Assembly (NCBI GenBank): GCA_001799675.1
Contig: MGTX01000034.1
Coordinates: forward strand, 17,463-70,861
From: Elusimicrobia bacterium GWA2_66_18
GTDB taxonomy: Bacteria; Elusimicrobiota; Elusimicrobia; UBA1565; UBA9628
DNA: 53,399 nt
Direction of reading: 5' to 3'
Part shown: in pieces, positions 1-53,399 of the stretch
Layout of the letters: the number at the start of each line of letters is the position of its first letter
Numbering within the stretch: the first letter of the stretch is position 1
Notes under the pieces: model-generated
Databases searched by the model: none
What the model was told of the DNA's origin: nothing
What the model saw: only the letters and a program-made list of their open reading frames with translations
Program-made: the position numbers and the translations under genes

Positions 1-693
1 GGCGCGCGCGCCGTTGCGCACGCCCAGATGCGAGCCGACCCAGTGTCCGGCCACGCTGAGCCCGCTCATGGCCAGGCCCAGGCTCCAATGCAGGCGGTCC
101 GCCCAGGCGAAGGCGGCCAGGGCCGCGAGGTTGCTGGCGAGATTGAGGACCTTGGCTCGGGCGGTCGCCCCGAGCAGGTCGTGCTTGCCCCAGCGCACGA
201 AGGCCAGGGCGAAGAAGGTCCCGGTCCCGGGGCCGAAGAAGCCGTCGTAGGCCCCGATCGGGAAGGCGATCATCAGCCCGCGGCGCCGGCGTTCCGCGGC
301 GCAGAGGCGTGCGCTTTCATCGAGACTCCCGAAGTCCTTGCGCGACCAGATCAGCCAGGCGACAACCGGCAGGACGGCCAGCAGGAGGGGCCGGATCCAG
401 GACGGGTCGACGTGCAGGGCCAGGCGCGCGCCGAGCCAGGATCCCGTGAGGGCCATGGCGACGACGGGCAGGAAGGGGCGTAGGGAGAGCTTGACCGCTC
501 GACGGTAGCGCACCGTCGAGATGAGCGTGCCGATCGAGGATGAGAGCTTGTTCGTCCCGAGGATGAGCGCTGGAGAGAGACCCGCCGCGAGGTAGGCGGG
601 CAGGGTGATGAGGCCGCCGCCGCCGGCGAGCGCGTCGACGACTCCGGCCAGGAAGACGCAGGCTCCCAGCAGAGCGAGCGCGCCCGGGGTCAA
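1..693 (-). CDS. TSUP (TauE/SafE, DUF81) membrane transporter, C-terminus off the window
   Basis: Read on the minus strand this frame stays open to base 1, giving 231 codons without a stop; the C-terminus is cut by the window edge. The N-terminus shows the TSUP hallmark GVVDALAGGGGLITLP followed by GTNKLSSSIGT. The second half-repeat carries AYDGFFGPGTGTFFALAF, the typical signature of this family. TSUP proteins are polytopic membrane proteins linked to export or uptake of sulfite, sulfonates and other small organic anions; the substrate here cannot be told. The likely start is a TTG (693-691) overlapping the TGA of the upstream symporter gene by four bases, so the two are probably co-translated. 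Confidence 0.85.
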   Translation of the reverse strand, partial: MTPGALALLGACVFLAGVVDALAGGGGLITLPAYLAAGLSPALILGTNKLSSSIGTLISTVRYRRAVKLSLRPFLPVVAMALTGSWLGARLALHVDPSWIRPLLLAVLPVVAWLIWSRKDFGSLDESARLCAAERRRRGLMIAFPIGAYDGFFGPGTGTFFALAFVRWGKHDLLGATARAKVLNLASNLAALAAFAWADRLHWSLGLAMSGLSVAGHWVGSHLGVRNGARA

Positions 694-2054
694 GCGTCTC
701 TCTCCGAGTAGAGCCCCGCCGCCCAAACGAGGGCCGAAAGGACCAGCCCGGGGAAGGGAGCTTCGACGCCCAAGGGCGCCGCGCCCAGGCGCCGGTCCGC
801 CGCGACCCATATCAGCGAGGTCGCGAACCCCGATACGGACGCGGACGCGGCCCAGCGCGGGCCGACGCGAAGCCGCGGGACATAGACCCCGAGCATGGGC
901 AGGAGCAGGCCGGGGATGACGGCGCTGCCGACCGAATACCAAAGGTCCACCACCGAGGGAACCAGCCTCGCCAGCACGAAGGCCAGCAGCCCCGTGGCGG
1001 CCAACGCGAGGCGGACTCGGCGCTGCTGGCCGTCTTCATCGGTCGGGCGGAGGCGTCCGGCGAGGTCCTTGCCGAGGCTCACGGCCGAGAGCAGAGAGGT
1101 CCCCTGCAGGGCGGCGAAGAGGGATGCCGACACGCCGGCGAAGAAGAGCCCGCGCGCGAAGGCCGGCATGGTCGCGTCGGCCAGGCGAGGGAAGGCGAGG
1201 GTCGGAGAATCGAGGGTCGGGAGAATGGCGCGGGCGTAGAGTCCGGCGGCGGTCGTCAGCAGATCGAAGAGCATCCAGAAGCCGATGGAAACGAGGATTG
1301 CGCGCCGCGCGGTCGCGGGGGATTCGGCCGCGGCGCAGCGCTGATGAAAGGCGGGATCGACGATGGTCCACACGGCGATGAGCCACCAGCCCAGGATTTT
1401 ACACGGGCCCATCCCGCCGGTCCAGGACAGGTGACCGGCGGGCAGGCGGGCGGCGAGGGCGGCGGGACCTCCGACGGCCTGGAAAGCGAAGGGAAGGATC
1501 AGGGCAAAGCCGGCGAACATGACCACGATTTGCAGGCGGTTGGCCGCGACGTCGGCGTTTAAGCCCCCGCGCCAGAGCAGGAGGAGCGAGGCCGCCGCGG
1601 CCGCGGCCATGGCGAGCGCCGTCGGCATCCCCGAGAGGTGGGACAGGAGGGTCCCGGCCATGAGGAGTTCGTCGGCGGGGCTGGCCAGGATGAAGACCAG
1701 CAGGGCCCCGATGAGCGCGGCGCCGCGTCCATAGGCCGACTCGAGATGGTCCGGGATGGTCAGCCCCGGGGTCAGGCGCACGCGCTCGGCGAGGAACACG
1801 GCGTAGAGCGCGGCGAAGACGTAGTAGGGCAGGGCCATCACCGTCCAATTAGAGAGGCCGGAGGTCCAGGTGAACTCCCCGACGCCCAGCACCCCGCCGT
1901 AGAAGGTCGGCACGAGCGTGGCCACGAACTGGGGCAGGGTCAAAGCGCGGGAGGCGAGGACGTAATCCTCGAGGCCGCCTTTGCCGCGGCGCGCGCGGGC
2001 GCCGAGCGCCACGGCGGCGGCGAGGAAGAGCCCGACGAGGAGGGCGTCGATCAC
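690..2054 (-). CDS. Sodium:solute symporter family (SSF) permease
   Basis: A 454-residue, strongly hydrophobic protein with about a dozen membrane segments. The N-terminal region LEDYVLASRALTLPQFVATL resembles the conserved start of SSS/SSF Na+-coupled symporters (PutP, PanF, sugar and amino acid carriers), and an aromatic-rich TSGLSNWTVMALPYYVFAALY stretch follows. The substrate is not recognisable. The start is a GTG at 2054; the AGGAAG just before it is closer than a usual Shine-Dalgarno, so the start is uncertain by a few codons. It lies 14 bases behind the RseB-like gene and overlaps the TSUP gene at its end, placing both transporters at the tail of the sigma-factor operon. Confidence 0.8.
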   Translation of the reverse strand: MIDALLVGLFLAAAVALGARARRGKGGLEDYVLASRALTLPQFVATLVPTFYGGVLGVGEFTWTSGLSNWTVMALPYYVFAALYAVFLAERVRLTPGLTIPDHLESAYGRGAALIGALLVFILASPADELLMAGTLLSHLSGMPTALAMAAAAAASLLLLWRGGLNADVAANRLQIVVMFAGFALILPFAFQAVGGPAALAARLPAGHLSWTGGMGPCKILGWWLIAVWTIVDPAFHQRCAAAESPATARRAILVSIGFWMLFDLLTTAAGLYARAILPTLDSPTLAFPRLADATMPAFARGLFFAGVSASLFAALQGTSLLSAVSLGKDLAGRLRPTDEDGQQRRVRLALAATGLLAFVLARLVPSVVDLWYSVGSAVIPGLLLPMLGVYVPRLRVGPRWAASASVSGFATSLIWVAADRRLGAAPLGVEAPFPGLVLSALVWAAGLYSERDA

Positions 2055-2068
2055 CTTCCTATTTTACT

Positions 2069-3097
2069 TCAGTGGAGCGCTTTGGCGATGTCGCCGAGGA
2101 GATCGCGGGAGACGTCGCTCATCAGCGTGTAGTGCCGCGGTCCGGCGCGCCAGTGCAGGACCTTGCCCGCGCGCGAGGCGCGCAGGGTCCCGGGCAGGGG
2201 GACCGCTCCCGGGGCCAGGACGCCGCCCTTGGGCAGGCGCACGGGGCGGTCGGTGCGGAAGAGGGAGAGGATGCTCAGCCCGTCGGTGTAGCGGGCGTGG
2301 GTCACGCGGCGCTTGCCGACGGTGAAGGCGTCGGCGCTCTCGAAGACGAAGCCCCCCGGCAGCGTCGCGGGGAGGTCCACCTTGTCGTCGGTTCCCTTAT
2401 TGAGCTGTTCGAGCGTCATGAAGTCGGGCGCCATGCCCCGGGCGTCGATCATATCTGCCGTCGAGGCCTCCAGGCGGAAGAGGGATTCGTCGAGGGGCTT
2501 GCGGGCCTCGAAGCTGTTGAATTGGGATTGACTGGCGAAAGAGCGCCGCGGCTGGTAGCGCTTGGAGCGTAGGACGACCTTGGTCTCGTGGTCCACCCAA
2601 AAAGTCTGCCAGGACTTGCCCGGGATCTTCGGCTCCAGGGTCAGCTTCCAGGTGGGGCGTCCCGCGACCTTTTCTCCGGCGCCGGCGGAGAGCTTGTAGT
2701 TTGCCGTCAGGAGCTCTCGTTCCTTTTCGGGAGGCAGGACCTTGTCGTAGCTGCGGGCCGCATCGCCCCTCACGGTCTTGCCGGAACGCACCAGACGCAC
2801 GTTCTCGATGTCGCCGTCGCTGACCGAGATGCGCGTCACGGCTCCGTCCGGGGATAAGAACTCACGACGCACGTGGTCGGGGGGCAGGACATAGACGCGA
2901 ATCTCTTCGGCGCGGGTCTGCTTGCCGAACCACTGGGTGACCATCACGCGCCCCTGATAAGGGATGGCGGGCGCGGCGAGGACGGCGTCGAGGAGGGCCT
3001 CGGGAGAGGGGACCTCGGCGGCGCGCGCGCCGACCGCGGCGCCGGCGAGCGCCGCCGCGAGGAGACTACTCCAGTTCGGCGTCAGAGGAGTTCGCAT
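2069..3097 (-). CDS. RseB/MucB-like periplasmic regulator with LolA-like fold
   Basis: A 342-residue protein with an N-terminal signal peptide (hydrophobic SLLAAALAGAAVG, cleavage near ARAAE). The mature part resembles RseB/MucB: an N-terminal LolA-like half, with LTLEPKIPGKSWQTFWVDHE and then lysine/arginine-rich strands, and a C-terminal half starting near residue 235 (LPGGFVFESADAF). RseB-type proteins bind the periplasmic side of a membrane anti-sigma factor and gate its proteolysis in envelope stress. The gene overlaps the anti-sigma gene by 32 bases and follows the ECF sigma gene, the same order as rpoE-rseA-rseB. Function is inferred from fold features plus context. Confidence 0.72.
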   Translation of the reverse strand: MRTPLTPNWSSLLAAALAGAAVGARAAEVPSPEALLDAVLAAPAIPYQGRVMVTQWFGKQTRAEEIRVYVLPPDHVRREFLSPDGAVTRISVSDGDIENVRLVRSGKTVRGDAARSYDKVLPPEKERELLTANYKLSAGAGEKVAGRPTWKLTLEPKIPGKSWQTFWVDHETKVVLRSKRYQPRRSFASQSQFNSFEARKPLDESLFRLEASTADMIDARGMAPDFMTLEQLNKGTDDKVDLPATLPGGFVFESADAFTVGKRRVTHARYTDGLSILSLFRTDRPVRLPKGGVLAPGAVPLPGTLRASRAGKVLHWRAGPRHYTLMSDVSRDLLGDIAKALH

Positions 3098-3545
3098 AGA
3101 GCGCGGTCAACTGGTCCGAGTAGGTCGAGGCCACCAGGTTCTCCTCGGGCACGAGGGCCTCGGCGCTGTAGCGCGCGTGGGCCGTGAGCAGGGGTTCGAG
3201 GGGAACCTCGTCGGCCGCCCCGGTCGAGCGCATCCAGAAGCCCGCCAGCAGGGCGGCGGCGGCCATGGTCCCGGCGGGGACCCAGAAGGCCGGGCGGGAG
3301 TTTGCCCTCCACCAGGGCTGAGAGCGGACGAACCGGCGTTCCAGGGCGAGGGCCAGGTCCGCGGGCATTCTCTTGCGCGGGGCGGCGCGGACCGTCATCT
3401 TGAGCTGGCGCAGGGACTCCGACTCCGCGCGGCAGGCGGGGCAGGCGGCTAAGTGGGCATCGACGCGGACGCGGTCCTTGCCGGCGAGCGCGCCGTCCAG
3501 GAAAGCCGAGATCTCGGGTCCTTGGGTGTGTTTCCGCTCGTTCAT
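3066..3545 (-). CDS. Membrane anti-sigma factor with zinc-finger (ZAS, zf-HC2) domain
   Basis: A 159-residue protein. The cytoplasmic N-terminus has the anti-sigma zinc-binding signature H31-x3-C35-x2-C38 (HLAACPACRAE) preceded by ISAFLDGALAG. A single membrane segment follows near residues 86-105 (AFWVPAGTMAAAALLAGFW), with a short periplasmic tail. This topology matches RsiW/RseA-type regulators that hold an ECF sigma factor at the membrane. The start overlaps the sigma gene stop by four bases, so they are translationally coupled. The periplasmic tail presumably meets the RseB-like protein encoded next. Confidence 0.85.
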   Translation of the reverse strand: MNERKHTQGPEISAFLDGALAGKDRVRVDAHLAACPACRAESESLRQLKMTVRAAPRKRMPADLALALERRFVRSQPWWRANSRPAFWVPAGTMAAAALLAGFWMRSTGAADEVPLEPLLTAHARYSAEALVPEENLVASTYSDQLTALYANSSDAELE

Positions 3546-4090
3546 GACCGCATCCCTCCGCTCTTCTCGAGCGCCTCGTAAGCCTTCCTTAAAAGGAGCC
3601 GCCCTTGGTGTATCCTCGACCGGACCGTCCCGATCGGGATATCCATCACCGCGGCGATCTCCTCGTACGACAGATCTTCGATGTCGCGGAGCGTCACCGA
3701 GGCTTTGTAGGCCGGAGGAAGCCGCTCCATCGCCCTCTGCAAAATATCCAGACTTTCACGCTTGACCAACTCGTCTCCCGGCCGGGGCGAGTCCTCGGGA
3801 AGAAGGTCCGCCCACCCCGCGTCTTCGACCGGCGTCGGCGCGTCCAACGACACGGTGCGGCTGTGCGAGTGCCGCCGCATTGAGTCCAAGAAAACGTTGT
3901 GAAGGATTCGCAGGAGCCAGGAGTCGAACGGTCTGAGCGTGTCGTACGAGTCTCCGTGCTCGAAAGCCTTGGCGAACGCCTCCTGCAACAGGTCCCGCGC
4001 GTCCGGTTCGTTTCCGGCCAGCCGATAGGCGAAGTTGTAAGCCTTATCACCCGAGCGTTTGATCAGGTCGGCGAACTTCAGGGCGTCCAT
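3542..4090 (-). CDS. ECF-subfamily RNA polymerase sigma factor
   Basis: About 182 residues. Region 2 is visible as AYNFAYRLAGNEPDARDLLQ with EAFAKAFEHG and FDSWLLRILHNVFLDSMRR. Region 4 follows after an acidic linker, with LPPAYKASVTLRDIEDLSYE and the helix-turn-helix EIAAVMDIPIGTVRSRIHQG. These are the two domains of an RpoE-like ECF sigma factor. I chose the ATG at 4090; a GTG three codons earlier (4099) is also open but sits inside the probable promoter. It heads a sigma/anti-sigma/RseB-like module and probably drives an envelope-stress regulon that includes itself. Confidence 0.9.
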   Translation of the reverse strand: MDALKFADLIKRSGDKAYNFAYRLAGNEPDARDLLQEAFAKAFEHGDSYDTLRPFDSWLLRILHNVFLDSMRRHSHSRTVSLDAPTPVEDAGWADLLPEDSPRPGDELVKRESLDILQRAMERLPPAYKASVTLRDIEDLSYEEIAAVMDIPIGTVRSRIHQGRLLLRKAYEALEKSGGMRS

Positions 4091-4103
4091 CCTTTCCACT
4101 TAT

Positions 4104-4130
4104 AATACGGCCGGGAGGGCTGTTGGTTCG
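4104..4130 (-). promoter_or_regulatory. Candidate ECF-type autoregulated promoter before the sigma gene
   Basis: On the minus strand a CGAACC element (4130-4125) is followed 15 bases later by CGTATT (4109-4104). This is the AAC-motif / CGT-motif layout of ECF-dependent promoters. It lies between the ddl stop and the sigma gene and would let the sigma factor activate its own operon. The same bases contain TATTAT, which could instead be a housekeeping -10. Confidence 0.4.
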
Positions 4131-4134
4131 GGAC

Positions 4135-5238
4135 TCAGGAGGCGTCCGGATCGACCGAAAGGCGTCTGCGGGCGCGCGCCCTCCTCAGGGCGAGGGCGAT
4201 CAGAATCTCGATGAGGCGGGGGGTGGGGAGACCGGACTCGCGCCAGAGGCGCGGATACATGCTGATGGGGGTGAATCCCGGCAGGGTATTGGTCTCGTTG
4301 AAGAAGACGGCGCCCGTATGCTTGTGCACGAAGAAATCCACTCGGGCCAGGCCATAGAGGTCCAGCGCGCGGAAGGCGGCCAAGGCGATGGCCCGGACGC
4401 GGGCCGCGGTCCGGGAGGGCAGGGGGGCGGGGACCATCAATCGCGCGCCGTCGGGGTCCAGGTACTTGGCGCGGTAGTCGTAGAATTCCGCGTTCGGCGC
4501 GATCTCGGCGCAGATCGAGGCTTTGAGTTCGAAGCGGTCTCCCTTCTTAGCCCAGGGGTCGCCCAGCACGGCGGTTTCAATCTCGCGCGCGGGGATCGCC
4601 TTCTCGACGAGAGCCTTGTCGTCGTAGCGCAGGGCCTCGCGCATCGCCGCGGCGATGGCGGCGGAGGCCTGGACCTTGACCACGCCGACCGAGGAGCCCA
4701 TGCGCGCGGGCTTGATGAAGACAGGGTAGCCGAAGCGCTTGGCGGCGGCTGCGGCCTCGCGCGGCGTGCGCGCCGCGGCCCAGGGGACTTGAGGAAGACC
4801 CGCCGACTCGGCGACGCGCTTGGAGGCTTCCTTGTCCATGCTCGCCGCCGAGCCGTATACGCCGCAGCCGACATAGGCCGCGCCGGCCAATTCCAGCATG
4901 CCTTGGAGCGTGCCGTCCTCGCCCATTGGGCCGTGCAGGACGGGGAATACGCAGTCCTTCCAGTCGAGCGAGGTCAGAAGTCTCCAGGGGTCCAGGCGCT
5001 TGCCACCGGCGCGCAGGCGGCGGGCGGCTTCCGGGTCGCGGAGCAGGGCTTTCGGCTCCAGCGCGCGCAGGCGCGCCGGGGGTACTTCGACCCAAGAGCC
5101 GTCGAGTCCCAGGTGGACGAGGCGCGTGCGCGAGCGTCCAGGGTCGAGGCTGTCGACGACGCATCGGGCCGAGACGAGGGACACCAGGCGCTCGGCGGAC
5201 CTGCCGCCGCAGAGGACGAGGACGAGAGGACGGCTCAC
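4135..5238 (-). CDS. ddl: D-alanine--D-alanine ligase
   Basis: A 367-residue ATP-grasp enzyme that joins two D-alanines for peptidoglycan precursors. Diagnostic stretches in order: LHGPMGEDGTLQG, YVGCGVYGSAASMDK, FIKPARMGSSVGVVKV (ATP-grasp lysine), EFYDYRAKYL (omega loop), LARVDFFV and FFNETNTLPGFTPISMYP (Mg-binding N and E). The length is usual for the family. The start is a GTG at 5238 overlapping the TGA of the preceding receiver gene by four bases, an unusual partner for ddl. An alternative D-Ala-D-Lac ligase role is less likely because the omega loop carries the YDYxAKY form. Confidence 0.95.
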   Translation of the reverse strand: MSRPLVLVLCGGRSAERLVSLVSARCVVDSLDPGRSRTRLVHLGLDGSWVEVPPARLRALEPKALLRDPEAARRLRAGGKRLDPWRLLTSLDWKDCVFPVLHGPMGEDGTLQGMLELAGAAYVGCGVYGSAASMDKEASKRVAESAGLPQVPWAAARTPREAAAAAKRFGYPVFIKPARMGSSVGVVKVQASAAIAAAMREALRYDDKALVEKAIPAREIETAVLGDPWAKKGDRFELKASICAEIAPNAEFYDYRAKYLDPDGARLMVPAPLPSRTAARVRAIALAAFRALDLYGLARVDFFVHKHTGAVFFNETNTLPGFTPISMYPRLWRESGLPTPRLIEILIALALRRARARRRLSVDPDAS

Positions 5239-5603
5239 CGGCAGGCCAGGGCCTTGGCCACCTTCCCCAGCACCGCCGAAAAATTCAAGGGTTTAAGAAT
5301 GTAGTCGTCGGCGCCCGCGGCGAAGGCTTCCTCGACCTCCTTCGTGACGCTGGCGGCCGTGCACATCAGAACCTTCATCTTGGCGGTTTTCGGGTTCCGG
5401 CGGATGAGCTGGACGACCTCGATGCCGCTCATGCCGGGCATATTCCGGTCGACGAGGACCAGGTCGATCGACTTCTTCCTGAGGATGTCGAAGGCTTCAG
5501 TGCCGCTGGCCGCGAGATGGGACTTGTGGCCATCGACGGTGACCACTTCCTTTAGAAGGTCACGGATGCACTCCTCGTCGTCCACGATCAGGATGTCGGC
5601 CAT
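5235..5603 (-). CDS. Stand-alone CheY-like receiver
   Basis: A single receiver domain of 122 residues with no output domain. Acidic pocket D8-D9 (VDDEE), phosphoacceptor D52 in LVLVDRNMPGMSG, the T of MCTAA near residue 82 and K104 in ILKPLN are all present, so it should be phosphorylatable. The start lies three bases past the stop of the hybrid kinase gene, and its own stop overlaps the ddl start. It is probably the phosphotransfer partner of that kinase; its target is unknown. Confidence 0.9.
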   Translation of the reverse strand: MADILIVDDEECIRDLLKEVVTVDGHKSHLAASGTEAFDILRKKSIDLVLVDRNMPGMSGIEVVQLIRRNPKTAKMKVLMCTAASVTKEVEEAFAAGADDYILKPLNFSAVLGKVAKALACR

Positions 5604-5605
5604 CG

Positions 5606-7141
5606 TCAGGATTTGTCCTGGAGGAGTTGGATGACCTTATTGACGAAGACGTTTTTCTCGAACGGCTTGAGCATGACTTCTTGCGCGCCGGCTTCCCGCG
5701 CTCGCTGGACGGCGTCCGAGTAGCCGGTGAGAACCATGACCGGCACGCGTTCCGAGTCCGGAAGGCGCCGCAGGCGCGAGAGGACTTCGAAGCCGTCCAT
5801 GCCGGGCATCATGATGTCGAGGATGAGGAGGTTCGGCCGCTCGTCTTTCAGCTTCTCGAGGGCCTCGAATCCGGAGCGGGCCGTCGAGATCGAGAGATTC
5901 CGGCTGAGGCTGGAAAGGAAGAGCATCAGGACCTCGACGAGGTCCGGGTTGTCCTCGACGATCAACACTCGCTTCTTGCGCACCGTCTCGGCGCTCTCCA
6001 CGACCGCAGGCTCCGCGTTCGCGGCGCAGACGGGCAGTTCCAGGCGGGAGGTCGTGCCGGTTCCGGCGCCCCGGCTCTCGAGCCAGATGCGTCCGCCGTG
6101 CTGCTCGACGATCTCCTTGGCGATGGGCAGGCCCAGGCCGAGGCCCGGGTATTCTCGCGTCGGGCCCTGGTTGGAGGCGAAGAAGCGCTCGAAGACGTGG
6201 GGCAGAACCTCGGGAGGCACGCCCGGGCCCTGGTCGGCGACGGCCAGGCGCGCGAACTCGCCGCCGCGCGTCAGTTCCACGCGAAGGGCGCCGGAGACCG
6301 GGCTGAACTTGGCCGCGTTGGAGAGGAGGTTGTCCACGACGTCGCCCAGTTTCTCCGCGTCGGCCAAGACCCAGAGCGGGATCGCGCCCAATTCCGCGGT
6401 CAACACGAGCTTCTTGCGGCGAATGTCCTTGTCGGAGCGTTCGAGATGGTTCCAGACGAGGGCCCTGAGGTCCACCGGCCTGAGGAGGATGGGATGCATC
6501 CCCTCGTGGACTTCGCGGATGCGCAGGATGTTGTTGAGCGTGGTCAGCAGGCCCTCGGCGCGCTCTATGATCGCGGTGAGGGCCTTCTGCTGGGGCTCGT
6601 GCAGGGGTCCCAGGCTGCCGTCCTTGAGCGTGTTCGCGTAGCCGATGACGACCGTCAGGGGGGTGCGCAGTTCATGCGAGACGTTCGCGATGAACTCGTT
6701 CTTCATCTGGTTGACCTGGCGCAGTTCCATGTTCTGGTTGACCAGATTGCGGATTTCGAGGACTCGGCGCAGGAGCTGGCTCAGGTCGGCTTGACGCAGA
6801 TCCTGATGGGTCAAGTAGTCCATCGCGCCCTTCTTCATGGCCGAGACGGCGATTTGCTCGCTTCCCGCCGCGGTGGTCATGACGACCGCCGTCTTGGGGT
6901 GGTGCTGGCGGATCTTATCGAGGATGTCCAGCCCGTCGGAGGGGGGGAGTTGATAATTCAGGAAGACCAGGTCGAAGAGGCGTTCCTGGAGCCTGCGCAG
7001 AGCCTCATCCCCGTCGGCGGCGGTGTACACGGCCAGGCCGGGGTGGGAGAGGCTCTCCAGGCGGGCCTTCAGCAGGGTCCGGGCCTCGACTTGATCGTCG
7101 ACAATGAGGATGCAGAATGGTGATTCTTGGGAAGCCGCCAT
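5606..7141 (-). CDS. Hybrid histidine kinase: pseudo-receiver / HisKA-HATPase / receiver
   Basis: A 511-residue cytoplasmic protein without membrane segments. Residues 10-130 form a receiver fold in which the phosphoacceptor is N62 (LVFLNYQLPP, not D) and the usual lysine is H112 (YLTHQDL), so it looks phospho-dead. A coiled linker leads to the H-box (NVSHELRTPLTVVIGY, H156), N-box (DNLLSNAAKFSP), G1 (VADQGPGVP), F-box and G2 (PGLGLGLPIAKEIVEQHGG). A second receiver from about residue 390 has an intact LLILDIMMPGMDGFE and LKPFEKN. The kinase should autophosphorylate H156 and pass phosphate to its C-terminal receiver and probably to the separate receiver gene downstream. The ATG lies only nine bases from a promoter -10 element. 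Confidence 0.92.
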   Translation of the reverse strand: MAASQESPFCILIVDDQVEARTLLKARLESLSHPGLAVYTAADGDEALRRLQERLFDLVFLNYQLPPSDGLDILDKIRQHHPKTAVVMTTAAGSEQIAVSAMKKGAMDYLTHQDLRQADLSQLLRRVLEIRNLVNQNMELRQVNQMKNEFIANVSHELRTPLTVVIGYANTLKDGSLGPLHEPQQKALTAIIERAEGLLTTLNNILRIREVHEGMHPILLRPVDLRALVWNHLERSDKDIRRKKLVLTAELGAIPLWVLADAEKLGDVVDNLLSNAAKFSPVSGALRVELTRGGEFARLAVADQGPGVPPEVLPHVFERFFASNQGPTREYPGLGLGLPIAKEIVEQHGGRIWLESRGAGTGTTSRLELPVCAANAEPAVVESAETVRKKRVLIVEDNPDLVEVLMLFLSSLSRNLSISTARSGFEALEKLKDERPNLLILDIMMPGMDGFEVLSRLRRLPDSERVPVMVLTGYSDAVQRAREAGAQEVMLKPFEKNVFVNKVIQLLQDKS

Positions 7142-7150
7142 GTCGCGTTG

Positions 7151-7179
7151 ATTGTAGCAGACGCGTCCCCTCGCGTCCA
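7151..7179 (-). promoter_or_regulatory. Sigma-70-type promoter for the kinase-receiver-ddl operon
   Basis: On the minus strand TGGACG (7179-7174) and TACAAT (7156-7151) are separated by exactly 17 bases. Transcription would begin near 7144, leaving almost no leader before the ATG at 7141. Confidence 0.6.
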
Positions 7180-7190
7180 GCCTGCCTTCC

Positions 7191-7220
7191 TTGATGAAGC
7201 CGGGTCCTAAAAGCTATCCT
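7191..7220 (+). promoter_or_regulatory. Probable promoter for hpt-ftsH operon, divergent from the kinase promoter
   Basis: TTGATG (7191-7196) and TATCCT (7215-7220) with an 18-base spacer. The predicted start point is about four bases before the hpt ATG, so the message would be nearly leaderless. It lies back to back with the kinase promoter at 7151-7179. Confidence 0.5.
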
Positions 7221-7230
7221 TTAGACTTCG

Positions 7231-7793
7231 ATGCATATCGACGCGTTTCCCCATCCCGACATCCATAAGATACTGCTGGACGAGCAGGCCCTCGGCGACC
7301 GCATCCGCGCGCTGGGCGCGCAAATCACGCGCGACTATTCGCAGCGCCGCCTCCTGGTCGTGGGGGTGCTCAAGGGCAGCCTGATCTTCATGTCCGACTT
7401 GCTCCGGGCCCTGGGCTCGGAGGTGGACGTGATGGTGGATTTCATGGCCGTCGCCTCCTATGCCGGGACCGCCTCGACCGGGACGATCCGCGTGCTCCTC
7501 GACCTTCGCGAGAACCCGGAGGGCCGCGACGTCCTGGTCGTCGAGGACATCGTGGACACGGGGCTCACGCTGACCTCGCTGACAGAGACCCTGCGCGCGC
7601 GTCGCCCCGGCTCTCTCGAGGTCTGCACGCTCCTTGATAAGCCCGATTGCCGCAAGACGCCGTTTAAGCCCAAGTACGTCGGCTTCCAAATCCCCAACGA
7701 GTTCGTCGTCGGCTTCGGCCTGGATTACGACGAGCGCTATCGCCAACTCCCCTACGTCGGCGTGCTTAAGCCTCTCCAGGCGAGGACCCATTG

Positions 7794-7794
<1 letters not shown>
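7231..7794 (+). CDS. hpt: Hypoxanthine(-guanine) phosphoribosyltransferase
   Basis: A 187-residue type I phosphoribosyltransferase that salvages hypoxanthine/guanine with PRPP. The PRPP loop is VEDIVDTGLT (residues 104-113), the upstream VGVLKGSLIFMSDL carries the KG dipeptide of the family, and DFMAVASYAGTASTG is the flexible loop. Near the C-terminus KYVGFQIPNEFVVGFGLDYD is the purine-binding segment. The hpt-ftsH order is widespread in bacteria. The stop overlaps the ftsH ATG by one base (TGATG). Confidence 0.95.
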
Positions 7795-9599
<1,805 letters not shown>

Positions 9600-9605
9600 G
9601 GCGAC

Positions 9606-10985
9606 GTGAACCGGAGATGTTTCGGCACCGACGGAGTGCGCGGCATCCCCGGCCGCGAGCCGCTGACCCCCGCGACCGTGCGCGCGCTGGGTTTCCACGC
9701 CGCGCGCGTCCTCCTTAGGAAGTCAGGCATGGCGGTGAACGGTCGCGCGCCCTGCATCGCCATCGGGAGGGACACCCGTGGTTCGGGCCCGGCCCTGGCC
9801 AAGTCCCTGTCCGCCGGATTTGCCGCGGCGGGCGTATCGGTCCTGGACCTGGGAGTGATCCCCACGCCGGGCGTGTCCTTCCTCGTCCCGCGTCTGGGCT
9901 GTCTGGCGGGAGCGGTGATCTCCGCCAGTCATAACCCCGCCGAGTACAACGGCATCAAGTTCTTCGACGGGCGCGGCTTCAAGATGTCCGCGGCCCTCGA
10001 GCGCGAAGTCGAGCGCCGCCTGCGCGCCGGCCGTCCCCTGCCCCCTTCCCCGGCCCGGGCCGCGCGTGACGGCGCGAGGCACGTCGACCTCTATCGCGAC
10101 TTCCTGCGCAGCGCCTTCCCCGCCACCCTCGACCTGGAGGGAGTGAGGCTGGTGGTGGACTGCGCCCACGGCGCGTCCGCGGATTTCGCTCCCGGGGTCC
10201 TGAGGGCTCTCGGCGCCGAGGTCTTCGCCATCGGCGTGCATCCCGACGGCCGCAACATCAACGCGCTCTGCGGCGCGCTGGTCCCGGGGGCCATGGCGCG
10301 AGAGGTCCGTCGGCGCCGCGCGCACGCGGGCGTGGCCTTCGACGGGGATGCCGACCGAGCCCTCGTCTGCGACGAGACCGGAGCGCTCCTGGACGGCGAT
10401 TCGGTCATCGGCGCGGCGGCGGCCCGACTGCTGCGACAAGGGCTCCTCCGGGGGAGTAAGGTCGCGCTCACGGTCATGTCGAATTTCGGCCTCATCCGCT
10501 TCCTCAATGAGCGCGGCGTGGAGGTCGTGACGACCCCCGTCGGCGACCGGCACGTGACCGAGGCCATCGAGCGCGAGAGGCTGAGTCTGGGCGGCGAGAA
10601 CTCCGGACACGTGGTCTTCCGCGACTTCGGTCCCACGGGAGACGGCATCCTGACCGCGCTCCAAACCCTGGCGGCCTGGCGCGAGTCGGGCAAGCCGATG
10701 AGCGCCCTGCGCCGGCTCTACGTTCCCACGCCGCAGACCCTGCTCAACCTGCGCGTGCGGCGCAAGCCGGAGCTCGACGGGCTCCAGCGCACGCAAGCCG
10801 CGATCTCGCGCGCCGTGAAGTCCTTGGCGGGTCGCGGACGGGTGTTCGTGCGCTACTCGGGCACGGAGCCCGTCTTGCGCGTGCTCGTCGAGGGGCCCGG
10901 CAAGGCCGAGAATCTCAAGCTCGCGCTCGCCGTCGCGCGCGCCTATCTGACGGAGACGGGACAGACCCAGGAGGCTCATCCATGA
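9606..10985 (+). CDS. glmM: Phosphoglucosamine mutase
   Basis: A 459-residue alpha-D-phosphohexomutase that converts glucosamine-6-P to glucosamine-1-P for UDP-GlcNAc. It begins CFGTDGVRGIPG; the phosphoserine loop is VISASHNPAEYNGIKFF, the Mg site AFDGDADRALV, the sugar-binding loop LGGENSGHVVF, and the C-terminal phosphate site RYSGTEPVLRVLVEG. The start is GTG, six bases after the ftsH stop. Together with glmS (11715) and glmU (20714) in this window the whole fructose-6-P to UDP-GlcNAc route is encoded. The stop overlaps the pdxJ start by four bases. Confidence 0.96.
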   Translation: MNRRCFGTDGVRGIPGREPLTPATVRALGFHAARVLLRKSGMAVNGRAPCIAIGRDTRGSGPALAKSLSAGFAAAGVSVLDLGVIPTPGVSFLVPRLGCLAGAVISASHNPAEYNGIKFFDGRGFKMSAALEREVERRLRAGRPLPPSPARAARDGARHVDLYRDFLRSAFPATLDLEGVRLVVDCAHGASADFAPGVLRALGAEVFAIGVHPDGRNINALCGALVPGAMAREVRRRRAHAGVAFDGDADRALVCDETGALLDGDSVIGAAAARLLRQGLLRGSKVALTVMSNFGLIRFLNERGVEVVTTPVGDRHVTEAIERERLSLGGENSGHVVFRDFGPTGDGILTALQTLAAWRESGKPMSALRRLYVPTPQTLLNLRVRRKPELDGLQRTQAAISRAVKSLAGRGRVFVRYSGTEPVLRVLVEGPGKAENLKLALAVARAYLTETGQTQEAHP

Positions 10986-11710
10986 GGATGTCGGAGACTC
11001 GGATCAAGCTCGGCGTGAACATCGACCACATCGCGACCCTGCGCCAGGCGCGCAAGGACATCGATCCGGACCCCGTCGCCGCAGCTCAGGTCGCGCGCCA
11101 GGCCGGCGCGGACATGATCGTCTGCCACCTGAGGCGCGACCGCCGCCACATCCAGGACGCCGACCTCTTCAAGCTCTGCCGGCTGAAGGGCGAGACCCAT
11201 GTCGAGATCGCCGACGACAAGAGGATCGTGGACTTGGTCCTCAAGGCCCGTCCCGGCTCGGTCTGCCTGGTTCCAGAGAGGCCCGGCGAGGTCTCGACCG
11301 AAGGCGGCCTGGACGTGGCGCGCAACTTCAAGAGCCTGGAGAAGACCGTCGCCCGCCTCAAGAGGGCCGGCGTCGAGGCGAGCCTCTTCATCGCTCCCGA
11401 AGCGGGCAACGTCCGCGCGGCGCGCAACCTGGGGGCCGACGTCGTCGAGTTCGACGCCAGCGACTACTCCGCCGCCCCGAACCAGCCCAAACGGAGATCG
11501 GAACTGGAGCGCCTGGAGTTGGCGACCTACATGGCATGGGAGATGGGCCTGACGGTGCACGCGGGGCATGGCCTCGACTATCACAACGTGGCCCCCCTGG
11601 CGCGCATGCCGCACCTCAACGCGCTCAACATCGGCTATTCTATCGTGGCCCGCTCGGTGTTCGTGGGCCTGAAGACGGCCGTCGGCGAGATGCGCCGCAT
11701 GGTGGACTGA
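10982..11710 (+). CDS. pdxJ: Pyridoxine 5'-phosphate synthase
   Basis: A 242-residue TIM-barrel enzyme of the DXP-dependent vitamin B6 pathway, condensing 1-deoxyxylulose-5-P with 3-amino-1-hydroxyacetone-1-P. It has the N-terminal LGVNIDHIATLRQAR, then HLRRDRRHIQDAD, GETHVEIAD (catalytic Glu), SLFIAPE, and near the end HAGHGLDYHNV and ALNIGYSIVARSVFVGL. The usual acidic residue of the HLREDRRHI motif is Arg here, a mild deviation. ATGA overlap with glmM; a second in-frame ATG lies two codons on. Confidence 0.95.
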   Translation: MRMSETRIKLGVNIDHIATLRQARKDIDPDPVAAAQVARQAGADMIVCHLRRDRRHIQDADLFKLCRLKGETHVEIADDKRIVDLVLKARPGSVCLVPERPGEVSTEGGLDVARNFKSLEKTVARLKRAGVEASLFIAPEAGNVRAARNLGADVVEFDASDYSAAPNQPKRRSELERLELATYMAWEMGLTVHAGHGLDYHNVAPLARMPHLNALNIGYSIVARSVFVGLKTAVGEMRRMVD

Positions 11711-11714
11711 CTTC

Positions 11715-13583
11715 GTGTGCGGCATCGTCGGCTACATCGGGCCCAAGCAGGCCGTTCCGCTTCTCATGGAAGGCCTCAAGCGGCTCGAGTACCGGGGCTA
11801 TGACTCCTCGGGCCTGGCGGCCGTCCGCGACGGCGCCTTAGATCGCCGTCGCGCGTCCGGCAAGCTGACGAATCTGGAAAAGGTCTTGGCGACGAATCCG
11901 CTTGGGGGTTCGTCGGCCATCGGCCACACGCGCTGGGCCACGCACGGCAAGCCTTCCGAGGAGAACGCGCATCCGCACACGGACTCCTCGGGCGAGATCG
12001 CGGTCATCCACAACGGCATCATCGAGAATTGGATCGAGCTCAAGGACCGGCTCACGGCCGCCGGCGTCCGGTTCGCGTCCGAAACCGACACCGAGGTGAT
12101 CGCCCACCTCGTCGCTGAGAAGCTCGCCCAGCTCCAGAAGTCGGGAGGCGCGCCCAAGCCCGACCTCAACGAGCCGCTCCTCTTCGAGGCCGTGCGCCGC
12201 GCGCTCGGCGAGGTCCGCGGCGCCTACGCCGTCGCCGTGCTCTGGGCCAAGGCCCCGGGGGTCATCATCGCGGCCAAGACCGCCTCGCCTCTCATCATCG
12301 GCCTGGGCGAGGGGGAGACCTTCCTTGCCTCCGACATACCGGCCTTCCTCTCCTACACGCGCAAGGCCGTCTTCATGGAGGACGGAGAGATGGCCGTCCT
12401 GAGGCGCGAGGGATCGACCTTCTTCGATCTCAAGGGCAAGAAAATCGTGAAGACGCCGACGACCATCTCCTGGGACCGAACCATGGCGGAGAAGGGCGGC
12501 TACCGGCATTTCATGCTCAAGGAGATCCATGAGCAGCCGTCTTCCTGCGAAGACACCATGAGGGGACGATTCTTTCCTCTCAAGGGCGTTTTGGAGCGCG
12601 ACTGCGGGATGAACGCGGACATCCTCAAGAAAACCCGCACCGTGCACATGATCGCCTGCGGCACGGCCTACCATGCCTGCCTGGTCGGTCAATATTGGTT
12701 CGAGACCCTAGTCGGCGTTCCCACTCGGGTCGAGACGGCCTCCGAGTTTCGCTACCGCGAGACGACCATCACGGCCGACGATCTGGTCCTCGCGATCAGC
12801 CAGTCCGGCGAGACCGCCGACACGCTGGCCGCCGTCAAGCTCGCCAAGGAGAAGGGGGCCAAGGTCCTGGCCGTATGCAACACGGTGGGCTCGGCGCTGA
12901 CGCGCGCCGCGGACTGGACGCTCTACACGCACTGCGGCCCGGAGCTCGGCGTGGCCTCCACCAAGGCCTTCATCGGCCAGTTGACCGCTCTCGCGGTCAT
13001 TGCGTTACATGCGGCCATCGGCCGCGGCTCCATGACCGAGACGCAGGGCCGCGCCTTCGTCGACGAGTTGGTCAGGGTCCCGGGCTGGATACGGGCGGCC
13101 CTCAAGCTCGACAAGGCCGTGCATGAGATAGCCCTTAAGTTCGCCAAGAAGGACCACTTCCTCTTCATCGGGCGCTACGTGAACTACCCCATTGCGCTCG
13201 AGGCCGCGCTCAAGCTCAAGGAAATCTCCTATATCCACGCCGAGGGCTACGCCGCCGGCGAACTCAAGCATGGCCCCATCGCGCTCATCGACACGGAGAT
13301 GCCCGTGGTGGTCATCGCGACCAAGTCTCGGGTGTTAGACAAGACCCTCTCGAGTCTTCAGGAGGTCAAGGCGCGCGGAGCCCGGCTTATCGTGCTGGCC
13401 ACCGAGGGGGGAGGCGATTTCAAGGACGTCGAGCACGTTCTGCGTTTGCCGCCCGTGCCGGAGCTGCTGTCGCCCATCGTCAACATCGTCCCGCTCCAGA
13501 TGCTGGCCTATCATATCTCGGACCTGCGCGGCTGCGACGTCGATCAGCCGCGAAATCTGGCGAAGTCCGTCACGGTTGAATGA
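11715..13583 (+). CDS. glmS: Glutamine--fructose-6-phosphate aminotransferase (isomerizing)
   Basis: A 622-residue two-domain enzyme making glucosamine-6-P. The class II glutamine amidotransferase domain starts with the nucleophile Cys2 (MCGIVGYIG) and includes YRGYDSSGLA and HTRWATHGKPS. Two SIS domains follow: the first with CGTAYHACLVGQYWFE and ISQSGETADTLAAV, the second ending in the family-typical DVDQPRNLAKSVTVE. GTG start four bases after pdxJ. There is no room for a glmS ribozyme upstream, so control must be different. Confidence 0.97.
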   Translation: MCGIVGYIGPKQAVPLLMEGLKRLEYRGYDSSGLAAVRDGALDRRRASGKLTNLEKVLATNPLGGSSAIGHTRWATHGKPSEENAHPHTDSSGEIAVIHNGIIENWIELKDRLTAAGVRFASETDTEVIAHLVAEKLAQLQKSGGAPKPDLNEPLLFEAVRRALGEVRGAYAVAVLWAKAPGVIIAAKTASPLIIGLGEGETFLASDIPAFLSYTRKAVFMEDGEMAVLRREGSTFFDLKGKKIVKTPTTISWDRTMAEKGGYRHFMLKEIHEQPSSCEDTMRGRFFPLKGVLERDCGMNADILKKTRTVHMIACGTAYHACLVGQYWFETLVGVPTRVETASEFRYRETTITADDLVLAISQSGETADTLAAVKLAKEKGAKVLAVCNTVGSALTRAADWTLYTHCGPELGVASTKAFIGQLTALAVIALHAAIGRGSMTETQGRAFVDELVRVPGWIRAALKLDKAVHEIALKFAKKDHFLFIGRYVNYPIALEAALKLKEISYIHAEGYAAGELKHGPIALIDTEMPVVVIATKSRVLDKTLSSLQEVKARGARLIVLATEGGGDFKDVEHVLRLPPVPELLSPIVNIVPLQMLAYHISDLRGCDVDQPRNLAKSVTVE

Positions 13584-13915
13584 TGGAGCTGGGCGTCGAC
13601 CTCGTCGAGATCGGGCGCATCCGGGAGCTCGCGCGGCGCAACCCCCGCTTCCTGCGCCGCATCTTCTCCGCCTCCGAGATCGCTTACTGCCGGGCCAAGA
13701 AGGACCCCTGGCCCCACTTCGCCGTGCGCTTCGCGGCCAAGGAGGCCGTCTACAAGGCCCTGGGCAAGGCCGAGGTGCCGCTGACCGCCATCTCGGTCGC
13801 GCGCGACGCGAAGGGCCGTCCTTCGATCCGCGTCGCGGGCCGCTGCGTTGCCAAGCTCAAGCTCTCCCTTTCCCACGGCCGCGACCACGCCGTCGCCTTC
13901 GCGATCCGTCTTTGA
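13580..13915 (+). CDS. acpS: Holo-[acyl-carrier-protein] synthase
   Basis: A 111-residue phosphopantetheinyl transferase that moves 4'-phosphopantetheine from CoA to apo-ACP. The Mg-binding Asp is in GVDLVEIGRI; the second motif FAAKEAVYKALG carries the conserved Glu and Lys. It ends with LSLSHGRDHAVAFAI, the expected C-terminal strand. Two consecutive ATGs (13580 and 13583) overlap the glmS stop; either could start. It closes the hpt-to-acpS run; the next 160 bases hold the csp promoter and leader. Confidence 0.95.
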   Translation: MMELGVDLVEIGRIRELARRNPRFLRRIFSASEIAYCRAKKDPWPHFAVRFAAKEAVYKALGKAEVPLTAISVARDAKGRPSIRVAGRCVAKLKLSLSHGRDHAVAFAIRL

Positions 13916-13985
13916 GCGCCGAAGACCCCCCGTCAAATGAGCGGCCGTTATCATGAAGATTGCGTCCCGGCGACGAGACGGTCCA

Positions 13986-13994
13986 TGGTACAAT
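13986..13994 (+). promoter_or_regulatory. Extended -10 promoter for the cold-shock gene
   Basis: TGGTACAAT is an extended -10 element; no good -35 is seen upstream. Transcription from about 14001 would give a leader of roughly 75 bases before the csp ATG. That fits the long 5' leaders of cold-shock messages. Confidence 0.55.
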
Positions 13995-14074
13995 ATCTTT
14001 GACGGGAAGAAGGTTTCCCTCGCCACATAAGACGTACGTGAGCAAGACGGACACAGAAGAGGACATACAAGACA

Positions 14075-14278
14075 ATGGCTACCGGAAAAGTGAAGTGGTT
14101 CAACGATCAGAAGGGCTTCGGTTTCATCACGCCGGACGACGGGTCTAAGGACCTGTTCGTTCACCACTCGTCCATCATGGGCGATGGCTTCAAGACTTTG
14201 GCCGAGAATCAGGCCGTGGAATTCGACGTGGAGCAGTCCGACAAGGGCCCCCGCGCCGGAAACGTTCGCAAGCTCTAA
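14075..14278 (+). CDS. csp: Cold-shock domain protein
   Basis: A 67-residue single cold-shock domain that binds single-stranded RNA/DNA. Starts [12 protein letters not shown]1 is KGFGFIT and RNP2 is LFVHHS (one His in place of the more common FVHFS). Ends PRAGNVRKL. Both length and sequence are those of a typical CspA-family protein. It is monocistronic: own extended -10 promoter, a leader of about 75 bases, and a strong terminator 30 bases after the stop. Confidence 0.96.
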
Positions 14279-14307
14279 ATCAGCCGACGAACGCCGCCTG
14301 AGAGAGT

Positions 14308-14345
14308 CCCCCTCGCCGCTTGCGGCGAGGGGGCTCTTCCTGTTA
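14308..14345 (+). terminator. Rho-independent terminator after csp
   Basis: A perfect 12-base inverted repeat, 14308-14319 pairing with 14322-14333 (arms CCCCCTCGCCGC / GCGGCGAGGGGG), followed by the T-rich CTCTTCCTGTT. Confidence 0.8.
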
Positions 14346-14355
14346 ACCTATCACG

Positions 14356-14934
14356 ATGGCCCGCACCCTGGTGCTCAACCGCAGCTTCCGCGCCGTCGCC
14401 GTGGCCGACTGGCAGCGGGCGCTGACGCTCGTCTACCTGGGCCTGGCCGAGGCCCTCGACGAGGAATTGACCCCGCACGACTTCTCGGCCTGGGTGGAGG
14501 TCTCCTCTAACTGGCTGGAGGCCCCGAGCGGGTTCGTGCGCTCGACGAACATGCGCTTCGCCGTGCCCGAGGTCATCCGCCTGGTGCACTACGACCGCAT
14601 CCCGCACCGGGAGGTGGCCTTCACGCGCCACAACGTCTTCGCCCGCGACCGGCACCGCTGTTCGTATTGCGGCAAGAAGAAGCCGACCGTGGAGCTCGAC
14701 CTGGACCACGTCCTGCCCCGCTCGCGCGGCGGCCCCCATGAATGGGACAACGTCGTGACTTCCTGCCGTCCGTGCAACCTCAGGAAGGCCGATAAGCTCC
14801 CGGATGAGGCGGGCATGCCCCTGCGGGTCACCCCCGCCAGGCCGCGCTGGACCCTGATGGGCAGCCTGGTGCCGCATCCGCGCGCGGATATCCCCGCCAG
14901 TTGGAAGAAACTCCTCCTGATCGGCCCTTCATGA
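14356..14934 (+). CDS. HNH endonuclease family protein
   Basis: A 192-residue protein with an N-terminal segment typical of a widespread bacterial HNH group (starts TLVLNRSFRAVAVADWQRAL). The HNH domain lies in residues 95-145: CSYC, then LDHVLPRSRGGPHEWDNVV and SCRPCN, i.e. two Cys pairs binding a structural zinc around the His-Asn-His active site. Housekeeping-type HNH proteins of this form are found outside mobile elements; the cellular role is not known. The stop overlaps the nnrD ATG by four bases. Confidence 0.85.
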   Translation: MARTLVLNRSFRAVAVADWQRALTLVYLGLAEALDEELTPHDFSAWVEVSSNWLEAPSGFVRSTNMRFAVPEVIRLVHYDRIPHREVAFTRHNVFARDRHRCSYCGKKKPTVELDLDHVLPRSRGGPHEWDNVVTSCRPCNLRKADKLPDEAGMPLRVTPARPRWTLMGSLVPHPRADIPASWKKLLLIGPS

Positions 14935-15845
14935 AAGTCCAGCCCCTTGCTCGCGCGCAATTGCGCGAAGGCCTCGTCGAACGCCGGGAAGACGACCACA
15001 AGGGAGTCTACGGGCACGCCCTGATCGTGGCCGGTTCGCGCGGCATGGCGGGAGCGGCCATACTGGCCGCGCGCGCGGCCCTGCGTTCGGGCGCGGGGCT
15101 GGTCACCGCGGCGGTCCCTTCCGGGGTCGCTTCGACGGTGGCGGGCGCGATCCCCTCGGCTTTGACCCTCTCGCTGCCGGAGAACGCGGCCGGCGCCTTC
15201 CGGCCCGAAGGGGTCGAACGCCTCAAGCAGTACGCCAAGGACCGTCGCGTGGCGGCCTTCGCCCTCGGCCCCGGCCTCTCCACGCAGCCCGACGCGGCGC
15301 GCTTCGTGCTCCACGCCCTTTCCTGCCTGCCGCTGCCGGCAGTGGTGGACGCCGACGCTCTGAACATCCTCGCCGCGCAGGATCCCGCGGGGGTCGCGCA
15401 GATGTTCAAGGCGCGCCGGCGCCCCTGCGTCTTCACTCCCCATCCCGCGGAGATGTCGCGCCTGCTCAAGACCGGCAAGCCTGTCGGCGAGACCGCGCGC
15501 ATCAAGGCCGTTGAGCGCCTGTCGTGCGAATGGGGCGGGGTCGCACTGCTCAAGGGTCGCCGGACCCTGATCTCCTCGGGATTGCGCACCGTCGTCAACC
15601 TCACGGGAGGACCGTCCCTGGCCAAGGCCGGTTCGGGAGACGTCCTGACCGGGCTCGTCCTCGGCCTCTGGACCCAGGCCTTGGCTTCGGGACGATTGGA
15701 AGGAGATCTCGCCTTCAAGTCCGCCGCCCTCGGCGCTTGGCTGCACGGCACGGCCGGCGACTTGGCCGAGAAGGAACTCACTGCCTGGGCCGCGACTTCC
15801 GAGGATCTCGTGGACTTCCTGCCCAAGGCCTTCAAGACGCTGTGA
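14931..15845 (+). CDS. nnrD: ADP/ATP-dependent (S)-NAD(P)H-hydrate dehydratase
   Basis: A 304-residue ribokinase-fold enzyme that repairs hydrated NAD(P)H. It has YGHALIVAGSRGMAGAAILA at the N-terminus, VVDADALNIL, FTPHPAEMSRLL and the catalytic/anion-hole region GGPSLAKAGSGDVLTGL. The NnrE epimerase domain often fused in front is absent, so this is the stand-alone D form. I chose the ATG at 14931, which overlaps the HNH stop, rather than the longer frame from 14901. GTGA overlap with tsaE. Confidence 0.92.
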   Translation: MKVQPLARAQLREGLVERREDDHKGVYGHALIVAGSRGMAGAAILAARAALRSGAGLVTAAVPSGVASTVAGAIPSALTLSLPENAAGAFRPEGVERLKQYAKDRRVAAFALGPGLSTQPDAARFVLHALSCLPLPAVVDADALNILAAQDPAGVAQMFKARRRPCVFTPHPAEMSRLLKTGKPVGETARIKAVERLSCEWGGVALLKGRRTLISSGLRTVVNLTGGPSLAKAGSGDVLTGLVLGLWTQALASGRLEGDLAFKSAALGAWLHGTAGDLAEKELTAWAATSEDLVDFLPKAFKTL

Positions 15846-16273
15846 GGTTGTTGCTCCGTTCCGAGCCCGAGACCGTCGCTCTGGGCGAAGCCTTGGGTCG
15901 TTGCCTCTCGACCGGAGACCTGATCCTGCTGTTCGGGGAACTGGGCGCGGGAAAGACGACCCTCGTGCGGGGGATTGCCAGAGGCATCGGCTTTCGCGGC
16001 CGGGTCTCGAGCCCTACCTTCGCGTTGGCTCATGTCTACCGAGGCCGACGCATGGTCCTCCACCATCTCGACTTGTATCGCCTGAAGGCCGGCGAGACGG
16101 GGGAGCTCGGCCTAGATGAACTTCTGGCCGATCAGCGCGGGGCCGTCGTCGTCGAGTGGCCTCAGGCCGCGGGACGCTGGCCGGCCCGCCGACTCGAAGT
16201 CCGTCTCGCCCACTGCCGTCCGGGACGCCGCGCCGTCGTGACGGACAGGCGCAAGCGCCCCTCAAAATCGTAG
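15842..16273 (+). CDS. tsaE: tRNA t6A biosynthesis ATPase TsaE
   Basis: A 143-residue P-loop protein required with TsaB and TsaD for the threonylcarbamoyl modification of ANN-decoding tRNAs. Walker A is FGELGAGKTTLV; then SSPTFALAHVY, HHLDLYRLK and VVVEWPQ, all family signatures. The start is a GTG overlapping the nnrD stop (GTGA). Adjacent to tsaB; tsaD is not in this window. Confidence 0.93.
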   Translation: MRLLLRSEPETVALGEALGRCLSTGDLILLFGELGAGKTTLVRGIARGIGFRGRVSSPTFALAHVYRGRRMVLHHLDLYRLKAGETGELGLDELLADQRGAVVVEWPQAAGRWPARRLEVRLAHCRPGRRAVVTDRRKRPSKS

Positions 16274-16283
16274 AATCAGGAAG

Positions 16284-16889
16284 ATGGCACCCAACATCTT
16301 GGCGGCGGACGCCGCCGGCGATGCGCTCACCGTCGCTCTCGAGGCCGGGGGCCAGGTTCTCACCGCGCGCCGCGGCGCGCGGGCCAAGCACGACGAGTCG
16401 CTCCTGCCCGCGGTCGAGTCCTTGCTTAAACGCGCCGGGCTTGAGTGGGAGGACCTCGACGCCGTGGCGGTCCCCTCGGGTCCCGGGCGCTTCACGGGCA
16501 TTCGCATCGGCATGGCCTTCGCCGCCATGGCCGGCATGAAGCTCAAGATCTCCGCCCTGGCCCTCTCTCGATTGGAGACCGCCGCCGAGAAGTGCTCCGC
16601 GGACGACATCCTCGCCGCTCTGCCGGGCTGGAAGAAGGAAGTCTATTCCCAACTTTTCCGACGCAAGAAGAGCGGCCTTGCCTCCGTGGAGGACGCCGCC
16701 TGGACCGCGCCCGACGCTTGGCCCGCTCTTCAGGCGCAGGCCGAGGCGAAAGGCGCCACCGTGGCGTTTCATGACACCGACGCCCGCGATCTTTTGGCCC
16801 CAGCGCGGCGGCGCCTGGCCTCCGGGAAGTTTCCGCCGTTCAAGCCGTTCTATCTCAAGCCGGCGGGTTATGAGCGTCCCGGTCGTTAG
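16284..16889 (+). CDS. tsaB: tRNA t6A biosynthesis protein TsaB
   Basis: A 201-residue ASKHA-fold protein that dimerises with TsaD. The signature AVPSGPGRFTGIRIGMAFA is clear, with the HDESLLPAVESLL helix before it. The N-terminal strand is ILAADAAGDALTVAL, where most TsaB proteins have LAIDTS; the phosphate-binding part is therefore degenerate, as is normal for TsaB. It overlaps rimI by 20 bases. Confidence 0.92.
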   Translation: MAPNILAADAAGDALTVALEAGGQVLTARRGARAKHDESLLPAVESLLKRAGLEWEDLDAVAVPSGPGRFTGIRIGMAFAAMAGMKLKISALALSRLETAAEKCSADDILAALPGWKKEVYSQLFRRKKSGLASVEDAAWTAPDAWPALQAQAEAKGATVAFHDTDARDLLAPARRRLASGKFPPFKPFYLKPAGYERPGR

Positions 16890-17304
16890 GCCCGCGCGAT
16901 CCTTCGACATGGATTCGGTCGCGGCAATCGCCCGCCGCCCGTTTGCCGCGGGCTGGTCGCGCGAGGCCTACGCGGAGGAAGCGGAGCGCACGGACTCGAT
17001 CTTCCTCGTCGCCGACGACGGCGTCGTGCGCGGATATGCGATGGCGCGGGTGTTCGAGGAGGAGGCTCAGCTCCTAGACTTGGCCGCCGCCGAGGATGGT
17101 CGGGGGCTCGGGCGCACGCTTTGGGCGGCGCTCGCCGCCGCGGCGCGCTCGCGCGGCTGCCGCAAGCTGACCCTGGAGGTCTCGCAGATGAACACGCGCG
17201 CCCTTCATTTTTATCGCCGCGCGGGGACCTCGATTGCGGGTCGCCGCCCGAATTTCTACAAAGACGGTTCCGACGCCATCCTGATGGACTTTCCCCTCGC
17301 GTGA
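16870..17304 (+). CDS. rimI: RimI-like N-acetyltransferase
   Basis: A 144-residue GNAT protein. The N-terminal AAIARRPFAAGWSREAYAEE matches the RimI substrate loop, GRGLGRTLWAAL is the acetyl-CoA pyrophosphate loop, and ALHFYRRAG plus RPNFYKDGSDAILM form the typical RimI end. RimI acetylates the N-terminus of ribosomal protein S18 in E. coli and is often next to tsaB, as here. The start ATG lies inside the tsaB end. Confidence 0.88.
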   Translation: MSVPVVRPARSFDMDSVAAIARRPFAAGWSREAYAEEAERTDSIFLVADDGVVRGYAMARVFEEEAQLLDLAAAEDGRGLGRTLWAALAAAARSRGCRKLTLEVSQMNTRALHFYRRAGTSIAGRRPNFYKDGSDAILMDFPLA

Positions 17305-19445
17305 TCGCCTTCCTCCTCCTGTCCTTTTTCCTCGCGCCGGCAGCGGCTGCGTCCTCCTCGGGTTCGCCCGACGCGCGCCGCGCGCAGTCCGAATATCTTC
17401 GCGGAACGCTCCTCGAACGGCGCGGCGCCTACGGCGACGCGCTGGCGGCCTACGAGAAAGCCCTGGCGCTGGATCCGAACTCGGCCTTCATCGCGGGCGA
17501 GGCGGCGGAGCTGGCGCTGGAGATTCCAGACCAGGGGCGCGCCGAAAAGTGGGCGCGGCGGCGGCTCGAGTTGGCCCCCGACGACCCGCAGTCTCGGCTG
17601 ATCCTGGGACGCGTCTTGTGGGCCCGGGGCGACTCCGTTGAGGCCGAGGAGGAGATGATCAGGGCTCTCGAAGCCGAGCCCGCGTCGGAGGAGGCGGTCT
17701 TCGCGCTGGTGGAGCTGGTGGCGGCCCGTGAGCCCAAGCGCGCGCGCGAACTGCTGGAGAAGTTCCTGAAGGGGAACCCGGAGCACGCCTCGCGCGCTCT
17801 TTATAAGTTGGGACGCCTCGACGCGCAGGAGGAGCGCTATGAGGCCGCCCTGGACGAACTCAAGCGCTCCATCGCCCTGGACGATTCCGAGTCCGGGCCG
17901 GCGCGTCTGGCCCTGGCTCAGATCTATGAGTTGCGCCGCGACACCGAGGCCGCCATCGTCGAGTACAAACGCCTGCTCGCCGATGAGCCCGACGACTTGG
18001 AGCTCCGGGCGCACATCGGGGACCTCCAGACCGCCTCCGGCGACCTGGAATCGGCGCGGGAGACCTTCCGCGCCCTCAAGGAGAAGAGGACGTCCGACCC
18101 GGCCGCCTGCGCCTGGCTGGCCGCCGACGCGGAGCATGCCGGAGACTTCGCGCGGGCTTCGCGCGTACTCAAGGACAGCGCCGCGCTCAAGGACGACCCG
18201 ACTTTAAACCTGCGCTTGGGCTACTACCTGCTTCAGGCCCGCGGCATGAAAGAGGCGATGAAGACCCTTACGCAGGCGTTTAAGCGTTGGCCCAAGGATG
18301 ACCGCATCGCCTACTATCTGGCCCTGGGGCACGACGATCAGGGAGAGCATGGGGAGGCCGTCAAACTCCTGCGCGGCGTGCTGGCGGTCAAGCCCGATGA
18401 CCGCGACGCGCGCTGGCAGTTGGCCGCCATCTTGGAGAAAATGGACCGGATCTCCGAGGCCGAGCCCGAGTTCCGCATCCTGCTGGCCGACAAGCCCGAC
18501 GACGCCCCGGCTCTCAACTACCTGGCCTACGCGTTGGCCGACCGGGGCCTAAAGCTCGATGAGGCCGAGGCGCTTGTGCGCCGGGCTCTCGCCCTCGAGC
18601 CCTCGAACGCCGCCTACCGCGACTCCCTGGGATGGACTCTCTTCAAGCTGGGACGCCTCACCGAGGCCGCGCGCGAACTGGCGGCTTCGGCGCGCGCCTT
18701 GCCCGACGACGAGGCCGTCTGGGACCATCTCGCTTCGACGCGCAAGGCCCTGGGTCGCGAGGAGGCCGCCTGGCGCGCCTGGCGCCTGTCGCAGAGCCTG
18801 GGGGGGACGAAGGCGCGCGCCAAGGCCGACGCCCTGCAGAAGGGTCTGTCTTCGGAGGCCTTGGGCGAACTGTGGCGCGCGCATTTGGAGGCGGTGCACG
18901 GCGGGATCAAGCGCTTCAATGCCGTCTGCGAGGTGCGGGGAAAGGTCGCCGGGCGCGCGATCCGTCATCAGGCCATGCTCTCCTTCCGGGCTCCGAAGGA
19001 ACTCACTCTGGAAATACTTGGCCCGCTCTTCGCTCCCGTCGCGCGCGCGCGCATCGACCCACAAGGCTTCTTCATGGACCGCTTCCCCGTGTCGGGTGCG
19101 ACGGATGAGCAGGTCCGCGTCGCGGCCGAGGGGACCCTCGCCGTGGTGGCCGCGGTCCTGGGGGGAGAACCGTATGCCCCGGGCCCCGCCCGCTTGGAGT
19201 CCGGCTGGGGCAGGCGCGAACTGGCCCGCAAGGCTTGGCGCGTGGAACTCAGCGACTCGGCTCTGGCCCTTTCCGCCTCCCCGGAGGGCGGAACGGCGAT
19301 GACCTTCTCCGACTTCCAGAAGGAGGGTCTGCGGCGCGTGCCGAAGAACTTCGCGGCCAAGGGGAAGTTCTGGGAGTTCGCGCTCACTTGCGCCGAGCCG
19401 AAGGTCGAGTCCTTTCCGAGCGAAGTCCTGCCGGAGGCGCCGTGA
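17301..19445 (+). CDS. Exported TPR protein with C-terminal LolB/DUF4292-like domain
   Basis: About 714 residues. A signal peptide (FLLLSFFLAPAAAAS, no lipobox Cys) is followed by a long array of tetratricopeptide repeats over roughly residues 25-560 (ALAAYEKALALDPNSAF and similar). The last 170 residues form a separate beta-rich domain (FNAVCEVRGKVAGRAIRH, LTLEILGPLFAPVARARIDP) that resembles LolB/DUF4292 lipid-binding folds. In pseudomonads a TPR protein gene and lolB sit beside ispE; here the two functions look fused in the same place. Its role is probably lipoprotein or envelope-polymer assembly. GTG start overlaps the rimI stop; the stop overlaps ispE. Confidence 0.75.
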   Translation: MIAFLLLSFFLAPAAAASSSGSPDARRAQSEYLRGTLLERRGAYGDALAAYEKALALDPNSAFIAGEAAELALEIPDQGRAEKWARRRLELAPDDPQSRLILGRVLWARGDSVEAEEEMIRALEAEPASEEAVFALVELVAAREPKRARELLEKFLKGNPEHASRALYKLGRLDAQEERYEAALDELKRSIALDDSESGPARLALAQIYELRRDTEAAIVEYKRLLADEPDDLELRAHIGDLQTASGDLESARETFRALKEKRTSDPAACAWLAADAEHAGDFARASRVLKDSAALKDDPTLNLRLGYYLLQARGMKEAMKTLTQAFKRWPKDDRIAYYLALGHDDQGEHGEAVKLLRGVLAVKPDDRDARWQLAAILEKMDRISEAEPEFRILLADKPDDAPALNYLAYALADRGLKLDEAEALVRRALALEPSNAAYRDSLGWTLFKLGRLTEAARELAASARALPDDEAVWDHLASTRKALGREEAAWRAWRLSQSLGGTKARAKADALQKGLSSEALGELWRAHLEAVHGGIKRFNAVCEVRGKVAGRAIRHQAMLSFRAPKELTLEILGPLFAPVARARIDPQGFFMDRFPVSGATDEQVRVAAEGTLAVVAAVLGGEPYAPGPARLESGWGRRELARKAWRVELSDSALALSASPEGGTAMTFSDFQKEGLRRVPKNFAAKGKFWEFALTCAEPKVESFPSEVLPEAP

Positions 19446-20332
19446 GAGTCCAATGCCCGGCCAAAGTGAACCTATTCCTGGAGGTCACCGGGAAAAGGAA
19501 GAACGGTTACCACACGTTGTCCACTCTCTTCGCCAAGATCAACATCTACGATGTTTTGGACTTCAAGTTCGCCAACGGGGGCAAGCCGATCCTTGAGATC
19601 GTGGATGAATTCCATGCTTGCCGCCTATCGGCGGGACCTGATAATCTGGTGATGAGGGCCGCCAAGGCCTTTTATCGGTCTTTTCGGATCGGGGTCGGAG
19701 TTCATATCACTTTGACCAAGCGTATACCGATGGGCGCCGGTTTGGGGGGGGGATCGTCCGATGCGGCCGGGACTCTTCTGGGATTAGCTCAATTCTTCCA
19801 GATAAAACTTACGGCCGCGCGGAAGAAAAAACTGCATGATCTCGGGGTCGAACTCGGGGCGGACGTCGCGTTCTTCCTCAAAGACTCCCCATTCTGCCTG
19901 GCGACGGGCATCGGGGATCGTCTCCGGCCTATGAAGATTCCTAGATCCTTGCCTTATATGGTTCTGGCCTGGCCGGGCTTCCCATCTCCTACGGGACCCG
20001 TCTACAAGGCCCTTGCGGCCCGTCGGAGACCCGATATATTGACAAGGCTTTCCCAGCTTGATAAACTGGTCCGTCGCTTGAAGAGGGGACGCCCCGTCGA
20101 CGAATGGGGGGGGCTGCTCTTCAACCGCTTGGAGCAGGCGGAGTTGCCGGTCTTGGCGGATGTCGCGCAAGCCCGTCGCATCATGGAAGCCGCGGGTGTG
20201 GAGGGGGTGCGCATGTCGGGTTCGGGCTCGTCGGTCTTCGGGTTCGTTTCCTCCCATGCGGAGGGCGAGCGGATCGTCCGGCGGCTTCGGGTATACCCCT
20301 GGAAGGTTTTCCTGACCAGTTGTCTCGGTTGA
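19442..20332 (+). CDS. ispE: 4-diphosphocytidyl-2-C-methyl-D-erythritol kinase
   Basis: A 296-residue GHMP kinase of the non-mevalonate isoprenoid pathway. It begins CPAKVNLFLEVTGKRKNGYH; the ATP loop is PMGAGLGGGSSDAAGTL, and the C-terminal motif is VRMSGSGSSVFGF. The start is a GTG overlapping the TPR gene stop (GTGA). The coding sequence uses visibly more A/T in third positions than its neighbours. It is followed after six bases by spoVG. Confidence 0.93.
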   Translation: MRVQCPAKVNLFLEVTGKRKNGYHTLSTLFAKINIYDVLDFKFANGGKPILEIVDEFHACRLSAGPDNLVMRAAKAFYRSFRIGVGVHITLTKRIPMGAGLGGGSSDAAGTLLGLAQFFQIKLTAARKKKLHDLGVELGADVAFFLKDSPFCLATGIGDRLRPMKIPRSLPYMVLAWPGFPSPTGPVYKALAARRRPDILTRLSQLDKLVRRLKRGRPVDEWGGLLFNRLEQAELPVLADVAQARRIMEAAGVEGVRMSGSGSSVFGFVSSHAEGERIVRRLRVYPWKVFLTSCLG

Positions 20333-20338
20333 CCTCTC

Positions 20339-20632
20339 TTGGAGATCACGGAAGTCCGGGTCCATCTTCGCGGCGAAGAGAAGCTCAAGGCTTTCGCCAC
20401 GGTCACGTTCGACCGCTGCTTTGTCGTCAGGAACATGAAGGTCATCGAAGGAGAGAAGGGGCTCATCCTGTGCATGCCGTCGCGCAAGATGCCGGATGGG
20501 TCGTTCAAGGACGTGGCGCACCCGATTACCGTCGAATTTCGGTCGTTGTTGGAAAGCAAGGTGTTCGCCTGCTACGAGCAGGAACGACGCAAGACCGCGG
20601 CGGGATCCGGCACTGGCTCCCGGGTGGTGTAA
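20339..20632 (+). CDS. spoVG: SpoVG family RNA/DNA-binding regulator
   Basis: A 97-residue protein; the first 85 match the SpoVG fold: ITEVRVHLRGEEKLKAFATV, FDRCFVVRNMKVIEGEKGL, MPSRKMPDGSFKDVAHPI. The start is TTG at 20339 without a clear Shine-Dalgarno, supported by alignment to the family start (MEIT.VRV). SpoVG is a site-specific nucleic-acid-binding protein known from Firmicutes and Borrelia. The last residues (GSRVV) and the TAA stop are encoded by the first 15 bases of the tRNA-Gln gene, so the coding frame and tRNA overlap. Confidence 0.88.
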   Translation: MEITEVRVHLRGEEKLKAFATVTFDRCFVVRNMKVIEGEKGLILCMPSRKMPDGSFKDVAHPITVEFRSLLESKVFACYEQERRKTAAGSGTGSRVV

Positions 20633-20688
20633 CGGTAACACAGCGGCCTTTGAAGCCGTTATTCCTGGTTCGAGTCCAGGCCCGGGAA
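20618..20688 (+). tRNA. tRNA-Gln (anticodon TTG)
   Basis: Full cloverleaf: acceptor TCCCGGG (20618-20624) with CCCGGGA (20681-20687); D stem GTGT/ACAC; anticodon stem GCGGC/GCCGT around CTTTGAA (anticodon 20650-20652, TTG, reading CAA); T arm CCTGG-TTCGAGT-CCAGG. Discriminator A at 20688 and no encoded CCA. U1-A72 is usual for tRNA-Gln. It sits between spoVG and glmU, the equivalent of the tRNA-Gln between ispE and prs in many proteobacteria. Confidence 0.95.
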
Positions 20689-20713
20689 AGGCTGATTTCG
20701 ACAAAATAAGATC

Positions 20714-22102
20714 ATGAACAACGCGAAGAAGGCAAAAGGGCAGTTGGCGGTGCTGATCCTGGCCGCGGGCCAGGGCATGCGCATGGAGTCGTCTATTCCC
20801 AAGGTACTCCATCATGTGGGCGGTCGTCCGATGCTCTTTTACATCCTGCGCATCGCCAACGCGCTCAAGCCGGGCGCTATCGGCGTGGTCGTCGGCCACG
20901 AATCCGACCAGGTCAAGGCCGCGACCCTGGAGATGGCCAGGTCGGTCGGCATCACGCGCGCGATCTGCTTCATCACGCAGAAGAAGCCCCTCGGCAGCGG
21001 TAACGCCGTCGTGGAGAGTCTCCCGTTCCTTAAAAAGTTCAAGACCGCGGCCGTGATGTGCGGCGACACGCCGCTTCTCACCTACGAGTCCATCTACAAC
21101 CTGCTCCTGACCCACGACCAGCTCAAGGGGCAGGCGACCCTGTTGACCGCGCGCATCGCCAACCCAAAGGGCTATGGCCGCATCATCCGCGGCGCCCTGG
21201 GCGAGGTCCAGCGCGTTGTCGAGGAATCGGTCGCCACTTCCAAGGAAGCGGCCGTCAACGAGGTCAATTCCGGCGCCTACGTCTTCGAACTCGAGGCGCT
21301 CATCTCGGGCCTTAAGAAGATTGGGGCCAAGGGCCCGAAGAAGGAGCATTTCCTAACCGACGTCATGGAGGCCATCCGCGCCAAGGGCGGCCGTATTCAT
21401 GCCTACGCCACCTCCAACGCGGATGAGATCCAGGGCATCAACAACCGCTTCCAGCTCTCGATCTCCGAGCGCGTCTTGAATAAGCGCATGCTCGAGCGCT
21501 TGATGATCTCCGGCGTGACCATCCGCGACCCCCAGACCACCCAGGTGGACGCCGATGTGGAGATCGGCCAGGACACCGTGATCTACCCCGGGACCATCCT
21601 GCGCGGCCACACCAAGATCGGCCGCCTGTGCCGCCTCGGGCCTTTCACCCACATCGAGAACTCCCTTATCGGCAATGAGTGCGAAGTCCGCTACTCCTAC
21701 GTCGTCGGCGCGCGTCTGCTGGAGAAGACCTCGGTCGGGCCCTTCGCTCACATTCGCCCGGATTCCATCATCGGGCCCCGCGCGCGCATCGGTAACTTCA
21801 CCGAGGTCAAGGCGTCCAAGATCGGCTTCGGTTCGAAGGTGAACCACCTTTCCTACATCGGCGACGCCGACATCGCCGAGGACGTCAATATCGGCGCCGG
21901 CGCCATCACCTGCAACTACGACGGCAGAGAAAAGCACCAGACGACGATCGGGGCCAAGGCCTTCATAGGCTCAAATGTGAACCTCATCGCGCCCGTGAGG
22001 ATCGGGCGGGGCGCCAAGGTCGCGGCCGGCTCGACTGTGACCGAGGACGTCCCTGACGAGGCGCTCGCCATCGCGCGCGCGCGCCAAGTGAACAAAACCT
22101 GA
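20714..22102 (+). CDS. glmU: Bifunctional GlcNAc-1-P uridyltransferase / GlcN-1-P acetyltransferase
   Basis: A 462-residue two-domain enzyme that completes UDP-GlcNAc. The N-terminal nucleotidyltransferase has [20 protein letters not shown] (Met in place of the usual Thr of GTRM), [10 protein letters not shown] and VMCGDTPLL. From about residue 250 hexapeptide repeats form the left-handed beta-helix, with [25 protein letters not shown] and GAITCNYDG. It ends [11 protein letters not shown] start 25 bases after tRNA-Gln; the stop overlaps the prs ATG by one base. Confidence 0.96.
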
Positions 22103-23130
22103 TGCCCCACAAGACCCACGCCGCTCCGGAGGCTCGAGTGCCCGCGTCCTCTCGCAAGTCGGTCGAAAAGCCGCTCCCCATGGAGGGTCTCGGGACCCTC
22201 CGGGGGCTCAAGGTCTTCTCCGGCAACGCGAACCGTCCTCTCGCCGAGGATATCTGCGAGTACCTGGGCGTGCCGCTGGGCAAGACCCACGTCGGGCGCT
22301 TCGCCGACGGCGAGATCAACGTCCAGATCGAGGAGAACGTCCGCGGCGCCGATTGCTACGTCATTCAGCCGACCTGCCGACCGACCAACGAGAATCTCAT
22401 GGAGCTCCTCATCATGATCGACGCGCTGCGGCGCGCATCGGCGGGGCGCATTACGGCCGTCATCCCTTACTTCGGCTACGCTCGCGCCGACCGCAAGACC
22501 GCGCCGCGCGTGCCCATCAGCTCCAAGCTCGTGGCCAACCTCATCGTGACCTCGGGCGCCCAGCGCGTCATCACGATGGACCTGCACGCCGCCCAGATCC
22601 AGGGCTTCTTCGACATCCCGGTGGACCACCTCTATGCCGCCCCCATCCTCCTCGACTACGTCCGCAAGAAAGCCCTCCAGGACCTCGTCATCGTCAGCCC
22701 CGACGTCGGCGGCGTGGAGCGCGCGCGGGCCTTCGCTAAGCGCCTCAACGCCCAGTTGGTCATCATCGACAAGCGGCGCCCGCGGCCGAACGAGGCCTCG
22801 ATCTACAACATCATCGGCGACGTGGCGGGCAAGAGCTGCCTCATCCTCGACGACATGGTGGACACCGGCGGGACCCTCTGCAAGGTCGCCGACAAGATTC
22901 GCGAGTGCGGCGCGACCAAGGTCTACGCGGCCTGCGTGCACGGCGTGCTGTCCGGCGCGGCGCACGACCTCATCGCCAAATCGTCCCTCGAGGAGATGAT
23001 CCTCACCGATTCGATCCCGGTCCATGCGCTGGCCGGGGGAAAGTTGACGGTCTTGTCGATCTCGCCCCTCATAGGCGAGGCGATCGCCCGCAACCACCAG
23101 GGCAAATCCATCAGCGCATTGTTCATCTGA
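22102..23130 (+). CDS. prs: Ribose-phosphate pyrophosphokinase (PRPP synthetase)
   Basis: A 342-residue enzyme making PRPP from ribose-5-P and ATP. The conserved core begins [19 protein letters not shown] near residue 33, followed by [47 protein letters not shown], and the PRPP loop [13 protein letters not shown]. The 30 or so N-terminal residues before the core are extra; an internal ATG at 22180 is an alternative start. PRPP made here feeds hpt and nucleotide synthesis. Confidence 0.95.
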
Positions 23131-23156
23131 CGTTTATCCGAGGAGGAAGTCCCCAT

Positions 23157-23894
23157 ATGGAGATCAAGCTGGACGTCGCAGTCCGCGCGGAGAAGGGCGC
23201 CAAGAAGGAGCTCTCCACCATGCGCGCCGGAGCCCAGATCCCGGCCGTCGTCTACGGCGGCGAGAAGCCGTCGATCAAGATCGCCCTGCCGGAGAAGGAA
23301 TTCCTCGGCGCGCGCAAGAAGGGAGGCGTCAACGCCATCCTCTGCCTCAAGCACCCCGGCGGCACGGAGACGGTGATGATCAAGGAACTCCAGCGCCACC
23401 CGGTCACCGACCGCCTCATCCACGCGGACTTCCAGCGCATCTCTCTGACCCGGAAGATCGACGCAAAGGTCCCGATCATCGTCATCGGCGAAGCAACCGG
23501 CGTCAAGGACTTCGGCGGCATGCTGGCCCACGACCTGCGCGAGCTGCGTATCAAGGCCCTGCCGACCGCCATCCCGCAGAAGATCGAGGTGGACGTCTCC
23601 AGCCTCGGCCTGCACGAGGCCCTGCGCGTCAAGGACCTTAAGCTCCCCGCTGGTGTAGAGGTCCTCGACGCGGGCGACCATGTGGTCGTTCACGTCACGC
23701 TGGCCAAGGTCGAGGTGGTCGAAACCCCCGCCGCGGTCGTTGCCGCCGAGGGAGCTGCGGCGGCCGCCGAGCCGGAGAGCGCCAACACGAAGGGCAAGAA
23801 AGACGAGGAAGGGAAGCTCGTCAAGGAGACGGCGAAGGCCGCCGCTCCCGCCGCCGGAGAGAAGAAGGAATCGGCCAAGAAGGAAGGGAAGTAG
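23157..23894 (+). CDS. rplY: Ribosomal protein bL25 (CTC/TL5 form)
   Basis: A 245-residue long-form L25 with the 5S-rRNA-binding N-terminal domain (RAGAQIPAVVYGGEKPSIKI, DRLIHADFQRISL) and the TL5-type C-terminal beta domain (VDVSSLGLHEALRVKDLKLP). A low-complexity Ala/Glu/Lys tail of about 60 residues follows. The start ATG has a strong Shine-Dalgarno GAGGAGGA at 23141-23148. The prs-rplY-pth order is conserved in many bacteria. Confidence 0.93.
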   Translation: MEIKLDVAVRAEKGAKKELSTMRAGAQIPAVVYGGEKPSIKIALPEKEFLGARKKGGVNAILCLKHPGGTETVMIKELQRHPVTDRLIHADFQRISLTRKIDAKVPIIVIGEATGVKDFGGMLAHDLRELRIKALPTAIPQKIEVDVSSLGLHEALRVKDLKLPAGVEVLDAGDHVVVHVTLAKVEVVETPAAVVAAEGAAAAAEPESANTKGKKDEEGKLVKETAKAAAPAAGEKKESAKKEGK

Positions 23895-23906
23895 AGCTTT
23901 CCCGCC

Positions 23907-24467
23907 GTGGCGCTGCGGCTCGTCGTGGGTCTGGGCAATCCGGGCCCGGAATACGAGCGGACGCGCCACAACGTCGGATTCCGCTTCGTCGATCGTTTGG
24001 TCGGCGGGGCGGATTCCTTTTGGAAGGAATTCAAGGGCGAGGGCGTTTTCTCGAAGTGGGGCGGGATCTATCTCGCTAAACCAATGACCTATATGAACGA
24101 ATCAGGGCGGTTCGTGAGGCGGTTCTCGGCTTTCCATAACGTCTCGATATCCGAGATGCTCGTCGTTTATGACGAGCTCTCTCTTTCGTTAGGGAAGATC
24201 CGCTTGAGGAAGAAGGGGTCTTCAGGCGGGCAGAAAGGCATGCTGTCCATCATCCAGCATATGGGCGCCGAGGAGATCCCTCGACTGCGCATCGGGGTCG
24301 GTCCCCAGCCCGAGACGACGGACTCGGCTGATTTTGTCCTCAGCCGCTTCAGGCCGGCGGAGGAAAAGGCCCTAGACGACGCCCTGGGTCAGGCCGAGGA
24401 GGCCGTCCGCGTCGTCATCGAGAACGGCATCGACGCGGCGATGAATCAATTCAACTCCGCACCTTAG
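23907..24467 (+). CDS. pth: Peptidyl-tRNA hydrolase
   Basis: A 186-residue hydrolase that frees tRNA from stalled peptidyl-tRNA. Catalytic region GLGNPGPEYERTRHNVGF holds the Asn and the catalytic His; MTYMNESG and VVYDELSLSLGKIRLR follow. The usual GGHNG loop reads SSGGQKGMLSI, so both the His and Asn of that loop are replaced, an unusual change near the tRNA-binding cleft. GTG start, 12 bases after rplY. Confidence 0.93.
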   Translation: MALRLVVGLGNPGPEYERTRHNVGFRFVDRLVGGADSFWKEFKGEGVFSKWGGIYLAKPMTYMNESGRFVRRFSAFHNVSISEMLVVYDELSLSLGKIRLRKKGSSGGQKGMLSIIQHMGAEEIPRLRIGVGPQPETTDSADFVLSRFRPAEEKALDDALGQAEEAVRVVIENGIDAAMNQFNSAP

Positions 24468-24469
24468 CG

Positions 24470-24688
24470 ATGACGCCCTTTTTAAAAATCGCCGTCGGCT
24501 GCGTCTGCGGCCTCCTGGGGCTTGGATATCTCTACCGTCCTGATTTGATCGAACGCATGAATGCGGTCCTGCGAGATTGCCTGTTCAACGACGCCTACAT
24601 GGCTCTTGAGCGCCGGAAGTGGGGCATGTTCTTCCTGCTTTTAGCCTTTCTTTTCCTCTACATGGGCTGGACGGCCCTGGAGCGATGA
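24470..24688 (+). CDS. Small two-helix membrane protein, unknown
   Basis: A 72-residue protein with two predicted membrane segments (about residues 5-22, FLKIAVGCVCGLLGLGYLY, and 52-69, MFFLLLAFLFLYMGWTAL). Between them is a polar stretch (RPDLIERMNAVLRD). It starts two bases after the pth stop and overlaps the pmbA ATG by four bases, so it is translated as part of this operon. I do not recognise the family. Confidence 0.7.
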   Translation: MTPFLKIAVGCVCGLLGLGYLYRPDLIERMNAVLRDCLFNDAYMALERRKWGMFFLLLAFLFLYMGWTALER

Positions 24689-26025
24689 TCCCGGACCTCC
24701 GGGTTTTAGGCTTAGAGGCTCGTGCTTGGATGAAGGAGCAGTCCGCCGAGACCCAGTCCGAGACGTATCTCTCGATCGTCGAGGAGAGGAGCATCTCCCG
24801 CCGCGACGGCCGACGCGAGGCCGTGGAGACCTCCGTCGAGCTGGGCGCGGGCGTGCGCGTGGCGCGCGGCGGCCGCATCGGATTTGCTTCAGGAGGAGGC
24901 GCGGACCTTCGCACGCTCCAGGGCCTTTGGCGCAGGGCGGTGGAGCAATTGCCTTACGCCGAAGCGGAGCCGGGGCGCCGGCTGCCTCAGCCCCTCGCGG
25001 ACGCGGAAGACCCCGTCTTCGAGGCGTCGCTCCAAGACGAGACCCTCTTCGGGCGTCCCTGGGAAGCGCTCGAGGAGAGGCTTGGGCAGGCGGAAGCCGC
25101 GGGCCGAGCCGGCGGCCGCGTCTTGCGCGCCGATTTCACCGAGAGCCGCGGCGAGGTCGTCGTCGCCGGCACGAACGGCGTTCTGGCCCGCGAGCGGAGC
25201 GGGTTTGCCTCGGTGTCGGTCGCGGTCGCGGCTGAAGACGACGGTCAGACCCAGGTCGGCGAGGGCTTCCGCCTGTCGCGCCGTTTCGACGACCTCAACT
25301 GCGCCGCGGCCGGCGGGGAGGCCGCACGACGGGCCGCGGCCGTCATCGGAGCCCGCCGCGTGAGAGCCGGCCGCCGTGCGGTGCTCTTCGAGCCGTGGGT
25401 GGCGGCGGAGTTCCTGGAACTTCTGGCGGATCTCTTCTCGGCCGAGGAGGTCCAGGGCGGACGATCGCTGCTTGCCGGACGTTTGGGGGATACGGTGGCT
25501 TCGCCGCTGGTCACTCTGCGCGATGACCCTCGCATCCCCGGAGGGGCGGCGAGCGCGCGCTTTGACGCTGAAGGCATGCCGACTCGCGACAAGGCTCTGG
25601 TCGATCGAGGAGTCCTGCGAGAGTACCTCCATGATTCCGCCACCGCCGCTCGCGCGGGAATGAGTTCCAACGGATGCTCCGTTCGCGGCAGTTGGCGCGG
25701 CCTGCCGGGGCCTGGGCCGTCCAACTTCTCTCTGGTTCCGGGCTTGCTCACTCGTGCGGCGTTGCTTAAGGACACGCGCGACGGCCTTCTTCTGATGGAG
25801 GTCCTTGGCACGCACATGGTGGACCCCGTTTCGGGGGAATTTTCCGTCGGCGTATCCGGCTACGAGGTTGAGAAAGGGGCGTTCGCCCGGCCCTTCAAGG
25901 GCGCGATGATCTCCGGCAATCTGCTCGACCTGCTCGGGCGAGTGGACGCGGTCGCCGACGACCTCGTGCGTACCGGCTCTTTCGGCTCGCCGACCTTCCG
26001 CGTCAGCGCGCTTGACGTCGCCTAA
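24685..26025 (+). CDS. pmbA: TldD/PmbA family protein, PmbA (TldE) type
   Basis: A 446-residue protein. The C-terminal half has the family pattern: DNA-free beta domain with GCSVRGSW, LLLMEVLGTHMVDPVSGEFS and VGVSGYEVEKG, then GAMISGNLLDLL. No HExxxH zinc motif is present, which marks it as the non-catalytic PmbA/TldE-type subunit rather than TldD. In E. coli TldD/TldE form a heterodimeric peptidase that trims unfolded peptides; no tldD is in this window. ATGA overlap with the small membrane protein gene. Converges on the PilZ gene with only one base between stops. Confidence 0.87.
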   Translation: MIPDLRVLGLEARAWMKEQSAETQSETYLSIVEERSISRRDGRREAVETSVELGAGVRVARGGRIGFASGGGADLRTLQGLWRRAVEQLPYAEAEPGRRLPQPLADAEDPVFEASLQDETLFGRPWEALEERLGQAEAAGRAGGRVLRADFTESRGEVVVAGTNGVLARERSGFASVSVAVAAEDDGQTQVGEGFRLSRRFDDLNCAAAGGEAARRAAAVIGARRVRAGRRAVLFEPWVAAEFLELLADLFSAEEVQGGRSLLAGRLGDTVASPLVTLRDDPRIPGGAASARFDAEGMPTRDKALVDRGVLREYLHDSATAARAGMSSNGCSVRGSWRGLPGPGPSNFSLVPGLLTRAALLKDTRDGLLLMEVLGTHMVDPVSGEFSVGVSGYEVEKGAFARPFKGAMISGNLLDLLGRVDAVADDLVRTGSFGSPTFRVSALDVA

Positions 26026-26026
26026 C

Positions 26027-26440
26027 TCACCTGGCCCAGTAGTCGCGCAGGGAGCGCTCGAGCCTCTCCTCTTTCGCAGAGAGGGGTTCGCGGCGGAGGA
26101 CGTCGAGTATGCCGCGCAGCAGCATCTCCTGGTCCGAAGTCAGATTGAAGAGCATTCCATAGTTGAATTCCACTTGATCCTTCTGATCCTTGGCGGTTTG
26201 CCGAGGGCCTTCTCGGACCATCCTACAGGGCAAGTCCACGGGACCTTGCGGCCCCGTCACCTTCAAGCGATAGGAAGTCCCTTTTTCGAGCGGCCGACGC
26301 AGCCGCACATAGCAGCCCGCCAGGCTCAAGTTGAGCAGACGCGCCTCGCAGAGGAGGCCTCCTTTGACCGAGCCCCGGAACACCTGAGCGGGCTTGTCGC
26401 AGGGGATGCGGGCGTGGGCGCGCCGGATGGGTTCGACCAT
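26027..26440 (-). CDS. PilZ-domain protein (probable c-di-GMP receptor)
   Basis: A 137-residue single PilZ domain. The RxxxR-type element is RRAHARIPC near the N-terminus, and the second motif NLSLAGCYVRL fits (D/N)xSxxG. These two motifs form the c-di-GMP pocket. A basic helix ends the protein. No output domain, so it probably acts through a partner. ATG at 26440 lies six bases from a TATAAT, suggesting a leaderless message. Confidence 0.85.
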   Translation of the reverse strand: MVEPIRRAHARIPCDKPAQVFRGSVKGGLLCEARLLNLSLAGCYVRLRRPLEKGTSYRLKVTGPQGPVDLPCRMVREGPRQTAKDQKDQVEFNYGMLFNLTSDQEMLLRGILDVLRREPLSAKEERLERSLRDYWAR

Positions 26441-26446
26441 AAATTA

Positions 26447-26452
26447 ATTATA
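26447..26452 (-). promoter_or_regulatory. Consensus -10 (TATAAT) just before the PilZ gene
   Basis: Perfect TATAAT on the minus strand, six bases before the ATG. No convincing -35 at 16-18 bases. If used, the transcript begins at or next to the start codon. Confidence 0.45.
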
Positions 26453-26481
26453 GCTCTTTCCTATTTCGAGGCTGCCGTTCT

Positions 26482-27240
26482 TTAGCTGGAAGAAGAAGTG
26501 TAGCGGGCGACCGAGTCGCGCCAGAACCAGCCGGAGAGGGCCAGAGCGACGGCGGTGAGGGCGAAGGCGTAGGCGGTCCAGGCTGGGGAGAGGACTCCGA
26601 GCAGGGCCTTGGCGGGGAAGGTGGTCATGACCGCGATGGGCACGCCGAAGGTCAGCGCCCAGCGCACGGGGCGCGCGTAGACGTCCACCGGGAATTTACC
26701 CATGAACATCACGTCGCGATAGATCCAGATGGCGTTTTCCAGCTCTTGGGTGCGCACGGCAAGGGCGGCGACCAGGACATGGACCGAGAAGACCAGGGCT
26801 ACGCCGTTGACGCTCAGCAGTCCATAGGCCGCGTAGCGCGTCCAGCTCAGGGGCGGCAGGCGGGCGAAGACCATGCCGACCATCACGAGAACGGGAAGGA
26901 GCGTGATGATGTCGAGAAAATCCACCGACGAACAGACCATCCGGAATAGCGGCGAGCAGGGTTGGACCAGATAGAAGTCGAAGTCGCCCTCGGTCACGGT
27001 CCGGCGGGCGCCGTATACGCCGCGGAAGAAGATCTGCGCGGTCATGTCCACGACGTTGAAGGTGAGGAAGAAAAGGGCGGTCTCGACGAGCGTGTAGCCC
27101 GCCACAGTCGACACGTGGCTGAACACGGCCATGATGAACGCGAAGAAAAACAGCAGGCGGATCAGCTTGCCCAGGAGGAAGCCGAAGGAGCCCAGGCGGT
27201 AGGTGAGCTGGGCCTGCATCGCCATGGAGGCGGTGCGCAA
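26482..27240 (-). CDS. ABC-2 type exporter permease (COG3694-like, DUF990 group)
   Basis: About 252 residues with six membrane segments. RTVTEGDFDFYLVQPCSPLF is the characteristic cytoplasmic motif of this permease group, and the protein pairs with a second permease and an ATPase directly upstream. The start is doubtful: the homologous N-terminus seems to begin a dozen residues earlier (RKYARIWLRTAS), but the only ordinary start there is the TTG at 27240, or the ATG at 27225. The in-frame codon directly on the upstream stop is ATA. Substrate unknown. Confidence 0.78.
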   Translation of the reverse strand: MRTASMAMQAQLTYRLGSFGFLLGKLIRLLFFFAFIMAVFSHVSTVAGYTLVETALFFLTFNVVDMTAQIFFRGVYGARRTVTEGDFDFYLVQPCSPLFRMVCSSVDFLDIITLLPVLVMVGMVFARLPPLSWTRYAAYGLLSVNGVALVFSVHVLVAALAVRTQELENAIWIYRDVMFMGKFPVDVYARPVRWALTFGVPIAVMTTFPAKALLGVLSPAWTAYAFALTAVALALSGWFWRDSVARYTSSSS

Positions 27241-27272
27241 CCAGATGCGAGCGTACTTGCGGCCGAGCGAGT

Positions 27273-28067
27273 TTATCCTCCCTCCGCGGCGTAGGACTGC
27301 ACGCCCTGCCGCCACAGGCCGAGGGCGGCAAAAACGACGGCCGCCAGCCACGCGAGCTCCACGGCGAGCAGGCGCAGGGCCTCGGGGTGGGGGACCTTGT
27401 CGAGGAAGATCCGGGCGGGGAAAAAGACCATGTAGGGGAACGGGGTCGCCGACAGCAGGCGTTGGATGCCTTCAGGCAGGACGTCGAGCGGGAAGAAGGC
27501 GCCGGCCGCGAACTGGAGGAAAAGCTCGAAGCAGAAGAGCGGGCCGCCGGACTCCGAGGTCCAGAAGGCGAGGGAGCTGACCAGCATCTCAAGAAAAAAG
27601 AAGACGAGCGACGAGAGGACCGCCGCGGCGGCGAAGAGGGCCCAGGTCGCCGGATCGCGCGGAAGGAAGATGCCGCCGGATATCAGCCAGGCCAGCAGGG
27701 CCACCTCCAGGAAGGCCGAGACCGCGTGGACCGTCTTCTGCGCCATGTCCAGCGCCAGGGAGTAGCCGTGGTAGCTTATCGGGCGGACCAGGTAGGAGGA
27801 GATGCGCCCCGAGGAGATTTCGCCGACCAACTGCCACCCCCGGCCGGTGAAGACGAAGGAGCGCAGGACGTTGATGAGCAGGACGTAGGTCAGCATCTCC
27901 GAGCGGGTGTAGCCCAGGAAGGAAGGCTTGTCGCCCAGCAGCGCGTTCCAGAAGGAATAGAGGCTCACCACGATGGCGAAGCCGCCGAGGCGGTCCATCA
28001 GCAGCGTGGAGCGGCGCTGGAGCGTTTCCTGCAGGGCGATGGAATAGGCGACGAGGTATTTCTTCAC
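27273..28067 (-). CDS. ABC-2 type exporter permease (COG4587-like)
   Basis: A 264-residue integral membrane protein with six helices. The N-terminus MKKYLVAYSIALQETLQRRS and the motif ISSGRISSYLVRPISYHGYS are typical of the permease that is always paired with a COG3694-type one. GTG start overlaps the ATPase gene stop by four bases; the stop sits 32 bases before the next permease's TTG. With its neighbours it forms a heteromeric exporter of unknown substrate. Confidence 0.82.
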   Translation of the reverse strand: MKKYLVAYSIALQETLQRRSTLLMDRLGGFAIVVSLYSFWNALLGDKPSFLGYTRSEMLTYVLLINVLRSFVFTGRGWQLVGEISSGRISSYLVRPISYHGYSLALDMAQKTVHAVSAFLEVALLAWLISGGIFLPRDPATWALFAAAAVLSSLVFFFLEMLVSSLAFWTSESGGPLFCFELFLQFAAGAFFPLDVLPEGIQRLLSATPFPYMVFFPARIFLDKVPHPEALRLLAVELAWLAAVVFAALGLWRQGVQSYAAEGG

Positions 28068-29041
28068 GAGTGAGAGAAGAGGCGGCGGACGATGTCGTCG
28101 ATGGCGACCTCCTCGACGTTGAGGTCGGCCACGGGATAAGAGCGCAGGAGGGCGGCGGCGCTGGCGGAGACGTTCGCGCGCGGGACCTCAAGGGTGGCGG
28201 ACTCCCCTTCGCAGTGCACGACGGACCCCAGGGTCCTCAGGTCCGACGCCGTCACGGGCGTCGAGAAGCGCACGCGCAGGATCTTATGGTCCGCGTAGCT
28301 CTCCACCAGGCGGTCGAGGGCGCCGTCGTAGAGAATGCGGCCGCGCTCGATGACGATGACGCGCTTGCAGAGCGCGACGACGTCCGTCATGTTGTGGCTG
28401 GTCAGCATGATCGTCGCGCCGTGCCGCTGGTTGTAGGCCTTCACGAATTCCCGGACCTTCTTCTGCATGACGACGTCCAGGCCGATGGTCGGCTCGTCGA
28501 GGAGGAGCAGGCGCGGGCCATGCAGGAGGGCCGCCGCCAGTTCGGCGCGCATGCGCTCGCCCAGGGAAAGCTTCTTGACCGGCACCGAGAGGTGCTCTCC
28601 CAGGTCCAAGAGGTCGACCAGCTCGTCGAGATGCATTTTAAAATCGGCTTCGGCGATGCCGTAGATGGCCTGGTTGAGCCGGAAGGTCTCGTAGGCGGGC
28701 AGTTCCCACCAGAGCTGGGACCTCTGCCCCATGACGAGCGAGAGCTTCTTCTGGAACGCGGCCTCGCGCCGCCACGGCACGTGGCCCAGGGCCAGAGCCT
28801 CTCCCGCCGTGGGCGTGAGCAGGCCGGAGAGCATCTTGAGGGTCGTGGTCTTGCCCGCGCCGTTGGCGCCGAGGAACCCCACCAACTCGCCCTCCTCGAT
28901 GCGCAATGAAACGTCGTTGACGGCCCGGATGTCTTTGTACCGGCGGTTCACGAGGGATCTGATGCCGCCCCACAGCCCCGGTTCCTTGACCGGCGAGCGG
29001 TAGTCCTTGGTGAGGCCCTTCGTCTCGATGGCGGGGGCCAT
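28064..29041 (-). CDS. ABC transporter ATP-binding protein (COG4586-like)
   Basis: A 325-residue ATPase. Walker A is GFLGANGAGKTTTL, Q-loop MGQRSQLWWELP, signature LSLGERMRAELAAALL (a variant of LSGGQ with Gly-Glu), Walker B LLLLDEPTIGLD and H-switch LTSHNM. A C-terminal extension of about 90 residues follows, as in this family. It energises the two permeases encoded downstream. ATG immediately follows the def stop (TAGATG). Confidence 0.9.
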   Translation of the reverse strand: MAPAIETKGLTKDYRSPVKEPGLWGGIRSLVNRRYKDIRAVNDVSLRIEEGELVGFLGANGAGKTTTLKMLSGLLTPTAGEALALGHVPWRREAAFQKKLSLVMGQRSQLWWELPAYETFRLNQAIYGIAEADFKMHLDELVDLLDLGEHLSVPVKKLSLGERMRAELAAALLHGPRLLLLDEPTIGLDVVMQKKVREFVKAYNQRHGATIMLTSHNMTDVVALCKRVIVIERGRILYDGALDRLVESYADHKILRVRFSTPVTASDLRTLGSVVHCEGESATLEVPRANVSASAAALLRSYPVADLNVEEVAIDDIVRRLFSHS

Positions 29042-29575
29042 CTAGGCCCGCCGGCCCATCTCGCTCATATAGCTGAGGGACTTGAGGCCGTCCATGCGGT
29101 CTAAGTAGACGATGCCGTTGAGATGGTCGGTCTCGTGTTGGACCACGCGGGCCGGGAAGCCCTCGTAGACCTTCTTGAAAGCCTTGCCGTCCAGGCCCAG
29201 GCCGGAGAGCTCCAGCTTCTTGAGGCGCGTGACCGGGCCGCGCAAATCGGGGACTGAGAGGCAGCCTTCCCAGTCCTCCTCGGTCTCGACGCCGACGGGC
29301 GTGATGACGGGGTTGAAGACGACCGTCAGCTCGATGCCGTCGGGGTGGCGCTTGACGCCCTTGGGCAGGCCCATGATGAAGACCGCGAGATCCTCGCCGA
29401 CTTGGTTGCCGGCGATGCCCACCCCGTCGTATTCCTCCATGGTCACGGCCATCTCCCGGACCAAGCGCTGGACCTCGGACGAGCGGACCTCGTCCGGCTT
29501 CAGGCGGCGCAGGACTTTGCGCAGGATGGGCCGGCCGAGCAGAGCGGCCTTTCGGATCGCGGTGGAGACGAGCAT
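29042..29575 (-). CDS. def: Peptide deformylase
   Basis: About 177 residues. The three deformylase motifs are GVGIAGNQVG, EGCLSVP (metal-binding Cys) and QHETDHLNG (HExxH). It removes the formyl group from nascent proteins. I chose the ATG at 29575; one three codons earlier (29584) is possible, and the frame is open further. Next gene in the same direction is the ABC ATPase, with no gap. Divergent from the SseB/TPR gene. Confidence 0.93.
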   Translation of the reverse strand: MLVSTAIRKAALLGRPILRKVLRRLKPDEVRSSEVQRLVREMAVTMEEYDGVGIAGNQVGEDLAVFIMGLPKGVKRHPDGIELTVVFNPVITPVGVETEEDWEGCLSVPDLRGPVTRLKKLELSGLGLDGKAFKKVYEGFPARVVQHETDHLNGIVYLDRMDGLKSLSYMSEMGRRA

Positions 29576-29668
29576 GTTTCCCATTCTGCCATATCCGCCG
29601 GGATCCGAGCCAGGTGTCGGTCCGGCTGGGTCTTGACGTCGTTGACAAAAGGGGGGTAAGCTGGGGCA

Positions 29669-30742
29669 ATGGTCGAGAGGATGGAGCATCTCCTGCGTCT
29701 GGCGTCGCGCAATCCCCGCGCTCCCCGGTCAGCGCTTTATGGGGAGCTTCTCCGCTCGGAGACCTACATCCTTACGGTGGACGACCCTCTGGGCGAGGGC
29801 GAGACACGGTGCGTGACCCGAACCGACGCGTCTTTCCCGGTCTGGGCGGACAAGGATCCGGAGTGGGGCGGAGTCTGGGTGCCCTGCTTCCCGGCCCGAG
29901 ACCGCGTGCGCGAGTTCGTGACCGGACGAGGCTTGAAGGCGCCGAAAGGCAAGGAATTTCTCTGGATGGGGCACATGCCCGGACAGGTCTTCGCCCTCCT
30001 TCGCGGCATACGCCGCTTCGCGGGTTTGAAGTTGTGCCTGGACCTCGATACTTTCGTGGAGATTTCCTGGCCCGAGGTTCGCGATCTTTCCGAGGGCCGC
30101 GCTCCCGCCGAGGCTCCAGTCCTGCATGAGTTGCCTCTCGGGAGGCTCGCCATTCCCGCTGGGGCGCGCCTATCTTTCGGGCGCCTGAAGCCCTGGAATG
30201 AGGAGAAGGATCCGGTCCTTCTCACCATGCCTGAAGCCGGGAAATTCCGCCCCGAGGACACTCGCCGCCTGGTCCGCCTGCCGCTGGGAGAGGGTCGTCA
30301 TGCCTGGACGCCCTGTCGGCACCTCCTCCAGATCGTCCGTCGCCTGCGCACCCTCGGCGTGGAGGGCTCGGAGCGCTTCGTCGAGTCTCTCCTGGCCGCT
30401 CAGCTCGCCTTCGAGATGTACGGCGAGGCGGAGGCGCTTTGCGAGTGGATGGGGGCGCGCGGTCAGGAGGCTTACGCCTGGATGGGTTTGGCGGCGATCT
30501 ACGGCCGCACCGGCCGTTTCGAGGATTGCGCGCAACTCTGCCTTCGGGCGGTCCGGCGCTATCCCGACGAACGCAATTTTCACGTCAACGGCGTGAAGGC
30601 CCTTCTGACCCTGGAGCGCCGCGAGGAGGCCGCCCGCCGCGTCGAGGCGGCTTTGCGTCTCTTCCCGGAGGATGCGGTCCTCACCGGTCTTTCCCGCGCC
30701 CTGTCCGACCGGGACGCCCGGACCCCGTCAAAAACCGCTTAA
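29669..30742 (+). CDS. SseB-domain protein fused to TPR region
   Basis: A 357-residue protein with no signal peptide. The N-terminal 120 residues resemble the SseB N-terminal domain: YILTVDDPLGEGE, VWVPCFPARDRVREFVTGRG and LCLDLDTFVEISW. From about residue 230 there are TPR-like helical pairs (AYAWMGLAAIYGRTGRFEDC, LTLERREEAARRVEAALRLF). Role unknown; SseB-type domains occur in housekeeping and secretion contexts. Alternative start at 29681. Upstream TTGACA (29643-29648) lacks a good -10. Confidence 0.6.
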   Translation: MVERMEHLLRLASRNPRAPRSALYGELLRSETYILTVDDPLGEGETRCVTRTDASFPVWADKDPEWGGVWVPCFPARDRVREFVTGRGLKAPKGKEFLWMGHMPGQVFALLRGIRRFAGLKLCLDLDTFVEISWPEVRDLSEGRAPAEAPVLHELPLGRLAIPAGARLSFGRLKPWNEEKDPVLLTMPEAGKFRPEDTRRLVRLPLGEGRHAWTPCRHLLQIVRRLRTLGVEGSERFVESLLAAQLAFEMYGEAEALCEWMGARGQEAYAWMGLAAIYGRTGRFEDCAQLCLRAVRRYPDERNFHVNGVKALLTLERREEAARRVEAALRLFPEDAVLTGLSRALSDRDARTPSKTA

Positions 30743-30765
30743 ACCGTTGATGATCTTCGCCAAAT

Positions 30766-30957
30766 TCAGCGGATTCCCGCCTTGGCTTCATTTAAGGTAA
30801 TCGGAAGCCCCTCCCTCCCGCCCGCCATGATTGTATCCGGATAGCTGATCATAGCGATCTCGCGATCTGATGGGTCGTTGTCATAGGCGCGATAGATGTA
30901 GACCAAGCTGCCAGGGCACGTGAGAAGCGCTAACGCCAGCCAGAGGGGTATTTTCAT
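30766..30957 (-). CDS. Small exported or membrane-anchored protein, unknown
   Basis: A 63-residue protein with a hydrophobic N-terminus (MKIPLWLALALLTCPGSLVY) that could be a signal peptide or an anchor, then a short polar tail. AGGAG is placed 10 bases before the ATG and a good promoter lies just upstream, so I believe it is a real gene. No family recognised. It is divergent from the Cys-rich secreted protein at 31096. Confidence 0.6.
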   Translation of the reverse strand: MKIPLWLALALLTCPGSLVYIYRAYDNDPSDREIAMISYPDTIMAGGREGLPITLNEAKAGIR

Positions 30958-30982
30958 GGGGGGGTGATCTCCTGATGCAGGA

Positions 30983-31011
30983 AGTATTGCGCGGCGATCC
31001 TATCTTGTCAA
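30983..31011 (-). promoter_or_regulatory. Sigma-70 promoter for the 63-residue protein
   Basis: Perfect TTGACA (31011-31006) and AATACT (30988-30983) with a 17-base spacer on the minus strand, followed by AGGAG and the ATG at 30957. Confidence 0.7.
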
Positions 31012-31095
31012 GAGTCGTTGAATTCTTTGCTAACATTTCACCGTCATTGAGGTCCGCCGCTTGCAACTGATCGGTTGGGGGTGTTGGGGGTTTTG

Positions 31096-31476
31096 ATGAG
31101 CAAAATGATCATTGTGCTGTTATCCTGCTTAGTCGTAGCGTGGGGTTCTCCCACGTTTGCCGCCGACTCAGATAAGAAAGAGATGACGCCCGCTCTGCGG
31201 GAGTTGCTTTCGAAGGCCGGCTCGGATCAACTCTCAGAAGTCAAGGTGCAGACGCCCGTAGCCCAGCCGGCCTCGGGAAAGAACGGCGGTCAGAAGATAT
31301 ACTATCAATGCGTGGGAGACCCCTCGGGCTTAGGCTTCTCGCTGGACTTCGCTATAGCGAAGGGGCAGGCCTGCTTGCAATGCAAAGGCATGAACCATGA
31401 TAAGGTCTGCCGGTATTCCTGCACGATGCAGAGCGGCGGTAACAGCTACCCGTACTTCAGCGGCGCCTGCGACTGA
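31096..31476 (+). CDS. Secreted cysteine-rich small protein, unknown
   Basis: A 126-residue protein. A clear signal peptide (KMIIVLLSCLVVAWGSPTFA, cleavage before ADS) is followed by a polar linker and a C-terminal domain with six Cys: YYQCVGD, ACLQCKGMN, VCRYSCTMQ and GACD. The spacing suggests disulphides or a metal site in the periplasm or outside. I chose the ATG at 31096; a TTG seven codons earlier is open. No family recognised. Base composition is less GC-rich than in neighbouring genes. Confidence 0.62.
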   Translation: MSKMIIVLLSCLVVAWGSPTFAADSDKKEMTPALRELLSKAGSDQLSEVKVQTPVAQPASGKNGGQKIYYQCVGDPSGLGFSLDFAIAKGQACLQCKGMNHDKVCRYSCTMQSGGNSYPYFSGACD

Positions 31477-31542
31477 CGCCCAGGACGCCCGGGCCGGGCT
31501 AGAATTCATACGCGGCGACTCTTGCGGTCAAGAGGTGACACT

Positions 31543-31965
31543 GTGAAAACGAAGAAGACGATCACGATTCTCGAGGACGATCGCGACCTGCGCGAGATTC
31601 TGACCGCGCAGTTCATCGCCCAGGGTTATGACGTCTACGGCGGCCCGAGCGGGTTCGACATCATCAAGGATGTTTTGGCGCGCAAGCCCGACCTGATCGT
31701 CACCGATCTGGGTCTTTCCGGCTCCTCCGGGCATGATGTCATCAAGCTGTTCCAGGGGAGGGGACTCGTCGCCAAAGTGCCGATCATCGTGATCTCGGCC
31801 CAGGACAAGGCGAAGGTGGAGGCCGCGGCCAAGAGACTCGACGCCGTCGCCTACTTGAGCAAGCCGTTCGATCCGAGCCGGCTGCTCGACTTGGTCCATC
31901 GGCACCTGGCCGACGCTCCCGCCGCCTGCCCCCCGCCGACGCTAGTAAGGGAAGATGTCGCCTAG
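31543..31965 (+). CDS. CheY-like response regulator receiver
   Basis: A 140-residue receiver without an output domain. Acidic pair in ILEDDRDL, phosphoacceptor Asp in LIVTDLGLSGSSGHD, Ser in VISAQDK and Lys in YLSKPFDP are intact. The GTG start at 31543 has AGAGGTG at the right distance. A Pro-rich tail follows. Its last 24 bases overlap the 3' end of the convergent M16 peptidase gene. Confidence 0.85.
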   Translation: MKTKKTITILEDDRDLREILTAQFIAQGYDVYGGPSGFDIIKDVLARKPDLIVTDLGLSGSSGHDVIKLFQGRGLVAKVPIIVISAQDKAKVEAAAKRLDAVAYLSKPFDPSRLLDLVHRHLADAPAACPPPTLVREDVA

Positions 31966-34857
31966 ACCCTTTTCTTCCCAATCTCCCAGCGTCTTGAGCC
32001 GGTCCAGGCCCGCGCGTTGGCGGTGTCCCAGGATCCAGACCGTCATCGGCTTGTCCTGGAGCCGTTTGGCGAAGGTCTCCGTCTCGGGCAGGGTATATTT
32101 GAGGGCGCGCTCGAAGCGCTTGGGTCTCGGGTCGCCGCCGCTGAGGCCCTGGTCTTCCCAGTTCATCACGGTCGTGGGAATGGCGCGAAAGGGCGTCGGG
32201 TTCGTCCGGTAGCCTTCCTCCACGGCGCGCGCGGTCTCGCTGAAGCGCGTCGGCGAGGCGGGAAAATCCCGGAAGAGCCGGAGCATGAGCTCGACGGCCT
32301 CGGGGGTCTTGTCCGCCTGGCAGCCGAGGCGTCCCCAGACCTGCGTCTCGTCGCCCTTGTCGGCGATCGTGGTGTGTCCGCCGTTGGCCGAGTAGGCCAG
32401 AGAGCGCGCTTCGCGGACCTCCTGGAAGATGACCGCGCTCATGCCGCCGCCCATGTACTGGGAATAGAACTGGTAGTCCACGACTCGCGACGGGTCGTAG
32501 ACTTCGTTCGAGGCGAAGAGTCCGACCTGGGCCTGGACCATGTCGCGGTGCGTGAACAGAACCTTCCCGCGGGAAGGCTTAAGGTAGTGCATCGGGGCGC
32601 GGGGCGCCGTGGGCTTGAATGAGCGCCCTGAATCCAGGAGCTTGGCCGTTTCGGAGATGGTTCGCGGTCCGACGTAGGCGACGCGCCGGGTCCAGAGGGG
32701 GTAGTCCCGGATGAGGGACTTGAGTTCGCTTTCGGAGAGGCGCTTGAGCTCCTCGTCGGTGAGGCGTCCGAGGACCGCGCTCTTGCGGCCGCGCATCGCG
32801 TACTCCCCCAGGGCGCGCTGCACCGCGCCCGGGTCCTTCTTCTCGTCCTCGCGCGCGCCGAGGTCCACCGACACCATCCGGGCCAGGGCGCCGCTCGAGA
32901 CGTTCGGCCAGTCGAAGCGCTCGGCCGCGAGTTGGAGGGAGGGCCAGAAGTTCCGGTCGATGCCCTCTAGATGGACGGAAGACTCCTGCTCGTCGCAGGA
33001 GTAGGAGATCGAGGTCCCCAGAGCGAAGAGTTTCTTCTTGAAATCCTCCGCCGAGTAGGGGCCGGCACCGGACAATCCGAGCAACTCCAGGGCCGCGCAG
33101 AGCTTGCGGTCGTGCCGCCAGCCGCGGTTGGCCTGGAAGGTGAGCTCGAAGAGGTCGTTGTACGGGTTTTTCGCTGCGTAGAGGCGTCCGCCGGCGATGG
33201 GCGCGACCTGGTAATCCCGGTTCGCCTCGAGCCAGCGGGGCTCGATGGGTTTGGCGGGGATGGCGAGAGCTTCCTTGACGAATGGAGACTGCCGCGATGG
33301 GTCGATCTCCATCTTGGTGAAGGCGGGCTTGGCGATGTTCGGTATCTCCGGCTTGCCGGCGCGGCGCGTCACGCTCACGTAATCGCCGTTCAAGTAGAGC
33401 TTGGCCGCTCGCAAGACGTCGTCTTTGGTCACTCGGCGCAGGCGCTCCAGGCGCTCCACCTCGCGCTCCCACGGCTCGAAGGAGACGAAGGAGGAGGCCA
33501 TGGTCGCGGCGCGCCCCTCGTTGCTCTCCAGCTTGCGCTTCTCGGCGATCTCGAAGGCGGTGATGACGGCGGTGATGTCCGAGTCCTCGAATTCCCCGTT
33601 CTTGAGGGCCGCGACGGTCTCCAGCAGGAGATTCTCGGCCTCCTCGGGCGTCTGATCCTTCTTGGGCAGGGCCCAGAGATACCAGGCGCCGGCGTCGTTC
33701 TGGTTCGACGTATAGGAGCCGGCGGCCTTGACCTTCTGCGCTTGATTGAGACGCAGGTTCAGCAGGCCCGCCGCCGAGTTGTCCATGAGCATGTCGAGGA
33801 CCGTCAGGGCATCGGCGTCGGGGTGGGAGTGCGCCACGGTGGGCCAGGCCAGCACGACCTTCTCCTCGGCCTCGTACCTGACCTCATAGCGCTCCGTGCC
33901 CTTCGGCCTGGGCAGGAGCCAGGCCGGCAGGGGGGGCAGCGGCTTGGGCGTCCAGGAGCCGAAGCGGCGGCCGATGAGCTCCAGCGCCTTCTCTCGGTCG
34001 AAGTCGCCCGCCAGCGCGATGGCCATGTTGTTCGGCGCGTACCAGCGGTCGTAGAAGGCGTACATCTTCGACAGGGAGGGGTTCTTGAGGTGCTCGACGC
34101 TGCCCAGGGTCGTCTGTTGGCCGTAAGGGTGGACCTTGTAGAGGCGGCGCTCGACTTCCTCGCCGAGGATGCGCTCCGCGTTGTCCATGGATCGGTTTTT
34201 CTCCTCGTAGACCGTCTCGATCTCGGTCTGGAAGAGGCGGAAGACGGGGCTCTTGAAGCGTTCCGACTCGAGGGCGCCCCAGGCTTCGAGGCGGTTGGAC
34301 GGGAGGTCGACGACGTAGACGGTCTGCTCGTCGGAGGTGAAGGCGTTGAGGCCGCGAGCGCCGATGGCGCGGTAGAACTTGTCGATCTCGTTGGGGATCG
34401 CGTAGGCCGACGCCTTCACGTTCTCGGCGTCGATCTCCTTGTAGACGGCGGCGCGCGCGGTCTCGTCTTTGGTGTTGAAGAGCGTGTCGTAGAGCGCGCG
34501 GATGCGCTCCAGATGGGGAGCCTCGGCGGCGGAGTCGAGGGCGCCGAGTTTCGTCGTGCCTTTAAAGAGCATGTGCTCAAGATAGTGGGCTATGCCCGTG
34601 CTGTCGGACGGGTCGTGCTTGGAGCCGGCGCGCACCGCGATCCAGGCCGTGACCCGCGGCAGGCCCTGGTTGGGGCTGAGGTAGACGGTCAGACCGTTGG
34701 GCAGGCGGTGGATGCTCGCGCCCATCGGGTCGTCGCGGCGAGGCGTTGCGAGGACCGCCGGCACGGCCGGCGACAGGCGGGAGGGTTTCGACTTTGCCGC
34801 GACGGGGGCGGCCAGGCACAGGGCGAGGAGCGGGGCGAGGGCGGTTAGGCGCGTCAT
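31942..34857 (-). CDS. M16 family zinc peptidase, two-half protein, exported
   Basis: A 971-residue protein with a signal peptide (LTALAPLLALCLAAPVAAKS). The active N-terminal half has H91-Y-L-E94-H95 (GIAHYLEHMLFKGT), followed by the long insert typical of one M16 subgroup (PNEIDKFYRAIGARGLNAFT) and the distal Glu region ETVYEEKNRSMDN. The C-terminal half (from about residue 500) is an M16-like domain without the zinc motif but with YMGGGMSAVIFQEVREARSL. Such proteins form a clam-shell that degrades peptides in the periplasm. The ATG overlaps the upstream gene stop. Confidence 0.92.
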   Translation of the reverse strand: MTRLTALAPLLALCLAAPVAAKSKPSRLSPAVPAVLATPRRDDPMGASIHRLPNGLTVYLSPNQGLPRVTAWIAVRAGSKHDPSDSTGIAHYLEHMLFKGTTKLGALDSAAEAPHLERIRALYDTLFNTKDETARAAVYKEIDAENVKASAYAIPNEIDKFYRAIGARGLNAFTSDEQTVYVVDLPSNRLEAWGALESERFKSPVFRLFQTEIETVYEEKNRSMDNAERILGEEVERRLYKVHPYGQQTTLGSVEHLKNPSLSKMYAFYDRWYAPNNMAIALAGDFDREKALELIGRRFGSWTPKPLPPLPAWLLPRPKGTERYEVRYEAEEKVVLAWPTVAHSHPDADALTVLDMLMDNSAAGLLNLRLNQAQKVKAAGSYTSNQNDAGAWYLWALPKKDQTPEEAENLLLETVAALKNGEFEDSDITAVITAFEIAEKRKLESNEGRAATMASSFVSFEPWEREVERLERLRRVTKDDVLRAAKLYLNGDYVSVTRRAGKPEIPNIAKPAFTKMEIDPSRQSPFVKEALAIPAKPIEPRWLEANRDYQVAPIAGGRLYAAKNPYNDLFELTFQANRGWRHDRKLCAALELLGLSGAGPYSAEDFKKKLFALGTSISYSCDEQESSVHLEGIDRNFWPSLQLAAERFDWPNVSSGALARMVSVDLGAREDEKKDPGAVQRALGEYAMRGRKSAVLGRLTDEELKRLSESELKSLIRDYPLWTRRVAYVGPRTISETAKLLDSGRSFKPTAPRAPMHYLKPSRGKVLFTHRDMVQAQVGLFASNEVYDPSRVVDYQFYSQYMGGGMSAVIFQEVREARSLAYSANGGHTTIADKGDETQVWGRLGCQADKTPEAVELMLRLFRDFPASPTRFSETARAVEEGYRTNPTPFRAIPTTVMNWEDQGLSGGDPRPKRFERALKYTLPETETFAKRLQDKPMTVWILGHRQRAGLDRLKTLGDWEEKGLGDIFPY

Positions 34858-35957
34858 CGGACCTCCGGGGTCGGGGGGCTTTCAGGGGCGGGTTGCGGCT
34901 TGACGATGGGGCCGGCTCGTGTTGCGGACCAGGTATAGCGGTTTTGCGCATTCCAGAGGATCCAGCCCTGGACGCCCAACTCCTCGGCGGCCTGGATCTG
35001 CGCGCGCACGTGCGCGGGCGTGTAGCGCACGCCCATCGAGAAGTCCTGGAGGTACGGCCTCAGGGCCTGCGGGCGAGCGTCGAGGCGCGTCAGGGCATCC
35101 TTGATGCCGTGGCGGATGGTCAGGTACGGCTGGCGGTTGGGACTCTTGAGGCCGTACTCGCCCTTGGCGTAGTGGGAGGGATACATCATGGGCGAGATGT
35201 AGTCCACGAGGTCGGCCATCTGATCGAGGCGCTGGCCGATGCCCATGCCGTTGTCGACGCTCGCGGTCAGCCCGAAGGTGCAGATGGAGAGTTTGACGCC
35301 CATCGGCTTGAGGCGGGCGCGGGCCAGGGTCAGAAATTCACGCAGGGCTTGCGACGCGGTCGCCGCCGTGTGATCCTTGCGCGAATAGCGGCACTGGCGC
35401 GTCTTGCCGTCGGAGGGGAAGCGGATGTAGTCGTACTGGATTTCGTCGAAGCCCGCGGCCGCGGCGCGCGAGGCGATGTCGATTGCGTATTCCCAGATTT
35501 CTTTTTGGTAGGGATCCACCCAGGCCGTGCCCTTGTCGTTGGTCCAGAGGCGTCCGTCCGGGAAATGGACCGCGAGGTCCGGGCGTGCGCGGGCTAGGTG
35601 GTTGTCCTTGAAGACGGCGATGCGGGCAATGGTGTAGACGCCCTGGTCCTTGAATTCCTTGACCGCGCCGACCAGGTCCGGGATGGCTTTGACGAAGGCG
35701 CCGGACTTGTCGGCCAGGGGCACTCCCTTGACGAAGACACAGCCGTCGTAGTCCTTGAGGGCGATCGCCACGGCGTTGAAGCCGGCGGCCTTCATCTCGC
35801 CCAGGAAACGGCGGCGGGCCTTCGCGGAGCCCGCGGCCCATCCGGTGAAGTGCACTCCCCGCAGGGTCGTCGTTGAAGCGGGTTCCGCGTCGCGGGCGGC
35901 TTCGCCGGCGAAGGAGGGGGCCGAAAGCAGCAGGAAGAGCGTCAGGGGTGCGAACAC
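34854..35957 (-). CDS. DUF4015-type putative glycoside hydrolase, exported
   Basis: About 367 residues starting at the GTG 35957, which gives a clean signal peptide (MFAPLTLFLLLSAPSFAGEA). The body matches the DUF4015/GH-like TIM barrel: GFNAVAIALKDYDGCV, VYTIARIAVFKDNHLA, WVDPYQKEIWEYAIDI and GFDEIQYDYIRFPSDG, where the acidic residues at the strand ends are probable catalytic ones. It probably acts on an envelope or exogenous polysaccharide; the substrate is unknown. Four-base overlap with the M16 gene. Confidence 0.82.
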   Translation of the reverse strand: MFAPLTLFLLLSAPSFAGEAARDAEPASTTTLRGVHFTGWAAGSAKARRRFLGEMKAAGFNAVAIALKDYDGCVFVKGVPLADKSGAFVKAIPDLVGAVKEFKDQGVYTIARIAVFKDNHLARARPDLAVHFPDGRLWTNDKGTAWVDPYQKEIWEYAIDIASRAAAAGFDEIQYDYIRFPSDGKTRQCRYSRKDHTAATASQALREFLTLARARLKPMGVKLSICTFGLTASVDNGMGIGQRLDQMADLVDYISPMMYPSHYAKGEYGLKSPNRQPYLTIRHGIKDALTRLDARPQALRPYLQDFSMGVRYTPAHVRAQIQAAEELGVQGWILWNAQNRYTWSATRAGPIVKPQPAPESPPTPEVR

Positions 35958-35988
35958 AGACGAAGACGATACAAAATCCGCGGCTCGC

Positions 35989-36852
35989 TCAGCGCCGGGG
36001 GGCGAGGAGGAGGTCGCGGCGCAGGGACTCCTCGCCGATGATGTCGACGAGGGGCGTCGAGTGGATGTCGCCGCTGGCGGCGCTGTTGATGAGCGTTGCG
36101 CGGTCCGGCTTGGACAGCCGGGCGTAGGGAATGTCGGACTCATGGAACACCGACGGGAAATATCGCTCGTCGTCGCAGAGAACGTCATAGCCGGCCGCGT
36201 CGGCCTGGCGCGTGAGCATGATCGAGTAGCGTCCGTCCGAGTCGGACCGGACGGTCCACTGGGTTGGTTTCAGGAGAAAAAGGACAGAGGAATCTCCTTC
36301 CGGGTCGCTGCTGAGGAAGCGGATCTGGACGCCCGGCGCCGGCGCGAGGGTCCTGAGGTTGAAGACGCGGCCATAGACGATCCAGTTCCCGGGGGTCGGC
36401 GAAGGCGGAGGCAGGTCGGGCAGAGAGCCGGGCGCGGCCTTGACCGGCGCGGCGGCCGTGGTCGCAGTGGGGACGGGGACGGCGGAGGTGGGCGGCGGCG
36501 CGTTTTGAGGGGCTGGCGCGGGCGGGGGAGTCTCCAGAGGGCGCCGCTTCGAGGCGGCGTAGGTCTCGGGATTGCACGCCTCATCGACGATCCGGGTGAT
36601 GCGCGCGCGGACGGCGGAGGCGGCGTCGTGCAGCCAGACGCGGCGCAGATAGACCGCGCGCCCCAAGGCGAGAAGGACCGCCAGCGATCCGATGACCTTG
36701 AAGGGGAGGCGGCGGCGCTGGACCGCATCCGCACGGACCTGGGTGTAGCCGCGCGTGATCTCGTACTTCGTGCGCCCGCGCAGGCACACGGGACAGCCGG
36801 GGTCCGAGAGGTTGAGTTCGGTCCCGCACCCAGGGCAGGGGATAGTAGCCAT
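35989..36852 (-). CDS. Zinc-ribbon membrane protein with carboxypeptidase-regulatory-like domain
   Basis: A 287-residue protein in four parts: a zinc ribbon (IPCPGCGTELNLSDPGCPVC, residues 5-23), one membrane helix (about 50-68, VIGSLAVLLALGRAVYL), a Pro/Ala-rich linker (105-150), and a beta-sandwich like carboxypeptidase-regulatory domains (IVYGRVFNLRTLAPAPGVQI, SDSDGRYSIML). Function unknown; the ribbon would be cytoplasmic and the beta domain outside. TATAAG lies six bases before the ATG, overlapping an AAGGA. Confidence 0.65.
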   Translation of the reverse strand: MATIPCPGCGTELNLSDPGCPVCLRGRTKYEITRGYTQVRADAVQRRRLPFKVIGSLAVLLALGRAVYLRRVWLHDAASAVRARITRIVDEACNPETYAASKRRPLETPPPAPAPQNAPPPTSAVPVPTATTAAAPVKAAPGSLPDLPPPSPTPGNWIVYGRVFNLRTLAPAPGVQIRFLSSDPEGDSSVLFLLKPTQWTVRSDSDGRYSIMLTRQADAAGYDVLCDDERYFPSVFHESDIPYARLSKPDRATLINSAASGDIHSTPLVDIIGEESLRRDLLLAPRR

Positions 36853-36893
36853 TCTATCCTTATAACACTCCCGGGGAGGTTCCGTCCAGCCTC

Positions 36894-36918
36894 ATTCTTG
36901 ACTGAAAATGTCATGTAT
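36894..36918 (+). promoter_or_regulatory. IscR type-1-like (Rrf2) operator before sufB
   Basis: The 25 bases here agree at 21 positions with the E. coli IscR type-1 consensus (ATASYYGACTRWWWYAGTC then RRSTAT), including the GACT core and the outer ATnC and TAT. The site covers the -35 and most of the spacer of the sufB promoter, so binding would repress. A cysteine-containing Rrf2 regulator is encoded within the same gene run at 42559. Confidence 0.65.
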
Positions 36919-36926
36919 GCTACACT
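36898..36926 (+). promoter_or_regulatory. Promoter of the suf operon
   Basis: TTGACT (36898-36903), 17-base spacer, TACACT (36921-36926) preceded by TGC as an extended -10. Expected start near 36933, giving a leader of about 30 bases to the sufB ATG. Confidence 0.8.
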
Positions 36927-36962
36927 GGCTTTGCCGATCATTCCTTCAAATCAAGGCAAGTC

Positions 36963-38402
36963 ATGGCCAACCAAGACGTCAAAGATCTCGCGGATAGGGA
37001 GTACAAGTACGGCTTCCAGTCGGACGTCGAAGACGATCAGGTCCCCAAGGGCTTGAGCGAGGACATCGTTCGCCTGATCTCCAAGAAGAAGAACGAGCCT
37101 TCCTTCATGCTCGACTGGCGTCTGAAAGCCTACCGGCATTGGCTCACGATGAAGGAGCCGACCTGGGCCGAGGTCCGCTATCCCAAGATCGACTATCAGG
37201 AGATCATCTACTACTCGGCCCCGAAGTCGAAGAAGAAGCTTTCCTCCATGGACGAGGTGGACCCGGAGATTCGGGCGACCTTCGAGAAGCTGGGCATCCC
37301 GCTCGAGGAGCAGAAGATCCTATCGAACGTGGCGGTGGACGCCGTGTTCGACTCGGTGTCGGTCGTGACGACTTTTAAAAAAACCCTGGCCGAGGCGGGA
37401 GTCATCTTCTGTTCGTTCTCGGAGGCGGTCCATGAGCATCCCGATTTGATCGAGAGATATCTCGGTTCGGTCGTGCCCTATACGGATAATTTCTTCGCGA
37501 CGCTGAACTCCGCCGTCTTCTCGGACGGTTCTTTCTGCCACATCCCGAAAGGCGTCAAGTGTCCGATGGAACTCTCGACCTATTTCCGGATCAACGCCAA
37601 GAACACCGGCCAGTTCGAGCGCACGCTGATCGTCGCCGACGAGGGAGCCTGCGTCAGTTATCTTGAAGGATGCACGGCTCCGATGCGCGACGAGAACCAA
37701 TTGCATGCCGCCGTCGTCGAGTTGGTGGCCATGGGCGACGCCGAAATCAAGTACTCCACCATTCAGAACTGGTATCCCGGCGACAAGAACGGCAAGGGAG
37801 GCATCTATAACTTCGTCACCAAGCGAGGCAAGTGCGCGGGCGACCGCTCCAAGATTTCCTGGACCCAGGTTGAGACGGGGTCCGCGATCACTTGGAAATA
37901 TCCTTCCTGCCTGCTGATCGGCGACGAGTCGGTCGGCGAATTCCACTCGGTGGCCCTGACCAACCATTACCAGCAGGCCGACACCGGCACGAAGATGATC
38001 CACATCGGTCGAAACACCAAGTCGACGATCATCTCCAAGGGCATCTCCGCCGGGCACGGCAAGAACGTCTACCGCGGGCAAGTCAAGATCGCCAGGTCGG
38101 CCGTCGGGGCGCGCAATTACTCCCAGTGCGATAGCCTCCTCCTGGGAGACCAGTGCGCGGCGCACACCTTCCCGACCCTGGAGGTCTCGAACGTCTCCTC
38201 CACCGTCGAGCACGAGGCTTCCACCTCCAAGATCGGAGAGGACCAGCTCTTCTACCTGCGCCAGCGGGGGCTCTGCGTGGAGGACGCCGTCGGCATGATC
38301 GTCAACGGCTTCTGCAAGCAGGTCTTCAACGAGCTTCCGCTGGAGTTCGCGGTCGAGGCTCATAAACTCATGAACATCTCTCTCGAAGGGAGCGTCGGTT
38401 AA
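36963..38402 (+). CDS. sufB: Fe-S cluster assembly scaffold SufB
   Basis: A 479-residue SufB. Typical stretches: [20 protein letters not shown] at the N-terminus, [59 protein letters not shown] and [20 protein letters not shown]. With SufC and SufD it builds Fe-S clusters. It is the first gene of the operon, downstream of a strong promoter and an IscR-like box, and is followed by sufC after 10 bases. Confidence 0.97.
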
Positions 38403-38412
38403 AAGGGGTCCC

Positions 38413-39171
38413 ATGCTCAAGATCAAAGATCTTCACGCCAAGGCCGGCGGCAAGGCCATCCTCAAAGGACTCTCGCTCGAAGTCAAGCCCGGGGAGGTCC
38501 ACGCCATCATGGGCCCCAACGGCTCGGGTAAGAGCACTCTCTCCTACGTCCTGGCCGGGCGCGAGGGCTATGCGATCACCGGAGGCGGCGTCGAATATCA
38601 GGGCAAGGATCTCCTGGCGATGGAGCCCGAGGTGCGCGCGCGCGAAGGCGTGTTCCTCGCCTTCCAGTACCCCGTGGAGATCCCGGGCGTCTCGAATAAG
38701 TATTTCCTCAAAGCCGCCTTCAACGCGATGCGCAAGCACCGCGGCGAGCCGGAGATGGACGCCGGCGCTTTCTTGAGGTTCGTCAAGGAAAAGGCCAAGC
38801 TCGTGGAGATGGACCCCTCCTTTCTGAATCGCTCCGTCAACGAGGGTTTCTCGGGCGGAGAGAAGAAGCGCAATGAGATACTCCAACTCGCCGTGCTGGA
38901 GCCGACGTTGGCGCTGCTTGACGAGACCGACTCCGGCCTCGACATCGACGCCCTCAAGAGCGTGGCCGGCGGCGTCAACCGCCTGCGCGATCCCAAGCGC
39001 TCGGTCGTCCTCATCACCCACTACCAGCGCCTGCTCGACTACGTCGTGCCGGATTTCGTCCATGTCCTCTCCGGCGGCCGCATCGTGAAGTCCGGCGGCA
39101 AGGAACTGGCCCACCAGCTCGAGAAGGAGGGCTACGGGTGGATCGAGGCGGCGGGGAAGGCGGCGGCGTGA
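38413..39171 (+). CDS. sufC: Fe-S assembly ATPase SufC
   Basis: A 252-residue soluble ABC-type ATPase. Walker [15 protein letters not shown], signature [20 protein letters not shown], Walker [18 protein letters not shown], and [12 protein letters not shown] are all classic SufC. It dimerises on SufB-SufD to drive scaffold opening. The stop overlaps the sufD GTG by four bases. Confidence 0.97.
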
Positions 39172-40502
39172 CCCCGATCCTCCAGCAGGGCGTGGACTTC
39201 GCGGCGCGCTTTGCTGCGGCCAAGGATCGGCTGCCCGGCGCCGGCCTGCCGTGGCTCGCGTCGGCGCGCGAGAAGGCGTCGACCGACTTCGAGCGCCAGG
39301 GCCCTCCCCGCTCGCGCCGCGCGGACTGGCGCTTCACGCCGGTGGACGCGGTTCTCGGCACGGATTTCGAGCCGGCCGGCAGGCCCAAGTCTCACTCCGG
39401 CTTCGCCGGCAAGGCCCTCTGCCCGCTGACCTTCCACCGCCTGGTGCTGGGCAACGGCCGCCTTTTGCCGGAGCGCTCGCGCTACTGCGACCTGCCGGCC
39501 GGCGTCTCGGTGTCGAGCCTGGCCCAGGCCCTGCAAGACGACCCGGGATCCCTGCGCGAAGATTTGGGCCGCGACCTCTCCGCCGAAGGCCTGCCCTTCG
39601 CCTGCCTCGCCGCGGCCCTCTTCGGGGAGGGCGTAGTCGTGCGCGTGGCGCGCGGCGCGCGCCTCGACCGGCCCCTGCACCTCCTCCTGGCTTGCGACGA
39701 CACCGAGTCGGGACGGCCGCAGATGGCGCATCTGCGGCTCGTCATTATCTTGGAGCCCGGCGCCTCGCTGGAGTTGATCGAGGAATCCCTGGGCGGCGGC
39801 CGCGCGCCCTTCTGGACGAACCTGCTCACCACGGTTCGCATCGGCGCGGGCGCCGGGCTCAAGCATTACCGACTCCAGCGCGAGAACGCCCTCGGCTCAC
39901 AGACATCGGCGACCCTCGTCGAGCTCGGGCGCGGCTCCCGCTACGAGTCCCATGCCTTCTCCTTCGGCGGGGCCCTCCTGCGCGCGGACTTGCGCGTTCG
40001 TCTGGCCGCGGAGGGGGCGCAGTGCTCTCTCAACGGCCTCTGCCTGGTTCGAGGGACGGAGACCGCCGACCACCACACCGTCGTCGAGCACGCGGCCGCG
40101 GGGGGTATCACGCGCGAACTCTACAAGGCGATCCTCGACGAGAGGGGGCGCTTCGTCTTCGACGGCATGGTCCACGTCAAGCCCGGCGCTCAGAAGACCG
40201 ACGCCTCGCTCTACAACAAGAACCTGCTCCTCTGCGACGACGCCGACGTCCATTCCAACCCGGAGTTCCGGATTTTCGCCGACGACGTGTCCTGCAAGCA
40301 CGGCGGGGCGATCGGCCGGCTCTCCTCGGAGGCCATGTTCTACCTGCGCTCGCGCGGGATCGGCGCCTCGGATGCGCGCCGGATGCTCGTCTACGCCTTC
40401 GGCTCGGAGATGATCGAGCGCGTGAGCCTGGAGCCCCTGCGCGAGTCCCTGATGGCCGCCCTCCACGCGCGCATGCCGGAAGCCGCCGAGGAGACCGCAT
40501 GA
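39168..40502 (+). CDS. sufD: Fe-S assembly protein SufD
   Basis: A 444-residue SufD. N-terminal helical part has [19 protein letters not shown] and [10 protein letters not shown]; the beta-helix includes [20 protein letters not shown] and the conserved [20 protein letters not shown] with the functional His. GTG start overlapping sufC (GTGA). It partners SufB in the scaffold complex. Stop overlaps the sufS ATG by four bases. Confidence 0.94.
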
Positions 40503-41758
40503 ACGTCGCCAAGATCCGAGAGGATTTCCCGATCCTCAAGCGTCTCGTGCGCGGCAAGCCTCTGGCCTATCTCGACAACGCCGCCACCTCCCAGAAGCCT
40601 CGTCAGGTGATCGCGGCGCTCGTCGACTTTTACGAGAATCACAACGCCAACGTTCATCGCGGCGTACACACCCTGTCGGAAGAGTCCACGGCCATGGTCG
40701 AGGCCGTCCGCGCCAAGACCGCGGCCTTCCTCAAGGCTCCCAAGCCCGAAACGATCATCTTCACCCGCAACGCCACCGAGTCCATCAACCTCGTGGCCCA
40801 TGCCTGGGGCCGGAAGTTCCTCAAGGCCGGCGACGAGATCGTCGCAACCGAGATGGAGCATCACTCCAACATCGTCCCCTGGCAACTCCTCGCCGAGGAG
40901 AAGGGGGCGGCGCTGCGCTTCGTGCCGGTCGAACTCGACGGCACGCTCGACCTGGACAAGGTCAAGGCGGCCATGACGCCGAAGACGAAACTCTTCACGT
41001 TCACGGCCCTCTCCAACGCCCTCGGAACGGTCAATCCCGTCCCCGAGATGATTCGAATCGGCAAGTCCGCGGGCGCGGCCGTTCTGGTGGACGCCTGCCA
41101 ATGGGCTCCGCACCGCCCCATCGATGTCGGCGCATGGGGAGCGGATTTTATCGTTTTTTCCGCCCACAAAATGCTTGGGCCCACGGGCATCGGGGTGCTC
41201 TGGGGGAGAGAGGAGCTCCTTGAGGATATGAATCCGTTCCTCGGAGGCGGCGACATGATCCAGCATGTGACGCTGGAGAAGTCCACATGGAACGCAATCC
41301 CTTACAAGTTCGAGGCCGGCACGCCCAACTTCGCCGACGCCGCAGCCTTCGGTCCGGCCCTGGATTATCTGAATGCAGTGGGGCTGGGCGCGATGCGCGA
41401 GCACGAGGAGGCCCTGGCCGCGAAGGCCGTGGCCATCCTCGAGGCGGAGAGTTCCGTGCGCGTGCTCGGCCCTAAGGACCCGGCCAAGCGTTCGGGCGTG
41501 GTCTCCTTCAATCTGGCGGGCCTGCATCCGCACGACGTGGGGACCGCCTTCGACCTGGAGGGCGTGGCGGTGCGCGTAGGCCATCACTGCTGCCAGCCCC
41601 TCATGCATAAGTTGCAGTGCGGCGGGACCGCGCGGGCCAGCTTCTATCTCTACAACGACGAGTCCGACCTGGAGGCCCTTGCCCGCGCGCTCCAGCGCAC
41701 GGTCGAGTTCTTCGGCGCGCGCTCCTCGAAGGCCCGTCCTCAGGCGGGGGCGCGCTGA
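40499..41758 (+). CDS. sufS: Cysteine desulfurase, SufS type
   Basis: A 419-residue class II PLP enzyme that supplies sulphur. N-terminal LAYLDNAATSQKPRQVI, RGVHTLSEEST, TEMEHHSNIVPWQLLAEEKG, PLP Lys in FSAHKMLGPTGIGVLWG, active Cys in RVGHHCCQPLM (a Cys pair where Cys-Ala is most common). ATG start overlaps sufD. Its partner SufU is encoded next, overlapping by one base. Confidence 0.96.
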   Translation: MNVAKIREDFPILKRLVRGKPLAYLDNAATSQKPRQVIAALVDFYENHNANVHRGVHTLSEESTAMVEAVRAKTAAFLKAPKPETIIFTRNATESINLVAHAWGRKFLKAGDEIVATEMEHHSNIVPWQLLAEEKGAALRFVPVELDGTLDLDKVKAAMTPKTKLFTFTALSNALGTVNPVPEMIRIGKSAGAAVLVDACQWAPHRPIDVGAWGADFIVFSAHKMLGPTGIGVLWGREELLEDMNPFLGGGDMIQHVTLEKSTWNAIPYKFEAGTPNFADAAAFGPALDYLNAVGLGAMREHEEALAAKAVAILEAESSVRVLGPKDPAKRSGVVSFNLAGLHPHDVGTAFDLEGVAVRVGHHCCQPLMHKLQCGGTARASFYLYNDESDLEALARALQRTVEFFGARSSKARPQAGAR

Positions 41759-42213
41759 TGGAAGGCGACGCGGAGCTCCAGGACCTATACCGCGAGGTCC
41801 TTCTCGACTACTTCCGATCCGGCGCGCGCAAGGGCAAGGCGGACCCGGCCGACCTTCGCGCGCACGGGATCAACCCCGTCTGCGGCGACGAGCTGGAGAT
41901 CACCGCGCGCCGCGAGGGCGGAAAGATCGTCCAATTGCGCTATGCCGGTCACGGCTGCGTCATCAGCCAGGCCTCGGCGGCCATGATGGCCGAGGCGCTC
42001 GAAGGCGTCGACGTGGAGAAGGCCAAGGAGCTCATCCGGTCCTTCAAGAAGATGATGATCGAGAACGCCCCCGTCGGTTCCCTTCCGGAGGAGCTTGAGG
42101 CGCTCCGCGCGCTGGAGGGCGTGCGCCGCTTCCCGCTGCGGGTTAAGTGCGCGACGCTCGGATGGAACACCATCGCGCAGGGCCTCGAGAACGGGGCCGC
42201 CAAGGAGTCATGA
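41758..42213 (+). CDS. sufU: Zinc-dependent sulfurtransferase SufU
   Basis: A 151-residue protein. Zinc ligands are in NPVCGDELE (Cys, Asp), GHGCVISQASAAMM (Cys) and LRVKCATLGW (Cys), the SufU pattern with the extra insert between the second and third ligands that separates SufU from IscU. It accepts persulphide sulphur from SufS and hands it to SufB. ATG overlaps the sufS stop (TGATG). Confidence 0.93.
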   Translation: MEGDAELQDLYREVLLDYFRSGARKGKADPADLRAHGINPVCGDELEITARREGGKIVQLRYAGHGCVISQASAAMMAEALEGVDVEKAKELIRSFKKMMIENAPVGSLPEELEALRALEGVRRFPLRVKCATLGWNTIAQGLENGAAKES

Positions 42214-42551
42214 TGACCGATACCACGGCGACGGACGACGTGACCTTCCACCAGATCGGCAAGGCGCTCCAGCCGGTTTTCGACCCGGAGATTCACATGA
42301 GCGTCGTGGATCTAGGCCTCATCTACGGGGCCGAACTTGGCGAGAGCGCGAAGGGCCGCAAGGTGACGGTGACCATGAGTCTCACCTCGCCTGCCTGCCC
42401 CTACGGGCCGATGCTGCTTGCCGGCGTGCACTCCGCATTGGCCCGCCTGCCCGGCGTGGCGGACGTGGACGTGGACCTGGTCTTCTCGCCGGCCTGGGAT
42501 CCGCGCACCATGGCGACCGAGGATGCCAAGGAGCAGTTGGGGCTTTACTGA
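42213..42551 (+). CDS. sufT: SufT / MIP18-family (DUF59) Fe-S maturation protein
   Basis: A 112-residue DUF59 protein: KALQPVFDPEIHMSVVDLGL, YGAELGES, MSLTSPACPYGPML (reactive Cys) and VDVDLVFSPAWDPRTMATED. These proteins help deliver Fe-S clusters. I chose the second of two adjacent ATGs (42213) since AAGGAG is then five bases away. The other start is 42210. Confidence 0.9.
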   Translation: MTDTTATDDVTFHQIGKALQPVFDPEIHMSVVDLGLIYGAELGESAKGRKVTVTMSLTSPACPYGPMLLAGVHSALARLPGVADVDVDLVFSPAWDPRTMATEDAKEQLGLY

Positions 42552-42558
42552 GGCGACG

Positions 42559-42975
42559 ATGAGGATCACGAGCTCGATCGAATACGCCACGCGCCTGATG
42601 ATCGCCCTCGGACGGGAACACGGCAAGGCGCCGGTCTCCGCCGAGCGCCTGGCTGAGTCCAACAGCGTCCCGACCGACTACGTCAGCCAGATCCTGGTGA
42701 AGCTGCGCCGCGCGGGGATCGTGAAGAGCCGCCGGGGCAGTGCCGGGGGCTACGCGCTCTCGCGTCCGCCTGCGGAGGTGACTCTCGGCCAGGTTGTGCG
42801 AGCCGTCGACCGCGGCGTCCTCGAAGATGTTTGCGGCAAATACGATGCGGGCGCGAAGAATTGCCATCATCAAGAGGCGTGCGCCATTTCCCCGGTCTGG
42901 AGCCGGCTCGGGGCCGTCATCACGGAATACCTCGAGAGCGTGACCGTAGCCGCGCTCCTCCAGGGCGATCACTGA
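42559..42975 (+). CDS. Rrf2-family Fe-S regulator (IscR/SufR-like)
   Basis: A 138-residue winged-helix regulator. The HTH is RLAESNSVPTDYVSQILVKL followed by the wing SRRGSAGGYALSRPP. The effector region has three Cys (VCGKYDAGAKNCHHQEAC; spacing C-x9-C-x5-C), the arrangement used by Rrf2 proteins to bind a cluster. It is likely a cluster-sensing repressor of the operon it lies in, through the IscR-like site at 36894-36918. Which cluster it binds cannot be told. Confidence 0.9.
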   Translation: MRITSSIEYATRLMIALGREHGKAPVSAERLAESNSVPTDYVSQILVKLRRAGIVKSRRGSAGGYALSRPPAEVTLGQVVRAVDRGVLEDVCGKYDAGAKNCHHQEACAISPVWSRLGAVITEYLESVTVAALLQGDH

Positions 42976-42990
42976 CTCACGGGAGGAATC

Positions 42991-43221
42991 ATGTCCGTCA
43001 AAGAACGCGTTGAGAAGGTTCTCGAGAAGATCCGTCCTTACATCCAGTCCGACGGCGGCGACATCTCGCTCGTCTCGGTCGACGAAGCCGCCGGTATCGT
43101 CAAGGTCAAGCTGCATGGGGCCTGCGGCTCGTGCCCCAGCTCCACGGCCACCCTCAAGGGCGGCGTCGAGCGCATGGTCCGCCAGGAGATCCCGGAGATC
43201 AAGGAGGTCGTTTCCGTCTGA
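42991..43221 (+). CDS. NifU C-terminal (NFU) domain Fe-S scaffold
   Basis: A 76-residue stand-alone NFU domain: VEKVLEKIRPYIQSDGGDI, then VKLHGACGSCPSSTATLKGG with the CxxC cluster site. It carries 4Fe-4S clusters to client proteins, of which NadA (encoded downstream) is a plausible one. Good Shine-Dalgarno GGGAGGA before the ATG. Confidence 0.93.
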   Translation: MSVKERVEKVLEKIRPYIQSDGGDISLVSVDEAAGIVKVKLHGACGSCPSSTATLKGGVERMVRQEIPEIKEVVSV

Positions 43222-43229
43222 CGGTCCCC

Positions 43230-44036
43230 ATGCGAGTCGAGCTTCATTGCCACTCCCTGTTCTCGGACGGGACCCTCTCTGTGACCCAGTTGGTGGAGCG
43301 AGCGGTTAAGTCCCGGTTGGAACTGCTTATCCTAACCGACCATGACAGCGTTTCCGGGGGACCCGAGTTGTTCGCCGCGGCGGGTGCGGCCGGCCTTGCG
43401 GCGCGTCTTGGCATCGAAATCAACTGCGCCGGGACCGACCAGATCCACATCCTGGGCTACGGCTTGCGCGTCGACGCGGAGGGCTTCGCCGAGCGTCTGG
43501 CGGACTTCCGCGAGCGTCGGATCGTTCGCGCCCGCATGATCGTCGAGAAGCTCCGCGCCTTGGGCTGCGCCGTCGACTATGACGACGTCCGTGCCTCCGC
43601 CCAGGAGACCCTCGGCCGCCCCCATGTGGCCGACGCCTTGCGTCGCAAGGGTATAGTCAAGAGCCGCCAGGAGGCCTTCGACCGCTTCCTGGCCAAGGGC
43701 AAGGCCGCATACGTCCCGCCCATGGGCCCGAGCCCGGAAGAGGCCATCTCCCTGATTCGCGACGCGGGCGGTTTCGCCTGCCTGGCGCACCCGCAGACGG
43801 CGGGCAAGGCGCCGGAGTTGGAGAAGCTTTTCCGCGCGGGCCTGGAGGGCATCGAGGTCCACTACGGCGCCCACACCCCTTCGCAGAGGCTCGCCTACGG
43901 CGACTGGGCCGAGAAGCGCCGCCTCCTCGCTTGCGGGGGCAGCGACTGCCACGGGCCGGGCACGGGCCGCGACGCGCGCTTGGGCGTGGAATACGGCGAA
44001 GCCGCCTACGGGGCGCTGATGGAGAGGATTTTTTAA
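43230..44036 (+). CDS. PHP-domain phosphoesterase
   Basis: A 268-residue PHP protein with the four metal motifs: ELHCHSLFSDGTLS, LTDHDSVSG, FACLAHPQTAG and GGSDCHGPGTG. It is closest in pattern to the RnaAM/YciV group of nucleoside bisphosphate phosphatases or 5'-3' RNA exonucleases. Starts eight bases after the NFU gene; stop TAA overlaps the next ATG by one base. Confidence 0.9.
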   Translation: MRVELHCHSLFSDGTLSVTQLVERAVKSRLELLILTDHDSVSGGPELFAAAGAAGLAARLGIEINCAGTDQIHILGYGLRVDAEGFAERLADFRERRIVRARMIVEKLRALGCAVDYDDVRASAQETLGRPHVADALRRKGIVKSRQEAFDRFLAKGKAAYVPPMGPSPEEAISLIRDAGGFACLAHPQTAGKAPELEKLFRAGLEGIEVHYGAHTPSQRLAYGDWAEKRRLLACGGSDCHGPGTGRDARLGVEYGEAAYGALMERIF

Positions 44037-44746
44037 TGATCGTGATCGCCCACCGAGGAGCCAGCGGCCACGCTCCCGAGAACACGATGGCGGCTTTCGT
44101 CCGCGCCCTGGAACTGCGCGCGCGGGCCATCGAGCTCGACGTCCACCAGACCCTGGACCGCGAGTTGGTCGTGGCCCATGACGACGACCTGCGACGCTGC
44201 GGGCGCGACCCCCGCCGCTTGAAGACCCTCCATTGGGACGAGGTCGCGAAGGTGGAGGTGGGCTCCTGGTTCGACAAACGCTTCGCCGGCGAACGCCTGC
44301 CGCGCCTGGAGGAGGTCTTCGACCTGGTCCCGCCCTCCGTCGAGCTTCATGTCGAGCTTAAGCACGGCACGCGCGTCTATCCCGGCATCGAGCGGAGGGT
44401 CGTCGACCTCATCTGCAAGCACGGCGCGCTGCCTCGGACCGTCGTCTCCAGCTTCGACCACGAGGCCCTGTGCTCGCTGCGTTCGCTCGATGAGAATGTC
44501 CGCCTGGGCTATCTCATCGGCCTGACCACGCTCAAGACCGCGCTGAGCGAGATGAAGGACCTCGCCGCCGAGAGCCTGAACCTGAGCGTGCGTCAGGCGA
44601 CGGCGCGCGCGGTCAAGGCCGCCCACGACCTCGGCTTCAAGGTCCTGGTCTACACGGTCAACACGCCGGCCGACCGGGACCGCCTCGCCAAGCTCGGCGT
44701 GGACGGCATCTTCTGCAACTATCCGGAGTTGGATTTATGGCGGTGA
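44036..44746 (+). CDS. Glycerophosphodiester phosphodiesterase family protein
   Basis: A 236-residue GDPD TIM barrel. Starts IVIAHRGASGHAPENTMAAF (catalytic His and the Glu-Asn pair), then IELDVHQTLDRELVVAHDDD (second catalytic His), LELHVELKHG, and VYTVNTPADRDRLAKLGVDG. It would release glycerol-3-P and alcohols from phosphodiesters. No signal peptide, so cytoplasmic. Overlaps nadA by 10 bases. Confidence 0.92.
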   Translation: MIVIAHRGASGHAPENTMAAFVRALELRARAIELDVHQTLDRELVVAHDDDLRRCGRDPRRLKTLHWDEVAKVEVGSWFDKRFAGERLPRLEEVFDLVPPSVELHVELKHGTRVYPGIERRVVDLICKHGALPRTVVSSFDHEALCSLRSLDENVRLGYLIGLTTLKTALSEMKDLAAESLNLSVRQATARAVKAAHDLGFKVLVYTVNTPADRDRLAKLGVDGIFCNYPELDLWR

Positions 44747-45798
44747 AAGAAACACGCGCGCCGGAGCCGACCGCGGAGGAAATCTCCGCCGAGGCGGAGC
44801 GCCTGTACGGCAAGGGGCTGGCCGATCTCGGCTGGCGGGACCCGGAACTCGAGCGCGCGGCGAGGCTGACATGGAAGATCAATCGTCTGAAGACGGCGCG
44901 CAGCGCCGTCATCGCCGCGCACGTCTACCAGCGCGCGGAGATCATCCTCGGGGTGGCGGACTTCGTCGGCGATTCCTATAAGCTCGCCAAGATGTGCGCC
45001 GAGTCCGACGCCAAGCGCGTGGTCTTCTGCGGCGTGCGTTTCATGGCTGAGACCGCCAAGGTCCTCAATCCGGAGAAGGAGGTGCTGCTCCCCGCGCCCG
45101 AGGCCGGCTGTTCTCTCTCCGAGTCCATCACCGCGGCACAGGTCCGCGCGTTGAAATTAAAGCACCCGGGCGCGCCGGTCGTCACCTACATCAACACTTC
45201 CGTCGAGGTGAAAGCCGAGTCCGACGTGGTCGTGACCTCGGCCAACGCGCCTAAGATCCTGCGCCGGCTGTACGTCCGGCATCCGAAGATCGTGTTCATT
45301 CCCGACGCGATGATGGGAAAGAACCTTGCTTACGAGCTGGGAAAGAAGCTCGGAGAGGAGTTGGTGATCTGGGACGGCTCGTGCATTGTCCACGATCATT
45401 TCGATTCGACCTCCGTCGAGTTCTACCGCAAGATGTATCCCGGCGTGAAGATTCTGGCGCACTTCGAGTGCACTCCGGGCCTGGTCTCGGTGGCGGACTT
45501 CATAGGCGGCACCGGAGACATGATGCAGTGGGTCGCCGACCACAAGGCCCCGTCCTACATGCTGATCACCGAGTGCGGCCTGGGCGACCTCGCCCGCACG
45601 CGCTTCCCGGGAAAGGTCTTCGTGCCCATGTGCCGGCTCTGTCCCTACATGAAAGCCACCGACCTGTCGCGCGTTCTGCGCGCCCTGGAGCGCCCGACGG
45701 CCTCCCAGCGCATCGAGGTCCCGGCCGCGGTGCGCGAGCGCGCGCGGCGGCCCATCAAGAGGATGTTCGAATTGGCCGACGACACCTGCGCCTCGTGA
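44737..45798 (+). CDS. nadA: Quinolinate synthase A
   Basis: A 353-residue 4Fe-4S enzyme that makes quinolinate from iminoaspartate and DHAP for NAD. Cluster Cys appear in APEAGCSLSESI, TECGLGDLA and FVPMCRLCPYMKATDL; NTSVEVKAESDVVVTSANA, WDGSCIVHDHF and LAHFECTPGLVSVADFIGGT complete the pattern. nadB and nadC are not in the window. Being within the suf operon fits its oxygen-labile cluster. Confidence 0.95.
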   Translation: MAVKETRAPEPTAEEISAEAERLYGKGLADLGWRDPELERAARLTWKINRLKTARSAVIAAHVYQRAEIILGVADFVGDSYKLAKMCAESDAKRVVFCGVRFMAETAKVLNPEKEVLLPAPEAGCSLSESITAAQVRALKLKHPGAPVVTYINTSVEVKAESDVVVTSANAPKILRRLYVRHPKIVFIPDAMMGKNLAYELGKKLGEELVIWDGSCIVHDHFDSTSVEFYRKMYPGVKILAHFECTPGLVSVADFIGGTGDMMQWVADHKAPSYMLITECGLGDLARTRFPGKVFVPMCRLCPYMKATDLSRVLRALERPTASQRIEVPAAVRERARRPIKRMFELADDTCAS

Positions 45799-47369
45799 GT
45801 TCGTGGGGCCCTTGGACGGACGAGGCGTTCGCCCGCGCCAAGGCGCAAGACAAGCCCCTCCTGGCCGCGGCCGGCGCGCGCCCTCCGAAGTTGGCGAGAG
45901 AGGTCTCGCAGTCCGTCGCTCGACGCTTCGTCGCCGTCCTGGCCGACCCGGACTCGCGTCCCGACGCGGCCGCGCGCGTCGGCGCCGGCCACCTCGTGGT
46001 GATGGACCCGGACGGGGTTCGGCGAGGGGTGCTCCCGATTTCCTCCGCCGACCTGGGCGCGGCGCTCGAGCGCATGGCCGATGAGGCCTCCTTCGCCTCC
46101 TCCGGACGTCCCGAGGACCCCGCGCCGGCCTGGAGCGCAGCGGTCCCGCCCAAATCGCTCGGTTCGGCCCCGGACGAGACCTGCCTGGAGGAGGCCTTCG
46201 CCGAAGCGCGGTCCGCGGCCGCGGCCGGCGGCGTCGCCGTCGAGGTCCTGGAGGCTCTCGCCTACGCGGTTTCAGAGAGGAACGACGCGCGGGCCCTGCC
46301 GTTGTTGGAACAGGGAGTCGATGCCCTCCTGAGCGGCCCGCTCTGGGACGCCGCGAACGGGGCGTTCCGCGCGCTCGGGGAGTCGCCTCTGCGGGCCAAC
46401 GCGCGCCGAGTCCGCCTGCTCTGGGACGTCCACGCCTTGACCGGCGCGGACCGTTGGCGCCGCTCCGTCGAGGCCGCGACCCGCTACCTCCTGCACGCGC
46501 TCTACGACCCGCGCCTCGGCTCCTTTCTCAGCGCGCCCGCCCCGAAGTCTCCCGTCCACACGGCCGACGGCAACGCCCAGGCCGTCCTAGCGTTGCTGCG
46601 CGCCTCGGCCTTCGACGTTCCCGGCGCACCGCAAGCCGCCGGCAAGGCCCTCTCCTTTCTCCAGGGCCTCTACGACCCGATCCTCGGCTTGCGGCACTCG
46701 GCGGGCGGCGGGGGGGAAGAGGTCTGCGGACTGCTAGGCGACGCCGCCTGGAGCGCGCTCGCCTTCACCGAGGCCTTCCAGGCGACGGGCGACAAAGCGC
46801 ACCGAGAGTTCGCCGACGTCCTCCTGCGCTTCCTCTTCCAGGAGCTATGGGAACGCGACAACGGCGGATTCCTCGACCGCGTGCCGCGCGCAAGCGACCC
46901 GGCGATCCTGCGCGAAACCCGCCTGGACCCGGGGCTCAACGCCGTGGCGCTGGAGGTCTGCTGGCGCCTCCACCATCTCAAGGGCAACGCGAACTACCGC
47001 CGCTGGCTCGATTGGGCCTTGAGGGGGCTCTGGTCTCTCTGCGGCGCGGACGCGGCCGGGCGCGCGGGCTTAGCCAGGGTGGCGGACATGGCCGCTCGCG
47101 GGCGTCTGGACCTGGAGTTGGTCGGCCGTCCCGGCGAGACGCTCTCCGCAGCGCTGCTCGCGGCGGCGCGGCGCGCCTACGCGCCGCGGGCCATCGTCTC
47201 CTTCGTGGATCCCGACGACCAGGGCTACATCATGGCGCACAAGCTGACCGCGGACTCCTACCCGCGCCTCTTCGGCTGCGGGACGGACTTGCGGCGCCTG
47301 TCCGACTCGGCCGAGCCTTCCGGCGTGGCCGCGGTCCTTTGCGCGATGCGCGCGGCGGAGGGGGTCTGA
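45795..47369 (+). CDS. YyaL/SSP411-like protein with a degenerate thioredoxin domain
   Basis: A 524-residue protein. The N-terminal 110 residues (SSWGPWTDEAFARAKAQDKP) recall the DUF255 thioredoxin domain of YyaL but are shorter and lack the CxxC. The rest is an (alpha/alpha) barrel like N-acylglucosamine epimerase-type domains: DGNAQAVLALLRAS, LLGDAAWSALAFTEAFQATG, FLFQELWERDNGGFLDR. Function of the family is not settled. GTG start overlaps nadA stop (GTGA). Confidence 0.7.
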   Translation: MSSWGPWTDEAFARAKAQDKPLLAAAGARPPKLAREVSQSVARRFVAVLADPDSRPDAAARVGAGHLVVMDPDGVRRGVLPISSADLGAALERMADEASFASSGRPEDPAPAWSAAVPPKSLGSAPDETCLEEAFAEARSAAAAGGVAVEVLEALAYAVSERNDARALPLLEQGVDALLSGPLWDAANGAFRALGESPLRANARRVRLLWDVHALTGADRWRRSVEAATRYLLHALYDPRLGSFLSAPAPKSPVHTADGNAQAVLALLRASAFDVPGAPQAAGKALSFLQGLYDPILGLRHSAGGGGEEVCGLLGDAAWSALAFTEAFQATGDKAHREFADVLLRFLFQELWERDNGGFLDRVPRASDPAILRETRLDPGLNAVALEVCWRLHHLKGNANYRRWLDWALRGLWSLCGADAAGRAGLARVADMAARGRLDLELVGRPGETLSAALLAAARRAYAPRAIVSFVDPDDQGYIMAHKLTADSYPRLFGCGTDLRRLSDSAEPSGVAAVLCAMRAAEGV

Positions 47370-47371
47370 AC

Positions 47372-48553
47372 GTGGCCCGGCCCAAGCGCTTCGCGGACGC
47401 CATCTCGACGGAGAAGGACTGGCGCAAGGCCGTCGCCGAGGCCGCGCGCGCCGCGCGCGCCAAGCTCGGCCCCTCGCCCTGCGACCTGGCCCTGGTCTTC
47501 GTCTCCCAGGCCTGGGACGACTTCGACCCACGCAAGCTCTCGCCCTTGCTGGCCAAGCACCTGGCCCCTCTGCACACCCTCGGCTGCAACGCGAGCGGCG
47601 TTCTGGCGGGGCGGCGCGAGGTGGAGGGCAAGCCTGCCGTCGCCATCCTCGCCATGAGCCTGCCGGATGTGCGCGTACACGGATTTATTCTCGCGCCGAA
47701 GGAACTCGAGCGCATGGAGGACGGTCGCGCCTTGGTGGCCTGCCTCGACCTTTACCCGACCGACCGCCCCAAGTTCCTGGCCTTCTGCGACCCGGCGTCC
47801 TGCGATCCCGAGCGCCTGGCGGCCCTCTGCAACCAGGCCTACCCGGGCGCGCCGCTCATCGGGGGGCTCTCCAGCGGTCCGCTGCTGCGGCGTTCGGCCT
47901 GGATGATCCTGGACACGGAGGTCGTCGAATCAGGCACGGCGGCGGTGGCGCTCACAGGTCCAATCGAGTTCCAGACCGTGGTCGCGCAGGGCTGCCGGCC
48001 CATCGGCGAGGCGCTGGTCATCACGCGAGCCGAAGACCGCGTCCTTTACGAGTTGGGCGGTCGCCCGCCGCTGGAGGTCCTGCGCGAGACTCTCTCGAGC
48101 TGCACGCCCGAGGACCAACGCCTGGCGCGCAAAGCCCTCTTCGCGGGCCTGCTCATAGACGAGAAGCGCGCCGGCGCGCGGCGCGGCGATTTCCTGATCC
48201 GCAATCTCCTTGGTTTCGACCAGGACATGGGTTCATTGAAGGTGGGGGCATCGCTGCGCCGAGGCCAGACCATGCAGTTTCAGTTGCGCGACGCGCAGAC
48301 TTCCGATTCGGACCTTAAATCGATGCTCGCGGCTCTGCCCGACGCGGGCTCGGCGCCTCGAGGCGCGCTTCTCGTCAACTGCTGCGGCCGCGGCCAGGGC
48401 CTCTACGGCGATGGAGATCATGATTCGGCTCTCGTCCAATCGATGAGGGGTCCGATGCCGATGGCCGGGTTCTTCGCCAGCGGAGAATACGGCCCCGTGG
48501 ACGGGCGAAACTTCGTCCACGGCTCCACCAGCAGCCTCGTCGTCATCCGCTAA
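47372..48553 (+). CDS. FIST-domain sensory protein
   Basis: A 393-residue protein with FIST N and C domains: CDLALVFVSQAWDDFDP, TLGCNASGVLAGRREVEGK, PLIGGLSSGP, GPIEFQTVVAQGCRPIG, and the C-terminal LLVNCCGRGQGLYGDGDHD plus AGFFASGEYGP. FIST domains bind small ligands such as amino acids and usually belong to signalling proteins, but no kinase or cyclase domain is attached. GTG start with GGAGGGGG before it. Last gene of the suf-headed run. Confidence 0.88.
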   Translation: MARPKRFADAISTEKDWRKAVAEAARAARAKLGPSPCDLALVFVSQAWDDFDPRKLSPLLAKHLAPLHTLGCNASGVLAGRREVEGKPAVAILAMSLPDVRVHGFILAPKELERMEDGRALVACLDLYPTDRPKFLAFCDPASCDPERLAALCNQAYPGAPLIGGLSSGPLLRRSAWMILDTEVVESGTAAVALTGPIEFQTVVAQGCRPIGEALVITRAEDRVLYELGGRPPLEVLRETLSSCTPEDQRLARKALFAGLLIDEKRAGARRGDFLIRNLLGFDQDMGSLKVGASLRRGQTMQFQLRDAQTSDSDLKSMLAALPDAGSAPRGALLVNCCGRGQGLYGDGDHDSALVQSMRGPMPMAGFFASGEYGPVDGRNFVHGSTSSLVVIR

Positions 48554-48560
48554 GCGGACG

Positions 48561-49265
48561 TCAGCGGCGGGCGGTCAGGCGCGGGGCCAGGCGTTCGGCG
48601 GTGTCGGGGGAGGGGTCCACGCGGCGCGCGTCGAGGTCCACCTCGAACTCCAGGGAGGGGTCTGCCTGCGTCGGCCGGAAGCTCACGCGGTAGGTCTTCT
48701 CCCCGGTGCGCTCCGCCGTCCAGGCAGGACGGGCGCCAGGCAACTCCGAGGGCTGGCGCAGGCGCTCTATGATGGGAAGGTCGTCGCCCGGCACGCGCCA
48801 CTCGTGGAGCAGGGCGATGGCCTCATTGCCGCGGTCGTCGTCTGCGGAGATCTGCAGCGCCGGGTCGGCGCACAGGACGGGCGCGGGGATCTCATTGGCG
48901 GGCGGAGCCGCGGGACGACGCGCGGGCAACTGCGAGGCGACGGCGAAGACGGCGAGTGCCGCGTAGGGCGCCCATCGCGCCAGGCGGATCCGGCCGCGCG
49001 CGGCGCCCGCCGGGAAGGAGGTCGCCGCAGCTCGCGCCGAGTCCAAGGCGCCCCCTTCCACGACGGGCGTTGAGACGGCGACGGCTTCCGGGGCGGGCGA
49101 AGCCGTCATCCGGCGCAGGGCGTCCAACTCCTCGCGCAGGCGCCGCAGTTTATCGCGCTGGGTGTAGAATCTCGCGCGGGCACCGTTGACGGTCTCGCGC
49201 AGCCCCAGCGCCTTGTCGCGCAGGTTCGTGAGGTCAGAGGCGTCGGCCGGGCGTTCGTGGGACAT
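48561..49265 (-). CDS. Coiled-coil membrane-anchored protein, unknown
   Basis: A 234-residue protein starting at the ATG 49265. An N-terminal coiled coil (about residues 14-55, rich in Arg, Leu and Glu) is followed by an Ala-rich linker, one membrane helix (about 95-112, WAPYAALAVFAVASQL), and a soluble C-terminal domain (FRPTQADPSLEFEVDLDARR). No family recognised. A TATACT (49283-49278) lies 12 bases upstream of the ATG. Its 3' end is seven bases from the convergent FIST gene. Confidence 0.6.
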   Translation of the reverse strand: MSHERPADASDLTNLRDKALGLRETVNGARARFYTQRDKLRRLREELDALRRMTASPAPEAVAVSTPVVEGGALDSARAAATSFPAGAARGRIRLARWAPYAALAVFAVASQLPARRPAAPPANEIPAPVLCADPALQISADDDRGNEAIALLHEWRVPGDDLPIIERLRQPSELPGARPAWTAERTGEKTYRVSFRPTQADPSLEFEVDLDARRVDPSPDTAERLAPRLTARR

Positions 49266-49327
49266 GGGGACGCAGCCAGTATAGCCGCGCCCTATTAAGG
49301 AAAAATGTCGCGCCCGTGAACGGATTG

Positions 49328-50209
49328 TTACGCGCCCTTGAGGGCCGCGATGCGGACTTCGAGCGGCGGGTGGGTGGAGAGCAGGGCCATGAAGCCTCCC
49401 GTCTTCCCGGCGATCTTGAGGCTGGCGTAGGCGGTCTGGCTCTCGAGGGGCTCGTAGCGCCTCTGGAGGGCCTCCAGGGCGGCGATCATGCCGCCTCTGC
49501 CGGCCAGCCTGGCGCCGCCCGCGTCCGCGCGAAACTCGCGCCGGCGCGAGAACCAGGCGACGACCACCATGCCCAGCAGGCTGAGGGCGATCTCCAGCGC
49601 GAGGGTGACCGCGAACTGGACCATACGGCGGTTGTCGCGCTCCATGTTCTGAGCCACGGCGAAGGCGATGACGCGGGCTAGGAACATGACGAAGGCGTTG
49701 ACCACGCCCTGGATGAGGGTCATCGTGACCATGTCGCCGTTGGCGACGTGGGTGAGCTCGTGGGCCAGCACGCCCTCCAGTTCGGGGCGGCTCATGGATC
49801 CCAGCAGGCCCGTTGAAACCGCGACCAGGGCGCGGGACTTGGTGGGGCCGGTGGCGAAGGCGTTGAGCTCGGGGCTCTCGTAGATGCCGACCTCGGGCAT
49901 GACGGGCAGGCCGGCGGTCTGGGCCAGGCGGTGGACGGTCTGGAGCAGTTCCATGGACTCGCCTCGGGCCTCCTGCGGGTCGATGACTTGCACCCCCATG
50001 GACCACTTGGCGACGATGCGCGAAAGGCCCAGGGAAATGAAGGCGCCGCCCATGCCCCATATGAGGCAGAAGGTCATCAGCGCGCCGTAGTCGAGGCCCC
50101 GGGCGGAGAGGTAGGGGCGCACGCCCAGGAACTGGAGGGTGATGGAAAGGGTCGCCACCACCAGCAGGTTGACGGCCATGAAGAGGAAGACGCGCTTAAA
50201 CCAGGTCAT
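49328..50209 (-). CDS. htpX: Membrane zinc metalloprotease HtpX
   Basis: A 293-residue M48 protease. Two N-terminal membrane helices (VFLFMAVNLLVVATLSITL and the segment near 42-62), zinc motif VLAHELTHVANGD, two further helices, and the third ligand region RREFRADAGGARLAG. It degrades damaged membrane proteins, complementary to FtsH. ATG with GAGGTG eight bases upstream and a recognisable promoter. It is the last ordinary chromosomal gene before the cassette region. Confidence 0.95.
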   Translation of the reverse strand: MTWFKRVFLFMAVNLLVVATLSITLQFLGVRPYLSARGLDYGALMTFCLIWGMGGAFISLGLSRIVAKWSMGVQVIDPQEARGESMELLQTVHRLAQTAGLPVMPEVGIYESPELNAFATGPTKSRALVAVSTGLLGSMSRPELEGVLAHELTHVANGDMVTMTLIQGVVNAFVMFLARVIAFAVAQNMERDNRRMVQFAVTLALEIALSLLGMVVVAWFSRRREFRADAGGARLAGRGGMIAALEALQRRYEPLESQTAYASLKIAGKTGGFMALLSTHPPLEVRIAALKGA

Positions 50210-50233
50210 TGTTGTTCACCTCGATGCTTAAGT

Positions 50234-50263
50234 AGTTTAGTCTTGAATTGCCCTCCGCGTCAA
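50234..50263 (-). promoter_or_regulatory. htpX promoter
   Basis: TTGACG (50263-50258), 18-base spacer, TAAACT (50239-50234) on the minus strand, then GAGGTG and the ATG. The remaining 106 bases up to the attC-like site (50264-50369) hold no recognisable gene. Confidence 0.6.
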
Positions 50264-50369
50264 GGCGATCTTCTTCAGAGACAGCCCTGAGAGAGAGCCC
50301 TGCCGAAATCACTAAGGAGTTGAATCCATCCGCGTTGCGCTTCCGTAGCAAACCCGGCCTGAATGGTCC

Positions 50370-50449
50370 GCCCAACGCTACGTTCTGCCGCGCGCGCTAC
50401 AGGAACTCCCGTAAAGAAAGCGCGCGTCGGCACAAGCGCTGAGTTCGGC
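50370..50449 (-). other. attC-like integron recombination site A
   Basis: Read on the minus strand: R'' GCCGAAC (50449-50443), L'' TTGTGCCG, an unpaired A, stem CGCGCGC, a 22-base loop, stem GCGCGCG, L' CGGCAGAA, and R' GTTGGGC (50376-50370, a perfect GTTRRRY). L''/L' pair at 7 of 8 positions and the inner stem at 7 of 7. The extra A in the L'' arm is a hallmark that sets attC polarity. It starts one base after the stop of the antitoxin gene at 50451, as cassette attC sites do. It marks the left end of the cassette array next to htpX. Confidence 0.75.
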
Positions 50450-50450
50450 C

Positions 50451-50726
50451 TCATTTGGCCGCAAGACGTCCCGATGCATATCGGTGGAGGACGCTTCCCA
50501 TAAGGGTTTGATAGGGGATGCCTTCTGCAACAGCGATGGCTTGTAATTCCTCCAGATCCTTGGAGGAAATGCGGATGTTAACTCTCCGGTCCTTTCGCAG
50601 GGTGTTCTTCGCGTACTGACGATGCCGGGAAATCTCCTGTTTTGGATTTTTCACGGACTTCCACTCACCCCGTTCAAAGGAATCAAGAGTGCTTTGCTCT
50701 TCTTTATCCAACTTAATCTTCTTCAT
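50451..50726 (-). CDS. CopG-like (COG5304-type) antitoxin
   Basis: A 91-residue protein. A disordered charged N-terminus leads to a ribbon-helix-helix of the CopG type: RVNIRISSKDLEELQAIAVA then EGIPYQTLMGSVLHRYASG. It would bind operator DNA and neutralise the toxin encoded just upstream, whose stop it overlaps by 14 bases. First module of the cassette array from the left. Confidence 0.85.
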   Translation of the reverse strand: MKKIKLDKEEQSTLDSFERGEWKSVKNPKQEISRHRQYAKNTLRKDRRVNIRISSKDLEELQAIAVAEGIPYQTLMGSVLHRYASGRLAAK

Positions 50727-51018
50727 CTAAGCCTCCCAGAAAATCTCGAGTCGCCTTTCGGCTGGGGATAATGGTTTTGAGAAATCTGCCCTCATTTGAA
50801 TCGACGAATGGGACAAGATAAGCGTAGTTGCCTGCTTGGACCACAAGAACGCGTTGATTGGGATACTTGAAGGGGTTCGGATGATCGTATACGCCGAGAA
50901 CATCGCCTCGTTCAATGTGCATCACAATCTGCTCGAAACTTACGCCACGTTCAGCCCTGAGGCGCTCGTTTTTCTCCGAATCCCACTTATAGTAGTCCAC
51001 ACTAAGATTGTATTGCAT
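50713..51018 (-). CDS. BrnT-like toxin
   Basis: A 101-residue protein. YYKWDSEKNERLRAERGVSF, HIERGDVLGVYDHPNPFKY, QRVLVVQAGNYAYLVPFVDS and FLKTIIPSRKATRDFL match the family of small toxins paired with COG5304 antitoxins; it shares the BrnT-like RNase fold by pattern. I chose the ATG at 51018, which gives the usual length. Toxin gene first, antitoxin second, overlapping. Confidence 0.8.
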   Translation of the reverse strand: MQYNLSVDYYKWDSEKNERLRAERGVSFEQIVMHIERGDVLGVYDHPNPFKYPNQRVLVVQAGNYAYLVPFVDSNEGRFLKTIIPSRKATRDFLGGLDEED

Positions 51019-51039
51019 TGTGTGCTTTTTGGCAACAGT

Positions 51040-51088
51040 ATTGAACCATTGGATAGGCCGAACGCCACGCTCTATCCATTGGTTAGGG
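51040..51088 (-). other. Degenerate attC-like inverted repeat B
   Basis: On the minus strand CCCTAAC (51088-51082) and GTTCAAT (51046-51040) flank an inverted repeat CAATGGATAG / CTATCCAATG (9 of 10), again with an unpaired A after the 5' arm. Both R boxes miss the consensus by one base and do not pair with each other, and the site is only 49 bases, so it is an eroded or short attC. The TAA stop of the upstream antitoxin lies inside its R''. Confidence 0.45.
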
Positions 51089-51319
51089 CAATGGGTGACG
51101 AGTTGCGTAGGCATCAATCAGCTTGCGGATCATCTTCTGATAGGGCGTGTGATACTTCTGCGCTGCCTTCTTAAAGAAGGCAACGCTCGACTTGCTGAGC
51201 GTCATGGTTACCTTCACGCTCTCCTCCTTGAAGGCAAGTTCTTCAGGAGGGGGCAGGAAATCCCTGACCACGCTCAGCTCGCCCAGGGGTTCATCCGTGT
51301 ATTTGATTTTCTTTTTCAT
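51083..51319 (-). CDS. BrnA-type antitoxin
   Basis: A 78-residue protein starting at the ATG 51319. The C-terminal ribbon-helix-helix is VKVTMTLSKSSVAFFKKAAQ then KYHTPYQKMIRKLIDAYA. It is preceded by ELAFKEESV. It overlaps the BrnT gene by 29 bases, the normal order being toxin then antitoxin. The antitoxin probably represses the module through the palindrome at 51589-51607. Confidence 0.85.
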   Translation of the reverse strand: MKKKIKYTDEPLGELSVVRDFLPPPEELAFKEESVKVTMTLSKSSVAFFKKAAQKYHTPYQKMIRKLIDAYATRHPLP

Positions 51320-51575
51320 AAAGAGCCTTCCCTTTTCTCCAGTAGCCCGCTCCAAAGAGGCGGATCCTATTCTCTCTGTACGTGAACCGAACGGTGAGGA
51401 TTCCGTCACCGACGCGGCCGAAGCAATAAAACCGCTTTTCCTTCTGACTGTGCTCAAGATCTTCCGCAATGACTCTTTTGGCATCCGCGAATGCGTGTTG
51501 GGCCGTTTCAAACGATACGCCGTGCTTATGCTGGTTCTCCCGGTCTTTGCTCTCGTCCCATTCAAAATGAATCAT
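51291..51575 (-). CDS. BrnT family toxin
   Basis: A 94-residue RelE-fold RNase toxin. Signature: HFEWDESKDRENQHKHGVSF, then RFYCFGRVGDGILTVRFTYR and RIRLFGAGYWRKGKALYE. The length and pattern are those of Brucella BrnT. The ATG is close to a TATACT -10 overlapping a palindromic operator. Low GC compared with the chromosome to the left. Confidence 0.92.
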   Translation of the reverse strand: MIHFEWDESKDRENQHKHGVSFETAQHAFADAKRVIAEDLEHSQKEKRFYCFGRVGDGILTVRFTYRENRIRLFGAGYWRKGKALYEKENQIHG

Positions 51576-51586
51576 GCGCTTCTTTA

Positions 51587-51607
51587 AGTATACATCGAGT
51601 ATGTATA
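51587..51607 (-). promoter_or_regulatory. Promoter/operator of the BrnT-BrnA module
   Basis: Perfect inverted repeat TATACAT-5-ATGTATA (51589-51607) overlapping a TATACT -10 (51592-51587) on the minus strand, 11 bases before the brnT ATG. The position fits autorepression by the antitoxin. Confidence 0.65.
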
Positions 51608-51669
51608 AATAGCCATACTTGTTTATGGTCTAAAACAAGCCGTTTCGCCGTTATGATTTGACCGAATTG

Positions 51670-51744
51670 CCCTAACGCCGGGCTGAACGGCGGCGGCTAT
51701 TGGAATTCCTCACTGGCCGCCGTCCGTTCAAGCCGATGTTAGGC
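51670..51744 (-). other. attC-like integron recombination site C (best preserved)
   Basis: On the minus strand: R'' GCCTAAC (51744-51738, perfect RYYYAAC), spacer, L'' TGAACGG, an unpaired A, stem CGGCGGC, an 18-base loop, stem GCCGCCG, L' CCGTTCA, spacer, R' GTTAGGG (51676-51670, one base off GTTRRRY). L''/L' and the inner stem pair perfectly. R'' starts four bases after the relE stop, exactly where the attC of a cassette should be. Same polarity and same extrahelical A as site A. Confidence 0.85.
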
Positions 51745-51748
51745 GGCT

Positions 51749-52006
51749 TCACAAGTTCCTGTAAGTCCGTTCGTTTCTCCGCAGAACTCTGAGAATCGTG
51801 ACCACCCTTTCCAAATCCTGGACGGCGTACAGAACTCGCCAATTTCCCACCCGAATCCGATGGAGCTTATCTTGCAGCTTCTTGGCCCCGTGCGGACGGG
51901 GGCCGGTCCCAAGCCCGATGATATGCTGCTCAAGTCGTGACAGATCAGGCCCCATGATGCGATCCAGATCGCGCCGTGCCGTTCGCGCAATCTCGACCTT
52001 ATACAC
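51749..52006 (-). CDS. RelE/ParE family toxin
   Basis: An 85-residue protein of the RelE fold: VEIARTARRDLDRIM, LGTGPRPHGAKKLQDKLHRI, RVGNWRVLYAVQDLERVV and ILRVLRRNERTY. These are the typical strands and basic residues of RelE-like mRNA interferases. GTG start overlapping the antitoxin gene by eight bases. Followed immediately by attC-like site C. Confidence 0.92.
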   Translation of the reverse strand: MYKVEIARTARRDLDRIMGPDLSRLEQHIIGLGTGPRPHGAKKLQDKLHRIRVGNWRVLYAVQDLERVVTILRVLRRNERTYRNL

Positions 52007-52232
52007 TTTTCTTTCGCTTCGAAAAATACTCCCGCGCCGGGATGGCCGTTTCTGCCACCTTCGAATGTGTCGCCCATGCCTTTCGCGCGACCTTCAAGTC
52101 AGCGAGATCCTCTTCATAGAGGCGTTCCGCGGCTTCCCTGAGAAGATTGGCCATAGAACACGCCCTTTCAATCGCCAGGTGTCTTAGACTGGCGTGCAAC
52201 TCCTTTGGCAGGAAAATGGTTGTTCGTATCAT
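51999..52232 (-). CDS. Ribbon-helix-helix antitoxin of the RelE module
   Basis: A 77-residue protein starting at the ATG 52232. N-terminal RHH: IRTTIFLPKELHASLRHLAI then ERACSMANLLREAAERLY. The acidic and then basic C-terminal tail would wrap the toxin. Here the antitoxin gene comes first, unlike the other three modules. Strong promoter with an inverted repeat directly upstream. Confidence 0.88.
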   Translation of the reverse strand: MIRTTIFLPKELHASLRHLAIERACSMANLLREAAERLYEEDLADLKVARKAWATHSKVAETAIPAREYFSKRKKSV

Positions 52233-52233
52233 T

Positions 52234-52281
52234 TTACACCCCCTAGAGTGTAAGTATACCATAGGAACATACATATGTCTA
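52234..52281 (-). promoter_or_regulatory. Promoter/operator of the RHH-RelE module
   Basis: TAGACA (52281-52276), 17-base spacer, TATACT (52258-52253) on the minus strand. Downstream an inverted repeat TTACAC-8-GTGTAA (52253-52234) covers the start point, a likely antitoxin-binding operator. Confidence 0.75.
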
Positions 52282-52323
52282 GCCCTGCCAGCTGGTCAAT
52301 CAAATGGTTAGGAGTCAAGCAGA

Positions 52324-52530
52324 TTAAAAATCCTTCAGCTTGCTCTTTGTGCCTTTGCCCTGGAGTACCAACTCGAGATTCTTGGCGCTATCAGCGAAGG
52401 AGTCTGTGATCGCTTTGTATCCATCCTGCGTTGGCCACGGCCAGCCCACGCATGGGCTGAGTGCTGGCACACCTTCGATCAGTTCAAATTGAAGCCGGGC
52501 CTTCCCGTCCTTCGACCGGCAGAGTGCCAC
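52324..52530 (-). CDS. Small cassette-encoded ORF, unknown
   Basis: A 68-residue frame beginning with GTG one base after the antitoxin stop, so it could be translated by coupling. Content: ARLQFELIEGVPALSPCVGW, QDGYKAITDSFADSAKNLEL, ending KGTKSKLKDF. No hydrophobic segment and no family recognised. It could also be the remnant of a longer protein whose start was replaced when the module formed. Confidence 0.45.
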   Translation of the reverse strand: MALCRSKDGKARLQFELIEGVPALSPCVGWPWPTQDGYKAITDSFADSAKNLELVLQGKGTKSKLKDF

Positions 52531-52758
52531 TCAGGTGTGTCTGCTGCCCAGGCGCTCGGATATCCAGACCTTGATGATGGATTGCCGGGTGACGCCCAGG
52601 CGGTCGGCTTCTTTGTCCAGGGAATGAATCATCCATGCCGGGAAGTCCACGTTCACACGCTTGGGCTCTTCGTTGGTCCTTTTCGCACGGGCCAAGTCGA
52701 GATACTTGGAGATGTTGCCACCGGAATCGAACAGTTTGTCTAGATCTTTAGCTTTCAT
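52531..52758 (-). CDS. CopG/BrnA-type antitoxin
   Basis: A 75-residue protein from the ATG 52758. The RHH is RVNVDFPAWMIHSLDKEADR then LGVTRQSIIKVWISERL; the preceding DLDKLFDSGGNISKYLDL is the usual linker of this antitoxin group. It overlaps the BrnT gene by 11 bases. Confidence 0.88.
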   Translation of the reverse strand: MKAKDLDKLFDSGGNISKYLDLARAKRTNEEPKRVNVDFPAWMIHSLDKEADRLGVTRQSIIKVWISERLGSRHT

Positions 52759-53008
52759 ATAGTTCACGCTCCTCGGTCCGTGCTCGCCGCACTGAAATGA
52801 TGCGGGTGCGGCCCTGGCGATAAGTGACGAATGCCGACCAATGCTTACCGTCAATTCGCCCCGTGAATTGTACTCGGGGCTCATCGTCACTCTTTAGCGG
52901 AATCTCCAGAAGTTCGGGATCGTCCCATAATGCCTGCGCCTCAACAAAATCAATGCCGTGCTTCTTCCTGTTGGACTCGCTTTTCCTCTCGTCAAATTCG
53001 AATTCCAT
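52748..53008 (-). CDS. BrnT family toxin
   Basis: An 86-residue BrnT: FEFDERKSESNRKKHGIDF, ALWDDPELLEIPLKSDDEPR, GRIDGKHWSAFVTYRQGRTR and IISVRRARTEERELY. The conserved His, Arg and the RRAR end are present. Third BrnT-like module in this region; the three toxins differ clearly from each other, so they are not recent duplicates. Promoter with palindromes upstream. Confidence 0.93.
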   Translation of the reverse strand: MEFEFDERKSESNRKKHGIDFVEAQALWDDPELLEIPLKSDDEPRVQFTGRIDGKHWSAFVTYRQGRTRIISVRRARTEERELYES

Positions 53009-53010
53009 TT

Positions 53011-53035
53011 GGTATAGATAGTATACCGTATCTAT
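53011..53035 (-). promoter_or_regulatory. Promoter/operator of the rightmost BrnT module
   Basis: Overlapping palindromes GGTATA-5-TATACC (53011-53027) and ATAGATA-8-TATCTAT (53014-53035) enclose a TATACT -10 (53025-53020, minus strand) 11 bases before the ATG. Probable autoregulatory operator. Confidence 0.6.
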
Positions 53036-53047
53036 CCTATTCCGTCA

Positions 53048-53079
53048 ATCCCAGGCGCCTATGATCCCAGGCGCCTATG
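53048..53079 (+). repeat. Tandem direct repeat, 2 x 16 bases
   Basis: Two perfect, directly adjacent copies of ATCCCAGGCGCCTATG (53048-53063 and 53064-53079). Each contains the palindrome GGCGCC. It could be a target duplication or slippage next to a mobile-element end. Confidence 0.85.
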
Positions 53080-53081
53080 AG

Positions 53082-53131
53082 TGTCAAGGCCGTTTAGAAA
53101 TGTCCTGTAGTTAAGCCGCATAGAAATGTCC
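53082..53131 (+). repeat. Imperfect direct repeats, possible insertion-sequence end
   Basis: TGTCAAG (53082-53088) is followed by GCCGTTTAGAAATGTCC (53089-53105) and again by GCCGCATAGAAATGTCC (53115-53131), 15 of 17 identical. Repeated AGAAATGTCC units behind a TGTCA terminus are the sort of array seen at the ends of IS21-like and related elements. The body would lie to the right of the window. No transposase frame is visible yet. Confidence 0.4.
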
Positions 53132-53399
53132 GGTTTCCGTTGTCGTTGTAGCCGTGTTTTAATCCGTTTTCCTTTCGTTTCGTTTCGTTGTTGTGGCCGT
53201 TGCCGTTAGGATTGATTTAGTGAAATTGCGTTGCTGTTGCGGAGGCCGTAGTCGTTTCGTTCGCCGCTCGAATTTCAAGTTGGAAAGATTTTGCCCCCCA
53301 ACGGAATGTCCGTGTCCTTCCGGCAAGCGCGCGTATCTCCGACGAGGCCGGGGAGCCCACTCTCGGCAAGTCTGCGCGCGCGGATGACGTGAGGACGGC
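53132..53399. other. Right-edge stretch without a recognisable gene
   Basis: The first 130 bases are strikingly biased on the plus strand towards GTT, CGTT and TTTCG runs (TTCGTTTCGTTTCGTTGTTG is typical) and poor in A. After that the composition returns to GC-rich. I see no convincing coding frame, RNA or attC site here. It may be the subterminal region of a mobile element. Confidence 0.5.

Follow-up and report, generated by a model that had tools for sequence, protein, structure and literature searches.

The window, the whole analysed stretch of 53,399 nucleotides, belongs to Elusimicrobia bacterium GWA2_66_18, a metagenome-assembled genome that is 94.7% complete and is labelled G000 here, other G numbers denoting the other genomes compared. 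Near its right end lie four pairs of genes on the minus strand that are predicted, from the pairing of families within one operon, to be type II toxin-antitoxin modules; three of the toxins exceed their Pfam cut-offs and two of the antitoxins exceed curated cut-offs. Cassette 1 encodes a CopG/BrnA-like (COG5304-like) antitoxin of 91 amino acids (50451..50726; PF12441, E 2.2e-5, under the cut-off) and a BrnT-like toxin of 101 amino acids counted from an inner ATG chosen by eye (50713..51018), the open reading frame of which (50713-51117) matches PF04365 at E 3.8e-7 with 30.8 bits, below the Pfam cut-off of 34.5. Cassette 2 encodes a BrnA-like antitoxin of 78 amino acids (51083..51319, start placed by eye), the stop codon of which lies within an R'' box and the open reading frame of which (51083-51565) matches PF14384 at E 4.4e-4, under the cut-off, followed by a BrnT toxin of 94 amino acids (51291..51575; PF04365, 77.2 bits). 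Cassette 3 has a toxin of the ParE/RelE family (51749..52006, 85 amino acids; PF05016, 35.7 bits) and a ribbon-helix-helix antitoxin (51999..52274, 91 amino acids; PF01402, 20.8 bits against a cut-off of 20.5), and cassette 4 has a BrnA/CopG antitoxin of 75 amino acids from an inner ATG, also placed by eye (52531..52758; open reading frame 52531-52890, NF047399 (BrnA), 114.7 bits against a cut-off of 60), and a BrnT toxin of 86 amino acids (52748..53008; PF04365, 83.2 bits). An earlier note, made from the letters alone, had described four head-to-tail minus-strand toxin-antitoxin modules in DNA poorer in GC than its surroundings; the Pfam and NCBIfam profiles confirm the modules, with some members under cut-off, and the GC fraction, 0.58-0.73 across the remaining 50 bins of 1 kb, falls to 0.52-0.54 over 50001-53000.

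Between modules 3 and 4 is a fragment-like minus-strand open reading frame (52324..52530), possibly the remaining 3' portion of a disrupted gene, with no Pfam match at E 1 and no NCBIfam match at 0.1. It abuts cassette 4 at 52511, inside the R''-like box of cassette 4, and the matches to cassette 4 in G247 (contig C188) and G251 start at the same position. This junction may be the product of an integrase: it falls at the R''-like box, but one base misfits. On its upstream side the array is broken by the end of an insertion sequence, the start of which was placed by eye, and a multicopy repeat of 89 bp (together 53072..53399, the repeat being 53311-53399), at which three contigs stop; the right end of the window is also the end of its contig, 391 bp past the last toxin gene. 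On the other side, 146 bp of unexplained DNA separate the window's attC from the conserved htpX flank.

An attC site consists of inverted R boxes (RYYYAAC and GTTRRRY) that enclose an imperfect hairpin. Sites were sought with R1, a covariance model made from 38 attC of relatives, none of them taken from G000, and with R2, a second covariance model built mostly from a Gemmatirosa array. The attC of cassette 1 (50370..50449, minus strand; R'' 50443-50449, R' 50370-50376) sits one base past the stop codon of the antitoxin, forms 28 nested pairs in 80 nt with 13 of 14 R box positions as expected, and matches R1 on the minus strand with 55.3 bits (E 1.8e-13); copies of it that are 82-96% similar, some of them partial, occur elsewhere in relatives and in G000. 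The attC of cassette 3 (51670..51744, minus strand; R'' 51738-51744, R' 51670-51676) likewise has 28 nested pairs, in 75 nt, and 13 of 14 R box positions, and matches R1 at E 5.4e-17 with 67.3 bits on the minus strand versus 21.3 on the plus strand; R2 matched this site (28.2 bits, E 6.9e-5) and left 50370-50449 unmatched. The two strong R1 matches answer the covariance-model search that the earlier note had set as a test of its two well-formed sites, and place both on the strand of the genes, as it had claimed. Its third site, called degenerate, is a real attC, that of cassette 2 (51057..51088, minus strand), and is more precisely a hairpin deletion in which R' (51057-51063) and R'' (51082-51088) are kept: alone it scores 13.9 bits with R1 (E 0.22), both of its boxes agree at 7 of 7 positions with the adjoining cassettes, and the copies of cassette 2 in G247, G252 and G124 have attC matched by R1, the G247 copy keeping the hairpin, while the copy in G255 has no attC at the corresponding end. 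A further candidate, a decayed attC at 52277..52313 on the minus strand (R''-like box 52307-52313), was recognised by eye only, is unproven and has no R1 match at E 10.

In the R1 alignment, 93.4% of cells are paired and 16 of 24 pairs have two-sided changes, and neither figure was reached by any of 500 shuffles. The unpaired bases that give known attC their polarity sit in L''; here unpaired bases occur in one hairpin arm, at alignment columns 19 and 26, and the polarity given by these bases and by the strand scores agrees with the direction of the genes. R1 found no attC in 11 comparison genomes (0/11, among the matches listed), and it is lineage-biased, because the class 1 attC of loci L228 and L229 escape it, with no match at E 0.1. 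Its training sites came from seven relatives, so that attC counts across the order are partly true by construction, and genome-wide counts, being taken among the matches listed, are lower bounds. A noisy scanner used to pick attC candidates gave three matches in the window versus 3.1 in shuffles at loose settings, and 41 versus 1.8 over loci L166-L185 at stricter settings; it served to gather candidates only, never as proof.

An integron cassette is bounded by crossover points, and its start complements its own R''. Among 94 pairs of neighbouring attC, 67 have a cassette R'' that is complementary to the R' before it, compared to a mean of 9.2 and a maximum of 19 in 1000 permutations and to agreement at the own site in 9 of 94; the exact footprint is absent from 27 pairs, about seven of which are by eye one-base register shifts. 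Both testable cassettes of the window show the footprint at 7 of 7 positions. That the hairpins are some other palindromic repeat (a terminator, REP-like or IS200/IS605-type) within a toxin-antitoxin island is barely credible: they are GC-rich and directly follow stop codons, and Rfam gave three matches over 45000-53399, all below gathering scores, with no attC family noticed, but the R and L box layout with two unpaired bases on one arm, the neighbour-matching footprint, the nearness of IntI to such sites among relatives and the match to an IntI-adjacent array of Gemmatirosa all speak against it. Structure, polarity and footprint support recombination at attC, and from these features we infer the action of the enzyme itself.

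The BrnT/BrnA cassette (cassette 2) moves as a unit between contexts. It recurs, 83-94% identical, in four genomes of the same genus (G252, G247, G255 and G124), at loci in which its window neighbours, cassettes 1 and 3, were not found and where its left neighbours differ as judged by eye; both termini of the copies fall within the attC regions that flank them, and the copy in G124 is about 1.8 kb from an IntI. The toxin of cassette 4 has a 90-91% copy in G247 (contig C188) that adjoins an intact attC. Eleven htpX loci in ten other genomes of the genus have no attC at E 0.1 in flanks of up to 1.5 kb. Vertical conservation of the gene order, which the earlier note had named as evidence that would count against cassettes, is contradicted both by these loci and by the unshared neighbours of cassette 2.

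With IntI defined as a match above the TIGR02249 family cut-off, the integrase was found in 17 of 247 genomes of the phylum and 6 of 19 of the genus, and none was found in G000, window included, as the earlier note had said of its own view; this statement covers an incomplete assembly whose window contig ends at 53399. No attI was recognised by eye at the right edge, and the window does not have the intI and attI beside an array that define a complete integron. With an assembly of 94.7% completeness and a contig that stops so soon after the last toxin gene, an integrase could sit in a gap. The array might then be the distal part of an integron that is still intact, its integrase and its first cassettes falling in the assembly gap to the right. 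Arrays often break assemblies, the IntI of several relatives are near contig ends, and the cassette polarity places attI on that side, but this arrangement is improbable given an assembly of such completeness with no IntI above cut-off, a right edge formed by the insertion sequence end and the repeat without a recognised attI, and attC on four other contigs of the genome. CALINs, which are clusters of attC sites lacking integron-integrases and have been described in bacteria and archaea, are delimited in the available parts of PMC8618304 and PMC9668308 by a minimum of two attC separated by less than 4 kb, and the two intact sites of the window are 1.2 kb apart. The array is very probably a CALIN of toxin-antitoxin cassettes; its host is an elusimicrobiote, and some close relatives of that host have complete integrons. 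The reading of the earlier note as integron cassettes, or a CALIN, was largely right.

R1 found at least eight attC in G000, on the window contig and four others, and toxin-antitoxin genes accompany six of the eight. The relative G251 has a 33-attC array with IntI in which none of 39 open reading frames is toxin-antitoxin by Pfam, and the IntI-adjacent arrays of G124 and G217 have one toxin-antitoxin cassette each, the division of loci into IntI-adjacent arrays and small clusters having been chosen by the analyst. In the small clusters of other genomes, toxin-antitoxin genes are at 6 of 33 attC in 20 loci (4 of 17 attC in 11 loci for the same genus), a minority share that weakens the proposition that small clusters generally are mostly toxin-antitoxin. 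The chances are about even that the cassettes of G000 are not the remnant of one array and were scattered singly or in small groups by an integrase acting on secondary sites of the chromosome. Such scatter would suit eight attC found on five contigs and the 11 of 11 other htpX loci free of attC; the modules on contig C28 of G000 are also met elsewhere in G187, G250, G247, G217, G249, G124 and G252, and the gatB/gatA locus holds a Dph6-like cassette in G000 and two YefM toxin-antitoxin modules in G247. Of the 18 genomes of the genus besides G000, 13 have the two matches that flank this locus only 18-187 bp from each other. However, the insertion junctions are placed less than base-exactly, also at htpX with the 146 bp noted above; the window cluster, on contig C34, has four modules and to that extent is a true array; the modules that G247 has at gatB/gatA bear only one weak attC match; and the 3.5-kb gatB/gatA gap of G187 has no attC match.

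For the CALIN of the window, the following history is proposed. Each cassette would once have been a circle carrying an attC and a single toxin-antitoxin operon, and an integron integrase would have inserted it by recombining the folded bottom strand of attC. The integrase would since have gone from G000, or would have acted from elsewhere, and the loss of the hairpin from one attC suggests that cassettes are becoming fixed. Toxin-antitoxin cassettes may persist, while others are lost, if losing one poisons the cell through the longer-lived toxin; the case for such addiction as the reason why they remain is a correlation. A general rule for Elusimicrobiota, by which IntI-adjacent arrays are nearly free of toxin-antitoxin cassettes, scattered clusters are enriched in them, and genomes without integrase mostly keep addictive cassettes that hairpin deletion freezes in place, is possible but doubtful. 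If it were true, post-segregational killing would decide which cassettes outlive an integron, and the phylum would offer a parallel in nature to the "cassette loss killing" of evolved Vibrio strains. A natural series leads from the 33-attC array that has an integrase gene to the genome in which no integrase was found, where the cassettes are few and mostly toxin-antitoxin and one attC lacks its hairpin; counting along this series can test how clusters of cassettes survive after their integrase, and the lineage-specific attC model is able to detect cassettes of this kind in unlabelled metagenomes.

A literature search turned up no publication on integrons of Elusimicrobiota, a little-studied phylum, and the phylum does not appear in the available part of the list in PMC8618304. 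As far as the accessible text of PMC8618304 and PMC9668308 goes, the window shares with CALINs the closely spaced attC, the gene polarity and the lack of a found intI, and differs by containing only toxin-antitoxin modules and one gene fragment and by its one hairpin-less attC. The earlier note had drawn a parallel to Vibrio, which holds insofar as toxin-antitoxin operons are cassettes in the sedentary chromosomal integron of Vibrio cholerae as well (PMC11023631, in the part available); the same portion of that report describes 19 toxin-antitoxin cassettes in a large array with intIA, and integrase inactivation and "cassette loss killing" in evolved strains, whereas the toxin-antitoxin genes here are in small intI-less clusters and the large array of one relative has none by Pfam. 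The nearest precedents are instead Treponema-like and Gemmatimonadota integrons. In Treponema integrons, according to the available part of PMC3607928, intI points toward the cassettes, as in relatives of G000, and a T. phagedenis remnant, from a different phylum, has kept attC without intI, as here; the word "toxin" is absent from the main text of that paper. Plasmid 1 of Gemmatirosa kalamazoonensis (NZ_CP007129.1, locus L227) has at least 20 attC by R1 (best E 4.2e-12), with intI on the same strand and the footprint in 18 of 19 pairs; this gemmatimonadote array differs from that of the window in its longer attC (mostly 94-99 nt) and in lying beside an integrase. The array of the window is a known kind of system in a phylum new for integrons, and adds that phylum to the integron range.

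The window corresponds to positions 17463-70861 of contig C34 in its genome (G000), and its right end is the end of that contig. GC content drops from about 0.70 to 0.52-0.54 past htpX (49328-50209, minus strand; NF003965, 362 bits), which agrees with the earlier note that this DNA is poorer in GC than the chromosome to its left. The closest named HtpX matches belong to two Elusimicrobia MAGs (70 and 66%), from which the host is probably a member of Elusimicrobiota. The four toxin-antitoxin operons are all encoded on the minus strand in a head-to-tail row, and the families named in that note were recovered, with three of the four toxins above the Pfam cut-off: those of module 2 (BrnT/BrnA), module 3 (ParE-RelE/RHH) and module 4 (BrnT/BrnA-CopG), the exception being module 1 (BrnT-like toxin with CopG/BrnA-like antitoxin). 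Two antitoxins exceed the cut-off, that of module 4 clearly (NF047399) and RHH_1 of module 3 barely. Between modules 3 and 4, an ORF (52324-52530) without a family match resembles the end of a broken gene; cassette 4 is joined to this fragment, and its homology to the same-genus genomes G247 and G251 starts at 52511, inside its own R''-like box (52510-52516). In G251, one BrnT/CopG cassette copy (L168, 6735-7779) is split by approximately 1 kb of inserted DNA. An 89-bp repeat (53311-53399) is the stopping point of three contigs, with three different sequences preceding it; contigs C16 and C17 of G000 carry terminal copies identical over 86-89 bp, and in C16 the repeat is preceded by a match to group II intron D1-D4 (RF02003, 98.6 bits).

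The attC sites were sought with R1, a covariance model trained on 38 aligned sites from relatives' arrays and none from G000. Its structure has 24 pairs with 93.4% of cells paired and two-sided changes in 16 pairs, values that none of 500 shuffles attained; two of the shuffles did attain the number of further pair types, pairing was destroyed when the partner was slid, and two bases of the 5' arm remain unpaired. On the minus strand, that of the genes, R1 recovered the two proposed sites, 51670-51744 (67.3 bits, E 5.4e-17) and 50370-50449 (55.3 bits, E 1.8e-13); the former read in reverse scored 21.3 bits, and the noise level in the window is marked by a weak chromosomal match (33666-33746, E 0.029). 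In a control search of 12 genomes, with up to 150 candidates scored in each, G000 alone matched; the other 11 (about 35 Mb, including one titled Elusimicrobium) gave no match at E 1. A second model, R2, built from 19 Gemmatirosa array sites and two class 1 sites, matched 51670-51744 (28.2 bits, E 6.9e-5; its own class 1 sites scored 24.7 and 20.7), did not recover 50370-50449, and found other attC of G000 only at E 0.09-0.1. Reciprocally, the Gemmatirosa array yielded 20 R1 matches (best E 4.2e-12) and the class 1 regions none. The two window sites have the structure and polarity of attC.

The third site, previously described as degenerate, is the attC of the BrnT/BrnA cassette (51057-51088; R1 13.9 bits, E 0.22), which is 32 bp overall and keeps both outer boxes, its hairpin having been deleted relative to the 80-bp site of the same cassette in G247 (82.7 bits); by eye, the sequence flanking the loss agrees with G247. 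The copies in G252 and G124 have sites matched by R1, and the copy in G255 has no R1 site at that end. A similar hairpin loss, seen by eye without tool support, may have occurred near 52277-52313.

Integron-integrase cuts attC in the R' box, so that the outer R' bases pass to the next cassette and are expected to complement its own R''. Among 94 pairs of neighbouring attC on the same strand and at most 2 kb apart (omitting opposite-strand duplicates, matches with E values above about 6e-5, and L043, whose DNA is that of L234), R'' matched the preceding R' exactly in 67 (permuted mean 9.2, maximum 19 in 1000), and the two boxes within one site agreed in only 9; in the Gemmatirosa array 18 of 19 pairs matched. 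By eye, a one-base register shift accounts for about seven of the 27 misses. The misses include both other G000 pairs (C28, C13) and the raw window pair, which has the decayed site in between. With that site counted, both testable window cassettes agree at 7/7 bases, R'' GTTCGGC (50443-50449) with its complement at 51057-51063 and R'' GTTAGGG (51082-51088) with its complement at 51670-51676. The recombination footprint is present in the array.

When the order was searched with the uncut array, 41 of its 56 genomes matched, G000 included, and each of the matches listed covered one cassette, one attC site or a portion of the right-end repeats. The BrnT/BrnA cassette recurs in G252 (94% identity), G247 (91%), G255 (88%) and G124 (83%), and its matches run from 51068-51069 to 51677-51700, with both ends falling in the flanking attC regions. 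In G124 its neighbours are a carbonic-anhydrase cassette (PF00484) on one side and, on the other, a further attC some 1.8 kb away from an IntI; in that genome a 471-aa ORF (L040, 2177-3592), caspase-like by eye, separates IntI from the first attC. Cassettes 1 and 3 were not found in the loci examined around the four copies, and 11 htpX loci in 10 other genomes of the genus had no attC within a flank of at most 1.5 kb. Because the window's neighbours are missing from the loci of the four copies and attC from the htpX loci, the array is not a gene neighbourhood kept by vertical descent, a kind of conservation that the earlier note had named as a refutation.

That note had also seen no integrase, and the whole G000 assembly has no IntI above the TIGR02249 cut-off taken to define a true IntI, only 17 weak match pieces of a kind that also appears in 14 of 14 control genomes. 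Of the 247 genomes that represent the phylum, 17 have a true IntI, as do 6 of the 19 in the genus. R1 matched 36 of the 56 genomes of the order (up to 83 candidates scored per genome), of which seven had supplied training sites, leaving 29 of 49 others with G000 counted. G251, the only single-contig genome of the genus, has 44 R1 matches and one IntI; the match to this integrase gene, which neighbours the largest array (L230, G251:C1:2960333-2961256), was reported to contain a single in-frame TAG. In each of the ten order-level loci that have both IntI and an attC match (L040, L041, L234, L037, L230, L233, L042, L049, L035, L044; orientation read from positions), the cassettes share the strand of intI and follow its 3' end. 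The classical arrangement occurs in five loci from outside the order (L033, L045, L046, L047, L048), and seven further IntI loci (L031, L032, L034, L036, L038, L039, L050) had no attC match at E 0.01.

R1 found eight attC on five contigs of G000, six of them after toxin-antitoxin genes, several of which fall below the Pfam cut-off: in the window, cassettes 1 and 3; on C28, YefM/YoeB and a BrnT-CopG fusion; on C13, HigB and an HTH protein; and on C8, a CopG-type antitoxin with no recognised toxin. The other two follow a 73-aa protein without assignment and, by eye, a Dph6-like ATPase. The IntI-adjacent array of G251 has 33 attC (seven without a called ORF), and none of its 39 ORFs, integrase and transposases among them, matched a toxin-antitoxin family at E 0.001; a second cluster (eight attC) has one toxin-antitoxin ORF in 16, and two of three isolated attC have toxin-antitoxin pairs, one of them Gp49-like with HTH, a family counted as toxin-antitoxin. 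Small clusters of other genomes (20 loci, 33 attC, seven without ORF) have six attC after toxin-antitoxin genes (YefM/YoeB, CopG, YoeB, YefM/ParE, VapB/PIN, PemK), the share of the genus being 4 of 17; L169 has two of two, by eye. Ten loci classed as arrays (33 attC, six without ORF) have two, by eye in L040 and L234, both IntI-adjacent, and in IntI-adjacent loci only (L040, L234, L041, L037 and the G251 array) the count is 2 of 44 attC. Summed, toxin-antitoxin genes accompany 16 of 46 attC in small clusters versus 3 of 74 in arrays (Fisher p 1.2e-5), or 10 of 38 versus 3 of 74 with G000 left out (p 0.001), an exploratory comparison in which loci were chosen and grouped by the author, some contigs are cut, homologous cassettes are counted repeatedly, and recognition favours small toxin-antitoxin proteins over the many unknown cassette proteins. 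The pattern is a testable hypothesis, and one worth testing.

The C28 modules of G000 recur elsewhere: YefM/YoeB in G187, G250, G247, G217 and G249, BrnT-CopG in G124 and G148, and YefM/ParE in G252, G247 and G250. Between gatB and gatA lie a Dph6-like cassette in G000 (L232, C17) and two YefM modules in G247 (L313, C30); the flanking matches are 18-187 bp apart in 13 of 18 other genomes of the genus and about 3 kb apart in G187 and G179, and the locus could not be judged in G252 and G253. R1 found one weak attC at this locus in G247 and none in G187. The gap is a possible insertion hot spot. Because the C28 modules recur and this locus holds either different cassettes or a short gap, insertion of the dispersed cassettes at secondary sites is tentatively favoured.

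Cassettes recur among genomes, and G000 has no detectable integrase; the cassettes were probably inserted by an integrase that has since been lost or that acted from another location. A cassette would be frozen once its hairpin is lost, and toxin-antitoxin cassettes may persist because losing them kills. A full-text search of open-access journal papers for integron terms with Elusimicrobia or Elusimicrobiota returned no paper on integrons of that phylum by title or start of abstract; the main texts of PMC9668308 and PMC8352920, on integrons, make no mention of Elusimicrobiota, and the enumeration of 14 phyla with integrons in a 2021 review (PMC8618304) does not include it. The kind of system is known, and the phylum appears to be new for integrons. 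The orientation of intI and cassettes in the ten order-level loci is that described in a report on Treponema (PMC3607928). In Vibrio cholerae with an inverted integron, as one account describes, integrase inactivation was one route out of the growth defect, and none of three sequenced clones had excised any of the three toxin-antitoxin cassettes that were unduplicated (PMC11023631).
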